A stretch of DNA of 64,000 nt from contig NZ_CP018800.1 of NCBI RefSeq assembly GCF_002795825.1, positions 992,001 through 1,056,000 on the forward strand. The letters are read 5' to 3'. Shown here one piece after another: positions 1 to 64,000 of this stretch. Every line of letters begins with the position of its first letter. Positions within the stretch are counted from its first letter, which is position 1. Source of the DNA: Mariprofundus ferrinatatus. Its GTDB lineage: Bacteria > Pseudomonadota > Zetaproteobacteria > Mariprofundales > Mariprofundaceae. The translations under genes and the position numbers were made by a program. Under the pieces are notes generated by a model. It ran no database searches and was not told the DNA's origin. It worked only from the letters and a program-made list of their open reading frames with translations.

Positions 1-1
1 C

Positions 2-1519
2 AGTAGCGCGAGGTCAGCCGCTGAATGGGTAAAAGCGGTACATCAGCTGTTACAGACAACCGGTTTTCTACAGGCTGACACGGCCAGCGGATCCAACAGC
101 GAGGTTCGGCAACTCAATGCTTTCAAGGACTGCCTTGCATCGCTTGTTGCCGTCGACTCAGTTAGCGAAAAGGTGGAGTGGTCCACCTTCCTGACGCTTT
201 TGCGTACGAGTTGTAACGAGGCCACGGTTCAGCTGCCGGCTCATTACCGGCAGGTGGCTGTTGTGCCGCTGGAAAGTGTGCCTGGTCTGAAGTTCGACAT
301 CCTGTTTGCAGTCGGATTTGATGAGGATGCGCTGCCGCAACCAGCTTCTCCGGCCTCTCTGCTACCACTCTCGCTGCAGCGGAAACACCGGCTGCCAGGC
401 GCTACGGCAGCACAGGCCTATGCCGATTCATGTTTCCTCTGGCAGCAGGTACAACAAGCTGCACCGGTAGTTAGCTGCTCTTTTGCCTGCAGCAGGGAAG
501 AGAGGCAACTGCGTGCTTCGCCGATGCTGGCAGATGTTCGAATAAAGCCGTGTAATGCACCGGAGAAAACTGCGACTGTCGTGCCGACTGAGGTGTTTGA
601 CGATGCACCAGCCGTGCCGCTGAGCGCGGAGGAGAGGATACGCGGGGGCGCAGCTATCATCAAAAACCAGTCTGCCTGTCCGTTTCGGGCCTTTGCCACG
701 CATCGCTTGAATATCAGGCCGCTCGGCGAACCGGAACCCGGTATCGATGCCGCCAGCAAGGGCTCGCTGATACATCTGGCGCTGGAGTTCATCTGGACTC
801 ATTTGCACTCACATCGTGAACTGCTGGCGCTGGATGATGCCCAGACACGGAGCCTGATCGACGAGGCGATTGAGCATGCATGGAGCAACGGCAAGGTCAC
901 TGTCACGGATGCTGCACGCAGTTTTGAAACATCGCGTATGGCAAATGTTCTGCTGGCATGGCTGGAGACGGAGCGGGCCAGGCCTCCGTTCGAGGTGGCG
1001 TGCTGTGAAAAAGAGTATTGCCTGAGGCTGCCGGAGACCGGCACAGTGGATTTTCCAGTCCGCCTCAAAGCTGACCGTATCGACCGGGATGGTGACGGGC
1101 ACAAGATCCTTATCGATTATAAAAGTGGCCAGAAGCAGAGCATTGGAAAATGGATCGGTGAGCGCATGGCTGAACCGCAGTTACCGCTTTACAGCATGGC
1201 AGAATCGCTGAGCGAGGCTGATGCGGTCTGTTTTGCGCGTGTACGCAGTGGTGATATGGGCTTTGAGGGTCTAAGCGGTGAGAAGACCGGCATCAATGGC
1301 ATTGCCGTATACAGCGGCAAGGATGAGGCGGCGGAAGAGTGGGAGGATCTGCTGGATCTGTGGCGACAGAGAATCAATTTGCTTGCTGCCGAGTTCGTTG
1401 CAGGTCGCTCGGAGGTGTCACCGAGGAGTGTTGCGGCTTGTGACTACTGTTACCTTGAAGCGGTTTGCCGTATTGATGAGATCGGTTTTGAGCCGGATGC
1501 AGGGGAGGGGGAGGCGTGA
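2..1519 (+). CDS. AddB-like PD-(D/E)XK nuclease, 5' end outside window
   Basis: C-terminal half of an AddB-type recombination nuclease; the frame is open to the window edge, so the true start lies upstream. The final 300 or so residues form a RecB/AddB-like nuclease domain. The sequence GSLIHLALEF precedes it, and the catalytic ILIDYKSG is near 1109-1128. One cysteine (NQSACPF, near 677) and three more at the end (CDYCYLEAVC, near 1440-1471) match the four-cysteine iron-sulfur staple of AddB. It overlaps the next gene by four bases (GTGA), so the two are translationally coupled and probably act as a complex in double-strand-break end processing. By family knowledge it is closest to the AddB-related probable DNA repair proteins of proteobacteria; true AddB is the alternative. 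Confidence 0.85.
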   Translation, partial: SSARSAAEWVKAVHQLLQTTGFLQADTASGSNSEVRQLNAFKDCLASLVAVDSVSEKVEWSTFLTLLRTSCNEATVQLPAHYRQVAVVPLESVPGLKFDILFAVGFDEDALPQPASPASLLPLSLQRKHRLPGATAAQAYADSCFLWQQVQQAAPVVSCSFACSREERQLRASPMLADVRIKPCNAPEKTATVVPTEVFDDAPAVPLSAEERIRGGAAIIKNQSACPFRAFATHRLNIRPLGEPEPGIDAASKGSLIHLALEFIWTHLHSHRELLALDDAQTRSLIDEAIEHAWSNGKVTVTDAARSFETSRMANVLLAWLETERARPPFEVACCEKEYCLRLPETGTVDFPVRLKADRIDRDGDGHKILIDYKSGQKQSIGKWIGERMAEPQLPLYSMAESLSEADAVCFARVRSGDMGFEGLSGEKTGINGIAVYSGKDEAAEEWEDLLDLWRQRINLLAAEFVAGRSEVSPRSVAACDYCYLEAVCRIDEIGFEPDAGEGEA

Positions 1520-4500
1520 GTGCAGAAGTCCGTCTGAGGGCCATCGATCCCTCGGCCTCGTATCTGGTGCAGGCACCGGCAGGATCCGGTAAGACGGAAC
1601 TGCTGACCCGCAGGATCCTGAAACTGCTGGCTATCGTGGATGAGCCTGAGGAGATCCTGGCGCTTACCTTTACACGCAAGGCTGCAGCTGAGATGCGCGG
1701 GCGCGTCATAGAGGCACTGACCATGGGTAAGCCGGATGATCCGGCTTCGCACAGAATGGAGACATGGCAACTCGCCTGCGAAGCCAATGCCCGTTCCGAA
1801 CAGCGCGGCTGGCATCTTTCCGAGCATCCATCGCGACTTCGTATGATGACGCTGGACAGCTTTACGCATGCCCTGGCAAGGCAAATGCCACTGCTATCCG
1901 GCCTTGGTGATATGCCAACGCCATCAACACATGTTGCCCCTCTCTATCGCGAGGCATCGGAAGCGGCAGTGGCAAAGCTTGTGCGGCGAAACCCCGGGCA
2001 GGCGGCTGTGGTACTGCTGCATCAGGACCACAACATGGTGTCGCTGATCGGCTTGCTGGCAGAGATGCTCGGCCGACGGGATCAGTGGCTGCATGACGTT
2101 GAAATGTATGCACAGGATACAGCGGGATTGCGTGCCATGCTCGAGCAAAACCTCTCGGATATCATCGCCCAGCAACTAAATGGCTGTTCAGAGAAGATTC
2201 CGATCGGGGTACGGGGGGAGATGCCAGCACTGCTCCGGTTCGCAGGTGAAAACCTGGCGGATGATGAGCTGATGGCGCTGCACTCCTGGCCCGGCAGCGG
2301 CATCGAACATCTGGCCCGCTGGCAGAAGATTGCCGGGTTCATCCTGACAAAGGACAGGCCGGACATTCGTAAGCAGGTCAATAAAAACACGGGATTCCCG
2401 ACAGGAAAAGAGTTCGCAGACAACAAGCAGAAGTTCGTATCACTGCTGGAGTGCCTGTCAGGGATCGATGGACTTAATCTTCTGCTCGACGGTATCAGAA
2501 AACTTCCGGCCGAGCCCCGTTTCGATGAATCCCAGTGGCAGGTGCTTGAGGGGCTGTTTTCTCTGCTGCAGCTGGCAAACGAGCAGCTGCAGCAGCTGTT
2601 TGAGCAGCGTGGTGAGGCAGACTTTATCGAAATATCACTTCGTGCGATGCGGGCGCTGGAGGATGAAAAGGGGAGGCCGACGGATCTTCTTCTGCGGCTC
2701 GATTACCGTATTCATCATATCCTTGTCGATGAATTTCAGGATACATCGCTACTGCAGATGCGTCTGCTGCAAAATCTCACCGAAGGATGGCAGGCGGGAG
2801 ATGGCACGGATCGCAGCCTGTTTATGGTCGGCGACCCGATGCAGTCGATCTACCGCTTCCGTAAGGCTGAGGTGGGGCTGTTCCTGCTGGCCGCGGCCAA
2901 TCGGGCAGGATTGCCTCAGGTCGAAGCGCTCAACCTGACCCGCAACTTCCGCTCATCGCCGGTGATTGTAGACTGGGTGAACAGGGCCTTTGCATCCATA
3001 TTTCCTGCAGAGCCCGATATTCTGTTGGCAGCTGTCGGTCACGCTGAGGCCCATGCGGCGCTGGATCATGACGGCAAGGTGCAGCTACATCTGCAACGGC
3101 AAAAGGATGTGATATCAGAGGCGTCCGCAGTGGTTACAACGATCCGTCGGGAGCTGGATAAGGATGCAAAGCGTATTGCGGTTCTGGCGCGTTCCCGCAA
3201 GCACCTGCACGCGATCCTGATTGCGTTGGAAGATGCCAGGATTCCATTCAGGGCTGTAGATATCCTGCCGCTGAACAGGCGTCCTGAAGTTCACATCCTG
3301 AGAGCACTGCTCAGGGCTCTGTTGCATTCTGCCGATCGCGAATCGTGGGCGGCGTTGTTGCGAGGCCTGTGTTGCGGACTTTCAACTTCAGAGCTTCATC
3401 AACTGCTGATTGGAGATTTGCGGCCTGTTGAGGTGATTATTGCCGACGAAACAGTGCTTGCACGGCTCGATGAAGATACGAGGTCCCGAATTTGCCACCT
3501 GCGTAGCGCTCTTGCCCCCTGCCTTGCAGTGGCAGGCAGAATACCGCTCAGGTCACTGCTGACAACGGCATGGAAGAGGCTGGCAATGCCGGGCCTGATC
3601 GATGCCAATGCGGCCCCCAATGTCGAAGCGATGTTTGACCTCATCGAGGAACTGGATGAGGGGGGAGTGATCAGTTTTTCTCACCTCGACGAGCGATTAG
3701 AGAAACTATATGCATCTCCGGATAATTCCGCTGAAGCCTCCCGTGTGGAGCTGCTGACCATGCATGGGGCCAAAGGGTTACAGTGGGATGTAGTAATTCT
3801 TCCTGGGTTGGGACACGGTAACAGCCGAAGTGATTCGCCACTGCTTGCCTTCACCGATGTGCCGGTGCAGGGAGGAGCACATCCTCTTGTTGCTGTCAGA
3901 GGCGCGGTACGCAGCAGTGATGCGATCTACGATCTCGTAAGGGGGGTCGAAAAAACACGGGAGAACAATGAATTTGCCAGACTTCTTTATGTTGCATGCA
4001 CGCGGGCGGAATCTGCGCTCTACATGTTCGGCCACCTCAACGGTGACAGGGAGGAGGGGGCTTCCGGTTCACTGTTAAAACTGCTGTTGCCGGATGGGGC
4101 CGCAGGCGACTGTTTCGGAGCAACCGTTGCGATGATGGATGAGCAGATGGCGGATGAGATGCACCAAAGGCGTCCACTGCACCGTATCAGTACGGTGCCT
4201 GAGCCTGCAAACGATATTACCGAGGCGAATGTCGCAGCAGAGAGAGAATACTTCTGGTCCGGTGCTGAAGCGGCACCAGTCGGTAATGCCGTTCATGCTG
4301 CACTCCAGCGTATAGGTGAGCAGGGCGCCGAGCGTTGGGGTGAAGCAGAGAGCACTCAGGAACTTGCACGGATCCGGCGTCTGCTGGTCGGAGAGGGGCT
4401 GTCAGGCGAGATGCTGGATCAGGCAGAAACACGGGCCGCTACAGCACTACAGAGAACCCTTGCGAGCGAAACGGGGTGCTGGATACTCTCCGGTGAGAGC

Positions 4501-4797
4501 CATGACGCGCATTGTGAATGGTCCTTGAGCAGCAACGAAGATGGACATGTTGTACACCACGTTATTGATCGAAGCTTTATTGATGCAGACGGAGTCCGAT
4601 GGATCATCGACTACAAAACCGCCAGCCATGAGGGCGGTGATCTTGAAGGGTTCCTTGCCGAGGAGGCGAAGCGTCATGCGCCACAACTTAGCCGTTACGC
4701 TTCAATCCTGCGAATGCTTGAGCCGGCGCGGAAAATCAGGACGGCACTCTATTTTCCAATGTTAGATGTAATGCGTGAAGTCGATTTGGCCCAGTAA
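1516..4797 (+). CDS. AddA-like UvrD-family helicase with C-terminal nuclease
   Basis: 1093-residue superfamily 1A DNA helicase-nuclease partner of the preceding AddB-like protein. Walker A is APAGSGKT at residues 20-27. Motif II is VDEFQDTS and motif III GDPMQSIYRF. Motif V is LLTMHGAKGLQWD and motif VI LLYVACTRAE. A RecB-type nuclease motif, WIIDYKTA, lies near the C-terminus. The order matches AddA (RexA). The start is GTG at 1516 behind a purine-rich AGGGGAGGGGGAGG. Expected role: ATP-driven unwinding and resection of DNA ends before RecA loading. The length is slightly below classical AddA (about 1200 residues). Confidence 0.9.
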   Translation: MSAEVRLRAIDPSASYLVQAPAGSGKTELLTRRILKLLAIVDEPEEILALTFTRKAAAEMRGRVIEALTMGKPDDPASHRMETWQLACEANARSEQRGWHLSEHPSRLRMMTLDSFTHALARQMPLLSGLGDMPTPSTHVAPLYREASEAAVAKLVRRNPGQAAVVLLHQDHNMVSLIGLLAEMLGRRDQWLHDVEMYAQDTAGLRAMLEQNLSDIIAQQLNGCSEKIPIGVRGEMPALLRFAGENLADDELMALHSWPGSGIEHLARWQKIAGFILTKDRPDIRKQVNKNTGFPTGKEFADNKQKFVSLLECLSGIDGLNLLLDGIRKLPAEPRFDESQWQVLEGLFSLLQLANEQLQQLFEQRGEADFIEISLRAMRALEDEKGRPTDLLLRLDYRIHHILVDEFQDTSLLQMRLLQNLTEGWQAGDGTDRSLFMVGDPMQSIYRFRKAEVGLFLLAAANRAGLPQVEALNLTRNFRSSPVIVDWVNRAFASIFPAEPDILLAAVGHAEAHAALDHDGKVQLHLQRQKDVISEASAVVTTIRRELDKDAKRIAVLARSRKHLHAILIALEDARIPFRAVDILPLNRRPEVHILRALLRALLHSADRESWAALLRGLCCGLSTSELHQLLIGDLRPVEVIIADETVLARLDEDTRSRICHLRSALAPCLAVAGRIPLRSLLTTAWKRLAMPGLIDANAAPNVEAMFDLIEELDEGGVISFSHLDERLEKLYASPDNSAEASRVELLTMHGAKGLQWDVVILPGLGHGNSRSDSPLLAFTDVPVQGGAHPLVAVRGAVRSSDAIYDLVRGVEKTRENNEFARLLYVACTRAESALYMFGHLNGDREEGASGSLLKLLLPDGAAGDCFGATVAMMDEQMADEMHQRRPLHRISTVPEPANDITEANVAAEREYFWSGAEAAPVGNAVHAALQRIGEQGAERWGEAESTQELARIRRLLVGEGLSGEMLDQAETRAATALQRTLASETGCWILSGESHDAHCEWSLSSNEDGHVVHHVIDRSFIDADGVRWIIDYKTASHEGGDLEGFLAEEAKRHAPQLSRYASILRMLEPARKIRTALYFPMLDVMREVDLAQ

Positions 4798-4835
4798 TTT
4801 AATGAGTGTCTGGACTCTCTTCTCAGAGTTGCGCG

Positions 4836-4934
4836 TTACTTGAGAATAATATCCGTGCCGAGGGACACCATCAGGGAAAATATCAGGAATAGCCCAAGTA
4901 CAATCCTAGAAATTGGTGAAAGGTTTGCAGACAT
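4836..4934 (-). CDS. possible 32-residue single-span membrane protein
   Basis: A short ORF on the minus strand starts MSANLSPISRIVLG, continues with a hydrophobic stretch (roughly residues 10-26) and ends in IILK. It has a well-placed Shine-Dalgarno (GGAGG, four bases before ATG). It is the only coding candidate between the helicase gene and the methyltransferase gene. No family is recognised. The RBS plus a clean transmembrane segment support translation, but a chance ORF cannot be excluded at this length. Confidence 0.45.
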   Translation of the reverse strand: MSANLSPISRIVLGLFLIFSLMVSLGTDIILK

Positions 4935-5030
4935 ACAGCCTCCATGTTGGTTGGTCGCCGAAAATGTTAACGGATGAAAATGACATCCGCGTGTCATGAA
5001 AAGCATGCAGGGGAACGAGGGCTCTGTTGC

Positions 5031-5987
5031 TTACTTCTTTTTATTACAGAATTTCAGTAGTCCTTTCACGAATGCACGGGCAAAAATAAACTCCTGCAGG
5101 TAGCTGAAGAGTTTAACGATGCGGCGGCCTAGATACGCTGGGCGCAGGTGGTAGGTGAGATTGTTGTAGCGATGTACAGCAGCCTTTGATCGTTCAGCCT
5201 CTGCAGGGCTAACATCAAGTGATTTCTCATCAACCTTGCGGAACAGCATGTGAATGTCGGGATGGCTTTCATCAGTGAACTGACTGACAAGTTCAAAACC
5301 ACACTTCTTCGCCAGTGCGATCAACGTTGCAGGAGTGAAGTTGTAGATGTGTGCATAGTGAAAGAGACGATCGTAAGTGGCGAATGGTGCCGCGAGATTA
5401 GGGCACTCCACATAGAAGAAACCATCCTCTTTTATCAGGTTGTGGATCTGAGTCAGCGCCCGGGTAGGGCTTGAAAAGTGCTCAATCACATGGATCAGCA
5501 GTACCAGATCATAGGTTGGTTCGGCAGGCAGGTCATAGAGATTGCGGTTTTCGACGGATGCTTTCAGCTGTTCACGGGTAAAAGCATTGAAATCCTTGTT
5601 CGGCTCAATGCCGCTGGCATCAAAGCCCTGCAGCTCAAATGCTTTGACAGTACAGCCGATACCGGCACCGATCTCGAACACTTTCATCTCTTTATTCAGG
5701 CGTGGAAAGAGCTGTTTGAGAATACGCTCGCCATTTTTCCAGGCGCGCATGATGCGGCGTTGAGAGGGGGTCGATTCACCATGGTAATCGCGGCGATACT
5801 GCTCAGCGTAGTAGGCGGAAACCTCCTCCTCACTCGGAACCGGAATATGGGCTACCAGGCCACAGCCGGTGCAGACGCCAGTAAACAGCTCTTCGTCCCG
5901 GCGGTCTCGATTGCTTATCTCTTCAAAAGTCGATCCTCCGCAAAGATCGCACTTCGATGCCGTATGTTGCGTCTGGTTACTGTCCAA
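5031..5987 (-). CDS. class I SAM-dependent methyltransferase with N-terminal Cys pairs
   Basis: 318-residue protein with two N-terminal cysteine pairs (CDLC near residue 14 and CTGC near residue 39) that could bind zinc. A Rossmann methyltransferase domain follows: FEIGAGIGCTVKAFE is the SAM-binding loop, GIEPN ends strand 2, and LVLLIHVIEHF is motif IV. This resembles Methyltransf_23-type enzymes acting on sugars, lipids or quinone-like substrates; the substrate is unknown. The frame opens with TTG at 5985-5987 after an AGGGG-like sequence, and no ATG occurs before the fold, so a TTG start is likely. It is divergent from aspS and appears monocistronic. Confidence 0.75.
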   Translation of the reverse strand: MDSNQTQHTASKCDLCGGSTFEEISNRDRRDEELFTGVCTGCGLVAHIPVPSEEEVSAYYAEQYRRDYHGESTPSQRRIMRAWKNGERILKQLFPRLNKEMKVFEIGAGIGCTVKAFELQGFDASGIEPNKDFNAFTREQLKASVENRNLYDLPAEPTYDLVLLIHVIEHFSSPTRALTQIHNLIKEDGFFYVECPNLAAPFATYDRLFHYAHIYNFTPATLIALAKKCGFELVSQFTDESHPDIHMLFRKVDEKSLDVSPAEAERSKAAVHRYNNLTYHLRPAYLGRRIVKLFSYLQEFIFARAFVKGLLKFCNKKK

Positions 5988-6231
5988 AATGGGGCCCCTG
6001 ATATGGTTTCGGGCGAATAATAGTCTAAATCGCTATCGATTTCATTGGTCTGTATAAGTCGCGTGATGGGTTGGTAATTAAGGAAATAACCACTTCTGTA
6101 TCGGACTTGCATCTTTTGATTGCAGCACTGCCGGAGGGCCTGACAGTTTCTTTGCCTGATCAGACCGGCGGCGCTAGTCTGCGCGACCGTTTGATCTTCA
6201 AGTGATCGGATGACTTTTTGGAGGTGTATCC

Positions 6232-8019
6232 ATGCTACCACGCACACAATGCGGAGACTTCAGAGTGATGCATATCGGACAGACTGTTCGTTTGAATGGC
6301 TGGGTGCAGACCAATCGCGACCACGGTGGTGTAACCTTCCTGGATGTGCGTGACCGCTCAGGGCTGGTACAGATAGTGGTCCACCCTGACACCCCTGAAA
6401 TTCACAAGCTTGCACATGCGATGCGTCAGCAGGATGTGATTGAAGTGGTTGGCGAGGTGATCGCCCGTTCCGATGCTACGGTGAATGGCAGCATTCCTAC
6501 CGGCGAGATTGAGGTGAAGGCCTCTGATATCGTCGTATTGAACAGCTCCGAAACTCCTCCGTTTCTCGTTGAGGATGATTGCGATACTTCCGAACAGATC
6601 AGGCTTGAGTACCGATATCTTGATCTTCGCAGGCCGAAGATGCAGAAGTTTATGGAGTTGCGTCACCGAGTAACCCATGCTGCTCGCAACTATCTCGACA
6701 GCCAGAAGTTCCTCGAAATCGAGACCCCGATTTTGAACAAGTCCACGCCTGAAGGTGCACGTGATTACCTTGTTCCTTCAAGGGTTTACCCCGGTTCATT
6801 TTATGCACTTCCGCAAAGCCCGCAAATATTCAAACAGCTGCTGATGGTCGCAGGCATGGACCGCTACTACCAGATTGCCCGCTGCTTCCGTGATGAGGAT
6901 CTGCGCGCAGATCGCCAGCCTGAATTTACCCAGGTCGATCTGGAGCTCTCCTTTGTAGATCAGGAGGATGTGATGGCTGTCGCTGAGGGACTTCTGCGCG
7001 CCATGTTCGATGCCGGCGTCGGTATTCGCCTGCCTGAGGAGTTTCCGCGTATTACCTATAACGATGCAATGGCGAGGTATGGCCTTGATCGTCCCGATGT
7101 CCGTTTTGGTCTTGAGCATGTTGATGTCACCGAATTGATGAAAAAGGTGGAATTCAAGGTGTTCCGCGAGCCTGCAGACAATGGCGGCCTGATTAAGGTG
7201 ATGCGTGTGCCGAATGGCGGCGAGCAACTCTCCCGCAAACAGATCGACGACTACACCAAGTTTGTATCCATTTACGGCGCACGTGGCCTTGCCTGGATCA
7301 AGGTGAACGATCTGTCCGACCTGCCGGGTGGCCTGCAGTCACCGATCGTGAAATTCCTGCCTGAAGATGTGTTGTCCGAACTGCTGCATGCGTGCGGTGC
7401 CGCGAACGGCGACATTCTTTTCTTCGGTGCCGGAGACACCAAAATCGTCAATGATGCGCTGGGTCACCTGCGCGTGAAGCTTGGCCATGATCTGAACCTG
7501 ATCGCTGAAAATGATCATCGTTTCGTATGGGTGGTCGACTTTCCGATGTTCGCCTGGAATGAGGATGAGAAGCGCCCTGAGGCGCTGCACCACCCGTTTA
7601 CCGCACCACGCGAGGATGAGTTGCACAAGCTGGAGAGTGATCCACTGAATATCTGCTCTCAGGCATATGATCTGGTCTGGAACGGCACCGAGATCGGTGG
7701 CGGTTCGATTCGTATTCATAGCCCTGAAGTACAGTCTCGTGTTTTTAAAACCCTCGGTATCTCCGATGAAGAGGCGAACGAAAAGTTCGGATTCCTGGTC
7801 AAAGCGTTGAAGTACGGAGCTCCTCCACATGGTGGTCTGGCATTCGGTCTCGACCGGGTACTGGCATTGATGGCCGGTGTCGATTCAATCCGTGATGTCA
7901 TCGCATTTCCCAAGACGCAGAAAGCAGCTGACCCCATGTCCGAGGCACCCGGCGAGGTTTCTGAAGAGCAGTTGAAAGAGCTGGGTCTACGCAAGCGTCG
8001 TATCCTTCAGGAGAGCTGA
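6232..8019 (+). CDS. aspS: aspartyl-tRNA synthetase
   Basis: Full-length (595 residues) bacterial-type AspRS that charges tRNA-Asp. The N-terminal OB-fold anticodon domain (GWVQTNRDHGG, residues 23-33) is followed by the class II core. Motif 1 lies around FLEIETPILNKSTPEGARD, motif 2 is RCFRDEDLRADRQPEFTQ, and motif 3 is GLAFGLDRVLALM. The bacterial GAD insertion lies between. ATG follows GGAGGTGTATCC. Residue 31 is His rather than the Leu of discriminating enzymes, which suggests it may also charge tRNA-Asn for later amidation by GatCAB (inference). It probably starts a transcript including the next lipoprotein and icd. Confidence 0.97.
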   Translation: MLPRTQCGDFRVMHIGQTVRLNGWVQTNRDHGGVTFLDVRDRSGLVQIVVHPDTPEIHKLAHAMRQQDVIEVVGEVIARSDATVNGSIPTGEIEVKASDIVVLNSSETPPFLVEDDCDTSEQIRLEYRYLDLRRPKMQKFMELRHRVTHAARNYLDSQKFLEIETPILNKSTPEGARDYLVPSRVYPGSFYALPQSPQIFKQLLMVAGMDRYYQIARCFRDEDLRADRQPEFTQVDLELSFVDQEDVMAVAEGLLRAMFDAGVGIRLPEEFPRITYNDAMARYGLDRPDVRFGLEHVDVTELMKKVEFKVFREPADNGGLIKVMRVPNGGEQLSRKQIDDYTKFVSIYGARGLAWIKVNDLSDLPGGLQSPIVKFLPEDVLSELLHACGAANGDILFFGAGDTKIVNDALGHLRVKLGHDLNLIAENDHRFVWVVDFPMFAWNEDEKRPEALHHPFTAPREDELHKLESDPLNICSQAYDLVWNGTEIGGGSIRIHSPEVQSRVFKTLGISDEEANEKFGFLVKALKYGAPPHGGLAFGLDRVLALMAGVDSIRDVIAFPKTQKAADPMSEAPGEVSEEQLKELGLRKRRILQES

Positions 8020-8078
8020 TACCTTTTTCTCTGGCCGGCTGATTGACATCGTCGGTGAACAGGCCAATCATTCAAGGT

Positions 8079-8384
8079 ATGAAACGTGGTCTGTTCATCC
8101 TGCTAATCATGCTCTCTGCCTGTGCGACCAAACCGCCTGTGCAGGAGATGTCCAACGCACGTGCTGCAATTATGGCGGCGCAGGAGTTGCCGGGCAGCAA
8201 CGAAAAATCAGACTCCTACCTGAAATCTGCTGAAACGGCTCTGGAAGAGGCGGCAGAAGCCATTCGTCAGGAGCGCTATGAGAGCGCACGAAACAAGGCT
8301 CTGGAAGCCAAGCGTAATGCACAGTCAGCTGCAAGGCTGAAGCAAGCTTCTGCTCCAGAAACTCCCCAGGAAAGTAAGCACTAA
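8079..8384 (+). CDS. small alanine/glutamate-rich lipoprotein (DUF4398-like)
   Basis: About 101 residues from ATG at 8079, with a lipoprotein signal MKRGLFILLIMLSAC whose LSAC lipobox predicts lipidation at Cys15. The mature part is a charged helical hairpin rich in Ala, Glu and Lys (SAETALEEAAEAIRQERYES). This resembles DUF4398-type envelope lipoproteins, which often precede OmpA-like or peptidoglycan-binding proteins; that partner is absent here. An upstream in-frame TTG at 8043 would add 12 residues before the signal peptide and is less likely. It sits between aspS and icd, about 30 bases before icd. The function is unknown. Confidence 0.75.
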   Translation: MKRGLFILLIMLSACATKPPVQEMSNARAAIMAAQELPGSNEKSDSYLKSAETALEEAAEAIRQERYESARNKALEAKRNAQSAARLKQASAPETPQESKH

Positions 8385-8411
8385 TCAAGTTTTCTTCAGC
8401 GAGGTACAAGC

Positions 8412-10151
8412 ATGACCTTTGATAAGATATCTGTGCCGGAAAGTGGCGAAAAAATAACCATGGGCGAAGGCGGAAAGCTGAATGTGCCCGATCACCCGAT
8501 CGTGACATTTATCGAGGGTGATGGAACCGGTCGCGATATCTGGAGAGCCTCACAGCGTGTTCTGGATGCTGCTGTCGATAAGGCTTACGGCGGCTCACGC
8601 AAGATCGCCTGGATGGAGGTCTTTGCCGGTGAGAAGGCCTGGAATTTGTATGGTCAGAACGATGATGCCTGGTTGCCTCAGGAGACTCTGGATGCATTCT
8701 CCGAATACCTGATCGGTATCAAAGGGCCACTGACGACTCCGATCGGCGGCGGAATCACCTCTCTGAATGTAGCACTGCGCCAGAAGCTCGATCTCTACAC
8801 CTGCCTGCGCCCTGTGAAATATTTCGATGGGGTGCCGTCACCCGTCAAGCACCCTGAAGATGTGGACATGGTGATCTTTCGCGAAAACTCAGAGGATATC
8901 TATGCCGGGATCGAGTGGGCAGCGGGATCCGATGAAGTGAAGCGGGTGATTACATTCCTGCAGGATGAGATGGGTGTTACCAAGATCAGGTTTCCCGAGT
9001 CGAGTGGCATCGGAGTCAAACCGGTTTCACAGGAGGGGACAGCACGTCTGGTGCGAGCCGCCATCCAGTATGCGATCGACAATATGCGTGATTCGGTAAC
9101 GCTGGTACATAAAGGCAACATCATGAAATTTACCGAAGGGGGCTTCCGCAACTGGGGATATGAGGTCGCCAAAAACGAGTTCGGAGCTGTTGAGATTGAT
9201 GGTGGCCCATGGTGTCAGCTTCCGAACGGCATCATTATCAAGGATGTTATTGCCGACATCGCACTGCAGCAGGTGCTGACTCGCGCCACGGAATTCGATG
9301 TGATCGCCACCTTGAACCTGAATGGCGATTATCTCTCTGATGCACTCGCAGCTCAGGTGGGCGGCATTGGCATCGCACCGGGAGCCAACATCAACTATTT
9401 GAGCGGCCATGCGATTTTTGAGGCGACGCACGGAACAGCTCCTAAGTATGCCGATAAAGATATGGTGAATCCCTCATCGGTTGTACTGTCGGGTGAGATG
9501 ATGTTGCGTTATATGGGATGGACGGAGGCTGCCGATCTGATCCTGCAGGGTATTAATGGAGCGATCTCTGCGAAAACCGTGACCTACGATTTCCACCGCC
9601 TGATGGATGGAGCCACAAAACTCTCCACCTCTGCGTTTGGCGACGCTGTGATTTCTCATATGGGTAGTGACGAAGAGCCCCGGCCTGAGGATCAATACGA
9701 TGAACTGGCTGAGAGGTTTAAGGAGCTGTTTGAGGCGGGCGCGGAGAAGAGCAGCGAGTTTGCACAGATTGCGATGGAGAAGGCACGAAAGCAGTTAACT
9801 GCGGCAGGTGCTTTCAGTGAAGAGCAGGGTAAAAACCTTAAGCGTTTCCTGGAGCGTGATTTTTCACAGATGGCCAACACCATGCGCGATGAGGCGAAAG
9901 AGAAGCTCAATCCGGCCCGTGTTGGTGCCGGAGCGATGGCTTCATTGTCAGCCCTTCTGAATATGGCCGGTAGTGCGATATCTTCGATAGCTGAGCGCAC
10001 CCAGAAGGCGATCAGCTGCCGTTCGGGTGAGATTACCAGTGCAGGCACGTTGACCTGTAACGCCTGCGGGCATGAGCTGCATTTCAAGAAGACTGGCCGT
10101 GTGCCACCATGTCCGAAATGTCATGCCACCGAGTTCCGCAAGAGTTATTGA
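8412..10151 (+). CDS. icd: NADP isocitrate dehydrogenase fused to a zinc-ribbon domain
   Basis: Residues 1-417 are a complete homodimeric NADP-isocitrate dehydrogenase (TCA cycle, isocitrate to 2-oxoglutarate). They include the substrate loop [15 protein letters not shown] and [11 protein letters not shown], where Lys-Tyr is the NADP-specificity pair of E. coli Icd. They end at FGDAVISHM, where E. coli Icd ends. The same frame then continues for 162 residues. First comes a charged helical stretch ([15 protein letters not shown]... FLERDF), then a Cys4 zinc ribbon with cysteines at about 549, 552, 567 and 570 (CNACG and CPKC). This tail resembles the stand-alone zinc-ribbon family PF07295 (DUF1451). 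The fusion is unusual. A bidirectional terminator follows at once. Confidence 0.93.
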
Positions 10152-10170
10152 TTTACAGTAACCGCAATAA

Positions 10171-10200
10171 AAAAGGCCGGATCGAATGATCCGGCCTTTT
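10171..10200. terminator. bidirectional intrinsic terminator icd / outer-membrane protein
   Basis: A 13-bp perfect stem (AAAAGGCCGGATC with its complement, GAAT loop) is flanked by A-runs and T-runs. It lies between the convergent icd and outer-membrane protein genes and can serve both strands. Confidence 0.92.
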
Positions 10201-10220
10201 TAGTTTGACGTACTGGAATA

Positions 10221-10976
10221 TCAGAAACGGAAAAAGGCTCCGGCATAGGGGCCGCTGAATGTGGTGTTAACATAGACGCTGTTAGAGTCGATTTTCAGCT
10301 TCAGCTGCCTGTATCCTGCATAGATGCCAAGCGTAGGAAGCGGTGAAAATTCCACTTGTGCATCCGCATCGAGGATGCTGTTGCCTGAATAACCGAGGTA
10401 GCCGACGCGGCCTGCTACTCCGACAAAGTCGGCAAGTGCAACACGGCCACGCAACCCAAGCGTTGGAATCGGAACGGTTGCATTGCGGCTGGTTGTAACT
10501 CCAGCGCTGGTGATCGAAGTTTTGGCCGTGATGGTTTTCAGGCTTGTTTCAACGCCGAGCTGGAAGCGTGATGGCAGGTCATCCATATTGATGAAATAAT
10601 AGGTGTAACCGATATCGAACATGTCGGCTTTGAAATCACTGCTTACCGTTGATCCGGCCGCATAGTTCTGGCCATTGTAGGTAATATTGCGATTAAGTAC
10701 TGCCGTGCCGCTAAAGGTCATGGGAACAAAGCCGAGTGAAAGGGCCGAGTCGCCCAGGTTGACGATGACTTCACCTGTGGGTTGCTTGCTGTTTTTCAGC
10801 CCCAGATCGGTCTCCATATCCACGCGTGTACCTGCATTGATGGCGGATGCTGCAAATTGGCCGGATGGAGAGAGAACCATGTAGCCAACTTTGATGGCAA
10901 CGGTCTCATCTGCATAGGCATGGTTTGCAAAGCCGAACATCATGGCAGATAGCGCAGCTAATATTTTCAATTTCAT
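10221..10976 (-). CDS. secreted outer-membrane beta-barrel-like protein
   Basis: 251 residues from ATG at 10976, preceded by GGAGTCTTATT. A signal peptide, MKLKILAALSAMMFGFANHAYA, is followed by alternating beta-strand sequence and a terminal FFRF, the aromatic end typical of outer-membrane barrels assembled by BAM. The TIGR03016 and OmpW-like families are possible relatives, but I do not recognise a specific one. A longer in-frame start at 11015 would put 13 residues before the signal peptide and is rejected. It is monocistronic, with the shared terminator directly downstream. Substrate or role is unknown. Confidence 0.75.
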   Translation of the reverse strand: MKLKILAALSAMMFGFANHAYADETVAIKVGYMVLSPSGQFAASAINAGTRVDMETDLGLKNSKQPTGEVIVNLGDSALSLGFVPMTFSGTAVLNRNITYNGQNYAAGSTVSSDFKADMFDIGYTYYFINMDDLPSRFQLGVETSLKTITAKTSITSAGVTTSRNATVPIPTLGLRGRVALADFVGVAGRVGYLGYSGNSILDADAQVEFSPLPTLGIYAGYRQLKLKIDSNSVYVNTTFSGPYAGAFFRF

Positions 10977-11156
10977 AATAAGACTCCGGTCGAAAGATTC
11001 TAAGTTGTGTTCCAAACCCTAGCTGGCGAAGTCTCTGATGCAGCGCCTGAAAGAATGTGATTTGAATCACGCACTGTTTGTTGCTGACAGTTTCCGGATG
11101 CTGTTTCTTTCCTGACGTTGTTAGCATTTAGCAGTATCTGAGGCTACTATGCAGCC

Positions 11157-13112
11157 ATGTTTTTGGGGGTTGATACCGGCGGAACGTTCACCGACTTTGT
11201 GCTGTTTGATGGTGCATCGGTTCGTTTCCATAAAGAGCTCTCAACCCCTGAGAATCCGTCGCTGGCCATTGAGCGGGGCATACAGAATCTTGGGCTGAAT
11301 GCGAGGGATCTGCATCTTATTCACGGGTCCACCGTTGCCACCAATGCAATTCTCGAACGTAAAGGTGTAAAAACGCTCTTCATCACCAACAAAGGCCTTG
11401 AGGATCTGCTTATTATTGGCCGCCAGACGCGCCCTGAACTCTATTCGCTTACCCCGGATGAGAGGGTTCCCTGGATTCACAGTGATGATTGTATGGGGCT
11501 GTCCGGGCGCATCAATGCTGACGGGGTTGAGATAGAACCTACGAACCGGCATGAATTTGCGGCGCTGGCCAATATCATCGAAAAGGGCGACTACAAAGCA
11601 GTTGCCGTTTGCCAGCTCTTCTCCTTCCTTAATAACAGTCACGAGAAGGAGATTGCTTCAGGAATCCCTGATGGTCCGTTTGTCTCATTGTCCCACGAAG
11701 TGGTGGCGGAATATCGCGAATACGAGCGTGGAGCGACGACATTTCTCAATGCCTATGTCGGGCCGCTGGTACAGCGCTACCTGAAGCATCTGGAGCATAC
11801 CTTGGCTCCAAAACATCTGTTTGTCATGCATTCCTCGGGCGGTGTGATGGCTGCGGAAGCTGCAGGATGTCAGGCTGTTAAGCTTGCACTGTCAGGTCCT
11901 GCAGGCGGTCTTGTAGCTGCACAGGCAATCGGCAGACAGTTAGGAGAATCAAAGCTGATAACCTTTGATATGGGAGGGACCAGCACCGATGTGTCGCTGA
12001 TTCGTGGTGAAGCAGCAAAAACCACCGAATCGGAGATTGCAGGAATTCCCATCGCTCTGCCAATGCTCGATATTCATACCATCGGAGCTGGCGGCGGCTC
12101 ACTCGCATGGATTGATGAGGCCGGACTCCCTCAGGTGGGGCCGGAATCTGCAGGGGCTTCTCCCGGCCCGGTCTGCTATGGGTTGGGGGGGCAAACGCCA
12201 GCCGTGACTGATGCCAACCTTGTGCTTGGCCGTATTCCGCCAACGGCAAAGCTTGCCGGATCTATGCTGCTTGATCGGGAGGCGGCACTCGTAGCCTTTG
12301 AGAAGTATGGCGAAACGCTTGGTCTTGGGCCGGAGTCAGCCGCTGAAGCTGTTATTCGAATTGCCGAGGAGCACATGGCTGGCGCCCTGCGTGTGGTATC
12401 GGTGCAGCGGGGACATAATCCGGATGACTTTGCGTTACTCTGTTTTGGCGGCGCAGGCGGTCTGCACGCCTGTGCTTTGGCGGATGCGCTTGGTATGCGA
12501 AGGGTGGTTGTTCCACTTGCCAGTGGCGCGTTTTCGGCGCTTGGCATGCTGGCCGGCAGGCAGCAGGGCGATTACTCACGTAGCAAGCCAATTGCTGCAC
12601 TCGATGGTGATGCGATGCCTCAGCTGCAACATCTGTTTGGCGAACTTGAACAGGAGGCTGCAGCTGAAATGGAGGGTTTGACTCTTCAATTCGAGCGTCG
12701 TGTAGATATGCGTTACATGGGGCAGGGATTTCAACTTACTGTTCCTATGCATGGTGAGATCAGTGCAATGATTGAGGGTTTCACTGCGGCGCATCTGAAA
12801 GCCTATGGTCATAGTCTGGATCGCCCTGTCGAGATCGTTACTGCGAGGTTGACCGCATTTGTCGAACGACCCGAACTCAGTTTTCCGAATCTCTCTGCAT
12901 CTGAAAAAGAGACTAAACCTTGCGACTTCTCCACCATTTATGGGGTCGGTGAAGTGCCGCAATATTTGAGATCAGAGCTCAGGCCCGGTTGTGACATTGC
13001 AGGCCCTGCGTTGGTGATCGAAGAGACCTCTACTCTCTGGATTTCTGCAGGATGGAGGATGAACGCCACGACCTTTGGCCACCTTTTGCTGGAGCGATGT
13101 CATGGCTTTTGA
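11157..13112 (+). CDS. hyuA: hydantoinase/5-oxoprolinase A subunit
   Basis: 651-residue HyuA-family ATPase subunit. The N-terminal Hydant_A_N domain begins with the phosphate loop GVDTGGTFTDFVLFD. The central hydantoinase A domain carries a second actin/ASKHA-like loop, TFDMGGTSTDVSL. Family members hydrolyse cyclic amides (hydantoins, 5-oxoproline) with ATP, or form the beta subunit of acetone-type carboxylases. Here the partner is an adjacent HyuB-type subunit, so an ATP-dependent 5-oxoprolinase or N-methylhydantoinase is most likely. The gene overlaps hyuB by 11 bases. The substrate is not decidable from sequence. Confidence 0.88.
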   Translation: MFLGVDTGGTFTDFVLFDGASVRFHKELSTPENPSLAIERGIQNLGLNARDLHLIHGSTVATNAILERKGVKTLFITNKGLEDLLIIGRQTRPELYSLTPDERVPWIHSDDCMGLSGRINADGVEIEPTNRHEFAALANIIEKGDYKAVAVCQLFSFLNNSHEKEIASGIPDGPFVSLSHEVVAEYREYERGATTFLNAYVGPLVQRYLKHLEHTLAPKHLFVMHSSGGVMAAEAAGCQAVKLALSGPAGGLVAAQAIGRQLGESKLITFDMGGTSTDVSLIRGEAAKTTESEIAGIPIALPMLDIHTIGAGGGSLAWIDEAGLPQVGPESAGASPGPVCYGLGGQTPAVTDANLVLGRIPPTAKLAGSMLLDREAALVAFEKYGETLGLGPESAAEAVIRIAEEHMAGALRVVSVQRGHNPDDFALLCFGGAGGLHACALADALGMRRVVVPLASGAFSALGMLAGRQQGDYSRSKPIAALDGDAMPQLQHLFGELEQEAAAEMEGLTLQFERRVDMRYMGQGFQLTVPMHGEISAMIEGFTAAHLKAYGHSLDRPVEIVTARLTAFVERPELSFPNLSASEKETKPCDFSTIYGVGEVPQYLRSELRPGCDIAGPALVIEETSTLWISAGWRMNATTFGHLLLERCHGF

Positions 13113-14652
13113 TGTGGTAAAGATAAGCCTTTTTGCACACAGGTTGTCTGCGATTTGTGAGGAGATGGGGGCAGTGCTCAAGCGAAGTGCCATATCACCC
13201 AATATCCGGGATCGTGAGGACTTTTCGTGTGCCCTGTTTGATGAGAAAGGTGAATTAATCGCACAGGCTGCACATGTCCCAGTGCATCTGGGTTCAATGG
13301 CTTTTGCCATGCGCGATGTGATCCCCCGCTTTTCCTGGCAGGCCGGCGACGTGGTGGTGTTCAACGACCCGTTTCTGGGTGGTACACACCTTCCCGATAT
13401 CACCGTTGTAACTCCGGTATTTGTAGGGGGTGAGTTGGTCGCTTTCACTGCCGCAAGGGCGCATCATGCCGATATTGGTGGCCTCTCTCCCGGTTCCATG
13501 GGTGTGGAGACCTCCCTTGAAGATGAAGGGGTGGTCATTTCACCCTGTTACTGGTACCGGGCGGCAGTTGAAGATCCACTGCTTGCCAGAGTGTTTTTTG
13601 ATCGGGTGCGGGCACCTGTTGAACGCATGGGTGATCTTTCAGCCCAACGGGCGGCTGCCCTGCTAGGCGGCGAACGGCTGAATGAATTGAATGCGATAAA
13701 CTTAAGGGGGATGTTTCAGGCGCTCTGTGACATCACTGAGGGATACGGGCGCGCTGCAGTGAAGAAGATTCCGGATGGAAGTTACAGCTTTGAGGATCGA
13801 CTTGAGGACGACGGCTGTGGCTCCGGCCCGCTAACCATACGTGTCAAAGTGAGTGTAAGTGGTGAATCTGCCCATGTCGATTTTACCGGCACTGCAGGTC
13901 AGAGCAGGGGGCCGGTAAACTGTCCTCTGGCCGTGACTGCCGCGAGTGTCTACTACGTATTTCGCTGCCTGATGCCAGCCCATACGCCTCAGGCTGCAGC
14001 AGTATTTCATCCGATTACGATTAGTGCTCCGGAAGGTTGTCTTGTTAATGCTGGCAATGGAGCGGCAGTGGCTGCAGGCAATGTGGAGACCAGCCAGCGT
14101 ATTGTGGATGTGCTGCTCGGGGCCCTGGCCAATGCGATCCCGGAACATATCCCCGCCGCGGCACAGGGAACCATGAATAATGTCATCTTTGGTGGCAGAA
14201 CAAGCAATGAGGAGTGGGTCTATTACGAAACGGTGGCCGGAGGTATGGGGGGGCACTCAGAGGGAAACGGTCTTGCTGCTGTTCAGTGCCATATGACCAA
14301 TACCAAGAACTCCTCAATTGAGGTGCTTGAGATGCACTATCCGTTGCGAATTGCTTCCTATTCACTCCGTCATGGTTCTGGCGGAGAGGGTATTTACCAC
14401 GGTGGAGACGGGTTGATCCGTGAGTGGATGATCATGGAGGATTGTCACCTCTCCCTGTTAACCGAGCGAAGAAATACAGCCCCGTACGGACTTGCAGGTG
14501 GAGAAGCTGGAAAGTGCGGCAGCAACAGCCTGTGGCGAAACGGCGAGTGGCATCCTCTCTCCGCAAAAGGCAGCTTTGAGCTTCAGCGTGGCGACAGGAT
14601 CAGGCTTGAAACGCCCGGTGGTGGTGGCTTCGGCAAGAAGGATAAACGATGA
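13102..14652 (+). CDS. hyuB: hydantoinase/5-oxoprolinase B subunit
   Basis: 516-residue HyuB-family subunit partnering the preceding HyuA. Family hallmarks include SPNIRDREDFSCALFD near the N-terminus, GDVVVFNDPFLGGTHLPDI with its metal-ligand-like Asp/His cluster, and the C-terminal glycine-rich TPGGGGFG. The start chosen is ATG 13102 with GGAG eight bases upstream, inside the end of hyuA; ATG 13075 lies deeper in hyuA and lacks an RBS. The stop overlaps the tsaD start (ATGA), so the three genes are one operon. Its likely role is opening cyclic amides such as 5-oxoproline. Confidence 0.88.
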   Translation: MAFDVVKISLFAHRLSAICEEMGAVLKRSAISPNIRDREDFSCALFDEKGELIAQAAHVPVHLGSMAFAMRDVIPRFSWQAGDVVVFNDPFLGGTHLPDITVVTPVFVGGELVAFTAARAHHADIGGLSPGSMGVETSLEDEGVVISPCYWYRAAVEDPLLARVFFDRVRAPVERMGDLSAQRAAALLGGERLNELNAINLRGMFQALCDITEGYGRAAVKKIPDGSYSFEDRLEDDGCGSGPLTIRVKVSVSGESAHVDFTGTAGQSRGPVNCPLAVTAASVYYVFRCLMPAHTPQAAAVFHPITISAPEGCLVNAGNGAAVAAGNVETSQRIVDVLLGALANAIPEHIPAAAQGTMNNVIFGGRTSNEEWVYYETVAGGMGGHSEGNGLAAVQCHMTNTKNSSIEVLEMHYPLRIASYSLRHGSGGEGIYHGGDGLIREWMIMEDCHLSLLTERRNTAPYGLAGGEAGKCGSNSLWRNGEWHPLSAKGSFELQRGDRIRLETPGGGGFGKKDKR

Positions 14653-15677
14653 TAATAGTAGGAATTGAGACCTCGTGTGATGAGACAGCGGTGGCGATCT
14701 ATGAGGGTGATGTGGCAACCGGAAAAGGGGAGCTTCTGGCAGAACAGGTTGCTTCGCAGATCGAGACGCATGCGCGTTTTGGCGGTGTGGTGCCCGAGGT
14801 CGCTTCTCGAGAACACCTTCTGGCTCTTCCACCGATGGTTGAGTCGGTACTGGCTGAAGCGAGTCTGCCCTGGAGTCGGGTCGATTATATCGCAGTTACG
14901 GCTGGCCCTGGACTGATGGGGGCACTGCTTGTCGGAACCTCCTATGCAAGGGCTGCCGGGCTGGTTCACAACATACCGGTTCTGCCGGTTCATCACATGG
15001 AGGGTCATCTGCTTGCACCCGGACTGGCTGGCGCACTGCCCGAGTTTCCTTTTATCACGCTGCTGGTGTCCGGTGGCCATACAATGCTGGTACGGGTTGA
15101 CGGAATAGGGAGCTACAGCGTGATCGGTGAAACCGTGGATGATGCGGCGGGTGAATGTTTTGATAAGTCGGCCAGGCTTCTCGGGCTTCCCTATCCGGGA
15201 GGGCCAGAGGTTGCTCTGCTGGCTAAAGGTGGAGACCGCAAACGTTTTGGCCTGCCTCGGCCAATGCTCAACAGGGATAATCTCGATTTCAGTTTTTCGG
15301 GGTTGAAAACGGCGGTGATGTATGCCGTGAAGAATGCGGGCGGAATTGAATCCTTTGATCTGCAGGCAATGAAAGATATGGCGGCCGGCATTGAAGGTTC
15401 GATCTGCGAGGTTCTGGTGAAGAAGAGTGTTCGCGCCTGTCTGCGCGAAGATGCTCCGAGGCTGGTGATTGCGGGTGGAGTGGCTGCCAATCAGACGCTG
15501 AGATCAATGCTCTTCAAGCTGGCTGAATCAAAAGGGGTTGAGGTTCATCTGCCACATCCCAAGCACTGTACCGACAATGCCGCAATGATTGCCTATGCCG
15601 GATTCCAGCATCTGTTTGCGGGTCGTAATGCTCCGGAAGAGTGGGATGCTACGCCCAGATGGACATTGCAGACATAA
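14649..15677 (+). CDS. tsaD: tRNA N6-adenosine threonylcarbamoyltransferase
   Basis: 342-residue TsaD (Gcp/YgjD), the catalytic subunit that transfers threonylcarbamoyl from TC-AMP to A37 of ANN-decoding tRNAs. GIETSCDETAVAIY opens the ASKHA fold, the metal-binding HHMEGHL carries the conserved HxxxH, and LLVSGGHTML and VIAGGVAANQTLR are the phosphate loops. The length is normal. The start ATG overlaps the hyuB stop. It is essential in most bacteria. Its coupling to hydantoinase genes, rather than to rpsU or dnaG, is notable. It converges on the pilin operon with only 17 bases between stops and no clear terminator. Confidence 0.97.
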   Translation: MIIVGIETSCDETAVAIYEGDVATGKGELLAEQVASQIETHARFGGVVPEVASREHLLALPPMVESVLAEASLPWSRVDYIAVTAGPGLMGALLVGTSYARAAGLVHNIPVLPVHHMEGHLLAPGLAGALPEFPFITLLVSGGHTMLVRVDGIGSYSVIGETVDDAAGECFDKSARLLGLPYPGGPEVALLAKGGDRKRFGLPRPMLNRDNLDFSFSGLKTAVMYAVKNAGGIESFDLQAMKDMAAGIEGSICEVLVKKSVRACLREDAPRLVIAGGVAANQTLRSMLFKLAESKGVEVHLPHPKHCTDNAAMIAYAGFQHLFAGRNAPEEWDATPRWTLQT

Positions 15678-15694
15678 TTGTTTTCGCTCTGGAG

Positions 15695-16195
15695 TTACTG
15701 GTACAGCGCCCACGACGATAAATCACTGCCAGTCGTTGCTGCAGGTATATCAGCGTTGGAAAAAGCACCGGAAATGCTCTTTTTGCGATAATTACCGTCT
15801 TCAAGTTCCATTGCTACAATGGTGGGGCTTGCATCGTGTTTACCTCCGATGACAATGGTCTGTTTGCTGGCATCAACATTAGCTGCAACTTTCACATCAA
15901 GGCTGAGGCTTCTTATTTCAAATAGTTCTACGCTACTATCTGGAAGTGTAATGTTTTTACTGATCAATCCATCTGCCTGTTTGTCAGCAACATTAATCGC
16001 AACATAAACCTTATTGTCGTTGAAGAATTGATTCTCAAAGAGATTGATGTGAAATATGTCTGCCACTGATTGAGAAACATATGCTTTCTGTCTGTAACTG
16101 TTGTAGGAGGGTATGGCGATACTTGCCAGAATACCAATGATGGCTACAACGATCATCAGTTCGATAAGCGTGAATCCTAAATCCCTTCTCTGCAT
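15695..16195 (-). CDS. type IV pilin-like protein (second pilin)
   Basis: 166 residues. A class III leader, MQRRDLG, is followed by [20 protein letters not shown]. This is the prepilin peptidase site with Gly-1, Phe+1 and Glu+5, plus the N-terminal assembly helix. The rest is a beta-rich pilin head unlike the neighbouring pilA product. Its start lies within the last 19 bases of the TPR-like gene, so it is the last gene of a minus-strand operon with an ABC transporter. It may be a minor pilin or a pseudopilin; no cysteine pair is visible. Confidence 0.88.
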
Positions 16196-16851
16196 TCCTC
16201 CTCCTCCTGCAGCTTTCTGATGCGCCGGATGATTCCCTGCTGATACTTCTCAGGCATGGTTTCCAATCGGCTTTTCAGAAAAACAATTGCAGCCCTGCAT
16301 CCACTCTGCCTTTTTAATATAGCGGTTGTAAACCCCATTACTAAAGGAGTGCTGTCGGGTTGACTGGCAGCGCGCTTACCCAAAGAGAGGGCCAGTTGCT
16401 CATTTTTCAGTTCCTGATGTGCCAGAAAGGCTGCTGCAAGCAGGGGGTCAGAGCTTTTCATATAGGTTTCGCTCATGGATAGGATGGTAATGGCCTCCTC
16501 AATATCCTGCGCCTCATAGGCGAGCAGGCCTTCAGTCAGGCGGTAGATGTCCCTGAAATATGGGTCCATCTCCTGTCCAAGATAGAGTTCATACCTTAGT
16601 GCCGACCACCATGGGGCTCTCTTTTCAACTGGCAGGGCCATGGCTTGTGCATATATGTTGTAAACGTTTAGTACCGCAAGATCAGCTGCAAAAGCCGGAA
16701 CAGGACCTGCCATTGCATGGTACCATAACGCCTGTTTCTCACTCCATGGCGCAGAGTGAATTGGCGTAAACTCCTGTCTTGGCGGCGTGTTGGTGCGCCC
16801 CCATGCGATGCCGGCAATCAGAAGGAGTACGATTGCCAGGCGGATAATCAT
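16177..16851 (-). CDS. membrane-anchored TPR-like protein
   Basis: 224 residues with an N-terminal hydrophobic segment, [18 protein letters not shown], acting as a signal anchor or signal peptide. Alpha-helical repeats of TPR-like character follow ([28 protein letters not shown]). No named family is recognised. It overlaps both neighbours: its start overlaps the permease stop (ATGA) and its end overlaps the pilin start. It therefore probably works with this pilin and ABC transporter, perhaps as a periplasmic accessory protein. Confidence 0.7.
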
Positions 16852-17669
16852 TTCAGGTCACGACGATTGAACACTGCTGTGGCAGCCATAATGGCAACTG
16901 CGGCATAGGCGATGTGCTGAAGGCAGTAAGAGATAACTGAACTTGCTGATAGAGGGAGGCTGTGGGCCAGTCTGAGCGAAATCTGGCTGCTGGAGAGATC
17001 GGGCAGGAGCTGGTTAATACTGTGCAGCAGCATGCCTATCCATGCGGGCGTCTCTTTGGCCACTTCGGATGATTGCATGGCATCCAGTACCGGCGGTAGA
17101 GACCAGCAGATCAGCCATATTGAAAAGAGGAATACGGTGATCTCAGCTGAGCCGGTTGCGCCTGCAGCAATCAGGAAGAGGATGGCTGCAAGTGCGAGAT
17201 AGGGCATGAGAATCAAAAGGCTTCCGAAGCTGAAAGAGAGTGAGGCATTCGCGCTGACATACACCGGCCAGGTACTTTCAGCCCAGATAAATGCGGCAAT
17301 TGATGATGAGATATAGCAAACAAGAAGGGGAAGTATGCTGCTGACAACACCGATAAAGCGCCCCCAGAGATATTTTTCACGGGACATCGGCAGTGTCAGG
17401 AAGATGCTGCATATGCCCTGTTCAATATCCCTTGCCAGCAGAGGCACGGCGAGAAAGAAAAGATAGGCCGACAGCCACGCATGCTGTGATGCAAACAGCA
17501 TGTCCATAAATACTTTACCCAGATCGAGCATGAACAGGGAGGTCGGGATCAGCATCAGCCAGGGAATGATGATCAGCGTCAGCAGAATCGTCTTGTAGAT
17601 GCGCTGTCCAGCCATCTCTTTCAGGGTAAACCAGATCAGTGAAAACAGCTGGTTCATTGTCTGGTCCAC
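16848..17669 (-). CDS. ABC-2-type transporter permease, pilin-linked
   Basis: 273-residue integral membrane protein with about six hydrophobic spans (TILLTLIIIPWLMLIPTSLF first). A cytoplasmic stretch, LTLPMSREKYLWGRF, is typical of ABC-2 permeases. It overlaps the ATPase gene upstream by 16 bases. The ATPase-permease-accessory-pilin order recalls the pilG-pilH-pilI ABC genes in the Myxococcus type IV pilus cluster, which are needed for pilus export. This functional parallel is inference. The M at 17669 is used; a second Met four codons later is an alternative. Confidence 0.85.
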   Translation of the reverse strand: MDQTMNQLFSLIWFTLKEMAGQRIYKTILLTLIIIPWLMLIPTSLFMLDLGKVFMDMLFASQHAWLSAYLFFLAVPLLARDIEQGICSIFLTLPMSREKYLWGRFIGVVSSILPLLVCYISSSIAAFIWAESTWPVYVSANASLSFSFGSLLILMPYLALAAILFLIAAGATGSAEITVFLFSIWLICWSLPPVLDAMQSSEVAKETPAWIGMLLHSINQLLPDLSSSQISLRLAHSLPLSASSVISYCLQHIAYAAVAIMAATAVFNRRDLK

Positions 17670-18334
17670 CGGGCAAGTTTCTCCTCGAGCACTTTAGCTT
17701 CAGCAAGCGAGTGCTCATGCAGACGAACCTCTTCGCAGATGCAGCCATGCGCCATGATCAGAACCCTGTCGCATAACTGAACCATGTCGGAGACAATGTG
17801 GCTGGACATAAGAAAGGCCGCTCCCTGCTGCTTCTTTTCACCCAACAGACTCAATACCTCGGCCCGTCCAAGGGCATCTAGCCCCGACATCGGCTCATCC
17901 AGGCAGACCAGTTGTGGATCACCACAAAGGGTCAGGGCAAGGGCTGTGCGCTGGCGCATCCCTTTTGAATACTGGCCGATTGGCCGACTCCGGGCATCCG
18001 GTGCCAGATTCATTGCTGCAAGGCTCTCCTCTGCCAGTGTCGGGATTAATCCCGATGCTTTACATTTAAAGCGGAGCAGATTCAGGGCGGAGATCGAAGT
18101 TGGCAGTTGGGGAAGTTCCGGGAGGTAGGCGGGGGAGGTGCCCGGATGATCAATGCTCCCTTCACTGGAACGGGTAAGCCCCAGTATACATTTGATCAGC
18201 GTACTTTTTCCGGCGCCATTGGCGCCAAGCAGGCCTACAGCCTCTCCTGATTGAATCGAGAAGCTCACATTCTTAACTGCATGCTTCTCACGATAGCGTT
18301 TATGTAAAGAGGATACGGATAGCACGGTGGGCAT
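17654..18334 (-). CDS. ABC transporter ATP-binding protein, pilin-linked
   Basis: 226-residue ATPase from ATG 18334 (MPTVLSVSSLHKRY). Walker A is GANGAGKST, the signature is YSKGMRQR, Walker B is LVCLDEPMSG, and the H-loop is SSHIVSD. This is the ABC-2 (drug/antibiotic export, CcmA-like) subgroup. The longer frame from 18403 begins inside the pilA terminator and is rejected. It pairs with the downstream permease. Since it follows the pilA terminator, expression is either by read-through or from its own promoter near 18340-18385; no strong promoter was seen. Confidence 0.9.
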   Translation of the reverse strand: MPTVLSVSSLHKRYREKHAVKNVSFSIQSGEAVGLLGANGAGKSTLIKCILGLTRSSEGSIDHPGTSPAYLPELPQLPTSISALNLLRFKCKASGLIPTLAEESLAAMNLAPDARSRPIGQYSKGMRQRTALALTLCGDPQLVCLDEPMSGLDALGRAEVLSLLGEKKQQGAAFLMSSHIVSDMVQLCDRVLIMAHGCICEEVRLHEHSLAEAKVLEEKLARWTRQ

Positions 18335-18390
18335 GTTTCGGATTATCAATGAATGCGATGATGATTCAAGCAGTGTTCTCGGCGCATAAA

Positions 18391-18415
18391 AAAAGAGGGC
18401 CAAAGGCCCTCTTTT
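18391..18415 (-). terminator. pilA terminator
   Basis: An 11-bp stem (AAAAGAGGGCC and its complement, AAA loop) with flanking A/T-runs lies 20 bases past the pilA stop on the minus strand. It probably separates abundant pilin mRNA from the downstream ABC operon. Confidence 0.9.
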
Positions 18416-18435
18416 CTGTTGTTTGCAGAAGCCGA

Positions 18436-18894
18436 TTAAGGCGCGGCAGGAAGATCGCCGGCTGCCAGAGCAGTACCAGCAGTACCTGTTGCGTTTGTAA
18501 TGGTTGGTGCAGCGCTGGTGGTTTTATAAACTGTATCGCCAGCAAGGTGTTTGGTTGCGGCACCATATGTCTGGTTGCCAGTACCAGCAGTGCTACCGAA
18601 GGATACGCTGCTTGAGAGGTTCATTGTTGCCGTGTTGGTACCGTCAGTCAGAGTAAGTGGGCTGGTTGACGCTGCCGCATTAGCATTAGGGTATTTATTG
18701 TTATCGTTGAAGAATACCTCAAACGTGGTCTGTGCGGAGTGCAGGTCAGCCTGTGCTGCAGAGTTGAATGCTTTTACGCGGTAGCTTGCAAACTGCGGAA
18801 TCGCGATTGCTGCCAGAATACCGATGATGGCCACAACGATCATCAGCTCGATCAGTGTGAAGCCCTTCTCATTATTTTTAATCATGTTCGTCAT
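18436..18894 (-). CDS. pilA: major type IV pilin
   Basis: 152 residues from ATG 18894, with GGGAGA eight bases upstream. A short leader ending in NNEKG is followed by [20 protein letters not shown] (Gly-1, Phe+1, Glu+5). The head domain is small, rich in Thr, Ala and Ser, and has no cysteines, so there is no classical disulfide D-region. A good sigma-54 promoter, a 50-base leader and a strong terminator fit a monocistronic, highly expressed major pilin under PilR-type control. An upstream in-frame Met at 18909 falls inside the RBS region and is less likely. Confidence 0.93.
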   Translation of the reverse strand: MTNMIKNNEKGFTLIELMIVVAIIGILAAIAIPQFASYRVKAFNSAAQADLHSAQTTFEVFFNDNNKYPNANAAASTSPLTLTDGTNTATMNLSSSVSFGSTAGTGNQTYGAATKHLAGDTVYKTTSAAPTITNATGTAGTALAAGDLPAAP

Positions 18895-18954
18895 TTGAAT
18901 ATCTCCCATATATGTTTTGCACCTTCTTGGTACACTCTAATTCACTAATCTCAT

Positions 18955-18971
18955 CGCAAGCATGATGCCAA
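18955..18971 (-). promoter_or_regulatory. sigma-54 promoter of pilA
   Basis: On the minus strand TTGGCATCATGCTTGCG has the -24 GG and -12 GC exactly ten bases apart, matching consensus TGGCAC-N5-TTGCA well. The predicted transcription start is near 18944. Sigma-54 control of pilA with the PilS/PilR pair is established in several proteobacteria. Confidence 0.8.
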
Positions 18972-19132
18972 TAAATTTCGTGATACCATAGCATTATTCT
19001 GGCAATAGTGACAAAAAACGTCACTTCCATGTGTCAAAACTGGATGTGGTCAACTGCCCAGATAGTTTCAGCTCTGAAGAGGTTTCTCTTTGGCCTCTGT
19101 TTACGCATAGTGTTGCTGTGTGGGGGAATCGT

Positions 19133-19498
19133 ATGGCTGTCAGGTTGTTTACACTCAGGGATGTTCCGGAAGATGAGGCAGAAGATGTGCGTCAGCTATT
19201 GCATGAAAATAGTATTTCATTTTACGAAACCCACGCCGGAGGCTGGGGTGTAGGTACACCGGCAATCTGGCTGCATGATGAAACAGAACTGGAGCATGCG
19301 ATGGATCTGATCGATGCATATCAAAAGGAACGTTATGCAGCGGCCCGAGCAGAGTACCAGGCAGGAAAAGAACAGGGGGTGCAGCCAACACTCCTCGACA
19401 GATTCAGGCAGCACCCTGTGCTTGTAGCCGTTTTTCTGCTCCTGACACTGTTTATACTGTACGCAAGCCTTAGCCCGTTTCTGAATTTCGGGAAATAA
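19133..19498 (+). CDS. DUF6164 family membrane protein
   Basis: 121 residues from ATG 19133 behind GGGGG. The soluble N-terminal part (LFTLRDVPEDEAEDVRQLL, FYETHAGGWGVGTPAIW) is the conserved core of DUF6164. A charged linker and a C-terminal membrane span (VLVAVFLLLTLFILYASL) follow. The function of the family is unknown. The longer frame from 19031 adds 34 unrelated residues and is rejected. It sits 60 bases before the LolA-like operon and could be cotranscribed with it. Confidence 0.75.
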   Translation: MAVRLFTLRDVPEDEAEDVRQLLHENSISFYETHAGGWGVGTPAIWLHDETELEHAMDLIDAYQKERYAAARAEYQAGKEQGVQPTLLDRFRQHPVLVAVFLLLTLFILYASLSPFLNFGK

Positions 19499-19557
19499 CC
19501 CCCTTTGTTGCACACTCTTCGCTTTTATATTCTTCACCCATCTTCTAAACTGTAGAT

Positions 19558-20316
19558 ATGAGAGTTCTGATCTGTTTGCTGTTACTACTCTCGGCTCTAC
19601 CAGCCGATGCTGATGAGCCGAAGGTGATCAAAGAGCGGACGAGCTATATCCTGAACATGGTCGATGACCTCTGGCGCGGCGAATCTTCCTTTGCTGTGGT
19701 CACCATGCGTGTGAAAACTGAACACTATACCCGAACCATGCGTATGGAGGGATGGTCCAAAGGCAAGGAAAAAACGCTGTTTCGCGTGTTAGAGCCGCTG
19801 CGCGAAAAAGGCACAATGACGCTTAAATCCGAGAACCACATCTACACCTACCTTCCCAAGACGGATCGAACGATTCGCCTGACCAGCGGCATGATGATGG
19901 GATCATGGATGGGTAGCCATCTCACCAATGATGATCTCGTTAAAGAGGCGCGACTGGAGGAGGATTATGATGCGCTTATCAGCTTCGAAGGTGAAAGAGA
20001 TGGCCGAAACATAATCGAATTTACGCTGACGCCAAAACCGGATGCGCCAGTGGTATGGGGGAAATTGCAGCTTATCATCATGGCTGAGAGCTACACACCA
20101 TTGCTAGAGTATTACTACGATGAGGATATGGAGCTGGCGCGCACATTCACATTCTCCGGTATGAAAATGCTCGGAGGCATGGAGAGGCCTGCGGTTCTCC
20201 GCGTTATTCCGGCTGACAAGCCGGATGAGTACACTGAATTTATCTACGAACAACTTGAACTGGACATTCCGGTCAGCGACGAGATGTTCTCTATCTCAAG
20301 TCTGAAGCGTCGCTGA
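19558..20316 (+). CDS. periplasmic LolA-like lipoprotein-sorting protein
   Basis: 252 residues. A signal peptide (MRVLICLLLLLSALPADA) is followed by a half-barrel LolA/LppX-like fold of the outer-membrane-lipoprotein-sorting type (PF17131-like), with MRMEGWSKGKEKTLFRVLEP and NHIYTYLPKTDRTIRL. Such proteins bind acyl chains in the periplasm and often accompany RND or MacB exporters. Here it is first in a five-gene operon with two FtsX-type permeases, an ATPase and a barrel protein, so it is probably the periplasmic carrier. The stop and the next start share one base (TGATG). Confidence 0.87.
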   Translation: MRVLICLLLLLSALPADADEPKVIKERTSYILNMVDDLWRGESSFAVVTMRVKTEHYTRTMRMEGWSKGKEKTLFRVLEPLREKGTMTLKSENHIYTYLPKTDRTIRLTSGMMMGSWMGSHLTNDDLVKEARLEEDYDALISFEGERDGRNIIEFTLTPKPDAPVVWGKLQLIIMAESYTPLLEYYYDEDMELARTFTFSGMKMLGGMERPAVLRVIPADKPDEYTEFIYEQLELDIPVSDEMFSISSLKRR

Positions 20317-21536
20317 TGCGAATCCTTACTCTTGCATCAAGGAATGTGCGCAGGAACTGGCATCGCTCACTGGTGACAATGCTGGCCATGGCCTTTGCCT
20401 GCCTGATTATGATCTTCTTTGCATCGTTGATGGAGGGGATGATTCAGGGTAGCGAGCGCAGTGTGGTCTCGATGAATATGGGCGACATCCAGATTCATGC
20501 ACACGGATACCGGGATGATCCTGACCTCTATACCCGAATCGATAACGACACAGCACTGGTTGCAGCTATTGAGAGGGAGGGGTTCCGGGCAGCAGGGCGC
20601 ATCTACGGCTACGGGCTTCTGGCTGCAAAGATGGCATCAAGCGGCGTGCACCTTCGCGGCATCGACCTGAAGCAGGAGGTGAAGGTCACCGAACTGCACA
20701 GGCATGTCGGCAGTGGTCAGTGGCTGGATGAAAGTGAAAGCAAAGGCGTGGTTCTGGGGAAGAAACTGGCAGGCACGCTTGGCGTTGAACTGGGGGATGA
20801 ACTGGTGTTCGTCGGTCAGAGTTCCGACGGCTATATGGCCAATGAACTGTTCCGGGTAAGGGGGGTGCTTAAGTCCGTATCCGATGGTATCGACCGAATG
20901 GGTATGTTCATGCCGATGCAGACACTACGTAATCTGCTGGTGATTCCTGAGGGGGTGCATGAGATAGTGATCATTCGCCCGGATCGGACAACGGATCTGA
21001 GCGCTGAAACCGCAAGGGTTGAGGCGCTGGCGGAAGGGCTTGAGGTGAAAAACTGGAAACAGCTGATGCCGGTAATTGCGCGCATGATCGAGACGGCTGA
21101 TGTGCAGATCATGATCATGCTGGTGATCTTCTATATTGCTGTGGCTACCGTGGTACTCAATGCGATGCTGATGAATGTGTTTGAACGGATACATGAGTTC
21201 GGCATCATGAAAGCGCTCGGTGTTTCCCCCTGGCAACTTGTTGCTCTTGTGTTTGCAGAAACATTCATTCTTACCCTGTTGGCCTCTATTGTGGGGCTCG
21301 CCGGTGGCTGGTGGGTATCTGACTACTACCGGATTCACGGCATTGACCTCTCATCCATGGCGGAGTCGATCGCTTATGGCGGCATCGCATTTGATCCACT
21401 ATGGTATGCGGCGATTACAACAGAGGCGCTGGTCTATCCGGTACTCTTTCTCTTCATTATAGCCGCAGTGGCGGTGATCTACCCGGCAGTTAAAGCGGCT
21501 ATGCTGAGGCCGGTCAAGGCAATCTACTTCCGATGA
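20316..21536 (+). CDS. FtsX/MacB-type ABC permease 1
   Basis: 406-residue LolC/MacB-like permease. One N-terminal span (SLVTMLAMAFACLIMIFFASL) is followed by a large MacB_PCD periplasmic domain. Three C-terminal spans follow, with the FtsX signature ERIHEFGIMKALGVSPWQL. This architecture extracts substrates from the outer leaflet by a mechanotransmission mechanism. It is one of two paralogous permeases here, probably forming a LolC/E-like heterodimer with the next protein. It overlaps it by four bases (ATGA). Confidence 0.9.
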   Translation: MRILTLASRNVRRNWHRSLVTMLAMAFACLIMIFFASLMEGMIQGSERSVVSMNMGDIQIHAHGYRDDPDLYTRIDNDTALVAAIEREGFRAAGRIYGYGLLAAKMASSGVHLRGIDLKQEVKVTELHRHVGSGQWLDESESKGVVLGKKLAGTLGVELGDELVFVGQSSDGYMANELFRVRGVLKSVSDGIDRMGMFMPMQTLRNLLVIPEGVHEIVIIRPDRTTDLSAETARVEALAEGLEVKNWKQLMPVIARMIETADVQIMIMLVIFYIAVATVVLNAMLMNVFERIHEFGIMKALGVSPWQLVALVFAETFILTLLASIVGLAGGWWVSDYYRIHGIDLSSMAESIAYGGIAFDPLWYAAITTEALVYPVLFLFIIAAVAVIYPAVKAAMLRPVKAIYFR

Positions 21537-22771
21537 ACCTGAACCAGCTGGCATGGCGCAATATCTGGCGCAGAAAGCGGAGGACGCTGATTACGGCATT
21601 CTCTATAGGCTTTGGTGTGATGCTGGCGGTTACCTTTACCGGCTCGGGCGACTACACCTATACCAATATGATCGATACGGGTGCGAGCATGGGCATGGGT
21701 CATGTGACGGTGGAACCGGTCGGTTATCATCTTAAACCGACTCTCGATAAAAGGCTCTCCGGTGTCGATGCATTGCGTCAACGAATTGCTGCGCTGGATG
21801 ATGTTTCTGATGCCACGGTCCGCATCACCGGACAGGCGATGTTTGCCAGTGCCCGCAAGAGTGTTGGCGGTGCCTTTATTGCCGTCGATCCGGCTTTTGA
21901 AACAGCAGAAAACAACCTGCTGGTGCGCTCACTTGTTGAAGGGGACCTTTTCACTGAACGTGATGGCCGTGGGATCGTAATTGGCAGCAGACTGGCCCAA
22001 AAGCTGCAGGTTAAAATTGGCAAAAAGGTGGTTTACACGACGACCGATGCGACAGGTGAGATTGTCAGTAACATTGCACGGGTAACCGGAATATTTACTA
22101 CCGGAGAGGATACGATTGATGGGATCCTGGCGCTGCTGCCGATTGCCGCTGTGCAGGAGACATTAAGTTATGCGCCTGACGAGGCCACGGTGGTTGCTGT
22201 GATCATCAAGGATCAGCGACATGCCGAGGAGGTACGTGACAGGATTGCAGCACTTCCGGAAGCAGGCGGTGTTGCCGTACTGACATGGAAAAAGTCGCAG
22301 CCGGATCTTGCTGCAGTGATCGCTTTCGACAAGGCCGGCAATTATATCAGCCAGTTTCTTGTCGGATTGCTGATTTCTGTAGGTATTCTTAATACTATGC
22401 TGATGAGCGTACTTGAGCGCACCCGAGAGTTTGGTGTGATGATGGCGGTCGGCATGTCGCCGAAGGTGCTGTTCAAGCTGGTAATGGTGGAGTCATTCTG
22501 GCTCTCCATAGTTGGCCTGATACTGGGTATAATCATAACCGCGCCCTGGTACTATTTCCTCTATCATTACGGTATCGATTTTACCGGCGCCTTCGGAGAC
22601 GATTTCAGTTATGGCGGCGTGCTGGTTGATCCTGTTTTCAAAGCAAGGCTGTTCAAGGAGAGCATTATAGCCATTCTCGGCACGCTCTTTATGCTGGCGC
22701 TGCTGGCCGGCCTCTATCCGGCCTGGCGGGCAGGGCGTGTACCACCGGTGGATAGCCTGAAAACGATATGA
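21533..22771 (+). CDS. FtsX/MacB-type ABC permease 2
   Basis: 412 residues with the same topology as its neighbour: an N-terminal span (TLITAFSIGFGVMLAVTF), a periplasmic domain and three C-terminal spans with ERTREFGVMMAVGMSPKVL. Its start overlaps the end of permease 1, so the pair is made stoichiometrically. The periplasmic domains differ, as expected of a LolC/LolE-like heterodimer. The true Lol permease of this genome is probably the single protein encoded at 54907-56157, so this pair likely carries a different hydrophobic cargo. Confidence 0.9.
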   Translation: MNLNQLAWRNIWRRKRRTLITAFSIGFGVMLAVTFTGSGDYTYTNMIDTGASMGMGHVTVEPVGYHLKPTLDKRLSGVDALRQRIAALDDVSDATVRITGQAMFASARKSVGGAFIAVDPAFETAENNLLVRSLVEGDLFTERDGRGIVIGSRLAQKLQVKIGKKVVYTTTDATGEIVSNIARVTGIFTTGEDTIDGILALLPIAAVQETLSYAPDEATVVAVIIKDQRHAEEVRDRIAALPEAGGVAVLTWKKSQPDLAAVIAFDKAGNYISQFLVGLLISVGILNTMLMSVLERTREFGVMMAVGMSPKVLFKLVMVESFWLSIVGLILGIIITAPWYYFLYHYGIDFTGAFGDDFSYGGVLVDPVFKARLFKESIIAILGTLFMLALLAGLYPAWRAGRVPPVDSLKTI

Positions 22772-22781
22772 AGGCGATGAG

Positions 22782-23480
22782 ATGAGTAGTAGTGAACATA
22801 TAGTCCAGATGCAGCGTGTCCTGAAAACCTACCGCCAGGGGAAGGTCGATGTGCATGCGGTGAACGATGTTTCCCTTGAGATCGAGAATGGCGATTTTGC
22901 CGTGCTTTGCGGCCCTTCAGGATCAGGCAAGACCAGTATTCTGAATTTGATCGGAGGCCTTGATGTGCCTACCTCCGGTAGTGTGCTGGTGGACGGGATC
23001 GACCTCTCAACGATGGATAAAACCGAACTCTCCAGAATTCGCCGGGATCGTATCGGCTTTGTTTTTCAGGCCTATAACCTGATTCCGGTGATGACCGCCT
23101 ACGAAAATGCCGAGTTCGTGCTCAATCTGCAGGGTGTCAGTGAAGCGGAGTGCAGGCAGCGGGTGATGGAAACGCTGGCGGCAGTGGGGCTTCAGGGGCT
23201 GGAACATCGCAGGCCCGATGAGATGAGTGGCGGTCAGCAGCAACGGGTGGCGATAGCGCGCGCCATTGTAACCGATCCTGCGATTGTTCTGGCCGATGAG
23301 CCGACCGCCAATGTTGATTCGCATACGGCCGAGGCACTGCTTGATCTCATGCAGAAGCTTAACCGTGAAAAGGGCATCACCTTTCTCTTTTCAACCCATG
23401 ACCAGCATGTAATGGATCGTGCGAGGCGCATAATCACGCTGCATGACGGCAAGATCGAGTCGGATGAGATCAGGAATTAG
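22782..23480 (+). CDS. LolD/MacB-like ABC ATPase
   Basis: 232-residue ATPase. Walker A is GPSGSGKTS, the Q-loop is VFQAYNLIPVMTAYEN, the signature is MSGGQQQRVAIARA, Walker B is VLADEPTANVD, and the H-loop is STHDQ. It belongs to the MacB/LolD/FtsE branch that pairs with FtsX-type permeases. It is ten bases after permease 2 and overlaps the next gene. It probably drives the two preceding permeases. Confidence 0.92.
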   Translation: MSSSEHIVQMQRVLKTYRQGKVDVHAVNDVSLEIENGDFAVLCGPSGSGKTSILNLIGGLDVPTSGSVLVDGIDLSTMDKTELSRIRRDRIGFVFQAYNLIPVMTAYENAEFVLNLQGVSEAECRQRVMETLAAVGLQGLEHRRPDEMSGGQQQRVAIARAIVTDPAIVLADEPTANVDSHTAEALLDLMQKLNREKGITFLFSTHDQHVMDRARRIITLHDGKIESDEIRN

Positions 23481-24702
23481 CCTCCTTCGAACGCTGATAT
23501 TTTCGCTGTTACTGGTTGTTGCCGTTTCACAACCGGCTCATGCTTTCTACTCCTGGCATGATAGTGACAGCGAAGTCGAGATGCGGGCCATGCTTACTGG
23601 CTCGGCACTCTGGCTGAACAATCCCGACAACCCTCTTTATTACAACAAGAGCTCAATTGCGGGTGCGGCAGCTTCAGGCCGCCTTATGATGGATGCCGGT
23701 TTTGGCGGGGCGTTCAGTTTTGAGATGCATGCGGTTCAGAACTATGTCCCTCTGGATATGCAGAACGGTGGCAGCAACCTCGCCGTACTGCGCGATGTTG
23801 AACGCAGTGATCTGCTGGACTGGAGTTTCGATTCCCGGCGCGCTCATCTCCTGATCGATCGGCTGAATTTGCAGTACGCTTCCCAAAAGCTGAATCTGAA
23901 GATCGGTCGTCAGCCGGTGAACCTTGCCGCGACCTTCTTTTTCACCCCCAACGACTTCTTTGCCCCATTCGCCGCTCAGGCCTTTTTCCGTGCCTATAAG
24001 CCGGGCGTAGATGCATTGCGGGCGGATATTCAGCTGGCTGACCTTTCACAGATTTCACTGATCTCTGTCCTTGGTTACAGCGCTGATCCGGTCAGTGACA
24101 ATGGCTGGAGTAACGCTAATACGGCTGCCCGTAACTCCTATCTGGCTCGCACCTCGGGCGTTGTTGGTGACTTCGAATTGGCACTGTTAGCCGGCACTGT
24201 AAAAAAAGATATTGTGATCGGTACGGATTTTCAGGGGGAACTTTTCGAATGGCTTGGAATCAGAGGAGAGGGGCATGTGAATATTCCCGATCAGGCCGGG
24301 TTAAAGCGCCGCATCGAGTTTGCCTTTGGTATTGAGCACCGCTGGGAGAACAGTTTAACCTTGCGTGCAGAGCAGTTCTATCATGGTGGAGGGGCGAATA
24401 GCACTTCTGCGTATAACACAGCTCTGCTTGCGCAGAGCTATTATTTGGGACGCCATTACAGCGCAATCGGTGCGAGCTTTGAATTCACACCACTGTTAAA
24501 CGGCGACATGACCCTGATCTACAACTGGGGTGATAACTCAGCCCTGATCGCGGCCTATGCACTCTACTCACTTAGTGATGAGTCTGAGCTTGCCATCAGC
24601 GGAGCATTTGCAAAAGGGAAAAGGCCGGTTGGAGGGAGCATCCGTAGTGAATTCGGTCTCTATCCAAGTTCGATGAGCATTGAGGTGCGAAGCTACTTTT
24701 AG
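23464..24702 (+). CDS. outer-membrane beta-barrel protein of the export operon
   Basis: 412 residues from ATG 23464, inside the end of the ATPase gene; ATG 23443 is the alternative. The signal peptide runs to QPAHA. The mature protein has repeated amphipathic strands (LNLKIGRQPVNLAATFFFTPN) and ends SMSIEVRSYF with the C-terminal Phe of BAM substrates. It resembles porin or DUF1302-like barrels, but no family is certain. As last gene of the LolA-like/ABC operon it could be the outer-membrane receptor or exit for the cargo. It converges with the next gene, with five bases between stops. Confidence 0.8.
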   Translation: MRSGISLLRTLIFSLLLVVAVSQPAHAFYSWHDSDSEVEMRAMLTGSALWLNNPDNPLYYNKSSIAGAAASGRLMMDAGFGGAFSFEMHAVQNYVPLDMQNGGSNLAVLRDVERSDLLDWSFDSRRAHLLIDRLNLQYASQKLNLKIGRQPVNLAATFFFTPNDFFAPFAAQAFFRAYKPGVDALRADIQLADLSQISLISVLGYSADPVSDNGWSNANTAARNSYLARTSGVVGDFELALLAGTVKKDIVIGTDFQGELFEWLGIRGEGHVNIPDQAGLKRRIEFAFGIEHRWENSLTLRAEQFYHGGGANSTSAYNTALLAQSYYLGRHYSAIGASFEFTPLLNGDMTLIYNWGDNSALIAAYALYSLSDESELAISGAFAKGKRPVGGSIRSEFGLYPSSMSIEVRSYF

Positions 24703-24707
24703 ATGGG

Positions 24708-25784
24708 CTATAAAGCTTTTCGCTTTTCCCCTTCATGTTTAACTTGCTTTTCAAATGATGCGTAAAGATTCATAAAGGTTCGGAATATTTTCTCCGGAAC
24801 TTCGCAGATGAGCAGTCGATCCCTGGTGCGAATAACAGCGTCGGCTGGAATCTCAATATATGGACTAATGGAGCCGAACATATCACCAGTTGAAAGAGAA
24901 AGGGTTTTTCCATTGCTCATATATACTTCAGCTGTTCCGGATATAATAACATGGCAAGCTGAGTCGAGTAGTGCTGATGCCGGAACTTCGACTCCTCCGG
25001 CGTATTCATTGACTTCAGACTCTTCAACCAGCCACTGTTTGTCCTCTTCAGGCAGTTCAGAGAATGCAGGCATGAAGTGTGTTGTAGCATGCACCATTCT
25101 GGTCTGAACTGTCTGGATTAGATACTCTCCGGCTATCGGGAACTCTTTCATCAGCTGCAAAACAGATTGTGCTGAGAACTCAAGAAGTATGGTTTGGGTT
25201 TTGGCTGTAACGGTTGCTGAGCGCTTTAACTTGTAAACACAGGCGAACTCTCCAAAGAAGTCACCGGGGCCTAGTGTTTTCAACGTGGTTGTGCCCCCAT
25301 TCTTCAGTTCAAGCTGGACGTCCACATCGCCTTCCAGAATAAGGTAAAAGGTTTCACTGGCTTCACCCTGAGTGACAATATTATCTCCTATGTTTACCCT
25401 GATCAGGTTCGCCTGACTAATAAAATTAAGTGCTTCAGAGTCGGAAAGCTGATTAATCAGTTCAAAAAGTTTGGCTCGTTCTCCGCCAGTTTCCTCGCCA
25501 CCTGCTTGGGTGATTTCTGCCATGTTAGAGAGTGCCTCAATCTCCTCAAGGTTCGGGTGGTTGAGCTGTTTGCAGAGGGCAAGAAAGCCAGTGGCAAAGC
25601 CTGGTTTCCCGATAGCGAGCATCTTCCTGGCCATCTGAAGGGCGAATGCGCGCGCCTCTTTAATCCTATCCGTTTTCTGCAACATCTGGATCAATGGGCG
25701 GGCAATATGCAAGTCATCCGGGAAAACGTGATGTAATCTCAGATAGCTGTGCATTAACTTTACTTCATTCAGTGACATGCTCAT
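24708..25784 (-). CDS. protein with two cyclic-nucleotide-binding-like domains
   Basis: 358 residues. An N-terminal helical region (residues 1-110) is followed by a cNMP-binding domain. Its phosphate-binding cassette, PGDFFGEFACVYKLKRSATV, keeps the Gly-Glu and Arg-Ser-Ala residues that contact cAMP or cGMP. A second domain (residues 245-350) has the fold but a degenerate cassette (GDMFGSISPYIEIPADAVI) lacking the arginine. No DNA-binding, kinase or channel domain is present, so it may be a regulatory or scaffolding protein. It is monocistronic and divergent from psd. Confidence 0.82.
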   Translation of the reverse strand: MSMSLNEVKLMHSYLRLHHVFPDDLHIARPLIQMLQKTDRIKEARAFALQMARKMLAIGKPGFATGFLALCKQLNHPNLEEIEALSNMAEITQAGGEETGGERAKLFELINQLSDSEALNFISQANLIRVNIGDNIVTQGEASETFYLILEGDVDVQLELKNGGTTTLKTLGPGDFFGEFACVYKLKRSATVTAKTQTILLEFSAQSVLQLMKEFPIAGEYLIQTVQTRMVHATTHFMPAFSELPEEDKQWLVEESEVNEYAGGVEVPASALLDSACHVIISGTAEVYMSNGKTLSLSTGDMFGSISPYIEIPADAVIRTRDRLLICEVPEKIFRTFMNLYASFEKQVKHEGEKRKAL

Positions 25785-25854
25785 ATCATAGCCCGATTTT
25801 TTTGAATGTCATACATTGCTTGGGTACGGCCATGGTTGTCGCTATCCTTGCGCC

Positions 25855-26538
25855 ATGACAAAAGAACTTCCTCTTTTCGGCAAACCACGCGGTTCCATTC
25901 CATTCGCCCCAGAGGGGTGGCGTTTTGTTATACCTACCACTATTCTCTTGCTTGTTGCCTGGGCACTGAGTTGGAGTGTGATTGCTCCTCTGCTGTTTGT
26001 TTTACTACTGTTTGAACTGAATTTCTTCAGGGACCCTGAGCGTAGTGTGCCTCAGGGTGAAGACCTGTTTGTCTGCCCTGCAGATGGAAAAGTGATTAGA
26101 TCTGAAATAACTGATCAGGGGCATCAGCGTGTCGATATCTTTATGAATGTGTTTAATGTGCATGTGAACAGGGCTCCGTTGGCGGGACGGATTACCCATA
26201 TGCAGTATGTTCCCGGCAAGTTCGTCAATGCCAGTTTCGACCACGCCAGCGATGAAAATGAGCGTAATCGTTTTGAGATGGAGTGTGATAACGGTGCAAA
26301 AATCGCTTTTACCCAGGTTTCCGGCCTTCTGGCACGACGTATCGTCTCCTACGTTGAAGTGGGGGACCATGTTGAAGCAGGCCAGCGCATCGGCATGATA
26401 CGGTTCGGGTCGCGTGTGAACTGTGAAATTCCCGCTGACTACACTCTTAATGTGAAAGTGGGCGATCATGTTACGGCTGGTGTGACGATAGTTGCGCGCA
26501 AGCAGAAAGATGTGAGAGGAGAAAGTGATGCCGATTAA
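25855..26538 (+). CDS. psd: phosphatidylserine decarboxylase, short type
   Basis: 227-residue proenzyme from ATG 25855 (MTKELPLFGKPRG). A hydrophobic anchor (residues 25-55) is followed by the core: FFRDPERSVP, VCPADGKV and FMNVFNVHVNRAP. The self-cleavage site is in MIRFGSRV, where Gly-Ser processing yields the pyruvoyl group. This is the short class of Psd, as in alphaproteobacteria and Archaea. It converts phosphatidylserine made by PssA to phosphatidylethanolamine at the inner membrane. The stop lies inside the pssA start region. The RBS is weak. Confidence 0.94.
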   Translation: MTKELPLFGKPRGSIPFAPEGWRFVIPTTILLLVAWALSWSVIAPLLFVLLLFELNFFRDPERSVPQGEDLFVCPADGKVIRSEITDQGHQRVDIFMNVFNVHVNRAPLAGRITHMQYVPGKFVNASFDHASDENERNRFEMECDNGAKIAFTQVSGLLARRIVSYVEVGDHVEAGQRIGMIRFGSRVNCEIPADYTLNVKVGDHVTAGVTIVARKQKDVRGESDAD

Positions 26539-27328
26539 GGGGGAGGTGACACGCCGAGGCGTTTATCTGCTACCGAGCCTGTTTACCACGATGGGTCTTT
26601 TTGCAGGCTTTTATGCACTGATCGCGGCAGTACAAGGCCGCTTTGAGCTTGCGGCATGGGCAATTCTTGCTGCTGCAATTTTTGATATGCTGGATGGGCG
26701 AGTGGCCAGGTTGCTGCACGCCGAAACATCATTTGGTGCAGAGTATGACTCCCTTTGCGATATGCTCTCCTTTGGTGTGGCGCCTGCCGTGCTTCTCTAT
26801 ATGTGGGCACTGGTGAACCTTGGGCCCGATCTGCATAAGCTGGCCTGGCTGGGTGGTTTCTTCCTGGTGGCCGGGGCGGCAATACGTTTGGCGCGATTTA
26901 ATGTGCAGCTGGAGCATCAGGATAAGCGTTATTTTCAGGGGTTGCCGACACCGGGTGTTGCGCTGCTGATTGCGACAGCCGTGCTCTATCATGTTGATTC
27001 TCGTGTTGAACCATGGCCATGGCTCTGGTTCTTTATGGCACTTACTCTGGCCTGGTTAATGGTGAGTAATGTTCGTTTTGTATCAGGCAAGGATGTCGAT
27101 CTGAAACAACGCCGCTCTACCGGTATGCTGGTGGGTATGATCCTGGTGATTGGGTTGATTGCCGTGGATCCTTACCGTGTTCCATTCGGTATACTGTTTG
27201 TTTACTGCCTGCATGGGCCGATTATGAGTTTGTGGCAGAACAGACGTGTGAGTCAGTACCGGCAGCGGCGTAAACTGGATAGAAAGCAGAAAGGCGACTC
27301 GGAGCAGGATGGTAATGACGGGATTTGA
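26528..27328 (+). CDS. pssA: CDP-diacylglycerol-serine O-phosphatidyltransferase
   Basis: 266-residue polytopic enzyme making phosphatidylserine from CDP-diacylglycerol and serine. The CDP-alcohol phosphotransferase signature DG-x2-AR-x8-G-x3-D-x3-D is present as DGRVARLLHAETSFGAEYDS then LCDML. About six to eight membrane spans follow, with a basic C-terminus. ATG 26528 is chosen over GTG 26525 because GAGGAGA then has better spacing. It overlaps psd by 11 bases. The order psd-pssA-leuA is common in proteobacteria. Confidence 0.95.
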   Translation: MPIKGEVTRRGVYLLPSLFTTMGLFAGFYALIAAVQGRFELAAWAILAAAIFDMLDGRVARLLHAETSFGAEYDSLCDMLSFGVAPAVLLYMWALVNLGPDLHKLAWLGGFFLVAGAAIRLARFNVQLEHQDKRYFQGLPTPGVALLIATAVLYHVDSRVEPWPWLWFFMALTLAWLMVSNVRFVSGKDVDLKQRRSTGMLVGMILVIGLIAVDPYRVPFGILFVYCLHGPIMSLWQNRRVSQYRQRRKLDRKQKGDSEQDGNDGI

Positions 27329-27360
27329 CCGATGACGGCCTTGGTGGTCTAATTTGGGCC

Positions 27361-27435
27361 ATGAAGAGATGCTTTTCAAATCTTGCTGTTGCAACGAAGT
27401 ACCTGCTACTTCGAATGGGTCTGTGCGTCTGCTGA
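27361..27435 (+). CDS. candidate leucine leader peptide of leuA
   Basis: 24-codon ORF, MKRCFSNLAVATKYLLLRMG then LCVC and stop, between pssA and leuA. Three consecutive leucine codons (CTG CTA CTT, 27403-27411) and five Leu in all are followed 23 bases after its stop by a perfect terminator. A 7-bp hairpin (27395-27413) spans the Leu run. This is the arrangement of ribosome-mediated attenuation in leu operons. The RBS is weak (GGTGG about 17 bases upstream), which lowers confidence. Confidence 0.5.
   Translation: MKRCFSNLAVATKYLLLRMGLCVC
27395..27413 (+). promoter_or_regulatory. leader hairpin over the Leu codons
   Basis: CGAAGTA and TACTTCG form a perfect 7-bp stem with loop CCTGC. It includes the Leu codons of the leader ORF and could be the pause or competing structure of the attenuator. 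Confidence 0.5.
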
Positions 27436-27458
27436 TTAACAGTTAGCTGATGATGTAC

Positions 27459-27485
27459 AGGCCGCGGAATTCCGCGGCCTTTTTT
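27459..27485 (+). terminator. attenuator/terminator upstream of leuA
   Basis: A perfect 22-base palindrome built on AGGCCGCGGAA is followed by six T residues. It lies between pssA and leuA, 33 bases before the leuA start. It could terminate the psd-pssA transcript, act as the leu attenuator, or both. Confidence 0.88.
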
Positions 27486-27518
27486 GTTTGTGCTGGATTT
27501 GAAGGGTGATAGGAGAAC

Positions 27519-29066
27519 ATGATGTCAGATCGTCTCTATATATTTGATACGACGTTAAGAGATGGCGAGCAGTCACCTGGCTGCTCAATGAATATCGATG
27601 AAAAAATGCGCGTGGCGCACGCTCTGTCGGCACTGGGTGTTGACGTTATCGAGGCTGGATTCCCGATTGCATCACCGGGTGACTTCGAGGCGGTTCATCG
27701 CATTGCCAGTGAAATTCATGGTCCGAAGATCGCAGGTCTTGCCCGTGCGGCGGAACGCGATATTGCCCGTGCAGGCGAAGCTGTGAAACCGGCTGGGGAT
27801 AATGGCCGAATTCACACCTTTATTGCGACAAGCCCTATCCATATGGAGGCCAAGTTGCGCATGACGCCGGATCAGGTGGTTGAGCGTGCTGTAGTTGCTG
27901 TGAAACAGGCCCGCTCTCTGGCGCCTGAGGTGGAGTTTTCAGCGGAAGATGCGGGTCGATCCGAAATCGATTTCCTCTGTCGGATCGTTGAATCGGTGAT
28001 TACTGCAGGTGCTCGCGTGATCAATATTCCGGATACTGTCGGGTACATGACGCCGGATGAGTTCGGCTGGCGCATCCGCAGCCTGATTGAACGTGTTCCC
28101 AACTCGGATCAGGCGATATTCTCGGTACATTGCCATAATGATCTTGGCCTGGCTGTTGCCAACTCCCTGGCTGCAATTGAAAACGGTGCGCGTCAGGTGG
28201 AGTGCACCATCAACGGCCTTGGTGAGCGGGCAGGTAATGCCTCACTGGAAGAGATCGTGATGATCATGAAAACACGGTCGGATCGATATGATATCAATAC
28301 AGGTATCGACACAACGAAAATTGTGCCGACTTCGAAGCTGGTTAGCCAGATTACCGGCATGCCGATTCAGCCGAACAAGGCGATTGTCGGTGCAAATGCT
28401 TTCGCGCATGAGTCAGGTATTCATCAGGATGGTGTGCTTAAGCATAAGAAAACCTATGAGATCATGACCCCTGAGTCTGTAGGATGGTCTACTAATCGTA
28501 TGGTGCTGGGCAAACACTCAGGTCGTGCAGCGTTGAAGTCCCGTTATGTTGAGCTGGGTGTGGAACTGGATGACGAGCGCCTGATCGTGGTGTTTGAGCG
28601 TTTCAAGAAACTGGCGGATAAGAAGAAAGATATCTTTGACGAGGACCTGATGTCCATTCTGTCAGACGATTCAGGCATTGATCACGAGCGCGTCAAACTG
28701 CTTAATCTGCATGCTGCCTCCGGAACCAACGACACGCCTGTGGCTGCTGTGGAACTCGAAATTGAAGGTCAGCGCCATAAAGCAACTGCGGAGGGTGACG
28801 GTCCTGTTGATGCGGCATTCAAGGCGATCAAGTCGCTGGTGGAGCCTAACGGAAAACTATTGCTCTATGCCGTGAACGCCATTACCGCCGGCACAGATGC
28901 GCAGGGTGAGGTGACGGTACGACTGCAGGATGGCGATCGCATCGTGAACGGTCAGGGATCGGATACCGATATTGTCGTGGCATCGGCCAAGGCACTGATT
29001 GCTGCGCTCAATAAGCTTCCGAATATGCATGCCAGAGAGGTGCATGCACAGTACTCAGGCGTCTGA
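27519..29066 (+). CDS. leuA: 2-isopropylmalate synthase
   Basis: 515-residue first enzyme of leucine biosynthesis, condensing acetyl-CoA with 2-oxoisovalerate. The N-terminal TIM barrel begins [13 protein letters not shown] (metal and substrate site), with HCHNDLGLA giving the HxH metal ligands. [15 protein letters not shown] follows, and the C-terminal regulatory LeuA dimer domain (residues 390-510) binds leucine for feedback inhibition. Two ATG codons in tandem (27519, 27522) follow AGGAGA; the second has better spacing. Leucine attenuation is proposed from the leader. Confidence 0.97.
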
Positions 29067-29109
29067 TTCTACTGATGCGGTATTGGGTTCCTGCCCGATA
29101 CCTGATGCA

Positions 29110-29157
29110 CATTTGAAAATGTAATTTCAAATGCTTGCTAAAGCCCCACTCTGGTGG
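29110..29157 (+). repeat. structured repeat element, copy A (3' of leuA)
   Basis: CATTTGAAA and TTTCAAATG form a 9-bp stem with a 6-base loop. It is followed by CTTGCTAAAGCCC and a small second hairpin (CCAC-TCTG-GTGG, 29146-29157). Copy B (32328-32377) has the same stem and loop lengths, the same CTTRCTAAAKCCC tail and one compensatory base-pair swap. It is probably a structured RNA or small interspersed element; function unknown. Confidence 0.6.
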
Positions 29158-29163
29158 AATGAA

Positions 29164-29189
29164 AAAGGCCGGGCGAATGCCCGGCCTTT
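29164..29189. terminator. bidirectional terminator leuA / accC
   Basis: An 11-bp stem (AAAGGCCGGGC and complement, GAAT loop) has A's before and TTTGTTCTTTTTT after. It lies between convergent leuA and accC and can serve both. Confidence 0.92.
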
Positions 29190-29209
29190 GTTCTTTTTTG
29201 TACCCCCGT

Positions 29210-30559
29210 TTACAGGTGCATCTGGTTCAACCACTTCTCCAGGAAATGGATGTTGAATTCACCCTTCTGGAAAGCTGGATTGGCCAGTAGGCGGTGATGC
29301 AGTTCCTGATTGGTTGTTACGCCCAGAATTACCAGTTCATCAATGGCGCGCTGCATGCGGCGGATGCATTTTTCACGATCGCGGGCATGGGTGATGATCT
29401 TGGCAATCATTGAGTCGTAGTTCGGAGGGATTTTATAGCCTGTGTATAGCTGTGAGTCGACACGCACACTGCGACCGCCCGGAGCGTGATAGAGCTCCAC
29501 TGTTCCCGGTGATGGTGTGAATTTAAACGGATGTTCCGCATTAATACGGCACTCGATCGCATGACCCTTGATCTTCAGATCCTTCTGCGCAAAGGCAAGC
29601 TTGTCACCTGCCGCTACGCGGATCTGCCACTCAATAAGATCAACGCCGGTAATCCATTCTGTAACCGGATGTTCTACCTGAATCCGGGTATTCATCTCCA
29701 TGAAATAGAATGACTTGTCTGCATGCATGAGGAATTCAATGGTGCCTGCGCCGACGTAATCAACTGCCTTGGCAGCAGCAAGTCCTGCCGCACATATCTT
29801 CTCACGTGTTTCAGGGTCGAGATAGGGGCTTGGTGCTTCTTCAATAACTTTCTGGTTGTTGCGTTGCAGGGAGCATTCGCGCTCGAAGAGGTGTACAAGA
29901 TTGCCGTGGGTATCACCGAGTACTTGCACTTCGATATGACGAGGTTCTACAAGGAACTTTTCGATAAACACCGTATCGTCGCCGAAGGCTGCACCCGCTT
30001 CCGCTTTGCACATCTGGAATGCATTGGCCAGCGATGCTTCAGAGTGAACCACCTTCATGCCGCGACCGCCACCGCCGGCAGAGGCCTTGATGATGATCGG
30101 GAACCCAGCCTTCTTGGCAATGGCTCTGGCCTCTTCGATATCTTTGACTGCACCGTCCGAACCCGGCACAAGTGGCACGCCTGCATCTGCCATTTTCTTC
30201 TTGGCAGTTACTTTGTCACCCATGATGCGCATCGATTCAGGTCTTGGGCCGATCCATGTCAGCCCCGATTCAATGACGATGTCGGCAAATCCGGCATTCT
30301 CAGCCAGAAAACCGAAGCCTGGATGGATGGCTTCGGCATCAGTGAGTTCTGCAGCAGCCATGATGGCTGCAATATTCAGATAGGAGAGATTGCTGGCAGC
30401 AGGGCCGATACAGACCGATTCATCAGCAAGCCTTGTATGCATCGAATCACGGTCTGCTTCTGAGTAGACCGCTACCGAACGGATTCCCAGTTCTTTACAG
30501 GCACGGATAATACGTACGGCGATTTCGCCTCGATTGGCGATCAGAATTTTGTGAAACAT
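29210..30559 (-). CDS. accC: acetyl-CoA carboxylase biotin carboxylase subunit
   Basis: 449-residue biotin carboxylase that carboxylates biotin on AccB with ATP and bicarbonate in fatty acid synthesis. MFHKILIANRGEIAVRIIRA opens the biotin-carboxylase N-domain. An ATP-grasp lid (IKASAGGGGRGMK) and the catalytic MEMNTRIQVEHPVTE follow, then the C-domain. The length is that of E. coli AccC (449). It lies 11 bases downstream of accB in a minus-strand operon (TPR-aroQ-accB-accC) ending at the shared terminator. Confidence 0.97.
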   Translation of the reverse strand: MFHKILIANRGEIAVRIIRACKELGIRSVAVYSEADRDSMHTRLADESVCIGPAASNLSYLNIAAIMAAAELTDAEAIHPGFGFLAENAGFADIVIESGLTWIGPRPESMRIMGDKVTAKKKMADAGVPLVPGSDGAVKDIEEARAIAKKAGFPIIIKASAGGGGRGMKVVHSEASLANAFQMCKAEAGAAFGDDTVFIEKFLVEPRHIEVQVLGDTHGNLVHLFERECSLQRNNQKVIEEAPSPYLDPETREKICAAGLAAAKAVDYVGAGTIEFLMHADKSFYFMEMNTRIQVEHPVTEWITGVDLIEWQIRVAAGDKLAFAQKDLKIKGHAIECRINAEHPFKFTPSPGTVELYHAPGGRSVRVDSQLYTGYKIPPNYDSMIAKIITHARDREKCIRRMQRAIDELVILGVTTNQELHHRLLANPAFQKGEFNIHFLEKWLNQMHL

Positions 30560-30570
30560 GGTTCCCCCGA

Positions 30571-31026
30571 TCAGCCCAGTGGTGTGATAACAAAAATAGG
30601 CTGGCCGTACTCGACCGGCGAAGCATTGGAAACAAGAACCGCTTCCACAACGCCGTCATACTCAGATTCGATCTCGTTCATCATCTTCATCGCTTCAATA
30701 ATGCAGAGTGTGTCACCTTTCTTTACCTTCTGCCCAACGGTGACAAAATCGTCCGAATCGGGGCTCGAAGCCGCGTAGAATGTACCCACCATTGGAGACG
30801 TTACCTGATGCTCATTGCTCGGAGATGCCTCCTCGGCAACAGGCGCAGCAGTGGCAGGGGCCGCAGCAGGGGCCGCAGCAACTGCAACCGGGGCAGGGGC
30901 TACGGAAACCACAGGGCTGCCCTGGCGAGAAATGCGAATGGTTTCGCCGCCTTCAGTCAGCTCAATCTCGGTAACATCCGAGCTCTGAATCAGTTTGATA
31001 AGTTTGCGAATCTGGGAAATATCCAA
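30571..31026 (-). CDS. accB: biotin carboxyl carrier protein
   Basis: 151-residue BCCP. The N-terminal helix [17 protein letters not shown] matches the MDIRKIKKLIEL start of E. coli AccB, so TTG at 31026 with AGGAG seven bases upstream is chosen over a frame extending 48 codons into aroQ. An Ala/Pro linker (residues 50-75) leads to the biotinyl domain with [12 protein letters not shown], where the central Lys is biotinylated. The start is two bases after the aroQ stop, and the gene precedes accC. Confidence 0.95.
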
Positions 31027-31027
31027 G

Positions 31028-31498
31028 TTATTCTCCTCTATTTTGTTCTGTAATTTGATATAAGTGATCTTGCAGCCCGCGCAGCGCCAGAAGGTACGAT
31101 GTTCCCCCAAATCCGGCCACGATACCTGTGGCGGCATCTGCCAGCATAGAGCGATGCCTGAAATCTTCACGACGGTGAATGTTGGAGAGATGCACCTCTA
31201 TAAACGGGATGTTGGTCGCAAGCATGGCATCACGAAGTGCAATGCTGGTGTGTGTGTAGGCGGCAGGGTTAATGACGATGCCATCAATACTCTCACTGGC
31301 AGCCTGATGAATGCGGTCAACCAGCTCTCCTTCGTGGTTGCTCTGGTATGTGGTGACTTCAAGGCCGAGGGAGTCGCCCAGGTTAATCAATGACTGGTTG
31401 ATATCAGCAAGTGTGGTGTGGCCGTAATGCCCGGGTTCTCGGGTGCCGAGCAAGTTCAGGTTGGGTCCATGAATCACAAGAATACGCAAAGTTTTCAT
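31028..31498 (-). CDS. aroQ: type II 3-dehydroquinate dehydratase
   Basis: 156-residue dodecameric enzyme of the shikimate pathway. The conserved [20 protein letters not shown] carries the catalytic tyrosine and arginine loop. [19 protein letters not shown] and [16 protein letters not shown] with its catalytic His follow. The length is typical. It overlaps the upstream TPR gene (ATGA), and its stop is two bases before accB. The aroQ-accB-accC order is widespread in bacteria. Confidence 0.96.
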
Positions 31499-31968
31499 GA
31501 ATCGGACTCCTGGTTCCAGGCATGTTTGAGCATGACAAGCGCATGATCTTCGGGCTGGCGGGCAATAAGTATATCAAGCATTTCATGCGCTTGATTCCTC
31601 TCGCCCTGCTTCCAGAGAAGCCTGGCCAGCGTTGCAGATACTGGCGGTTCCATTGTCGCATTGGCATTCTGCAGCTGCAGAGCGCGCTCGGCACTTGCAA
31701 TGCCCGCTTCAATATGACCAAGCTTGCGCTGTACACGGGCAAGTAGTTTCCAGCCTGCTGTTTCAGAAGGCGCGAATTCAAGCATTTCAGTCAGGATCTG
31801 CTCAGCTTTTTCAAAGCGGCTATCTGCTATCGCCTGTTTGGCTGCACTCATGCCTCCTGCAACACCAAACCAGTTGTCGGGAGTTGGAGTCGACTTTGCA
31901 CTGCCTTGCCGGGTGTTGGGTGCGCTGGCGCTTGCTGTTAGCATGTGCCTCACACTAAGTGTTCGCAT
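31495..31968 (-). CDS. TPR-repeat protein upstream of aroQ
   Basis: About 157 residues from ATG 31968, or 149 from a later Met at 31944; a TTG at 31980 is also possible, and no clear RBS marks any of them. The protein contains two to three TPR-like helical pairs ([57 protein letters not shown]). The N-terminus is Ser/Thr/Ala-rich without a clear membrane span. It overlaps aroQ by four bases, so it is coexpressed, but no link to shikimate metabolism is evident. Confidence 0.65.
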
Positions 31969-32073
31969 AAACTGGGTCAATCGGGTTGAAAGTGAAAACT
32001 GGTAAAAAATGATCGATTCCAGCCCAAAAAAGGTTCATTGTGGTTGGTTTTTGTAAATTTCAGTGAGAGTGAC

Positions 32074-32283
32074 ATGGCTGACAAAATTACCATACATCTA
32101 AATGGAGAGGACCGCACGGTGCATGCTGGATCACTGAGTGAACTGGTTGTTGAGTTGGGTCTTGAAAAACGCATGATCGCTATTGAATGCAATCTCGAAG
32201 TTGTTCCCAAGAGTGAATATGATGCCACCCTGTTGAAAGAGGGTGATCGTATAGAGCTGGTACACATGATCGGTGGCGGATGA
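32074..32283 (+). CDS. thiS: sulfur carrier protein ThiS
   Basis: 69-residue ubiquitin-like carrier from ATG 32074. ITIHLNGEDRTVHAGS opens the beta-grasp fold, and the protein ends in MIGGG, the Gly-Gly tail that is adenylated and thiocarboxylated to donate sulfur for thiazole formation. The longer frame from 32038 adds 12 residues and lacks an RBS. It is 111 bases before thiG, its functional partner; the gap holds a structured element (copy B). Confidence 0.92.
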   Translation: MADKITIHLNGEDRTVHAGSLSELVVELGLEKRMIAIECNLEVVPKSEYDATLLKEGDRIELVHMIGGG

Positions 32284-32327
32284 CTTGGTTGCAACGGCTC
32301 AGGGCCTTCTGCCTGCAGCCTCTAACG

Positions 32328-32377
32328 CATTTCAAAGGTGTTTTTGAAATGCTTACTAAATCCCTCATGGATGGGGA
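32328..32377 (+). repeat. structured repeat element, copy B (5' of thiG)
   Basis: CATTTCAAA and TTTGAAATG form a 9-bp stem with a 6-base loop, followed by CTTACTAAATCCC and a possible second stem (TCCC with GGGA). Compared with copy A, one G-C pair is replaced by C-G. It is located 18-67 bases before the thiG ATG, close enough to affect translation. Confidence 0.6.
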
Positions 32378-32394
32378 AAGGGGAGTTTTGATTC

Positions 32395-33174
32395 ATGTCT
32401 GAAGATATCTTTAAGGTTGGTAGCTTTGAATTCAAATCGCGACTGATTGTCGGTTCCGGTAAATATAAAGATTTTCAAACCACCAAAGAGGCCACCGAGG
32501 CTTCAGAAGCGGAGATGATTACTGTGGCTGTACGTCGCGTGAATATTACCGACCCGGGCAAGGAGAACCTTCTCGATTATATTGACCCCAAAAAGTACAC
32601 CATTTTACCCAATACCGCTGGCTGCTTTAATGCTGAAGATGCAGTGCGCACCCTGCGTCTGGCACGTGAAGCTGGCGGGTGGAATCTGGTGAAGCTTGAG
32701 GTGCTAGGTGATACGCAGACCCTTTACCCCAACGTTGTCGAGACGATAAAAGCGGCTGAAACTCTGGTTGCCGAAAACTTTGAAGTGATGGTCTACACCA
32801 ATGATGACCCGATTGTGGCCACCAGGCTTGAGGAGATCGGCTGCGTTGCAGTAATGCCTCTGGGAAACCCGATCGGATCAGGTCGCGGGCTGGCCAATCC
32901 GTTTAATATTCGTGTGATTAAAGAGCGTGCCAACGTTCCGATCGTTGTGGATGCAGGTATCGGAACAGCTTCTGATGCTGCCAAAGCGATGGAGTTGGGC
33001 GCCGATGCTGCTCTGATCAATACGGCAATTGCCGAGGCGAAGGATGAGTGCTTGATGGCGCGTGCGATGCGTGATGCGGTCAGGGCAGGGCGCATGGCCT
33101 ATCTGGCAGGGCGCATGCCTAAGCGCGCCTTTGCGAGCGCATCATCGCCAACTGAAGGTTATATCTGGGACTGA
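32395..33174 (+). CDS. thiG: thiazole synthase
   Basis: 259-residue ThiG. It condenses 1-deoxyxylulose 5-phosphate, dehydroglycine and ThiS thiocarboxylate to the thiazole phosphate of thiamine. A TIM barrel starts [18 protein letters not shown]. The Schiff-base lysine lies in [10 protein letters not shown], and the phosphate loops are [13 protein letters not shown] and [13 protein letters not shown]. An RBS, GGGGAG, precedes ATG. No TPP riboswitch was recognised upstream; the repeat element is the only structure there. Confidence 0.96.
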
Positions 33175-33338
33175 TCAGCGCCCCGATTGTTCGGTCCCCT
33201 TTGTTGCAATCGCCTCTTCGGTGCTCGATCGTTTTCATATACACTCCGCGCCGCGATAGCGCTTGCGCTTTGTTCTCGAACAATATTTCAAGCTGATATC
33301 TATTAATGGTTCACTGGTAATCATGAAAAGGGATTAAA

Positions 33339-34406
33339 ATGACTGAATTGAAGAATGATCTATTTTTGCGTGCCTGCCTTAGAGAGGATGTCGAGCGCAC
33401 ACCTGTATGGATGATGCGCCAGGCTGGCCGTTACCTGGCTGAATACCGGGCAACCAGAGCCCGCGCCGGCGGTTTCCTGAACCTCTGCCGCTCGCCTGAA
33501 ATGTGTTCCGAAGTGACTTTGCAGCCGATTGATATTCTGGATGCGGATGCGGCCATTCTGTTCTCCGATATTCTGGTGGTGCCTGAAGCGATGGGTATGG
33601 AGCTTACCTTCGGCGTCGGAGAAGGTCCGAAATTCCCTGACCCGATCAAGTGTCGTGCCGATGTTGAGAAGCTTCCGGTTCTGGATGATCCAAGCCATGA
33701 GCTTGGCTATGTGATGGATGCAGTGAGTACAATTCGTCGTGATCTGAATGGTCGGGTGCCTCTGATCGGTTTTGCCGGCAGCCCCTGGACCTTGGCTACC
33801 TATATGGTTGAAGGTGGCGGTTCCAAGAACTTCTCCAAGGTTAAGGCGATGATGTTCAACGAGCCTGAAACCATGCACCTGCTGCTTGAAAAACTGGCTG
33901 ATTCGGTTGCGGCTTATCTGAACGGTCAGATCGCCAGTGGCGCACAGGCTGTACAGATATTCGATACCTGGGGAGGAATCCTGACCACCCGTGATTACAA
34001 GGAATTCTCGCTGAAATATATGCAGCGTATCGTTGAGCAGTTGACCCGTGAGAATGAGGGGCGTCGTGTGCCGGTGATCCTCTACTCCAAGGGGGGCATG
34101 GGCTGGCTGGAGGCGATGGCCGATACCGGCTGTGATGTTCTGGGGCTGGACTGGTCGATTGATATCGACGAAGCACGCCGTCGTGTGGGAGACAGGGTAG
34201 CCCTGCAGGGCAATATGGATCCAACCATGCTCTATGCTAAACCAGCGCGTATTCGCGAAGAGGTGAAGGATATTCTGGCTCGATTCGGTCATGGTAACGG
34301 ACATGTGTTCAATCTCGGCCACGGTATTACTCCGGACGTGCCGCCTGAGCATGCGATCGAATTCTTCAAGGCTGTACGCGAAGAGTCCGTGAAATATCAC
34401 CAGTAA
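33339..34406 (+). CDS. hemE: uroporphyrinogen decarboxylase
   Basis: 355-residue cytosolic enzyme converting uroporphyrinogen III to coproporphyrinogen III in heme synthesis. [18 protein letters not shown] is the family signature with the substrate-binding arginines. [14 protein letters not shown] carries the catalytic Asp, and [13 protein letters not shown] and FNLGHGI complete the set. The length matches E. coli HemE (354). It stands alone, with a terminator directly downstream. The 160-base upstream gap has a weak RBS (AAAAGGGA) and no obvious structure. Confidence 0.97.
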
Positions 34407-34425
34407 GGCTGAACTCAACCTGTTT

Positions 34426-34456
34426 AAAGGCCGCTCATTGAGCGGCCTTTTTTATT
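34426..34456 (+). terminator. hemE terminator
   Basis: An 11-bp stem (AAAGGCCGCTC and complement, ATT loop) is followed by TTTATTTTTTAATTTC, 20 bases past the hemE stop. Confidence 0.92.
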
Positions 34457-34515
34457 TTTTAATTTCTTTTTAATCACTATGTAGCAACATCAGATGCCAG
34501 CTATTTGGAGGATTG

Positions 34516-35688
34516 ATGATTTCTGCAATAAACCGGTTTCTGAAACTTGAATCTGCCAGCGGCATCATGTTGATCGGTGCTGCGTTGATGGCCATGCTGC
34601 TGGCAAACTCGCCTCTGTCGCATTATTACGACCTGCTGCTAGATGTTCCGGTCGAGGTTCGTGTCGGCCCGCTGCAGATCGCTAAGCCGCTGCTGCTCTG
34701 GATCAATGATGGATTGATGGCCGTTTTCTTCTTTATTGTAGGTCTGGAACTGAAGCGGGAAATACTCGAAGGTGAACTTTCATCTGTACGCGCTATTGCG
34801 CTACCTGCCTTTGCCGCCATCGGTGGCATGGTTGTGCCAGCTGCAATTTATATCGTTATCAACGGTGACAATCCGGACACCATGGCGGGATGGGCTATAC
34901 CGACCGCAACTGATATCGCCTTTGCGCTCGGTATTCTCTCACTGCTTGGCAGCCGGGTTCCTGTGGCGCTGAAAACCTTTCTCGTGTCACTGGCAATATT
35001 CGATGATGTCGGGGCCATCATCATTATTGCACTCTTCTATAGCGGGGATCTTGCTACAAGTAGCCTGATTGTGGCCGCAATCTCTGTCGTTGTACTGGCA
35101 CTCTTTAATCGTATGAAAGTCTACTCATTGGTGCCCTATATCTTTGTCGGTGTGGTGATGTGGGTGGCAGTTCTCAAATCCGGAGTCCATGCCACGCTGG
35201 CCGGCGTACTTCTGGCCATGTTTATTCCACTGGCTCCGGAAGATGAAAGCGGTCGGGCGCCTCTCAAGGAACTTGAAAACGACCTGCACGGTTTTGTGGC
35301 CTTCTGTGTCCTGCCTCTTTTTGCTTTTGCCAATTCAGGCATCTACCTCGGAAATACGGGCATGGATAACTTGCTGCACCCGGTAACTTTCGGTGTCGCT
35401 CTCGGCCTCTTTGTCGGCAAGCAGATCGGAGTGTTCTCATTTGCATGGCTGGCTGTAAAAGCAGGCCTGGCCAAATTGCCATCCAGTGTGAACTGGTCAA
35501 TGCTGTATGGTGTGGCGATTTTATGCGGCATTGGTTTTACAATGAGCCTCTTCATTGGTTCGCTCGCATTTGAGGGTAGTGGTGATGATCGCTTCTTCGA
35601 TGAACGCCTGGGAATTATTATTGCCTCGATTCTCTCATCACTGTGCGGTTATCTATGGCTGAAATACTCATTAAGGCGATCATCCTGA
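34516..35688 (+). CDS. nhaA: Na+/H+ antiporter NhaA
   Basis: 390-residue inner-membrane antiporter with 12 hydrophobic spans. It keeps the paired ion-binding aspartates in LAIFDDVGAIIIIALFYS and the unwound TM4 region WAIPTATDIAFALGIL. ATG 34516 follows GGAGGATTG; the TTG three bases earlier is too close to the RBS. It exports Na+ or Li+ in exchange for protons, consistent with a marine or saline habitat. It is monocistronic and converges with the sensor kinase gene without a clear terminator. Confidence 0.96.
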   Translation: MISAINRFLKLESASGIMLIGAALMAMLLANSPLSHYYDLLLDVPVEVRVGPLQIAKPLLLWINDGLMAVFFFIVGLELKREILEGELSSVRAIALPAFAAIGGMVVPAAIYIVINGDNPDTMAGWAIPTATDIAFALGILSLLGSRVPVALKTFLVSLAIFDDVGAIIIIALFYSGDLATSSLIVAAISVVVLALFNRMKVYSLVPYIFVGVVMWVAVLKSGVHATLAGVLLAMFIPLAPEDESGRAPLKELENDLHGFVAFCVLPLFAFANSGIYLGNTGMDNLLHPVTFGVALGLFVGKQIGVFSFAWLAVKAGLAKLPSSVNWSMLYGVAILCGIGFTMSLFIGSLAFEGSGDDRFFDERLGIIIASILSSLCGYLWLKYSLRRSS

Positions 35689-35724
35689 ATTGCAGGAACG
35701 GCTGTTATTACAGCTCGTAAGCAA

Positions 35725-37749
35725 TTATTGCAGCAGAATATTTTTGATGGTGCGACTTAGCTCCGGTATATTGCAAGGTTTGGAGATCACTGCAACCGAT
35801 CCCATATCCAAGTCATCCGGATTTATCTGCTGTTCACCATAGCCTGTCATGAACAGGAGGGGGATCTCTGGCCTCATCCTGCGGATCGCCTTGGCGGCCT
35901 CAACGCCACCCAGCTTCGGCATCACGACATCAAGAATTACCAGTGAGAATTCATCTGGGTTTTGCATGAAAATTTCTAGAGCTTCCGCTCCGTTGCAGGC
36001 TTCAACTACGCTATAGTTCAGGCTGGTTAATATTTCAGATGTGATTTCCCGGATGTTTCCATCATCATCAACATGAAGGATTTTTTCGAGTCCGCCTTCA
36101 ATAGCATGTCTATTTACATGTAAACTTTCTTCAGCCTTCTCAATCAGGGGGAGATAGATGTTGAAACAGGTGTCGCCGGGAGTGCTTTCAACCTCGATAA
36201 TGCCGTTGTGCTGCTGGACAGCCCCGTAGACCATGGAGAGTCCGAGGCCGGTGCCTTCTCCTGCTGCTTTGGTGGTATAAAAGGGTTCGAAGATCTTCCC
36301 AACATCCTCTGTAGGAATGCCACATCCGCTATCTCTCACCTGAAGCAGCGCAAAGTGCGAGGCTATGGTTTGAGGGTGTTGCTCTCTAAATGAGCGATCT
36401 GCTTTGAACGATTTAAGGGAGACGGAAACCAGAGCGCTCTCGCCACATGCATCATGTGCATTCTTTAGCAGGTTAATCAGAATCTGTTGTAGCTGTGTGG
36501 CGTCGCCCTGTACCGTCAATGGTTCAGGTGTGAAGTCTCCTTTAAGCGTGGTGCTTTCCGGGATTGCGACGCTGGAAATCTTGTATGCCTCTTTAAGCAA
36601 GAGCGAGAGATTAACCGGCTTCATGCTGGCAGAGTCCTTATGGGCGAAGGTGAGAAGTTGTTTGATCATCTGCGCAGCCCTCAAAGAGAGCTCCTCCGCA
36701 GCAGAGAGCTGTCCGGCAGCCTTTGGTGAGAGAGCTGCCCTCGTTTTAATCAGATAGAGGTTGCCTAGGATGCCGGCCAGCATGTTGTTGAATTCATGAG
36801 CAATGCCGCTGGCCAGTGTGCCGATGGCCTCCATCTTCTGTGATTGACGCATCTGCTGCTCCATCTGCTCTTGCTCGGAGATATCCTGTGAAATGCATAC
36901 GTAACCGGAAATCTGATCGGAAGAGGTATCAAACACAGGAGAGATAGATGTGAGTGCGGGATACAGGCTGCCATCCTTTCGTTTATTGATAATGCGCCCC
37001 TCCCAGCTGTTGCCCCGGGTGATGGTTTTCCACATCTTTTCAAAGAAGGCATTGTCATGATGTGAACTGCGCAGAATCGAAGGTTTTGCTCCTATAGCCT
37101 CCTGCTTTGGAATACCGGTTATCGTTTCAAAGGCATCGTTTAGATACTCGATCGTCCCATCCGGAGCGGTAATCATGAGGATTTCGGATGCCTGCTGCAC
37201 CGCTGCGTTGAGCTTGCTAAGTTCGCTGGTACGTCTGGCCACAAGCGCCTCAAGCTCATGCTGTATCTGCTGTCGGAGCTCTTCGGCGTGCTTTCGCTCG
37301 GTAATATCACGGGCGGTAACCGCATAGCATGGGTCATTTTCAAGGTTCAGGGTGCATGCGGTGATTTCGAGCGGAAGCGGGGAGAGATGTTTTCGACGCC
37401 CTTCAAGTTCACAGACTTTCTGTCCCTTCTTACTGGCAATCGATCCGGGATTCAGGTCTGGAATCAGCTGATCGATGTTCAACCTTGCCAGCTCCTGCTC
37501 AGACATGGCGAAAAGCCTGCATGCAGCTGGATTGGCTTCACGGACATCGCCATTGGCCGAAATAATCAGGATGGCGTCGAAGGCGTGCTGTATCAGGGAG
37601 CGGTATCGGCTGCGGCTCTCCTTGAGTGCAATCTCCGCATCATTGAACTGCTGGCGAATTCGAGCTGACTGTTTCATGGCCTGCTCGAGAAGCTCTACGC
37701 GTTGTTTAAGTGTTTTGTTTTCCAGTTCCAGATCAGAGCTCATTGGCAC
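35725..37749 (-). CDS. hybrid sensor histidine kinase with two PAS domains and receiver
   Basis: 674 residues without a membrane span. An N-terminal coiled coil (8-45) is followed by PAS1 (about 48-150) and PAS2 (about 180-290, EYLNDAFETITGIPKQEAIG). A HisKA-type phosphoacceptor comes next (LASGIAHEFNNMLAG, His near 318), then HATPase (RDSGCGIPTEDVGKIFEPF, GTGLGLSMVYGAV). The C-terminal receiver has ILHVDDDGNIRE and the phospho-Asp in LVILDVVMP. GTG 37749 directly follows the stop of the diiron protein gene; ATG 37743 is an alternative start. The two are cotranscribed, so the kinase probably reads the state of that protein. Confidence 0.92.
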   Translation of the reverse strand: MPMSSDLELENKTLKQRVELLEQAMKQSARIRQQFNDAEIALKESRSRYRSLIQHAFDAILIISANGDVREANPAACRLFAMSEQELARLNIDQLIPDLNPGSIASKKGQKVCELEGRRKHLSPLPLEITACTLNLENDPCYAVTARDITERKHAEELRQQIQHELEALVARRTSELSKLNAAVQQASEILMITAPDGTIEYLNDAFETITGIPKQEAIGAKPSILRSSHHDNAFFEKMWKTITRGNSWEGRIINKRKDGSLYPALTSISPVFDTSSDQISGYVCISQDISEQEQMEQQMRQSQKMEAIGTLASGIAHEFNNMLAGILGNLYLIKTRAALSPKAAGQLSAAEELSLRAAQMIKQLLTFAHKDSASMKPVNLSLLLKEAYKISSVAIPESTTLKGDFTPEPLTVQGDATQLQQILINLLKNAHDACGESALVSVSLKSFKADRSFREQHPQTIASHFALLQVRDSGCGIPTEDVGKIFEPFYTTKAAGEGTGLGLSMVYGAVQQHNGIIEVESTPGDTCFNIYLPLIEKAEESLHVNRHAIEGGLEKILHVDDDGNIREITSEILTSLNYSVVEACNGAEALEIFMQNPDEFSLVILDVVMPKLGGVEAAKAIRRMRPEIPLLFMTGYGEQQINPDDLDMGSVAVISKPCNIPELSRTIKNILLQ

Positions 37750-38526
37750 TTATCCCAGTTCTGGATATGCAATATCCGTTCCGCATCGAAGTGTTCTCAG
37801 GTAGTCGAGCGCGGCAGGAACATGCTCGCCGGCAATAATCGAGCCGTGTTGCGGCAGGATTGCATCAATCGGGAGATCGGCGATCTTATTGACGAAGCCT
37901 TTGGCAGCAATATTTGATGCCATGTAGTCGATATGGAAAAGATCCATGTTGAGTGCGTGCTTTTCAAAGTCCTGAGTGACGAGATTCCAGTCGGTGGTCA
38001 GGGCGGCCCAGATATCCCCTGAAAAGAGAAAACGGGCACTTTCACTATAGGTTACAAATGCGGCAGGAGAGTGAAGAAATGGCGCGGTAATAAATCTCAG
38101 GGCCATGCCGGAAGAGAGCTGATAACGAGGGTTCTCCTCAATATCGAAAGCAGTGAACTCCATCTCGCCGTAGTGGGGCAGTAGCACCATTGTACGCGGC
38201 GATGTGAATACTTTGGCTTTCGGGTTTAATGCCAGCCAGTCTACCATCGAGGCAGCAACATCAGGATCCTGATGGCAAAGGATCATGCCGGAGACCGATT
38301 CCGGATTCATGATCTGTTGTACACGGCTTTTAATCTGCTCGAAATAGCTCCTGGAGCCGGGGTCGACAATAATTGCCTCTTCGCCATCGACAATCAGATA
38401 GGCATTACAGCGGAAGGCGGTGTCATCAGTGATGCCAAGCCAGTAGATGGAATGGCCATCCTGCTGGTACAGAAGGGTGGGCTTCATCATGTCGATCCCT
38501 GTATCTACGAACAAATTTCCCCGCAT
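37750..38526 (-). CDS. ODP/flavodiiron-like metallo-beta-lactamase-fold diiron protein
   Basis: 258 residues from ATG 38526 (AGGAGA upstream). Metal ligands at residues His85, Asp87, Asp89 (HQDPD), His152, Asp171 and His227 have almost the spacing of flavodiiron proteins (79/81/83/146/165/226). There is no flavodoxin or rubredoxin domain. This matches the oxygen-binding diiron protein (ODP) family, described as an O2 sensor in spirochete chemotaxis. The operon with a PAS hybrid kinase supports an oxygen- or NO-sensing role (inference). Longer in-frame starts up to 38580 are possible. Confidence 0.85.
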   Translation of the reverse strand: MRGNLFVDTGIDMMKPTLLYQQDGHSIYWLGITDDTAFRCNAYLIVDGEEAIIVDPGSRSYFEQIKSRVQQIMNPESVSGMILCHQDPDVAASMVDWLALNPKAKVFTSPRTMVLLPHYGEMEFTAFDIEENPRYQLSSGMALRFITAPFLHSPAAFVTYSESARFLFSGDIWAALTTDWNLVTQDFEKHALNMDLFHIDYMASNIAAKGFVNKIADLPIDAILPQHGSIIAGEHVPAALDYLRTLRCGTDIAYPELG

Positions 38527-38774
38527 CTGTTCTTCTCTCCTGTCACTCCAGCCCCTTCTGTTCGGGTGGGTGATCCACAATCAACTATCTATCGCATTAT
38601 CGCCAATATACTTGAGGCTTAAAATTAAATAACTTTTTCCATGAGAGATTCGCAGCAATATTACGTTGGGTGAGGTGTGCGGGTTAAGTCGGCGTAACTG
38701 CGGTCCCCATTTCGATTCAAGATATAATACGGAATTGCGATGCCATCTCTGCTGACCCAGAGTTGGGGGTATCC

Positions 38775-39407
38775 ATGGCTGCATTCCGATTCAATAAACC
38801 GTATGGGGTTCTGACCCAGTTCACTGACCAGCAGGGGCGTGAAACCCTTGCAGACTACATCGATATTCCCGGCATCTATGCTGCCGGCCGGCTGGATCGT
38901 GATAGCGAGGGGTTGCTGCTGTTGACGGATGACGGGAAGCTGCAGCATCGTATTGCCCATCCAAGGCATAAGCTGGAAAAAACCTACTGGGCTCAGGTGG
39001 AAGGGGAGATCACCACTGAAGCGATCCAGAAGCTTCGGAATGGCGTTGAGCTGAAAGACGGTATGACCCGGCCAGCCAGAGCGAAAAAAATCGATCCGCC
39101 GTCCATGCTATGGACTCGCAATCCTCCGATCCGTTACCGGGCTGAAATTCCAACTTCATGGATCGAACTGAAGATCAGCGAAGGGCGCAACCGTCAGGTT
39201 CGCCGTATGACAGCGGCGGTCGGTTTCCCGACCCTACGCCTGATCCGTTACGCTATTGGTCCGATCACGCTTGATGGGCTGAAGCCGGGGGGGTGCTCAG
39301 AAGTGGAGGAGCAATCGCTATGGGGGCTGTTTCCAGAAATGGGTAAAAAGTCCCCGAAATCATCTTCTTCTGTTGGGAAATTTCGCCGCTCTAAAGGGAG
39401 AAAGTGA
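38775..39407 (+). CDS. rluE: 23S rRNA pseudouridine synthase (RluE type)
   Basis: 210 residues from ATG 38775 behind GGGGG. The RsuA/RluB/E/F catalytic motif [17 protein letters not shown] carries the nucleophilic Asp, and [10 protein letters not shown] and [20 protein letters not shown] are further family motifs. No S4 domain is present, as in RluE and its close relatives that modify 23S rRNA U2457. The basic tail ([16 protein letters not shown]) is an extension. It is divergent from the diiron protein operon. Confidence 0.9.
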
Positions 39408-39550
39408 CTCTTTCAGGCTAGGTGTCCGGTCATTTTTTGAGGTTGAAGCAAGAATTGGCGCCTGCTTTTCAAGGGGGTTAACAGGCCCGGGCGCGAAAGG
39501 GAGAAGATAGATGAGCCGGAAATGGTGAAGGATTCGATGACCGACGGGTG

Positions 39551-39568
39551 CCGGCACTGTTTCAGTGC
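39551..39568. other. short hairpin in rluE-cytochrome c gap
   Basis: The 290-base gap 39408-39698 has no convincing ORF. Besides the terminator it holds a 6-bp hairpin (GCACTG-TTT-CAGTGC) and an imperfect one near 39456-39495. No known RNA family was recognised. Confidence 0.3.
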
Positions 39569-39639
39569 GATCGCTATCAAGGCAGCACACAGGCCTAACT
39601 CTACAGGTGCGATTGATTGATTCTGTTCTTTGTCATGCA

Positions 39640-39673
39640 TTAAAAAGGGAGGCCAGCGGGCCTCCCTTTTTAA
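39640..39673. terminator. cytochrome c terminator, bidirectional
   Basis: A 13-bp or longer stem (AAAAAGGGAGGCC and complement, AGCG loop) is flanked by A/T runs just past the cytochrome c stop on the minus strand. It could also end rluE transcripts. Confidence 0.9.
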
Positions 39674-39698
39674 TGCTTTTTTGTCTGAATGAATTCGT

Positions 39699-40067
39699 TT
39701 ATTTCAGGCTGTTCAGGAATGCGATGACCTCATCTGCCGCTGCGCCTTCAACTTTCTGGGAATTCATCTTGGTCTTGCCTCCGGCATCTTTCGCCATCCC
39801 TTTTGAATCTGCAATCCAAGCCTTCATGTTATCCTCATTCCAGACGAAGTCTGCGCTTGCAAGATAGTTACCATACTTGAAGCCCTCAGCTGAGCCTGCT
39901 TTCTTACCCATGATTCCGAAGAGGTTAGGGCCGACCTTGCTGCTGCCGCCCTGTTCAAATGTATGGCACGCTTTACACTTGCCTTCGGCTCCGGCGACGG
40001 CTTCGCCGACGGCAAAGGCGCTGCTCATAATTACTGCGGTTGTAATGATCATCGTGCTTTTTTTCAT
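39699..40067 (-). CDS. class I cytochrome c, periplasmic
   Basis: 122 residues from ATG 40067, with AGGAG six bases upstream. A signal peptide (about residues 1-23, ending AVA) is followed by a single heme site, CKACH, near the mature N-terminus. VGPNLFGIMGKKAG follows, and a likely axial methionine lies in KTKMNSQ. Size and order match mitochondrial-like cytochrome c550/c2, which carries electrons to terminal oxidases. In an iron oxidiser it could link Fe(II) oxidation to oxidase, but nothing nearby proves that. It is monocistronic with its own terminator. Confidence 0.92.
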   Translation of the reverse strand: MKKSTMIITTAVIMSSAFAVGEAVAGAEGKCKACHTFEQGGSSKVGPNLFGIMGKKAGSAEGFKYGNYLASADFVWNEDNMKAWIADSKGMAKDAGGKTKMNSQKVEGAAADEVIAFLNSLK

Positions 40068-40177
40068 ATCACGCTCCTGTGACTGGAATAATGGAAGTAG
40101 CATATTATGAAATTATTATATGTAAACGTGCAATAATTGCACTGCTGATTGTCAGGCTGGGTTGGGGCGCAAAAACT

Positions 40178-40205
40178 AAAAAGGGAGCCAGAAGGCTCCC
40201 TTTTT
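40178..40205 (-). terminator. ilvC terminator
   Basis: A 12-bp stem (AAAAAGGGAGCC and complement, AGAA loop), 19 bases past the ilvC stop on the minus strand, has a U-run formed by the stem's own T's. Confidence 0.9.
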
Positions 40206-40223
40206 GACTGGATTCAGAACCAA

Positions 40224-41267
<1,044 letters not shown>

Positions 41268-41278
41268 CTAAAATTCAA

Positions 41279-41306
41279 GGCGGCGCAGCATATACGTTTC
41301 GCCGCC
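41279..41306 (-). terminator. possible argB terminator
   Basis: GGCGGCG and CGCCGCC form a 7-bp stem with a 14-base loop between argB and ilvC, followed on the minus strand by TTGAATTTT. It is weaker than the other terminators in this window. Confidence 0.45.
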
Positions 41307-41346
41307 ATAATTCATCCACTTTTGATCAGTTGAAGTCAGGCTCTAT

Positions 41347-42749
<1,403 letters not shown>

Positions 42750-42970
42750 GCTACGTCCTTTTAACCACTTGATGGACAAACTCTAGCGGCTCCCTCTATC
42801 GAAATCACGCCGATTCATATTCATGGCCTTTAGAGCCCCGTACGCATACCGGCATGGTGCATAAATATAGTGCGTCACTGCCTATATATTAATCACAAAA
42901 GGGGCGAGTGTGATTGGCATGGCTTTCATAAACCATTGAAAATAAAGGAATCTAAGAAAGTTGGTACGGA

Positions 42971-42986
42971 TGGCATACCGGATGCT
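42971..42986 (+). promoter_or_regulatory. sigma-54 promoter of the porin-glnK-amtB locus
   Basis: TGGCATACCGGATGCT has GG and GC ten bases apart, matching the -24/-12 consensus. Transcription would start near 42997, 37 bases before the porin gene. NtrC-dependent nitrogen control is the usual reason. I did not find a clean NtrC palindrome upstream. Confidence 0.7.
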
Positions 42987-43033
42987 TTATAAAGAGTGTC
43001 TGAAGAGAAACTTTTTATTTAAAGGAGCGAAAA

Positions 43034-43759
43034 ATGAAATCAAAGAAGAACATAGTGAGCACTGTGGCCGCCTTGATGTTGCTCGGTGCAGGAAGTGTTT
43101 CAACAGCCCAAGCTGAAGATCTTCCAATTGCTGGCGACATAGGTGTTTATAGCCAATACATGTGGCGTGGTATGCAGGCTTCTCCAAGTGCATCTGTACA
43201 GGGTGACCTGGGAGTAGAATCAGACTTTGGTCTTTCAGCGAATGTCTGGTTTGCAGCACCACTGGGCAATGCAGCAAATGGTAACAACACCACCGAGTTT
43301 GACTTTACCGTAGACTATTCAACTGAGTTCGGAGGCGTTGGGGTGTCAGTTGGTTACATCTACTACCTGTATCAAAATGCCTCTTCTCTGAACACTGGAG
43401 AGCTTTATGCAGGCCTAAGCTACGGCCCTGTTTCGGCGACTTACTACTATGCTGTAAATGCGAATAAGAACGGGTGGAAAAAGGATGCTTATGTAGACTT
43501 GGGTCTGTCCCATTCATATGGAGGATTCGATATGGGAGCAAACTTCGGTTTCTACCTTCCTTCAAATGATGTAAACAATCCAACTGCATTTCCAACCACC
43601 AAGAATGAACTGGGCCACATCGATTTGTCTCTGAGTAAGGACGTTGAGTTGGGCGGCGGCGTGACAATGACCCCATCTCTGCTGGTGTCAGTTCCTACCT
43701 ATACGGGCAAGCCTAATGGTGCCAGCCAATTCGTCGCTGGTGTGAATTTCGCCTACTGA
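43034..43759 (+). CDS. TorF/Gcw_chp-family putative porin
   Basis: 241 residues. A signal peptide runs to about residue 27 (STAQA). The mature start is typical of the TorF/Gcw_chp family (DIGVYSQYMWRGMQASPSASVQGDLG), and the rest is all-beta with aromatic-rich strands ending in FAY. Family members form outer-membrane barrels and often precede glnK-amtB in proteobacteria, where nitrogen-compound diffusion is proposed. AAAGGAG is its RBS. It is the first gene after the sigma-54 promoter. A hairpin separates it from glnK. Confidence 0.88.
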   Translation: MKSKKNIVSTVAALMLLGAGSVSTAQAEDLPIAGDIGVYSQYMWRGMQASPSASVQGDLGVESDFGLSANVWFAAPLGNAANGNNTTEFDFTVDYSTEFGGVGVSVGYIYYLYQNASSLNTGELYAGLSYGPVSATYYYAVNANKNGWKKDAYVDLGLSHSYGGFDMGANFGFYLPSNDVNNPTAFPTTKNELGHIDLSLSKDVELGGGVTMTPSLLVSVPTYTGKPNGASQFVAGVNFAY

Positions 43760-43791
43760 TTTTCCACCCCCTCCCTGGTTGGAAAGAGGAA

Positions 43792-43815
43792 GGGGGACGG
43801 CTGCAACCGTCCCCC
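43792..43815 (+). terminator. strong hairpin between porin and glnK, no U-tract
   Basis: GGGGGACGG and CCGTCCCCC form a perfect 9-bp GC-rich stem with loop CTGCAA. No T-run follows, so it may be a 3'-end stabiliser or partial terminator that raises porin over glnK-amtB levels. Confidence 0.55.
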
Positions 43816-43839
43816 GGACCCTAAAGTTCAAACGTCTGA

Positions 43840-44205
<366 letters not shown>

Positions 44206-44217
44206 AGGAGGAAAAAG

Positions 44218-45486
44218 ATGGAACAGATCGCTGGAGATATTCTCCAAACCAAATACGCACTCGACACCTTTTACTTCCTGGTGATGGGCGCATTCGTGAT
44301 GTGGATGGCCGCCGGCTTCTCAATGCTTGAGGCTGGCCTGGTCCGCTCAAAGAACACGGCCGAGATTCTGACCAAGAATATCGTGCTCTATTCGATCGCA
44401 TGTGTGATGTACATGCTGGTCGGTTATAATATTATGTATGGTGATTCAATATCATCACTGATCCCGGGGATTAGCTTCGGTCTCGGTGGTGACAACGAGG
44501 CGGCTGCTGTTCTGGCAGGTGGCGAGGATGCTCCATACTACTCCAATCTGTCGGACTTCTTCTTCCAGGTTGTGTTTGTGGCTACTGCCATGTCGATCGT
44601 TTCCGGTGCTGTTGCCGAACGCATGAAGCTCTGGGCCTTCTTCGCCTTTGCGATCGTGCTGACCGGTTTCATCTATCCGGTACAGGGTATGTGGAAGTGG
44701 GGCGGCGGTTTCCTTGATGAGGCAGGCTTCCTTGATTTTGCCGGTTCCGGTGTGGTTCATATGACAGGTGCTGCTGCAGCGCTTGCAGGTGTACTGCTGC
44801 TGGGTGCCCGTAAAGGCAAGTATGGCAAGGATGGCTCGGTAAACGCTATCCCCGGTGCCAACCTTCCTATGGCAACGCTTGGTACCTTCATCCTCTGGAT
44901 GGGCTGGTTCGGCTTTAACGGCGGTTCCGAGCTGAAGGTTTCCGATATTGCCGAGGCCAATGCAACCGCGATGGTGTTTGTGAATACCAACATGGCTGCA
45001 GCCGGTGGTTGTATTGCTGCTCTGTTGATTGCACGTCTCTGGTTCGGCAAGGCCGATCTGACCATGGCGCTCAACGGTGCTCTGGCCGGGCTGGTATCCA
45101 TTACCGCTGAGCCGCTGACTCCAAGCCCGGAGCTGGCCACCCTGATTGGTGCCATCGGTGGTGCACTGGTGGTTGCTTCGATCATTACACTTGATACCAA
45201 GTTCAAGATCGACGATCCGGTCGGTGCGATCTCGGTGCATGGTGTGGTCGGTATCTGGGGTCTGCTTGCAGTCTGTCTCTCCAATCCGGATGCAACGCTT
45301 TCCGCGCAGCTTCTCGGTATTGGCGTGATCTTCGCATGGGTGTTTATCACCAGCCTGATCGTCTGGGCTATTGTGAAGGCTGCTGTCGGTATCCGCGTCT
45401 CCGAAGAGGAGGAGTATGAAGGTCTTGATGTGGGTGAGTGCGGTCTTGAGGCCTACCCTGAATTCACCCAGAACAGGGCCAAATAA
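44218..45486 (+). CDS. amtB: ammonium transporter, copy 1
   Basis: 422-residue Amt channel with eleven spans. The twin pore histidines lie in GSGVVHMTGAAAALAG and ISVHGVVGIWG, the two conserved positions of AmtB. FSMLEAGLVRSKNTAEI is the first-span family motif. There is no cleavable signal peptide; the N-terminus goes directly into span 1. It transports ammonium electrogenically and is gated by GlnK, encoded directly upstream. A hairpin terminator follows 69 bases later. Confidence 0.96.
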   Translation: MEQIAGDILQTKYALDTFYFLVMGAFVMWMAAGFSMLEAGLVRSKNTAEILTKNIVLYSIACVMYMLVGYNIMYGDSISSLIPGISFGLGGDNEAAAVLAGGEDAPYYSNLSDFFFQVVFVATAMSIVSGAVAERMKLWAFFAFAIVLTGFIYPVQGMWKWGGGFLDEAGFLDFAGSGVVHMTGAAAALAGVLLLGARKGKYGKDGSVNAIPGANLPMATLGTFILWMGWFGFNGGSELKVSDIAEANATAMVFVNTNMAAAGGCIAALLIARLWFGKADLTMALNGALAGLVSITAEPLTPSPELATLIGAIGGALVVASIITLDTKFKIDDPVGAISVHGVVGIWGLLAVCLSNPDATLSAQLLGIGVIFAWVFITSLIVWAIVKAAVGIRVSEEEEYEGLDVGECGLEAYPEFTQNRAK

Positions 45487-45554
45487 AGGATTACAGCTGG
45501 TAAATAAAATATTTCCACCCGGTATAGAAATATCATGCCTGCTGTAAACGAGTT

Positions 45555-45577
45555 GGGAGCGGATTTAGTCCGCTCCC
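45555..45577 (+). terminator. amtB terminator-like hairpin
   Basis: A perfect 8-bp stem (GGGAGCGG and complement, ATTTAGT loop) is followed by GATTCGTGTTT. The T-tract is weak, so termination may be partial. Confidence 0.65.
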
Positions 45578-45642
45578 GATTCGTGTTTAAATAAAAAATA
45601 ATCGGAGCCAGGAGTTCCGGTTTACCAAAGAGGTGAGTGAAT

Positions 45643-46734
45643 ATGAGTACATCACTGTTGTTGCATGCACTTTCACTGAATGACCGTATTCTTGAGCCCA
45701 ACCAGTTGCCGGTTTCCGGCCATGTTTGGGGATATGATAAAGAGCACACCAGCCGGGAAGAGTTTGTCGGCAACTGCATCAGCATGCTCTCTCTTCTCCA
45801 TATTCAGGATGCGGAGATCAACTGGGACGACGATATCATGGCCTTTGATGTTACCCGCAAAGGGCAGCCTGCCACGGTGATCATCTCCCTGCAGGACGAT
45901 TCGTTGACCTCCGACTACTTCTATTTTTTGGGTATCTGGATTCGCCCTCAATCAGCTGCCCAGTCTGAACTTGAGCTGATGAGTGATCTGATCTCCTGGC
46001 AGGAGGAGGATCTTCTGCAGCCGGCGATGAGTTATTCTGTTCGTTTTGCCGCCGAGCCTCTGCAGTTGTCGGAAATCAGGAAAATGATAGGTGGAGAAGT
46101 CTTCGCGCAGCGGTTGTATGGCGATGGTCTCTATCTTTGTGGCATGACCGAGGCCTATCCTATTCCATCCGGTAAGTTTGTGATCTGTCCGGCAAGCCAT
46201 ATGCAGAATTTCGTGCGCCATGAGATTCGCCACGCGCTCTATTCATTGCGCAACCTGATGGGATTGATGAGCAGTGTCATGAATATCTACGACAGCATGG
46301 CCGAAAACAGCACGGCCACGGAGCTGTGCCAGCAGCTGCTGGAGATCATGGCGGTGGTTGAAAGAGAGTCACCTGAACCACTGCAGTGGGATCAGCTGGT
46401 GCGCAGAAACGGGGCTATTGCGTTACGTATCGCTTCACAGGGAAACCAGAGCAGAAAGCTGCAGGCGAGACTTAAAGGAATCCGGCGCCTGTTTGATGTC
46501 ATTCTGGCAGAGCTTGATGTGCATGAGATGCAGGGGCTGCCATCACTGGCCAATCGCATGCTGACACCTTTTGACCATGTGCAGGACACTATTGATGAAT
46601 TTGAAGAGATGCTGATGCAGGCTGAAAAACAGACACAGATTCTTCAGCCGTTGATGCACTCACGCATGCTGGCAGGTCAACAGATACTGCTGGAAAAATT
46701 GATGCAGACCGTTCTGTCTGACCAATCTGAGTAA
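45643..46734 (+). CDS. unknown protein between two glnK-amt pairs
   Basis: 363 residues from ATG 45643 (GAGGTG seven bases upstream; GTG 45637 is too close). It is soluble. The N-terminal half is mixed alpha/beta (VTRKGQPATVIISLQDDS, YFLGIWIRPQSA), and the C-terminal half is helical (HEIRHALYSLRNLMGLM, AEKQTQILQPLMHSRML). A faint likeness to DUF3422 in the C-terminal helices is not enough to name it, and no catalytic motif is evident. Its position, 13 bases before glnK2, implies a role in nitrogen sensing or uptake. Confidence 0.72.
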   Translation: MSTSLLLHALSLNDRILEPNQLPVSGHVWGYDKEHTSREEFVGNCISMLSLLHIQDAEINWDDDIMAFDVTRKGQPATVIISLQDDSLTSDYFYFLGIWIRPQSAAQSELELMSDLISWQEEDLLQPAMSYSVRFAAEPLQLSEIRKMIGGEVFAQRLYGDGLYLCGMTEAYPIPSGKFVICPASHMQNFVRHEIRHALYSLRNLMGLMSSVMNIYDSMAENSTATELCQQLLEIMAVVERESPEPLQWDQLVRRNGAIALRIASQGNQSRKLQARLKGIRRLFDVILAELDVHEMQGLPSLANRMLTPFDHVQDTIDEFEEMLMQAEKQTQILQPLMHSRMLAGQQILLEKLMQTVLSDQSE

Positions 46735-46737
46735 TAG

Positions 46738-47085
<348 letters not shown>

Positions 47086-47123
47086 AGATTATAACTAAAA
47101 AAAAATCAGGGAGTTGAAATAAA

Positions 47124-48335
47124 ATGAATACAGCAGGTTTTGATGTCTTTTTTCTCACCATGGGTGCAGCCATGGTGTTGGCGATGCATGCAGGTTTTGC
47201 GTTTCTGGAAGTAGGGACGGTGCGCAAAAAAAACCAGGTCAATGCACTCGTACGTGTTATTACCGATTTCGGATTCTCCACCGTGGCCTATTTCTTTGTC
47301 GGTTTCGCCGTAGCTTACGGTATAAACTTTTTTGCCCCGGTTTCGGAGCTGAATAACCTGGCTGACCTATCCAACGGCTATAAAATGGTGCACTTTTTCT
47401 TTCTTCTCACCTTTGCTGCCGCTATTCCGGCTATTATCTCCGGTGGTGTTACAGAACGCATCAGGTTCTGGCCCAATGTGCTGGCTACGGTACTGCTTGT
47501 CGGTATCATTTATCCCTTATTCGAGGGTATGATCTGGAACGGTAACTTCGGTTTTCAGGCCTGGCTGGAATCCAGTTTTGGCGCTGCATTCCACGACTTT
47601 GCCGGCTCGGTGGTTGTCCATGCGATGGGTGGATTTCTCGCACTTGGGGCTGTCGTGTTGCTGGGAGCACGAAAAGGCCGTTATTCCAGGAGTGGTCGTA
47701 TGATGGCGATTCTCCCTTCCAATATTCCTTTCCTGGCTCTGGGCTCATGGATTCTTTGTGTCGGCTGGTTCGGCTTTAATGTGATGAGTGCAGGCACCGC
47801 TGAAGGCGCCTCCGGCCTTGTGGCGATCAATTCGCTTCTGGCGATGGTGGGTGGATTGATTGCAGCACTGATTGCAGGCAAGAATGATCCGGGCTTTGTA
47901 CACAATGGTGCGCTAGCAGGGCTTGTGGCGATCTGCGCGGGGTCCGACATCGTCCATCCGATAGGTGCTCTGACGATCGGAGCCGTTGCAGGTGTCGTGT
48001 TTGTATTCGGGTTCGAGTTTATCCAGATCAAGCTTAAAATCGATGACGTGCTTGGTGTGATTCCACTGCATGGGGTGTGTGGTGCATGGGGTGGAATCGC
48101 TGCCGGCATTTTCGGGACGGTGGCAATGGGGGGCGCAGGCGGCGTTACCTTCGTATCGCAACTGATCGGAACAGTAGCAGGAGTGGCAATTGCAGCTGCA
48201 GGTGGATTTGTCGTGTATGGGGTCGTGAAGTCGACCATCGGCATTCGCCTCTCTGAAGAGGATGAATACATGGGTGCCGACCTGGCTATTCACAACATCA
48301 GCGCAACGCCGGAACAGGATATGGCGAACCACTGA
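47124..48335 (+). CDS. amt: ammonium transporter, copy 2 (divergent)
   Basis: 403-residue Amt channel. The twin histidines lie in GSVVVHAMGGFLALG and IPLHGVCGAWG, and FAFLEVGTVRKKNQVNA is the first-span motif. Its spans are clearly divergent from amtB copy 1 although both P-II partners are near-identical. This suggests distinct affinity, pH range or sensing roles rather than a recent duplication of the whole pair. A strong terminator follows. Confidence 0.94.
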   Translation: MNTAGFDVFFLTMGAAMVLAMHAGFAFLEVGTVRKKNQVNALVRVITDFGFSTVAYFFVGFAVAYGINFFAPVSELNNLADLSNGYKMVHFFFLLTFAAAIPAIISGGVTERIRFWPNVLATVLLVGIIYPLFEGMIWNGNFGFQAWLESSFGAAFHDFAGSVVVHAMGGFLALGAVVLLGARKGRYSRSGRMMAILPSNIPFLALGSWILCVGWFGFNVMSAGTAEGASGLVAINSLLAMVGGLIAALIAGKNDPGFVHNGALAGLVAICAGSDIVHPIGALTIGAVAGVVFVFGFEFIQIKLKIDDVLGVIPLHGVCGAWGGIAAGIFGTVAMGGAGGVTFVSQLIGTVAGVAIAAAGGFVVYGVVKSTIGIRLSEEDEYMGADLAIHNISATPEQDMANH

Positions 48336-48360
48336 TCGCTGCTGTATCGATGCAAATAGA

Positions 48361-48389
48361 GGACGGGGCCGCTGCATGCGGCCCCGTCC
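48361..48389 (+). terminator. amt copy 2 terminator
   Basis: A 12-bp GC-rich stem (GGACGGGGCCGC and complement, TGCAT loop) is followed by CATTTCG. It ends the nitrogen locus before tolB. Confidence 0.8.
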
Positions 48390-48454
48390 CATTTCGTGTA
48401 CAGATATGCACTGCGTCACTTGTTTTCACTCGAAGCAACGGCTAGAAATCCGGC

Positions 48455-49720
48455 ATGCGTTTGTTCACCCTCTTTCTATTAGTTTTTTCATTTTCCAGTT
48501 CTGTTTTTGCCGCTGAATTTGATATCTATCAATCAGGGTATCGGCCGCTTCAGGTGGGCCTGATGATTCAGGGGGAAGAGCAGAGTAATGACCTGAAACT
48601 GATCAACGGTGTCGTTGGAAACGATCTCGAGTCAAGTCAGTCTTTCAAGGTCATCGATCCGCTGGCTTATCTTGCTACCTTCGAGGATAGCTGGAAAAAG
48701 GTGGAGTATGGAGACTGGCGCATTCTGGGGGCTGACATCCTTGCGCTTTGCAAGGTTCGTAAGGAGGAGGGGGTCTGGAAAGCAGAGCTCAGGGTTTACG
48801 ATCTGTTCAGGACGAAAGAGCTGGCCAGCGTGAGCGTTGAGGGTAGTGCTACCCAGGTGCGAAGGTTTGCGCACCTGCTTGCCGATCAGATATACAGCGC
48901 GGCACTTGGTATTCCGGGGTACTTCACAAGTCATCTGCTCTATGTGCATAAGCATGGCGAATTTTCAGATCTGATCTACATGGACCACGATGGCGCCAAC
49001 CGTCAGGTGGTCGGCAAAAGCTTCACACTTCTGCTTTCACCGGACTGGTCGCCGGATGGACGAACTGTGGCTTTGAATACCTATGTCGGCAATCGGCCGC
49101 GGCTTGAGTTCTTTGACCTGCAGAGTGGTACGCGCACGTCATTTGGTGAATTCAAAGGGTTGAACAGTACACCGGAGTTCTCTCCTGATGGTCGTTTTGT
49201 AGCTGCCACGTTATCACATGAAACCGGCAATACCGATATCCATATCTACGATATCAAGAATGGAACCTGGCGCCGCTTTACCAACCATGAGGGGATAGAT
49301 ACTACGCCAACCTGGTCACCGGATGGTAAATGGATCGCGTTTGTCAGCAATCGCAGTGGCGACCCTCAGATCTATCGCAAGCCGGTCAGTGGCGGTGCAA
49401 CTCAGCTGGTCAGTACGCAGGGCAGCTATAACACTTCACCTGCATGGTCGCCGACCGGAGATCGTATTGCCATGGTTTCGCTGAAGAACTGGTCCTATGC
49501 CATCGCGACTGTGCGTTCTGACGGGAGTGATATCCGTTATCTCTCAGCCGGGCAGCGGGTAGAGTCGCCTTCGTGGTCACCTAATGGCCAGATGATCCTT
49601 TTTTCAGCTGAAGAGCACAGGATCAGACGGGTATTTCGTGTGCCCAGCTGGGGGGGCAGGGCCGAGCCGATCACCTCACCTGCCATTGATGCTTCCGATC
49701 CTGCGTGGTCTCGTCGCTGA
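48455..49720 (+). CDS. tolB: Tol-Pal system protein TolB
   Basis: 421-residue periplasmic protein linking Pal to the TolQRA motor. A signal peptide (MRLFTLFLLVFSFSSSVFA) precedes an N-terminal alpha/beta domain (residues 20-160). A six-bladed beta-propeller follows with the repeat WSPDG or close variants (DWSPDGRTVAL, TWSPDGKWIAF, SWSPNGQMILF). The tolQRA genes are not in the window upstream, where amt ends instead. tolB is followed after 216 bases by pal. Confidence 0.96.
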   Translation: MRLFTLFLLVFSFSSSVFAAEFDIYQSGYRPLQVGLMIQGEEQSNDLKLINGVVGNDLESSQSFKVIDPLAYLATFEDSWKKVEYGDWRILGADILALCKVRKEEGVWKAELRVYDLFRTKELASVSVEGSATQVRRFAHLLADQIYSAALGIPGYFTSHLLYVHKHGEFSDLIYMDHDGANRQVVGKSFTLLLSPDWSPDGRTVALNTYVGNRPRLEFFDLQSGTRTSFGEFKGLNSTPEFSPDGRFVAATLSHETGNTDIHIYDIKNGTWRRFTNHEGIDTTPTWSPDGKWIAFVSNRSGDPQIYRKPVSGGATQLVSTQGSYNTSPAWSPTGDRIAMVSLKNWSYAIATVRSDGSDIRYLSAGQRVESPSWSPNGQMILFSAEEHRIRRVFRVPSWGGRAEPITSPAIDASDPAWSRR

Positions 49721-49876
49721 ACCTGTCTTATGCCACGGCATGTATAACCAGGGTTGAGCAACAAGATGATCTGTCTGTTTGTGAACAGCATGGTGACAAT
49801 TATGAGGATGAAATTCGTCCAACGTGTTGTGGCACAGGTCACATGTAGATGCTAGAATACCAGTGTAGCTTCACGG

Positions 49877-49907
49877 TTGACTAGAAACATGTGAATGTCA
49901 CTATACG
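49877..49907 (+). promoter_or_regulatory. possible sigma-70 promoter of pal
   Basis: TTGACT at 49877 and TATACG at 49902 are separated by 19 bases, 30 bases before the pal start. An alternative -10, TAGAAT, occurs just upstream. The 216-base tolB-pal gap has no ORF, so an own promoter is plausible. Confidence 0.4.
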
Positions 49908-49936
49908 CTAATTAGAAGTGCTAAGGGAGAAAAAAT

Positions 49937-50422
49937 ATGAATTTCAATCGTTCAAAAAAACACATGATTCTGATTGCCATTGCATCGGCTGGATTGCTCT
50001 TTGCAGGTTGTCAGAAGAAAGTTGAAGTGGCTGCTGAAGAGAAGCCTGTAGAAGTACAGGAAGTTCAGCCGGTTGTTGAAACCGTTGAGAAGCCATCCAC
50101 CAACTCAGTATACTTTGCATTTGATAAATCCGATCTGGATGCTGCTGCCCGAGCAACACTGGATGCCAACGCGGCATGGCTCAATGCCAACGGTGATGTG
50201 AATGCCACTATTGAAGGCAACTGTGATGAGCGCGGAAGCCGTGAGTACAACCTTGCTCTGGGTCAGCGTCGTGCGGACAGCGTTCGTGATTTCCTGATCT
50301 CCCGCGGTGTATCTGGTGATCGTCTTGATACCGTCTCCTTTGGTGAAGAGCGTCCCGTATGTCAGGACTCAGGCGAAGCGTGCTGGGCCCAGAATCGTCG
50401 TGGTGACATTGTCACCCGCTAA
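49937..50422 (+). CDS. pal: peptidoglycan-associated lipoprotein Pal
   Basis: 161 residues. The lipoprotein signal has lipobox LLFAGC, with lipidation at Cys25. A Glu/Val/Pro linker leads to the OmpA C-like domain: VYFAFDKSDLDAAARATLD, EGNCDERGSREYNLALGQRRA and ISRGVSGDRLDTVSFGEERP, with the Asp and Arg that bind diaminopimelate. It anchors the outer membrane to peptidoglycan and binds TolB. GGGAG precedes ATG. A terminator-like hairpin begins 24 bases after the stop. Confidence 0.97.
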   Translation: MNFNRSKKHMILIAIASAGLLFAGCQKKVEVAAEEKPVEVQEVQPVVETVEKPSTNSVYFAFDKSDLDAAARATLDANAAWLNANGDVNATIEGNCDERGSREYNLALGQRRADSVRDFLISRGVSGDRLDTVSFGEERPVCQDSGEACWAQNRRGDIVTR

Positions 50423-50445
50423 TTCAATTAGCACCCGACTAGAGA

Positions 50446-50474
50446 AACGGCCATTGGTTTATCCAATGGCCGTT
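50446..50474 (+). terminator. hairpin after pal that includes the cpoB start
   Basis: A perfect 12-bp stem (AACGGCCATTGG and complement, loop TTTAT) is followed by CTTTTGTT. Both plausible cpoB start codons (TTG 50454, ATG 50466) lie inside the stem. Confidence 0.75.
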
Positions 50475-51287
50475 CTTTTGTTATGCGCAGCGACATTGGG
50501 CGCGTGCACAAAAGAGAAGCCCGGCATCACCTGGGAGCAGGAAAAAGAGAGCGTCATCAGTTCGGTTGAAGCGAACAGGACAGCCCAGCAAAGGGCAGAT
50601 GTAGCCATCGAGGCGAACAGCGCCAGGCTGGACGAGCTTGATGCCATCAAGGTAAGTAAGCGGTTGAAGGATCTTGAGAAGGTAAACAGGGCGCAGCAGG
50701 CTCAAATTGATGCGCTGACAGCCCGCATTGCGAAAATAGGGCGGGTCCGAGGTGTGGCTGTCACCTCTGCTGCAGATAATAATATTGCACCAACCCACAG
50801 GACGACTCCGGTCAAGGCTCCGGTTGCACCTCCTGCTGCAAGCGCGACTGAATCGGTTGTGGATCGTGGTGCGCAGGCTGAGGCTGAAAAGAATGCCTAT
50901 ACTGCCGCCTATCTGGCGCTAAAGAGCGGACGTTTTGAAGAGGCGTCCAGGGGCTTTAACGAGCAGTTGGATGCATTCCCTGATGGTGAATACGCAGATC
51001 AGGCCTGGTACTGGCTCGGTGAGGCAAGGCTTGCCCAGCGGGCCGATGACAATGCGCTGCATGCCTTCAAATATGTGGTGGATCACTATCAGGAGAGCGT
51101 AAAGCATGCGGCAGCACTGTTGAAGCTGGGTCAACTCGCCGAGTCTGCCGGGCAAAAAATAACAGCAACAGGTTACTACAGTCGGCTGCTCAAAGAGCAT
51201 CCGGAAAATGCGCTGGCTGAGCAGGCGCAGGCTGCACTTAATGATCTGCAACGAGATCAGGGTGATGCTGTGGGGAAAGAGCAATAA
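50466..51287 (+). CDS. cpoB: Tol-Pal cell division coordinator CpoB (YbgF)
   Basis: 273 residues from ATG 50466; TTG 50454 is possible and neither has a good RBS. The signal MAVLLLCAATLGAC ends in a lipobox (LGAC), so this CpoB may be a lipoprotein, unlike the soluble E. coli one. A coiled-coil trimerisation region (about 20-90, RLKDLEKVNRAQQAQIDALT) and a TPR domain (150-265, AYTAAYLALKSGRFEEAS, YADQAWYWLGEARLAQ) follow. It coordinates PBP1B and Tol during constriction. Its start is buried in the pal hairpin. Confidence 0.9.
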   Translation: MAVLLLCAATLGACTKEKPGITWEQEKESVISSVEANRTAQQRADVAIEANSARLDELDAIKVSKRLKDLEKVNRAQQAQIDALTARIAKIGRVRGVAVTSAADNNIAPTHRTTPVKAPVAPPAASATESVVDRGAQAEAEKNAYTAAYLALKSGRFEEASRGFNEQLDAFPDGEYADQAWYWLGEARLAQRADDNALHAFKYVVDHYQESVKHAAALLKLGQLAESAGQKITATGYYSRLLKEHPENALAEQAQAALNDLQRDQGDAVGKEQ

Positions 51288-51949
51288 GCGTTCCGTCCTT
51301 ACGTCTCCGTATTCATGAAATTTACGACAGCATCCAGGGCGAAAGCACGCTGGCCGGTATGCCGTGCACCTTCATCCGCCTGGCCGGTTGCCCGTTAAGG
51401 TGCCTTTATTGTGATACCGAGCAGGCCATTCCGACCGACAGCGGTTCGTGGATGCAGATTGATGCGATTGTCGCCGACGTTCAAAAGAGGGGGCGTCCCC
51501 TCGTGCTGGTGACCGGAGGCGAGCCTTTGGCGCAGCGCAACTGCATTGTGCTGCTTCAGCGGCTTGTCGAACTCGGGGTTGAAGTGCAGCTTGAAACTTC
51601 GGGTGCCTATTCGGTTGCTTCTGTGCCAGAGGGAGTGCGCCGAATAATCGATATCAAAACCCCAGATAGCGGCGAAGTGGAGAGAAATCAGCTGGATAAT
51701 CTGGATCTGCTCCGAAGTGGGGACGAGTTGAAGTTCGTCATCTGCAGCAGGTCTGACTATGAGTGGTCCCGTGACTTTATCCGGGCCCACAAGCTCGGCC
51801 TTGGGGAAGTGCCGCCACTGCTCTCATCCGCATGGGGCAGTGTGTCAGCGGAAGAGCTCTGTGCCTGGATGCTGGAAGACCATCTGCCGGCGAGGATGCA
51901 GTTGCAGCTTCATAAGGTGATTTGGGGCGCGGAAGCCAAGGGTGTGTGA
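51284..51949 (+). CDS. queE: 7-carboxy-7-deazaguanine synthase, unusual start
   Basis: Radical SAM enzyme of queuosine/preQ0 synthesis. The cluster motif CPLRCLYC, GGEPLAQ and QLETSGAY are clear. The conserved N-terminus RIHEIYDSIQGES is encoded upstream of the first ATG (51359) in the same open frame. No ATG, GTG or TTG exists between the in-frame stop at 51263 and 51359. Starting at ATA 51284, which overlaps the cpoB stop (ATAA), gives 221 residues, the normal length (223 in E. coli). Alternatives are an ATT start, a sequence error, or a truncated protein from 51359. Confidence 0.85.
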   Translation: MSVPSLRLRIHEIYDSIQGESTLAGMPCTFIRLAGCPLRCLYCDTEQAIPTDSGSWMQIDAIVADVQKRGRPLVLVTGGEPLAQRNCIVLLQRLVELGVEVQLETSGAYSVASVPEGVRRIIDIKTPDSGEVERNQLDNLDLLRSGDELKFVICSRSDYEWSRDFIRAHKLGLGEVPPLLSSAWGSVSAEELCAWMLEDHLPARMQLQLHKVIWGAEAKGV

Positions 51950-51955
51950 GGGCGT

Positions 51956-52642
51956 ATGAGCAATGTAAAGGCTGTTGTGCTGCTTTCAGGCGGACTTGAT
52001 TCAAGTACAGCGCTGGCATGGGCGGTCAAAGAGATGGGGTGGCAGTGCCATACCGTTGCTTTCGACTACGGTCAGCGACACCGCATCGAGCTTGAGGCAT
52101 CCGAAGCGGTCGCCCGTTTCTTTGGGGTTGTGGATCATCGTGTCATTAAAGTTGATCTGCGAGCCATCGGCGGTTCTTCGCTGACTTCAGAAACGCCCGT
52201 GCCCAAGGATGAGGCTGGACGGGCAGGGATTCCCTCTACCTATGTGCCAGCTCGCAATCTGATTTTTTTGTCGCTGGCAGCAGGGCTTGCCGAAGCGGTG
52301 GGTGCAACACGGCTGGTGATCGGCGCCAATGTGGTTGATTACTCAGGCTATCCGGATTGTCGTCCCGAATTCCTCGACGCCTTTATCAAGGCTGCCCGGT
52401 TGGGAACCAAGGCTGGCAGCGAGGGGGGTGATATTGAGATATCAGCCCCGCTTATCGAACTGGGCAAGTCGGAAATCATAGCGCTTGGTCTGCGCCTTGG
52501 TCTTGATTACGGGCTGACACGATCTTGTTATGATCCGTTGCCGAATGGAATGCCTTGCGGTCACTGCGATTCATGCCACTATCGAAAACAGGGCTTTGCC
52601 GAGTTGGGTGGGTCTGATCCTTTAACTTATCCGCAGGAGTGA
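51956..52642 (+). CDS. queC: 7-cyano-7-deazaguanine synthase
   Basis: 228-residue ATP-dependent enzyme converting CDG to preQ0. The PP-loop is VVLLSGGLDSSTALAWA. RNLIFLSLAAGLAEA and VNGAN-like IGANVVDYSGYPDCRPEF are family motifs. The zinc site is CYDPLPNGMPCGHCDSC, with four cysteines. It follows queE by six bases, so the two successive steps are coexpressed. The start is ATG 51956. Confidence 0.96.
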   Translation: MSNVKAVVLLSGGLDSSTALAWAVKEMGWQCHTVAFDYGQRHRIELEASEAVARFFGVVDHRVIKVDLRAIGGSSLTSETPVPKDEAGRAGIPSTYVPARNLIFLSLAAGLAEAVGATRLVIGANVVDYSGYPDCRPEFLDAFIKAARLGTKAGSEGGDIEISAPLIELGKSEIIALGLRLGLDYGLTRSCYDPLPNGMPCGHCDSCHYRKQGFAELGGSDPLTYPQE

Positions 52643-52771
52643 TCTCACACTGTCGGCTATGATCAATGCGCTCTGGCTACGGGCTTTTTAGTCTTGGAAG
52701 TTGGGGGTGGCTCCTTTAGAGTGCCGCACCCGCAGCGGAAGCTGCCGGTTAAACAAAGGGGGAATCCTTAA

Positions 52772-53200
52772 ATGCCAGTTCAACGCACACTATCAATTAT
52801 CAAGCCTGACGCGGTTGCCAAAAACGTGATCGGCGACATTATCCGCCGTTTCGAAGAGAATGGCCTCAAAGTGATTGCGACCAACATGACGCACCTGAGT
52901 GCAGCTGAGGCCGGTCGTTTTTATGCTGTCCACGCCGCTCGTCCATTCTATGCCGACCTTTGCGCTTTTATGAGTTCCGGCCCGATCCTGGCCATGGTTC
53001 TGGAAGGCAAGAATGCCGTTACCCTGAATCGTCAGCTGATGGGTGCTACCAACCCGAAAGAGGCGGATGCAGGCACCATTCGTGCTGATCATGCCGACTC
53101 CATTGATGCCAATGCTGTTCACGGCTCCGATTCCGAAGAGAACGCAGTAATTGAGATCAATTTCTTCTTTTCTGATCTGGACTTGCATAGCCGCGGTTAA
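52772..53200 (+). CDS. ndk: nucleoside diphosphate kinase
   Basis: 142-residue enzyme exchanging gamma-phosphates among nucleotides. [19 protein letters not shown] opens the fold. [12 protein letters not shown] carries the phospho-His, and [20 protein letters not shown] is the Kpn-loop region. The length is standard. It is eight bases before lysS, with GGGGGAA upstream. The 129-base gap before it holds no ORF or recognised RNA. Confidence 0.97.
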
Positions 53201-53208
53201 TCCTTTTT

Positions 53209-54732
53209 ATGAGTGATAACGTAGCGGGGAAGGGGCAGCAGTCCCAGGCCACACCGCAGACTTCCGAACAGATTCTGGTTCGTCGTGAAAAGCTGAAGCG
53301 AATGCGTGAGGCTGGTCAGGCCTATCCGAATACCTGGCGCACCGATCATACCATCGGGGCGATATTCGAGCGTTTTGAAGAGCAGGATGAGGCGCATCTG
53401 GAAGCGGCGGCACACCGCGTTCGTGTTGCCGGCCGTATGATGGCACATCGTGTCATGGGCAAGTCCAGCTTTCTCAAAATTCAGGATGGCAGCGGCCAGA
53501 TCCAGCTTTTCCTGAACCGGGATGAGATGGGTGGCCCCGATATCTACAATCCGACCCGAAAGTGGGATCTGGGTGATATCGTGGGTGCTGAAGGTGTACT
53601 GTTCAGGACCCGTTCCGGAGAGCTCTCTGTGCGAGTCTCCCATATCGAAATGGTATCCAAATGCCTGCGACCACTGCCTGAGAAGTGGCATGGTCTCTCC
53701 GATATTGAAACCCGTTATCGCCAGCGTTACGTCGATCTGATGGTGACACCCGAATCGCGTGAAACCTTCCGTACCCGCTCCAGGGTCGTATCTCTGCTGC
53801 GTAGCGGCCTGGAAGGGCTCGATTTTATCGAGGTGGAGACACCCATGCTGCAGTCGCAGCCGGGCGGTGCAGCAGCAAGGCCGTTTGTGACCCATCACAA
53901 TGCACTCGACATGGAGCTGTTCCTGCGCATTGCGCCGGAACTCTATCTGAAGCGACTGCTGGTCGGTGGTTTCGAGCGTGTTTTCGAGATTAACCGCAAC
54001 TTCCGCAATGAGGGTCTGGATGCAACCCATAATCCGGAATTCACCATGGTGGAGTTTTATCAGGCCTATGCCGATTTCAATGATGCCATGGATACCACCG
54101 AGGCGCTGATTCGCGGCATTGCCGACGGCTTGGGTGTGACTCTGGTGGAGTGGGAGGGGGTCGAGATCGATCTCTCCAAGCCGTTCAGGCGTGTCCGACT
54201 GGATGAGTCTGTGTTCGAGAAGCTTCCCGAAGTGCGCGGGCATGCCAATGACAAGGCGCTGCTGGCGACGGTCTGCATGCGTGTTATCCCTGATTTTAAA
54301 CCACTGATTACCTGGAAGGCCGGCCACTACCTGGTTGCGCTGTTCGAGGAGTTTGTCGAGCCGGAGCTGAATCAGCCGACATTTATCACCCATTATCCGG
54401 TGGATGTTTCTCCGCTGGCACGCCGTAATAACGATGAACCGACCGTAACCGATCGTTTTGAACTGTTTGTGGCGGGTCGTGAAATGGCCAACGGCTTCTC
54501 CGAGTTGAATGACCCGGATGATCAGCGCGGTCGTTTTGTGGCGCAGGCACAGGCCAAGGCTGCGGGTGATCTCGAGGCCGCAGGCGTTGATGAGGACTAC
54601 CTGCGAGCGCTGGAGTTCGGCATGCCACCTGCAGCCGGTGTCGGCATCGGTGTGGACAGACTGGTGATGATGCTGACCGGTAATCACTCCATCCGGGATG
54701 TGCTGCTCTTCCCGCATATGAGGCCGGAGTAG
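53209..54732 (+). CDS. lysS: lysyl-tRNA synthetase, class II
   Basis: 507 residues. The OB-fold anticodon domain (residues 60-180, VAGRMMAHRVMGKSSFLKI) is followed by the class II core. ETRYRQRYVDLMVTPESRE leads into motif 1, FEINRNFRNEGLDATHNPEF is motif 2, and GVGIGVDRLVMMLTG is motif 3. It charges tRNA-Lys. The RBS is poor, and translation may be coupled to ndk. A 506-codon open frame on the opposite strand is a codon-bias shadow. Confidence 0.97.
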   Translation: MSDNVAGKGQQSQATPQTSEQILVRREKLKRMREAGQAYPNTWRTDHTIGAIFERFEEQDEAHLEAAAHRVRVAGRMMAHRVMGKSSFLKIQDGSGQIQLFLNRDEMGGPDIYNPTRKWDLGDIVGAEGVLFRTRSGELSVRVSHIEMVSKCLRPLPEKWHGLSDIETRYRQRYVDLMVTPESRETFRTRSRVVSLLRSGLEGLDFIEVETPMLQSQPGGAAARPFVTHHNALDMELFLRIAPELYLKRLLVGGFERVFEINRNFRNEGLDATHNPEFTMVEFYQAYADFNDAMDTTEALIRGIADGLGVTLVEWEGVEIDLSKPFRRVRLDESVFEKLPEVRGHANDKALLATVCMRVIPDFKPLITWKAGHYLVALFEEFVEPELNQPTFITHYPVDVSPLARRNNDEPTVTDRFELFVAGREMANGFSELNDPDDQRGRFVAQAQAKAAGDLEAAGVDEDYLRALEFGMPPAAGVGIGVDRLVMMLTGNHSIRDVLLFPHMRPE

Positions 54733-54906
54733 TTTGCCGCTGCGGGCCGGCTGTTGTCAGTCCGCCTCTTCATGAATCCCGCCTTTGTGCAACTGAACTC
54801 CATCACTGTTTAACAAATCTGCTTGTGTCTGCGCTACTTGTCCTTAAAGATTAGGGTATTGGGAGAGCTTTGTGCCGAATCTACATCTACAGTCAGGAGC
54901 GTGTTC

Positions 54907-56157
54907 TTGAGCGGTTTACTGTTCACTCCGCATGAGCGGATGCTGGCCCGCCGTTATCTTCGTTCGCGTCGCAGTGAACGGTTTGTTTCATTGATCAGCT
55001 GGAGCTCGGGTATTGGGATCGCCATTGGTGTGATGACACTGATCGTGGTGCTCTCCGTAATGAACGGCGCTGCCGCTGAAATCAGGGATAAGATTCTCGG
55101 TTTCTCTTCCCATATCGATATTCAGGGGCCCGGCGATACGCTTGAGGGGTGGCAGCAGTGGCTGACTACTGTGGAAGCGCTTCCGGATGTGAAACGCGCG
55201 GCCCCCTATATTCAGGGGCAGGTGCTGGCCTCCTACGGCTCCCGCGCTTTCGGCGCGCTTCTGAAGGGGGTGGATGTCTCCCGCAGCGATGATATCGCCC
55301 GCCATATCACCCATGGCCGCTTTGTCAGCAGTGAGGGATCTCCGTTTCAGGTGGTGATGGGAAAAACACTGGTCAGGAAGCTAGGTCTGCAGCTCGGGGA
55401 TCAGGTGCGTCTGATGTCCCCATCCGGCGGGGTCAGTCCATCAGGGGCGGCTCCGCGCATGCGGGCCTTTGAACTGGTTGGCATCTTTGATTCCGGCTTT
55501 CATGAGTATGATATCGGCGTGATCCTTACCCCGATTCCGGCTATTCAGCGGCTGAACAGGATGGGGGATGCGGTGACAGGGATTGAAGTTTTCCTGCATG
55601 ACCGCGAGGTGGCCGCCAGAGTTGCTGCTGAGGCGCAGGCAGCACTTCCACCCGGAGCATGGATTATCGACTGGCAGCGGCGTAACAGGGCCTTTTTCAA
55701 TGCGCTGAAAACCGAGCGTGTCGCGATGGGCGTGATTCTTTCGCTGATTATTATGGTGGCCGTCTTCAATATGGTGGCCTCACTGGTGATGGTGGTGATG
55801 GAGCGGCGCAAGGAGATCGCTATCCTGAAGACGATTGGCGCTACGCGGAGCTCCGTAATGCGGGTGGTGATGCTGATGGGGGCGATGCTCAGCGGCATCG
55901 GCACACTTGCCGGTGCGGTGATGGGTCTGCTGCTGGCGTGGAAGCTGGATGTGCTGCTGGCATGGATTGAGACCATGACCGGTGTGCAGTTTATGTCCGG
56001 CGAGGTCTATTTTATCGATCATATTCCATCAAAGATTGATCCGGTATCGGTTGGCGTGATTGTCGTTGTCAGCCTGATCATGGGCGTGATGGCAACGCTT
56101 TATCCTGCCTGGCGCGCTGCCAGCGTACCGCCTGCCGAGGCGTTGCGTTATGAGTAA
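54907..56157 (+). CDS. lolC: lipoprotein-releasing permease (LolC/LolE type)
   Basis: 416 residues from TTG 54907, with AGGAG seven bases upstream. Four spans surround a periplasmic domain. ERMLARRYLRSRRSERFVSLI, GVMTLIVVLSVMNGAAAEI and RRKEIAILKTIGATRSSVM are LolC/E signatures. It is the only LolC/E-type permease next to lolD, so it probably works as a homodimer (LolF-like), as in bacteria without separate LolC and LolE. It releases lipoproteins from the inner membrane to LolA. The end overlaps lolD by eight bases. Confidence 0.92.
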   Translation: MSGLLFTPHERMLARRYLRSRRSERFVSLISWSSGIGIAIGVMTLIVVLSVMNGAAAEIRDKILGFSSHIDIQGPGDTLEGWQQWLTTVEALPDVKRAAPYIQGQVLASYGSRAFGALLKGVDVSRSDDIARHITHGRFVSSEGSPFQVVMGKTLVRKLGLQLGDQVRLMSPSGGVSPSGAAPRMRAFELVGIFDSGFHEYDIGVILTPIPAIQRLNRMGDAVTGIEVFLHDREVAARVAAEAQAALPPGAWIIDWQRRNRAFFNALKTERVAMGVILSLIIMVAVFNMVASLVMVVMERRKEIAILKTIGATRSSVMRVVMLMGAMLSGIGTLAGAVMGLLLAWKLDVLLAWIETMTGVQFMSGEVYFIDHIPSKIDPVSVGVIVVVSLIMGVMATLYPAWRAASVPPAEALRYE

Positions 56158-56830
56158 TGCTCTTTTTGAGGTGACCGGGCTCTGCAAGGGGTTTGATGCA
56201 CCGGCAGGCCGGCTCGAAATCCTTAAAGGGTTGCAGTTCTCGCTCAACGAGGGCGAATTTCTTGCAGTGGTCGGAGAGTCGGGAAGCGGCAAGTCAACCA
56301 TGCTACAGATCATCGGAACTCTGGAGCGCCCCGATAGTGGTGAGATCCATCTTGAGGGCAGATCATTGATTGCCATGGGTGAGGCGGCCCAGGCCGAGGT
56401 GCGTAACCGCAAGATCGGTTTTGTCTATCAGGCGCATCATCTGATTCCTGAGCTTACGGCAGTTGAGAATGTGAGCCTGCCACTGCTGGTGCAGGGGATG
56501 ACTGTTGCCGATGCCGAGGCACGTGCCATGCAACTGCTGGAGCGACTGAAGCTTGCCGGGCGTGCGAAGCATGTACCGGCAAGACTCTCGGGTGGTGAGG
56601 CGCAGCGTGTGGCTGTGGCGAGGGCGCTGGCAGCCCGCCCGCGGCTGATCCTCGCTGATGAGCCGACCGGCAACCTGGACGAACATACGGCCGGTGAGGT
56701 GTTCGACCTGCTGCAACAGCTCTGCCGGGAGGAGCGTGCTGCCGTGGTGATGGTGACGCACAGCAGGGCGCTCGCAAAAGCGTGCGATCGTATGCTGATG
56801 TTACATGACGGCGTACTGGTGCCGGCCTGA
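56150..56830 (+). CDS. lolD: lipoprotein-releasing ATPase LolD
   Basis: 226-residue ABC ATPase driving the LolC/E-type permease upstream. Walker A is GESGSGKSTM, the LolD-specific segment is VYQAHHLIPELTAVENVSLPLL, the signature LSGGEAQRVAVARAL, Walker B ILADEPTGNLD and the H-loop VTHSR. Its start overlaps the permease stop. Confidence 0.95.
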   Translation: MSNALFEVTGLCKGFDAPAGRLEILKGLQFSLNEGEFLAVVGESGSGKSTMLQIIGTLERPDSGEIHLEGRSLIAMGEAAQAEVRNRKIGFVYQAHHLIPELTAVENVSLPLLVQGMTVADAEARAMQLLERLKLAGRAKHVPARLSGGEAQRVAVARALAARPRLILADEPTGNLDEHTAGEVFDLLQQLCREERAAVVMVTHSRALAKACDRMLMLHDGVLVPA

Positions 56831-56890
56831 CCGTGCTGGCAGATGTGCCGGCCTGATTCATCAGGGCCTTTGCCGAAACAACAAAAATCT

Positions 56891-56918
56891 TTGACAGATC
56901 AATACCTTCTGCTAATGT
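56891..56918 (+). promoter_or_regulatory. possible sigma-70 promoter of ihfA
   Basis: A perfect -35 TTGACA at 56891 is followed 16 bases later by TAATGT, a weak -10. It lies 66 bases before the ihfA start in the lolD-ihfA gap. Confidence 0.45.
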
Positions 56919-56983
56919 TCATAAGGTAATTCTAGCGAGAGGCACCTGTTTCTCGCCGTATGCAACGCGAGGGAAGAGGGAAC

Positions 56984-57268
56984 GTGACCAAAGCCGAAAT
57001 TGCAAAAGCTATTCATGAGCGTGTGGGGCTGACAAAAAAAGAGTCCTCGCAGATCGTTGAGTCGGTGCTCAGCGAGATTCGCCAGTCGCTGGAGAAGGGC
57101 GAGAATGTGAAGCTCTCAGGCTTTGGCCATTTCATCGTGCGCAAGAAACATGCCCGCCGTGGCCGGAATCCGAAAACGGGCTCCGATATTACCATCGGGC
57201 CCCGTTCTGTTGTCACCTTCCGGGCCAGCCCTCTGCTGAAAAACAAGCTGCACGAGGCCGATGAATGA
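56984..57268 (+). CDS. ihfA: integration host factor alpha subunit
   Basis: 94 residues from GTG 56984 behind GAGGGAAGAGGG; ATG 56960 would add eight residues absent from the family. TKAEIAKAIHERVGLTKKES and VKLSGFGHFIVRKKHARRGR match IhfA. The DNA-intercalating Pro lies in GRNPKTG. IHF bends DNA and commonly assists sigma-54 promoters such as those found for pilA and the porin-glnK locus. The downstream merR gene overlaps by four bases. Confidence 0.93.
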   Translation: MTKAEIAKAIHERVGLTKKESSQIVESVLSEIRQSLEKGENVKLSGFGHFIVRKKHARRGRNPKTGSDITIGPRSVVTFRASPLLKNKLHEADE

Positions 57269-57636
57269 ACCCCAAACAGGCGCTTGCCAATCTTGGTCTC
57301 GAGGTTCCTGAACTTTCTGACAAACTCTTTTTCTCCATCCGTGAGGTAAGTGATATCTGCGGGGTTGAGCCGCATGTGTTGCGCTATTGGGAGAGTGAGT
57401 TCAAGCATATCAAGCCGGTGAAGAAGAGCGGCAACCGTCGTTTCTACCGCCATCGCGATATCTACGCGGTTCTGCAGATCAAGCATCTGCTCTATGATCT
57501 GAATTTCACCATTCGCGGGGCCAAGAAGCGGCTGCTGAACGGTGACCTTGAAGAGATCGTCGAGCAGAAGGACAGCCAGACGATTCTCAGGCAGTTAAAG
57601 CAGGAGTTGATTGAGATCAATAAGCTGCTCGACTAG
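57265..57636 (+). CDS. MerR-family regulator next to ihfA
   Basis: 123 residues. An N-terminal MerR winged helix-turn-helix (FFSIREVSDICGVEPHVLRYWE... NRRFYRHRDIYAVLQIKHLL, residues 22-75) is followed by a short helical dimerisation tail (ILRQLKQELIEINKLLD) and no metal-binding cysteines. The pairing ihfA-merR is common in proteobacteria; its targets are not established. Starts within ihfA (ATGA). Confidence 0.92.
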   Translation: MNPKQALANLGLEVPELSDKLFFSIREVSDICGVEPHVLRYWESEFKHIKPVKKSGNRRFYRHRDIYAVLQIKHLLYDLNFTIRGAKKRLLNGDLEEIVEQKDSQTILRQLKQELIEINKLLD

Positions 57637-57739
57637 AGGTCCACGGCTTACTGCATCTTCACTTCATCGCTCGACTTGTTTGATGCCTTAACCCTCTTAC
57701 AATCTGCCGTAAATTCAGTATGCTTCAGCGCCAATTCAT

Positions 57740-57816
57740 CGGGACGTAGCGCAGTCTGGTAGCGCACACGGCTGGGGGCCGTGTGGTCGGAGGTTCGAAT
57801 CCTCTCGTCCCGACCA
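57740..57816 (+). tRNA. tRNA-Pro (anticodon GGG)
   Basis: A 77-base cloverleaf. The acceptor is CGGGACG with CGTCCCG, the D-arm GCGC/GCGC, and the anticodon stem CACGG/CCGTG around CTGGGGG (anticodon GGG). The T-arm contains TTCGAAT, and the 3' CCA is encoded. A T-rich stretch directly follows. Confidence 0.96.
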
Positions 57817-57994
57817 TTTTTTTCCGGGGTCTGCATTCAGATAGAGCTGTAGGACTTCATGCATTTGATGCGGACACCTGCTTTTCCAGGTGGCCCCGGA
57901 ACAGACAAAAGGGGAGACATTTGGTGGTTACAACTGAACGATGCGTAACGCTGAATGGCCTCATCGACTGCGAGGCAGTTCGCAGGTCCCGGCA

Positions 57995-58660
57995 ATGAGC
58001 CTGCATGCGGCCCTCTCCTACGAGCGTCCCCGCCAGCGCATGGTGGGCGAGCAGATACAGGCCCGGGGCATCCACGATGAGCGTGTTCTGGCCGCCATGC
58101 GTACGGTGCCCAGGCATCTGTTTGTGGATCCGGCACTTGTCTCACGTGCCTATCAGGACGCGTCACTGCCGATCGGCAGCGGTCAGACCATCTCACAGCC
58201 ATACATGGTTGCACGCATGACACAGCTGCTTGAGCTGCAAGGGCATGAGCGGGTCTTGGAGATCGGTACCGGATGCGGTTACCAGACCGCCGTGCTTTCA
58301 CGCCTCTGTCGTCGAGTCTACAGCATTGAGCGTATTGCTCCCCTGCATGAACGGGCACGCCAGAACCTGCGCGCGGCCAGGCATGCCAATGTGATGCTCA
58401 AATGTGCCGATGGGCGTCTGGGCTGGGAAGAATATGCACCCTATGATGCGATTATTGTCACAGCCGGCGGATTTGCTTCCGAGTTATGGTTGCAGCAGTT
58501 GAAAACCGGCGGCATGTTGCTGCTGCCCGAGGGTGAGAATGGTGCCCACAGGCTGGTCAGGCGCACCAAATTGGCACACGGTATCAACGAGGAGTATTTC
58601 GATGCATGTACCTTTGTTCCGTTACTTGAAGGGGTTGAGTCATCGCTGAGCCGGAAGTGA
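57995..58660 (+). CDS. pcm: protein-L-isoaspartate O-methyltransferase
   Basis: 221 residues from ATG 57995. It repairs isoaspartyl residues using SAM. RHLFVDPALVSRAYQDASLPIGSGQTISQP is the substrate region; the SAM loop is VLEIGTGCGYQTAVLS, followed by VYSIERI. An earlier in-frame ATG at 57941 adds 18 unlike residues. pcm is followed by yqaA, nlpD and rpoS, the usual stationary-phase locus (surE, often before pcm, is absent). Its stop overlaps the next start (GTGA). Confidence 0.95.
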   Translation: MSLHAALSYERPRQRMVGEQIQARGIHDERVLAAMRTVPRHLFVDPALVSRAYQDASLPIGSGQTISQPYMVARMTQLLELQGHERVLEIGTGCGYQTAVLSRLCRRVYSIERIAPLHERARQNLRAARHANVMLKCADGRLGWEEYAPYDAIIVTAGGFASELWLQQLKTGGMLLLPEGENGAHRLVRRTKLAHGINEEYFDACTFVPLLEGVESSLSRK

Positions 58661-59253
58661 CGGAGAAGCGGCGCTCGCTGTTGCGCCGGCTCTATGACTG
58701 GACGCTTGCCTGGGCTGAACATCCCAAGGCCGGGCTGGCACTTTTCTTTATTGCGGTGATCGAGGCGAGCGTATTCCCGATTCCGCCCGATGTGCTGCTG
58801 CTGTTGATGTCGATCAGTCGTCCTCAGGATGCATTCCGTTTTGCAGCGATTACCACGGCAGGTTCGACACTCGGTGCCGTGATCGGTTATGCAATCGGCA
58901 TGTTCCTCTTTGTCGCGGTTGCCCAGCCTGTGCTGGAGTTTTATCACGCCATGGAGACCTTCAACCAGGTGCAGGAGAGATTCAATGAGTGGGGCGTCTG
59001 GTTTGTCGTCATTGCCGGCTTTTCACCGATCCCGTTCAAGATCATCACGATTGCCGCTGGCGCTTTCGATCTCGCATTTCTCCCCTTTATTATTGCCGCG
59101 ATTCTGGCGCGTGCCGCCCGTTTTTATATGGAAGCGGCAGTAATGCGCTGGGGTGGCGAGCCGCTGCGGAATCTGGTTGAGAAACATTTCCAGCTGCTTA
59201 CGGCTGTTGTCACCATCGCGGTGATTGGAGGTTTCGCCCTGTTGTGGCTGTAG
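58657..59253 (+). CDS. yqaA: YqaA/DedA-family membrane protein
   Basis: 198 residues from GTG 58657. SNARE-associated/DedA-like fold with the re-entrant signature IEASVFPIPPDVLLLLMS, several spans and GFSPIPFKIITIAAGAFDL. DedA proteins recycle lipid carriers or support membrane energetics; YqaA itself is uncharacterised. It overlaps pcm upstream and nlpD downstream, in place of the more usual direct pcm-nlpD junction. Confidence 0.87.
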   Translation: MTEKRRSLLRRLYDWTLAWAEHPKAGLALFFIAVIEASVFPIPPDVLLLLMSISRPQDAFRFAAITTAGSTLGAVIGYAIGMFLFVAVAQPVLEFYHAMETFNQVQERFNEWGVWFVVIAGFSPIPFKIITIAAGAFDLAFLPFIIAAILARAARFYMEAAVMRWGGEPLRNLVEKHFQLLTAVVTIAVIGGFALLWL

Positions 59254-59996
59254 TGATCCGGCTGCTCTCGCTGCTGATGCTGCTCTCGCTGGCAGGCTGC
59301 TACAGCACCACGCCTGTCAGAGAGACAGGGGTCTCCAGGGTCAGCAGCAAAGCGGTGATCTACTACGTCCGTCCAGGTGACACGCTCTACAGTATCGGCA
59401 GGCGCTTCGGGATTGACTATCACCTGGTTGCCCGACGCAACCATATCCGGAAGCCCTATACAATCAGTGTCGGCCAGCGTCTCTATATCGATCGTACCGC
59501 ACCATGGGATAAGAGCGAGGTGAAGCGGGCTTACAGGGCGCCTGTCGCAAAGAGTCCTCCTGCACGCAAGAGCAAGGCGGGCAACAGCTCCCATAAGGCC
59601 AAGGCGGACAGTTACGGCAAGGGTACACTGCTCTGGCCGGTCAATGGCAAGGTCTCCAGTCGCTTCGGTCGACGCGGCAGCCGCATGCATGATGGCATCG
59701 ATATCAAGGCTGATGAGGGGACACCGGTGCGGGCAGCAGGCAGCGGTGAGGTGGTCTACTCAGATCAGCGGCTGGCGGGATATGGCAAACTGGTGATTAT
59801 CCGGCATGGCCGCAATCTCTTCACCGCTTATGCCCACAATCAGCGAAACCTGGTCAAGAAAGGGGACAGGGTGAAGGCGGGTGACACGATTGCCAGGGTG
59901 GGGCGTACAGGGCGCACAACCGGTGCACATCTCCATTTCGAGGTTCGCAAGGGCAGTACGCCGGTCGATCCTCTTGCCTATTTGCCACGTCGGTGA
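59244..59996 (+). CDS. nlpD: NlpD-like LysM/M23 lipoprotein
   Basis: 250 residues from GTG 59244, or 247 from GTG 59253. The lipobox is SLAGC. A LysM domain (about 35-85, VRPGDTLYSIGRRFGIDY) leads through a basic linker to an M23/LytM domain (130-248). The zinc motifs look intact: HDGID (HxxxD) and AHLHF (HxH). E. coli NlpD lacks these residues and only activates AmiC, so this protein may be a real endopeptidase. Its position directly before rpoS is conserved; the rpoS promoter often lies in nlpD. Confidence 0.9.
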   Translation: MAVVIRLLSLLMLLSLAGCYSTTPVRETGVSRVSSKAVIYYVRPGDTLYSIGRRFGIDYHLVARRNHIRKPYTISVGQRLYIDRTAPWDKSEVKRAYRAPVAKSPPARKSKAGNSSHKAKADSYGKGTLLWPVNGKVSSRFGRRGSRMHDGIDIKADEGTPVRAAGSGEVVYSDQRLAGYGKLVIIRHGRNLFTAYAHNQRNLVKKGDRVKAGDTIARVGRTGRTTGAHLHFEVRKGSTPVDPLAYLPRR

Positions 59997-60069
59997 GATA
60001 GTCCACGTGTGGAAACGATCTGTCTTTGGATGGGACAATAATGGCTTTTTATCAAGGATTTAACTGCTG

Positions 60070-60915
60070 ATGGTCAGGCAACGCAGCCTTGAGCCTATGG
60101 CCATGTACATGCGGGATATCTCCCGTTATGAGCTGCTGACCCCTGAAGAGGAGGTAGAGCTCTCCAAACGCATCACTGCCGGTGATGAGGATGCCCGCCA
60201 CTACATGATCAAAGCGAACCTGCGTCTGGTTGTAAAGATATCCCGCCGCTACATGCATCGCGGGCTGGCACTGGCCGATCTGATCGAAGAGGGCAACCTG
60301 GGGCTGATGCGGGCGGTTGAAAAGTTCGATCCCGCCTATGGCTGCCGCTTCTCCACCTATGCCACCTGGTGGATTCGCCAGTCTGTGGAGCGCGCGATCA
60401 TGAACCAGTCGCGGCTCATCCGGCTGCCTGTACACGTGGCCAAGGAGTATAATCAGGTGCTTGCCAGCACCAACCGTCTGCGCGCTGATCTTGGCCGCGA
60501 GCCCACCGAATCTGAGGTGGCCGAAGAGCTGCAGGTTCCGCTGGAGAAGGTGCAGGCGCTGCTGCGCAGCTCGCTGACCACCGAGAGTGCCGATGAGGTG
60601 CGCCACGAGGATGGTGATTTTACCATCTTCGATATCACCGCCGATGAGGATGCGCCTGCGCCGAGTCAGAATATGGAAGAGAGCCGTCGCGATGAGATGC
60701 TGGCTGTGTGGTTGCAGCAGCTGACTGCGAAGGAGCGCGAGGTGGTTCGCTTGCGTTACGGACTCGGAATCGAGGACGATGCATGGACACTGGAGGCGAT
60801 CGGTGAACATATGGGGGTAACGCGTGAGCGAATCCGCCAGATCCAGGTGGCCGCGCTGCAGAAGCTGCGCCGGATGGTGGACAGCGATCATGTCAATTTT
60901 GAGGAGATTATCTGA
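60070..60915 (+). CDS. rpoS: RNA polymerase sigma factor RpoS-like
   Basis: 281-residue group 2 sigma-70 factor. Region 1.2 is AMYMRDISRYELLTPEEEV. Regions 2.1-2.4 include IKANLRLVVKISRRYMHRG, DLIEEGNLGLMRAVEKFDP and FSTYATWWIRQSVERA. Region 3 and region 4.2 follow, the latter with EAIGEHMGVTRERIRQIQ. It is shorter than E. coli RpoS (330), but the gene order after nlpD supports RpoS, the general stress sigma factor. AAGGA ten bases upstream. The stop overlaps the apt start (TGATG). Confidence 0.9.
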   Translation: MVRQRSLEPMAMYMRDISRYELLTPEEEVELSKRITAGDEDARHYMIKANLRLVVKISRRYMHRGLALADLIEEGNLGLMRAVEKFDPAYGCRFSTYATWWIRQSVERAIMNQSRLIRLPVHVAKEYNQVLASTNRLRADLGREPTESEVAEELQVPLEKVQALLRSSLTTESADEVRHEDGDFTIFDITADEDAPAPSQNMEESRRDEMLAVWLQQLTAKEREVVRLRYGLGIEDDAWTLEAIGEHMGVTRERIRQIQVAALQKLRRMVDSDHVNFEEII

Positions 60916-61442
60916 TGCATGGTGAAACGGTGGATTGGCAGGCTCTGATTCGCGATGTGCCCGACTTTCCCAAGCCGGGCATTGTTTTTAAGGATATTAC
61001 GCCGATGCTGGCCGACGGCCCTGCATTCTCCGCTGCCATCTCCGAGATGGCGGCGCTGGTCGGCCCCGATGTCGATGCCGTTGTCGGCATCGAGTCGCGC
61101 GGATTTATCTTCGGGGCGGCACTGGCACAGAAGCTGGGGTTGGGGCTGGTGACCGTACGCAAGCCCGGCAAGCTGCCTGCCGATATCCACAGTGTTGAGT
61201 ATGAGCTCGAGTATGGTGTCGACCGGCTGGAGATCCATCGCGATGCGTTAAGTCACGGTCACAGGGTGGTGATCGTTGATGACCTGCTGGCCACCGGAGG
61301 TACCGCTAACGCGACGGTGGAGCTGGTGCAGAAGCTGGGTGCGGAGGTGGATTGCTGCCTCTTTGCCATTGAGCTTGCTTTTCTGAATGGCAGGGCTTCG
61401 CTTGACGGGGTAGAGGTGAAGAGTCTGCTGCGTTGCGATTAG
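60915..61442 (+). CDS. apt: adenine phosphoribosyltransferase
   Basis: 175-residue purine salvage enzyme making AMP from adenine and PRPP. IRDVPDFPKPGIVFKDITPM is the hood region, GIESRGFIFGAAL the flexible loop, and VVIVDDLLATGGTA the PRPP-binding motif. ATG 60915 shares one base with the rpoS stop, so it is translationally coupled to a sigma factor gene, an uncommon neighbour. Confidence 0.96.
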   Translation: MHGETVDWQALIRDVPDFPKPGIVFKDITPMLADGPAFSAAISEMAALVGPDVDAVVGIESRGFIFGAALAQKLGLGLVTVRKPGKLPADIHSVEYELEYGVDRLEIHRDALSHGHRVVIVDDLLATGGTANATVELVQKLGAEVDCCLFAIELAFLNGRASLDGVEVKSLLRCD

Positions 61443-61531
61443 GAGTTCTGATTCGCGAACAGGGGATGTTGGGTCGTGCAGAAGCGGAGCGATGCCGCTA
61501 TGATTCATGCCGCAAAAAAATGGCATGAAAT

Positions 61532-61608
61532 GCCCTCGTAGCTCAGCTGGATAGAGCAGCCGCCTCCTAAGCGGCAGGCCGTGCGTTCGAATCGCGCCGA
61601 GGGCACCA
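61532..61608 (+). tRNA. tRNA-Arg (anticodon CCU)
   Basis: A 77-base cloverleaf. The acceptor is GCCCTCG/CGAGGGC, the D-arm GCTC/GAGC, and the anticodon stem GCCGC/GCGGC around CTCCTAA (anticodon CCT). The T-loop is TTCGAAT and CCA is encoded. This is a frequent phage integration site elsewhere, but no integrase lies downstream here. Confidence 0.96.
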
Positions 61609-61665
61609 GTATTGTAAGAAATGAGATAAGCACACGTATGTGTTTATATATGCAAAGGTATAGGT

Positions 61666-61732
61666 TTGATGTTGTCTTTGCTCGCAGAGGATTACAGGAA
61701 AGTGATCCATGGGCCACACATGGATGTGTGGC
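61666..61732 (+). other. hairpins in the tRNA-Arg to gyrA gap
   Basis: The 240-base gap holds an 8-bp perfect hairpin (GCCACACA-TGGA-TGTGTGGC, 61713-61732) and, slightly later, a 7-bp one (GCAGCCC-GGGCTGC, 61766-61785). No ORF is convincing. They may be part of the gyrA leader or processing sites of the tRNA transcript. Confidence 0.35.
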
Positions 61733-61848
61733 ATGAAAATCATGCGGTTGATCTGCATGATATTGGCAGCCCCTTCACGGGCTGCGGGAGCCTCTGAGTT
61801 GTTCAGGGTGCTTGAGAGAGATTTATTTTGATGTATCGAGGCTGAATA

Positions 61849-64000
61849 ATGGAAGAGACACTCAACCCGTCCATACCCGTACTGATCGAAGATGAGATGA
61901 AGCGCTCCTATCTCGATTACGCCATGAGCGTGATCGTAGGGCGTGCGCTGCCTGATGCCCGGGACGGACTGAAACCGGTTCACCGTCGCATTCTCTTCGC
62001 CATGCAGGATCTTGGATGCACCTATGACAAACCGTTCAAGAAATCGGCGCGTGTGGTTGGTGACGTCATTGGTAAGTACCATCCGCACGGCGACTCTGCT
62101 GTCTATGATGCCATGGTGCGTATGGCGCAGCCGTGGAGCATGCGTCATCTCCTGATTGACGGGCAGGGCAACTTCGGTTCCGTCGATGGCGATTCACCGG
62201 CTGCGATGCGTTATACCGAAGCGCGCATGAGCCGCGTTGCTGCAGAGCTGCTTGCCGATATCGATAAGAATACCGTCGATTTTGCACCCAACTACGATGA
62301 GTCGCTGAAAGAGCCGAAGGTGCTGCCTGCCAAGTATCCGAACCTGCTGGTCAATGGTTCGCAGGGTATCGCAGTTGGTATGGCAACCAATATTCCGCCG
62401 CATAACCTCGGCGAAGCGATCAACGCATCGATCGCACTGGTACGCAATCCCGATATTGATGAAGATGAGCTGATGCAGATCATGCCGGGTCCCGATTTCC
62501 CTACCGGCGGCTTTATCTATGGTCGCAAGGGTATCCGTGATGCATTTCTCACCGGCCGCGGCTCGGTCACCATGCGCGCCAAGGCGATGGTTGAGATCCA
62601 TCCGCGCACCAAGCGCGAAGCACTGATTATTGCCGAATTGCCGTATCAGGTGAACAAGGCGAACCTGATCGAGAATATCGCCAATCTGGTACGCGACAAG
62701 AAGCTGGAGGGGATCTCCGACCTGCGTGACGAGTCGGATCGCGACGGCATGCGCATCTGTATCGAGCTGAAGCGGGGCGAGATTCCGGAGGTTGTTCTCA
62801 ATAACCTCTACAAACACACCCAGCTGCAGTGCAACTTCGGCTGCAACCTGCTCTCACTCGTTGACGGTCAGCCGAAACTCTGTGGAGTGCGCGAACTGCT
62901 GCTGCACTTCCTCGATCACCGCCGTCAGGTGGTTACACGCCGCTGTCTCTTCGATCTGGCCAAGGCCGAGGCGCGTGCCCATATCCTGGAAGGATTGCTG
63001 ATTGCACTCGATAACATCGACGAGGTGATCAAGCTGATCAGGGCCAGTGCTACGCCGGCGGACGCCAAGGTTGGCCTGATGGATCGTTTCGGCTTGTCGG
63101 AGAAACAGGCTCAGGCGATTCTCGATATGCGTCTGCATCGCCTGACAGGCCTGGAGCGTGACAAGATCCAGGGCGAATATGATGAGCTGCAGCTGTTGAT
63201 TGCACATCTGAAAGCGATTCTCGCCGATGAAAAACTACTCATGGATGTGATCGTTGAGGAGCTGGAGGAGGTGCGCGACAAGTACGCCGATCCGCGCCGC
63301 TCCGAGATCATGGATGAAACTGCCGAACTCTCCGTTGAAGATCTGATCACCGAAGAGGATATGGTGGTGACCATCTCCAATGAGGGTTACATCAAGCGTA
63401 ATGCGGCATCGCTCTACCGGGCCCAGCGTCGCGGCGGCAAAGGCAAGACTGCCATGACCACCAAGGAAGAGGATTTCGTGCAGCAGCTGATGGTGGCCTC
63501 CACCCACGACTTCCTGCTCTTCTTCTCCGATCGCGGTCGTGTATTCCGCAAGAAGGTCTATGAGGTGCCGCAGGCGGGTCGTGCAGCACGAGGTAAGGCA
63601 CTGGTGAACCTGTTGCCGGTGGAGAAGGATGAGAAGATCTCAGCCACACTGGCGATCCGTGAATTCGATGGCGGCCAGTACATCGTCATGGCCACCAGCA
63701 ACGGCGTGATCAAGAAGACGCTGCTCTCCGAATACAAGAATATCCGTGCCAACGGCATTATCGCCATCAATATCGATGATGATGACGACCTGATCGCGGT
63801 CACCGTGTCCAACGGCGAGCAGGATATCATGCTCTGCGCCAGTAACGGTAAGGCGATCCGCTTCTCGGAAAGTGATGTGCGCCCGATGGGACGTTCCACA
63901 CGCGGTGTCACCGGCATGCGCATGTCCAAGGGCGAGCATCTGATCTCGATGACGCTTGTAAATGATCGCGCCAGCCTGCTGGCGGTTTCCGAGAACGGAT
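61849..64000 (+). CDS. gyrA: DNA gyrase subunit A, 3' end outside window
   Basis: The frame runs open to the window edge (about 717 codons seen). The catalytic tyrosine is Tyr122 ([10 protein letters not shown]). The quinolone region [12 protein letters not shown] has Ser83 and Asp87 in E. coli numbering, the susceptible-type residues. The GyrA box appears as QRRGGKG in the C-terminal beta-pinwheel, which marks gyrase rather than ParC. It introduces negative supercoils with GyrB. The start ATG 61849 gives [23 protein letters not shown] weak. Confidence 0.97.

Follow-up and report, generated by a model that had tools for sequence, protein, structure and literature searches.

We found that two adjacent reverse-strand genes in a 64,000-nucleotide stretch of the Mariprofundus ferrinatatus chromosome (the window), one for an ODP-family diiron protein and the other for a PAS-PAS hybrid histidine kinase, probably form a single bipartite receptor in which the ODP would sense and the kinase would respond through a short N-terminal segment. 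As judged from sequence, the ODP is a strongly supported candidate sensor for this kinase, given the conserved gene pairs, natural fusions and near-exclusive coupling segment, and we assign it as the putative sensor subunit because the pairing, segment exclusivity and fusions are accompanied by a segment identity that tracks ODP identity. The original prediction of a diiron ODP-like protein encoded with a PAS hybrid histidine kinase was borne out by a PF19583 match, a structural TM score of 0.88 and the Pfam kinase domains.

The interval 37750-38526(-), whose start coordinate had been placed one base off at 37749, encodes an ODP-family diiron protein of 258 aa with the expected ligands of a predicted metal site; its ATG lies at 38526, and a Shine-Dalgarno-like AGGAGAG (38535-38541, minus strand) stands 8 nt upstream of it. 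The Pfam scan matched PF19583 (ODP) at 215.1 bits against a curated cut-off of 27.2 (E 1.1e-63), returned Lactamase_B as the only other match and found no flavodoxin domain, as originally claimed. Flavodiiron proteins share the diiron MBL core and ligand spacing of the ODP, but their flavodoxin domain is missing here, and a reading as a flavodiiron enzyme was rejected on that ground. Solved ODPs were matched by sequence in the PDB (6qrq at 5.3e-45, 6qnm at 8e-40). The AF2 model (pLDDT 92.7) superposed on the T. maritima ODP 6qwo with a TM of 0.88, and its ten best PDB chains were all ODPs (TMq 0.80-0.88), with flavodiiron chains at TMq 0.67-0.76 among the matches listed; the closest solved relatives included 6r9n, a peroxy-diiron form named chemotaxis sensor. 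The ligand residues lie, on the minus strand, in HQDPD (H85, D87 and D89; 38260-38274), at H152 (38071-38073), at D171 (38014-38016) and in the pair Q226-H227 (37846-37851), of which H227 is the aligned ligand. Their original numbering proved right, and none of the six varied among the 50 ODPs that we chose from the fetched loci and aligned, nor did Q86 or Q226; the pattern H-x-D-x-D ... H ... D ... H also aligned with 6qrq and 6qnm. The T. maritima ODP has no third His in motif 2 and a Gln at motif 5, described as an unusual metal ligand of ODPs (PMC7785958). Both traits are present here, V90 following HQDPD in place of the motif 2 third His and Q226 being taken to be the equivalent of the unusual Gln.

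The kinase gene (35725-37749, minus strand; delimited by its open reading frame, Pfam domains and homologue starts) encodes 674 aa when read from GTG 37749, although the beginnings of the two closest homologues (MSSDLE or VSSELE) make ATG 37743, 6 nt further in, no less likely a start. The earlier claim that the ODP stop directly abuts the kinase start thus holds for the GTG, which the TAA does abut, and not for the ATG, and the gap is 0-6 nt depending on the start. The following features, all on the minus strand, were assigned from the N terminus onward: a coiled-coil ODP-coupling segment at 37615-37734 (match to alignment model A4, E 7.5e-13), PAS 1 at 37447-37608 (PAS_8, residues 48-101), PAS 2 at 36874-37182 (PAS_9, residues 190-292), HisKA at 36631-36822 with H318 in AHEFNN as the likely phosphoacceptor, HATPase_c at 36145-36507 and a C-terminal receiver at 35746-36081 with D607 as its likely phosphoacceptor. 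With HisKA, HATPase_c and Response_reg in one polypeptide, the protein is a hybrid histidine kinase by Pfam domain content. Its maximum hydropathy over 19 residues was 1.42, and the kinase therefore has no transmembrane helix by this measure, in agreement with its description as soluble. The two PAS domains could sense something else, which would count against a sensor role of the ODP.

The locus is flanked by genes for uroporphyrinogen decarboxylase, a Na+/H+ antiporter, a pseudouridine synthase, a cytochrome c and ketol-acid reductoisomerase. Among these housekeeping flanks we found no DNA-binding regulator, as had been stated, and no MCP or CheA was found at the locus, where the ODP's neighbour is the hybrid kinase. 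The genome itself (G000) held four HPt matches, all within large open frames, and 51 HATPase_c matches among roughly 2,240 genes (2,237 for strain CP-8; PMC5513912), so that a random neighbour would carry HATPase_c with a chance of ~2/100. Chance neighbourhood was rejected on these odds and on the recurrence of the association in many genomes. A promoter and terminator scan gave 2 + 2 sites against 4.2 + 2.9 in shuffled sequence, hence nothing usable, and Rfam returned two tRNAs and nothing else over the whole window.

The genomic co-occurrence search that the original prediction had proposed was run on loci found by ODP motifs. Among the best 80 of 114 loci found by two ODP motifs, a sample with many close relatives, 63 carried a same-strand output gene directly 3' of the ODP, three were fusions and three had a segment-bearing gene that was cut or held PAS only; L169 adds another pair, its start having been misread. 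Output-type domains occurred in 74 of 583 other genes of those loci. Most loci are MAG contigs, whose organism names may err, and 21 of the rows among the ODP loci and tree are labelled Bacteroidota. Domains were called by Pfam for short partners, the flanks of the Mariprofundus pair and the ODP-HisKA-HATPase fusions, and for most loci by profiles that we grew from few seeds; of the four HD-GYP labels, that of L145 is doubtful and two others (L190 and L197) rest on reading by eye, under the ids L084 and L088. The pairing was not universal: seven ODPs of the clade had no same-strand 3' partner (L142, L153, L166, L173, L174, L182 and L189), others had a kinase partner on the 5' side that yielded no segment match (L171/L083, L195/L074 and L077), and ODPs occurred in 102 of 398 phylum genomes, mostly not beside the segment (13 matches). 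By our profiles, 7 of 20 further loci (L270, L272-L275, L277 and L278) lacked a signalling gene adjoining the ODP, L275 having a PAS gene two genes on. Overall, chance seems a poor explanation of the pairing. The proposal of a two-component system stands at this locus and was too narrow beyond it, since the same ODP clade also serves diguanylate cyclases and phosphodiesterases.

The first ~40 residues of the kinase form a coiled-coil segment that marks the partners of one ODP clade. It has an invariant Gln and is present whether the partner output is a kinase, hybrid kinase, GGDEF, GGDEF-EAL or HD-GYP protein, and it also follows the ODP inside natural fusions, including one encoded in this genome. 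A known Pfam domain was rejected as its identity, five N-termini having been scanned with none over the cut-off (best E 0.0062); a sub-threshold match was to PF20975, 'DGC-associated coil' (0.0083). An iterative search from the 44-residue window segment alone gave 81 matches among the ORFs of 140 loci, 79 of them in the gene 3' of an ODP or in an ODP fusion; the 81 include 8 duplicates from doubly fetched loci, ten class loci having been fetched under two ids (e.g. L075 = L118 by equal lengths). Across 398 phylum genomes (E<=0.001), 13 of 14 segment matches lay directly 3' of an ODP or were fused to one, as did three of four in 259 Campylobacterota genomes, the fourth having internal stops. 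Profile A4 was built from a wider locus set and most of its genome-scan matches are A4 rows or near them, so the scan mainly tests absence of the segment elsewhere; matches outside the loci behind it were G065, G004, G667 and G589. In 29 genomes, 24 of 25 segment matches coincided with the partner segment of a known locus, and the remaining one lay in Gallionella, where another segment-bearing kinase belongs to the same gene cluster. When the class-only profile A1 was run over 398 genomes at E<=0.001, it gave 20 matches. Thirteen were strong and came from the class, and one more was an ODP partner (G098). The other six were weak (1.9e-4 to 8.7e-4), their loci held no ODP, and two looked FlgK-like by eye; they speak against using A1 as a clean marker at this cut-off, where A4 did not pick them up. 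The segment is thus almost exclusive to ODP partners.

Whether the segment contacts the ODP or is a mere dimerising coiled coil, inherited with the partner N-terminus while coupling runs through PAS or DHp, was weighed against this distribution. The latter is unlikely in our judgement, though the sequence is coiled-coil-like and one draft genome (G004) has kept the segment kinase with no ODP found. In the AF2 prediction for a natural fusion of ODP and kinase, a single continuous helix also runs from the segment into the HisKA region; with a pTM of 0.47 and a disordered linker, that model shows no docking. Generic dimerisation, however, would not be confined genome-wide to ODP partners, and the segment is kept where the partner has no PAS at all: none of ten partners chosen for their short look carried PAS, eight having only kinase or only GGDEF domains and two having GAF. 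The segment also follows the ODP through output swaps. On a quick ODP tree, computed without a mixture model, output type changed at least 9 times (the parsimony minimum); support fell below 80% at 40 of its 107 forks, and the run warned of long branches. Segment identity rose with ODP identity even where the outputs differed (rho 0.316; 0 of 999 permutations).

The ODP could alternatively be a metabolic enzyme, such as a Zn hydrolase or a diiron scavenger of O2 or NO, co-transcribed with the kinase as both serve oxic-anoxic boundaries and not directly coupled to it. Membership in the superfamily of flavodiiron reductases and the ODPs that lack a signalling neighbour fit this account, which we nevertheless consider quite improbable: the protein has no flavodoxin domain for electron supply, and co-transcription leaves unexplained both an ODP-tied segment common to unrelated outputs and the existence of one-piece proteins. 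Such fusions include an ODP-PAS-GAF-GGDEF protein in this genome, with the segment between, and one-piece ODP-histidine kinases in Campylobacterota; all four ODP-HisKA-HATPase fusions scanned were without another sensor domain. It is somewhat doubtful, yet conceivable, that the ODP-kinase interaction is real and that its signal is Fe(II), H2O2, NO or metal status and not O2. ODPs have been described as sensors of oxygen and iron (PMC7319448). The host is, from its genus, an Fe(II) oxidiser, and related flavodiiron proteins reduce NO according to their PDB names, but the closest solved relatives include the peroxy-diiron sensor 6r9n. Hosts among the best 80 of 114 loci also include Bacteroidales and organisms that, from their names, we take to be methanotrophs and sulfur oxidisers, and not iron oxidisers alone. 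By analogy with characterised ODPs, O2 or Fe(II) would be the ODP signal, Fe(II) being as likely as O2 to matter, whereas NO found no support.

For the bipartite receptor, we propose that both genes encode one cytoplasmic complex. The ODP would bind a diiron centre and shift its conformation on Fe(II) loading and O2 addition, as its Treponema and Thermotoga counterparts lead us to expect. Its inferred contact is the coiled-coil segment at the N terminus of the hybrid kinase, from which the change may travel through PAS to the DHp helix and so set the kinase/phosphatase balance; the sign of the response is likewise conjectural. The C-terminal receiver would join a phosphorelay whose presumed downstream target lies elsewhere in the genome. 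There is a better than even chance, we believe, that the ODP with its ~40-residue helical adaptor is a plug-in oxygen/iron-sensing module, behind whose fixed interface outputs (histidine kinase, hybrid kinase, diguanylate cyclase, GGDEF-EAL and HD-GYP) have been exchanged in Pseudomonadota, Campylobacterota, Bacteroidota, Thermodesulfobacteriota and Myxococcota.

The T. denticola ODP is encoded with a soluble receptor without a sensing module and modulates a kinase (PMC7666581). That ODP-TDE2496-CheA system has the ODP family, fold and ligand set in common with ours, whereas the partner at the present locus is a hybrid histidine kinase in its own right and carries its own segment. ODPs in operons with, or fused to, signal-transduction genes are already known (PMC7319448, citing Muok 2019), and the present locus is a member of that group, the summary of which in PMC7319448 names no shared coupling segment, exclusivity or output swapping. 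A description of the shared segment was not found in the literature searched, which did not cover Muok et al. 2019. RsbQ-RsbP (PMC3183031) similarly sets a separate sensor beside varied outputs (phosphatase, kinase and diguanylate cyclase), but RsbQ is an alpha/beta hydrolase contacting PAS, whereas here a diiron MBL-fold protein is combined with a segment before PAS that also occurs where PAS is absent. The ODP-kinase pair would work like the RsbQ-PAS module and, with its modelled MBL-fold sensor, is not a member of it. Bacterial hemerythrin sensors (VcBhr-DGC and Ferrovum Bhr-HD-GYP, the latter in an iron oxidiser; PMC8846402) likewise place c-di-GMP enzymes under non-heme diiron O2/redox control; they have another fold and other ligands in a fused domain, whereas the ODP here is a separate subunit.

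For many soluble kinases and c-di-GMP enzymes no input can be recognised; in the present group a 40-residue signature would predict it, namely an ODP encoded one gene upstream. Iron oxidisers and other redox-gradient bacteria thereby gain a concrete candidate receptor for O2/Fe(II). As a modular non-heme sensor it has an interface testable with short peptides, and the natural one-piece ODP-kinases (L301 and L303 among them) offer ready material for biochemistry; a simpler two-gene pair, L191 from Sulfuricurvum, has a partner made up of the segment and a kinase alone. A second ODP clade has an adaptor of its own, different from this one, and all seven of its matches lay 3' of an ODP, five of them being in the profile.

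The ODP gene of the window (37750-38526, minus strand) encoded a 258-residue protein that matched the Pfam ODP family (PF19583) at E = 1.1e-63 and, besides this diiron family, Lactamase_B only. By sequence, the nearest solved structures were the oxygen-binding diiron proteins 6qrq (5.3e-45) and 6qnm (8e-40). The ten best PDB matches to an AlphaFold2 model built on a 50-row alignment (mean pLDDT 92.7, pTM 0.92) were all ODP chains (TMq 0.80-0.88; from T. maritima and T. denticola according to their titles), followed in rank by flavodiiron-type proteins. All six metal ligands named in the original prediction (H85, D87, D89, H152, D171 and H227) were conserved, being invariant, as was Q226, in 50 of 50 ODPs of an alignment set that we had chosen ourselves; Q226 probably corresponds to the Gln that PMC7785958 describes as an unusual ligand in T. 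maritima ODP. The neighboring gene (35725-37749, minus strand) encoded a 674-residue hybrid histidine kinase with two PAS domains, HisKA, HATPase_c and a receiver as identified by Pfam. The odp stop codon had been described as abutting the kinase start, and its TAA does abut GTG 37749; however, the real start may be ATG 37743, because the N-termini of the two closest homologous kinases read MSSDLE or VSSELE. The pair was flanked by housekeeping genes in a single-contig genome of 2,301,665 bases (window GC, 53%), in which each of the four HPt matches lay inside an open frame of at least 767 aa. In a close Mariprofundus relative (L118), the ODP was 81% identical to that of the window.

Of the 78 class genomes, 39 contained PF19583, and the ODP neighborhoods in them included hybrid kinases, HD-GYP proteins, GGDEF proteins and GGDEF fusions. 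The genomic co-occurrence search proposed earlier was run on the best 80 of 114 loci, obtained by scanning named genomes with ODP motifs only and belonging to Pseudomonadota, Campylobacterota, Bacteroidota, Thermodesulfobacteriota and Myxococcota. An output-domain gene lay directly 3' of ODP on the same strand in 63 of these motif-found loci, versus a background of 74 of 583 other genes (≥100 aa) of the same loci carrying an output domain. ODP was fused in 3 loci (two to GGDEF, one to a kinase), the 3' gene bore the segment described below and was cut or PAS only in 3, the next gene was on the opposite strand in 7, and the contig edge was reached in 2; one locus scored as 'other' (L173) had an opposite-strand neighbor on reading, and in another (L169) no ODP frame was selected, though a partner follows. 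The 66 3' genes comprised 24 hybrid kinases, 17 kinases, 10 GGDEF, 8 GGDEF-EAL, 4 HD-GYP (one doubtful) and the 3 that were cut or PAS only.

Common to partners of different output type was the same kind of 40-residue N-terminal coiled coil, with many leucines at its start, a Gln shared by all 38 aligned sequences, often an aromatic residue 8 residues on, and then LK; five sequences scanned against Pfam matched no family. An iterative search over the ORFs of 140 loci, seeded with 44 window residues only, gave 81 matches, 79 of which corresponded to a gene located 3' of ODP or to a protein fused to ODP; the 80th (L169) was also an ODP partner, its start misread, and the 81st was a second kinase of the same Gallionella cluster. 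Within the 80 loci, 70 matches were distributed across 69 loci, and the 11 loci lacking a match were L142, L153, L166, L171, L173, L174, L182, L189, L195 and L196, together with L132, a fusion whose segment looked divergent by eye. No segment match at E ≤ 0.001 was found in the genomes of L142, L166, L174, L182 and L189. Segment-clade ODPs lacking a same-strand partner were observed in L142, L153, L173 (Bacteroidales), L166, L174, L182 and L189.

The segment was similarly near-exclusive to ODP partners across whole genomes. Profile A1, built from 11 class sequences, matched 17 times in 78 class genomes at E ≤ 0.01. Thirteen of these matches were strong (E ≤ 1.2e-14), whereas the 4 weak ones had E values of 5.8e-4 or more; 12 of the 13 strong matches were behind or fused to ODP. 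The exception, in genome G004, sits behind a gene that looks RNase R-like by eye and that in G006, of the same genus code, is followed by ODP. In L114, a segment kinase (4470-6536, plus strand) immediately follows an RNase R-like gene without an intervening ODP, where L090 has that gene and then ODP; L114 apparently reflects sensor-gene loss or an assembly fault. Profile A4, built from 38 sequences, matched 14 times in 398 genomes of the phylum; 13 of the matches lay downstream of an ODP domain at a distance of 108-211 bases, and the other was again that of G004. ODP was detected at E ≤ 1e-30 in 102 genomes of the same sample, which places the majority of its ODPs outside the segment type. Twenty such ODP loci were fetched; some held ODP-GGDEF or ODP-kinase fusions or adjoining GGDEF or kinase genes, and 7 of the 20 had no adjacent signaling gene by our own profiles. 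Among 259 genomes of a phylum taken as Campylobacterota from the name of L145, 32 had ODP, mostly of other types, and A4 gave 4 matches: 3 directly 3' of ODP (two outside the 80 loci) and a chance match containing stops. In the 29 whole genomes from which 30 of the 80 loci derive, 24 of 25 A4 matches fell at the known partner and the other was the Gallionella kinase; of the 7 genomes in which A4 matched nothing, two carry fusions and in five the ODP lacks a partner on its own strand. The window's genome had 51 HATPase_c matches, yet A4 matched only the window kinase and an ODP-GGDEF fusion.

A quick ML tree was built from 110 ODP rows, and the rows of all 80 loci fell into one 85-row clade together with five others from the class, including the window's (SH-aLRT 96). 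For the 70 rows to which an output was assigned (44 kinase, 22 GGDEF/EAL, 4 HD-GYP), at least 9 output changes were needed. A Gallionella MAG with a kinase (L120) and a Methylobacter MAG with a GGDEF partner (L123) had ODPs 89% and segments 85% identical. Segment identity correlated with ODP identity over 971 pairs of different output class (rho = 0.316; the highest value reached by 999 within-class permutations was 0.217). Among ten partners picked as short, the signaling domains were only HisKA/HATPase or only GGDEF in 8, with GAF besides in 2.

Natural fusions placed ODP and an output in one chain. The GGDEF fusion of the window's genome, its second ODP, is an 837-residue ODP-PAS-GAF-GGDEF protein with the segment in the linker (L038:7287-9800, approximately C1:439286-441799, plus strand); a similar architecture was observed in a deltaproteobacterial MAG (L192). 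One-piece ODP-helix-HisKA-HATPase proteins were read in 10 of 30 Campylobacterota loci (L301-L303, L305, L309-L311 and L313-L315). Pfam returned the ODP-HisKA-HATPase architecture in 4 of 4 scanned, with no other sensor domain, making these proteins good material for biochemistry; the other scanned fusions were ODP-GGDEF in 5 of 5 (one weak, 1.2e-5). In a model of the natural fusion L181 (pTM 0.47), one helix spanning residues 269-377 starts with the segment and continues as far as the phosphoacceptor region; the model does not fix the relative placement of ODP.

The simplest reading would be a bipartite receptor in which ODP senses, the segment receives and the output domain answers, with O2/Fe(II) as the probable input by analogy with characterized ODPs. 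In T. denticola chemotaxis, ODP is described as sensing O2 and as being coupled genetically to a soluble MCP (PMC7666581), and a direct interaction of ODP with its cognate receptors is reported in PMC6978683. Zetaproteobacteria isolates are described as being, in general, microaerophilic and as living in oxic-anoxic transition zones (PMC6443915). The pair itself is of an already recognized kind, since Muok et al. 2019, as cited in PMC7319448, recognized ODPs that share operons with various signal-transduction genes as well as ODPs fused to signaling domains. The partial texts searched, with Muok et al. 2019 represented through PMC7319448, made no mention of the shared, near-exclusive segment, of its persistence through output swaps or of a second adaptor, and the term 'ODP' was absent from reviews PMC8846402 and PMC13401364. 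In principle, RsbQ-RsbP comes closest as a precedent (PMC3183031).

The putative second adaptor occurred in another ODP clade of the class (L079, L082, L080, L073, L081, L086 and G059:C391), in which the partners have an N-terminal stretch of another kind in common, A2 (five rows). Across the 78 genomes, A2 gave 7 matches, two of them new, and all lay downstream of an ODP domain at a distance of 120-133 bases. A group of 249-aa ODPs adjoined a Roadblock/LC7 gene (L047:8733-9098; Pfam on L047 only), with neighbors of similar size in L040, L039 and L053 and another small protein upstream, which suggests an ODP input to a small-GTPase-like system. Finally, in L065 (950-3975), and also in L063 and L061, ODP was followed by a 243-aa protein and, by eye, a REC-EAL-PilZ-like protein; the 243-aa protein had no Pfam match and resembled by eye a DHp fragment plus hemerythrin.
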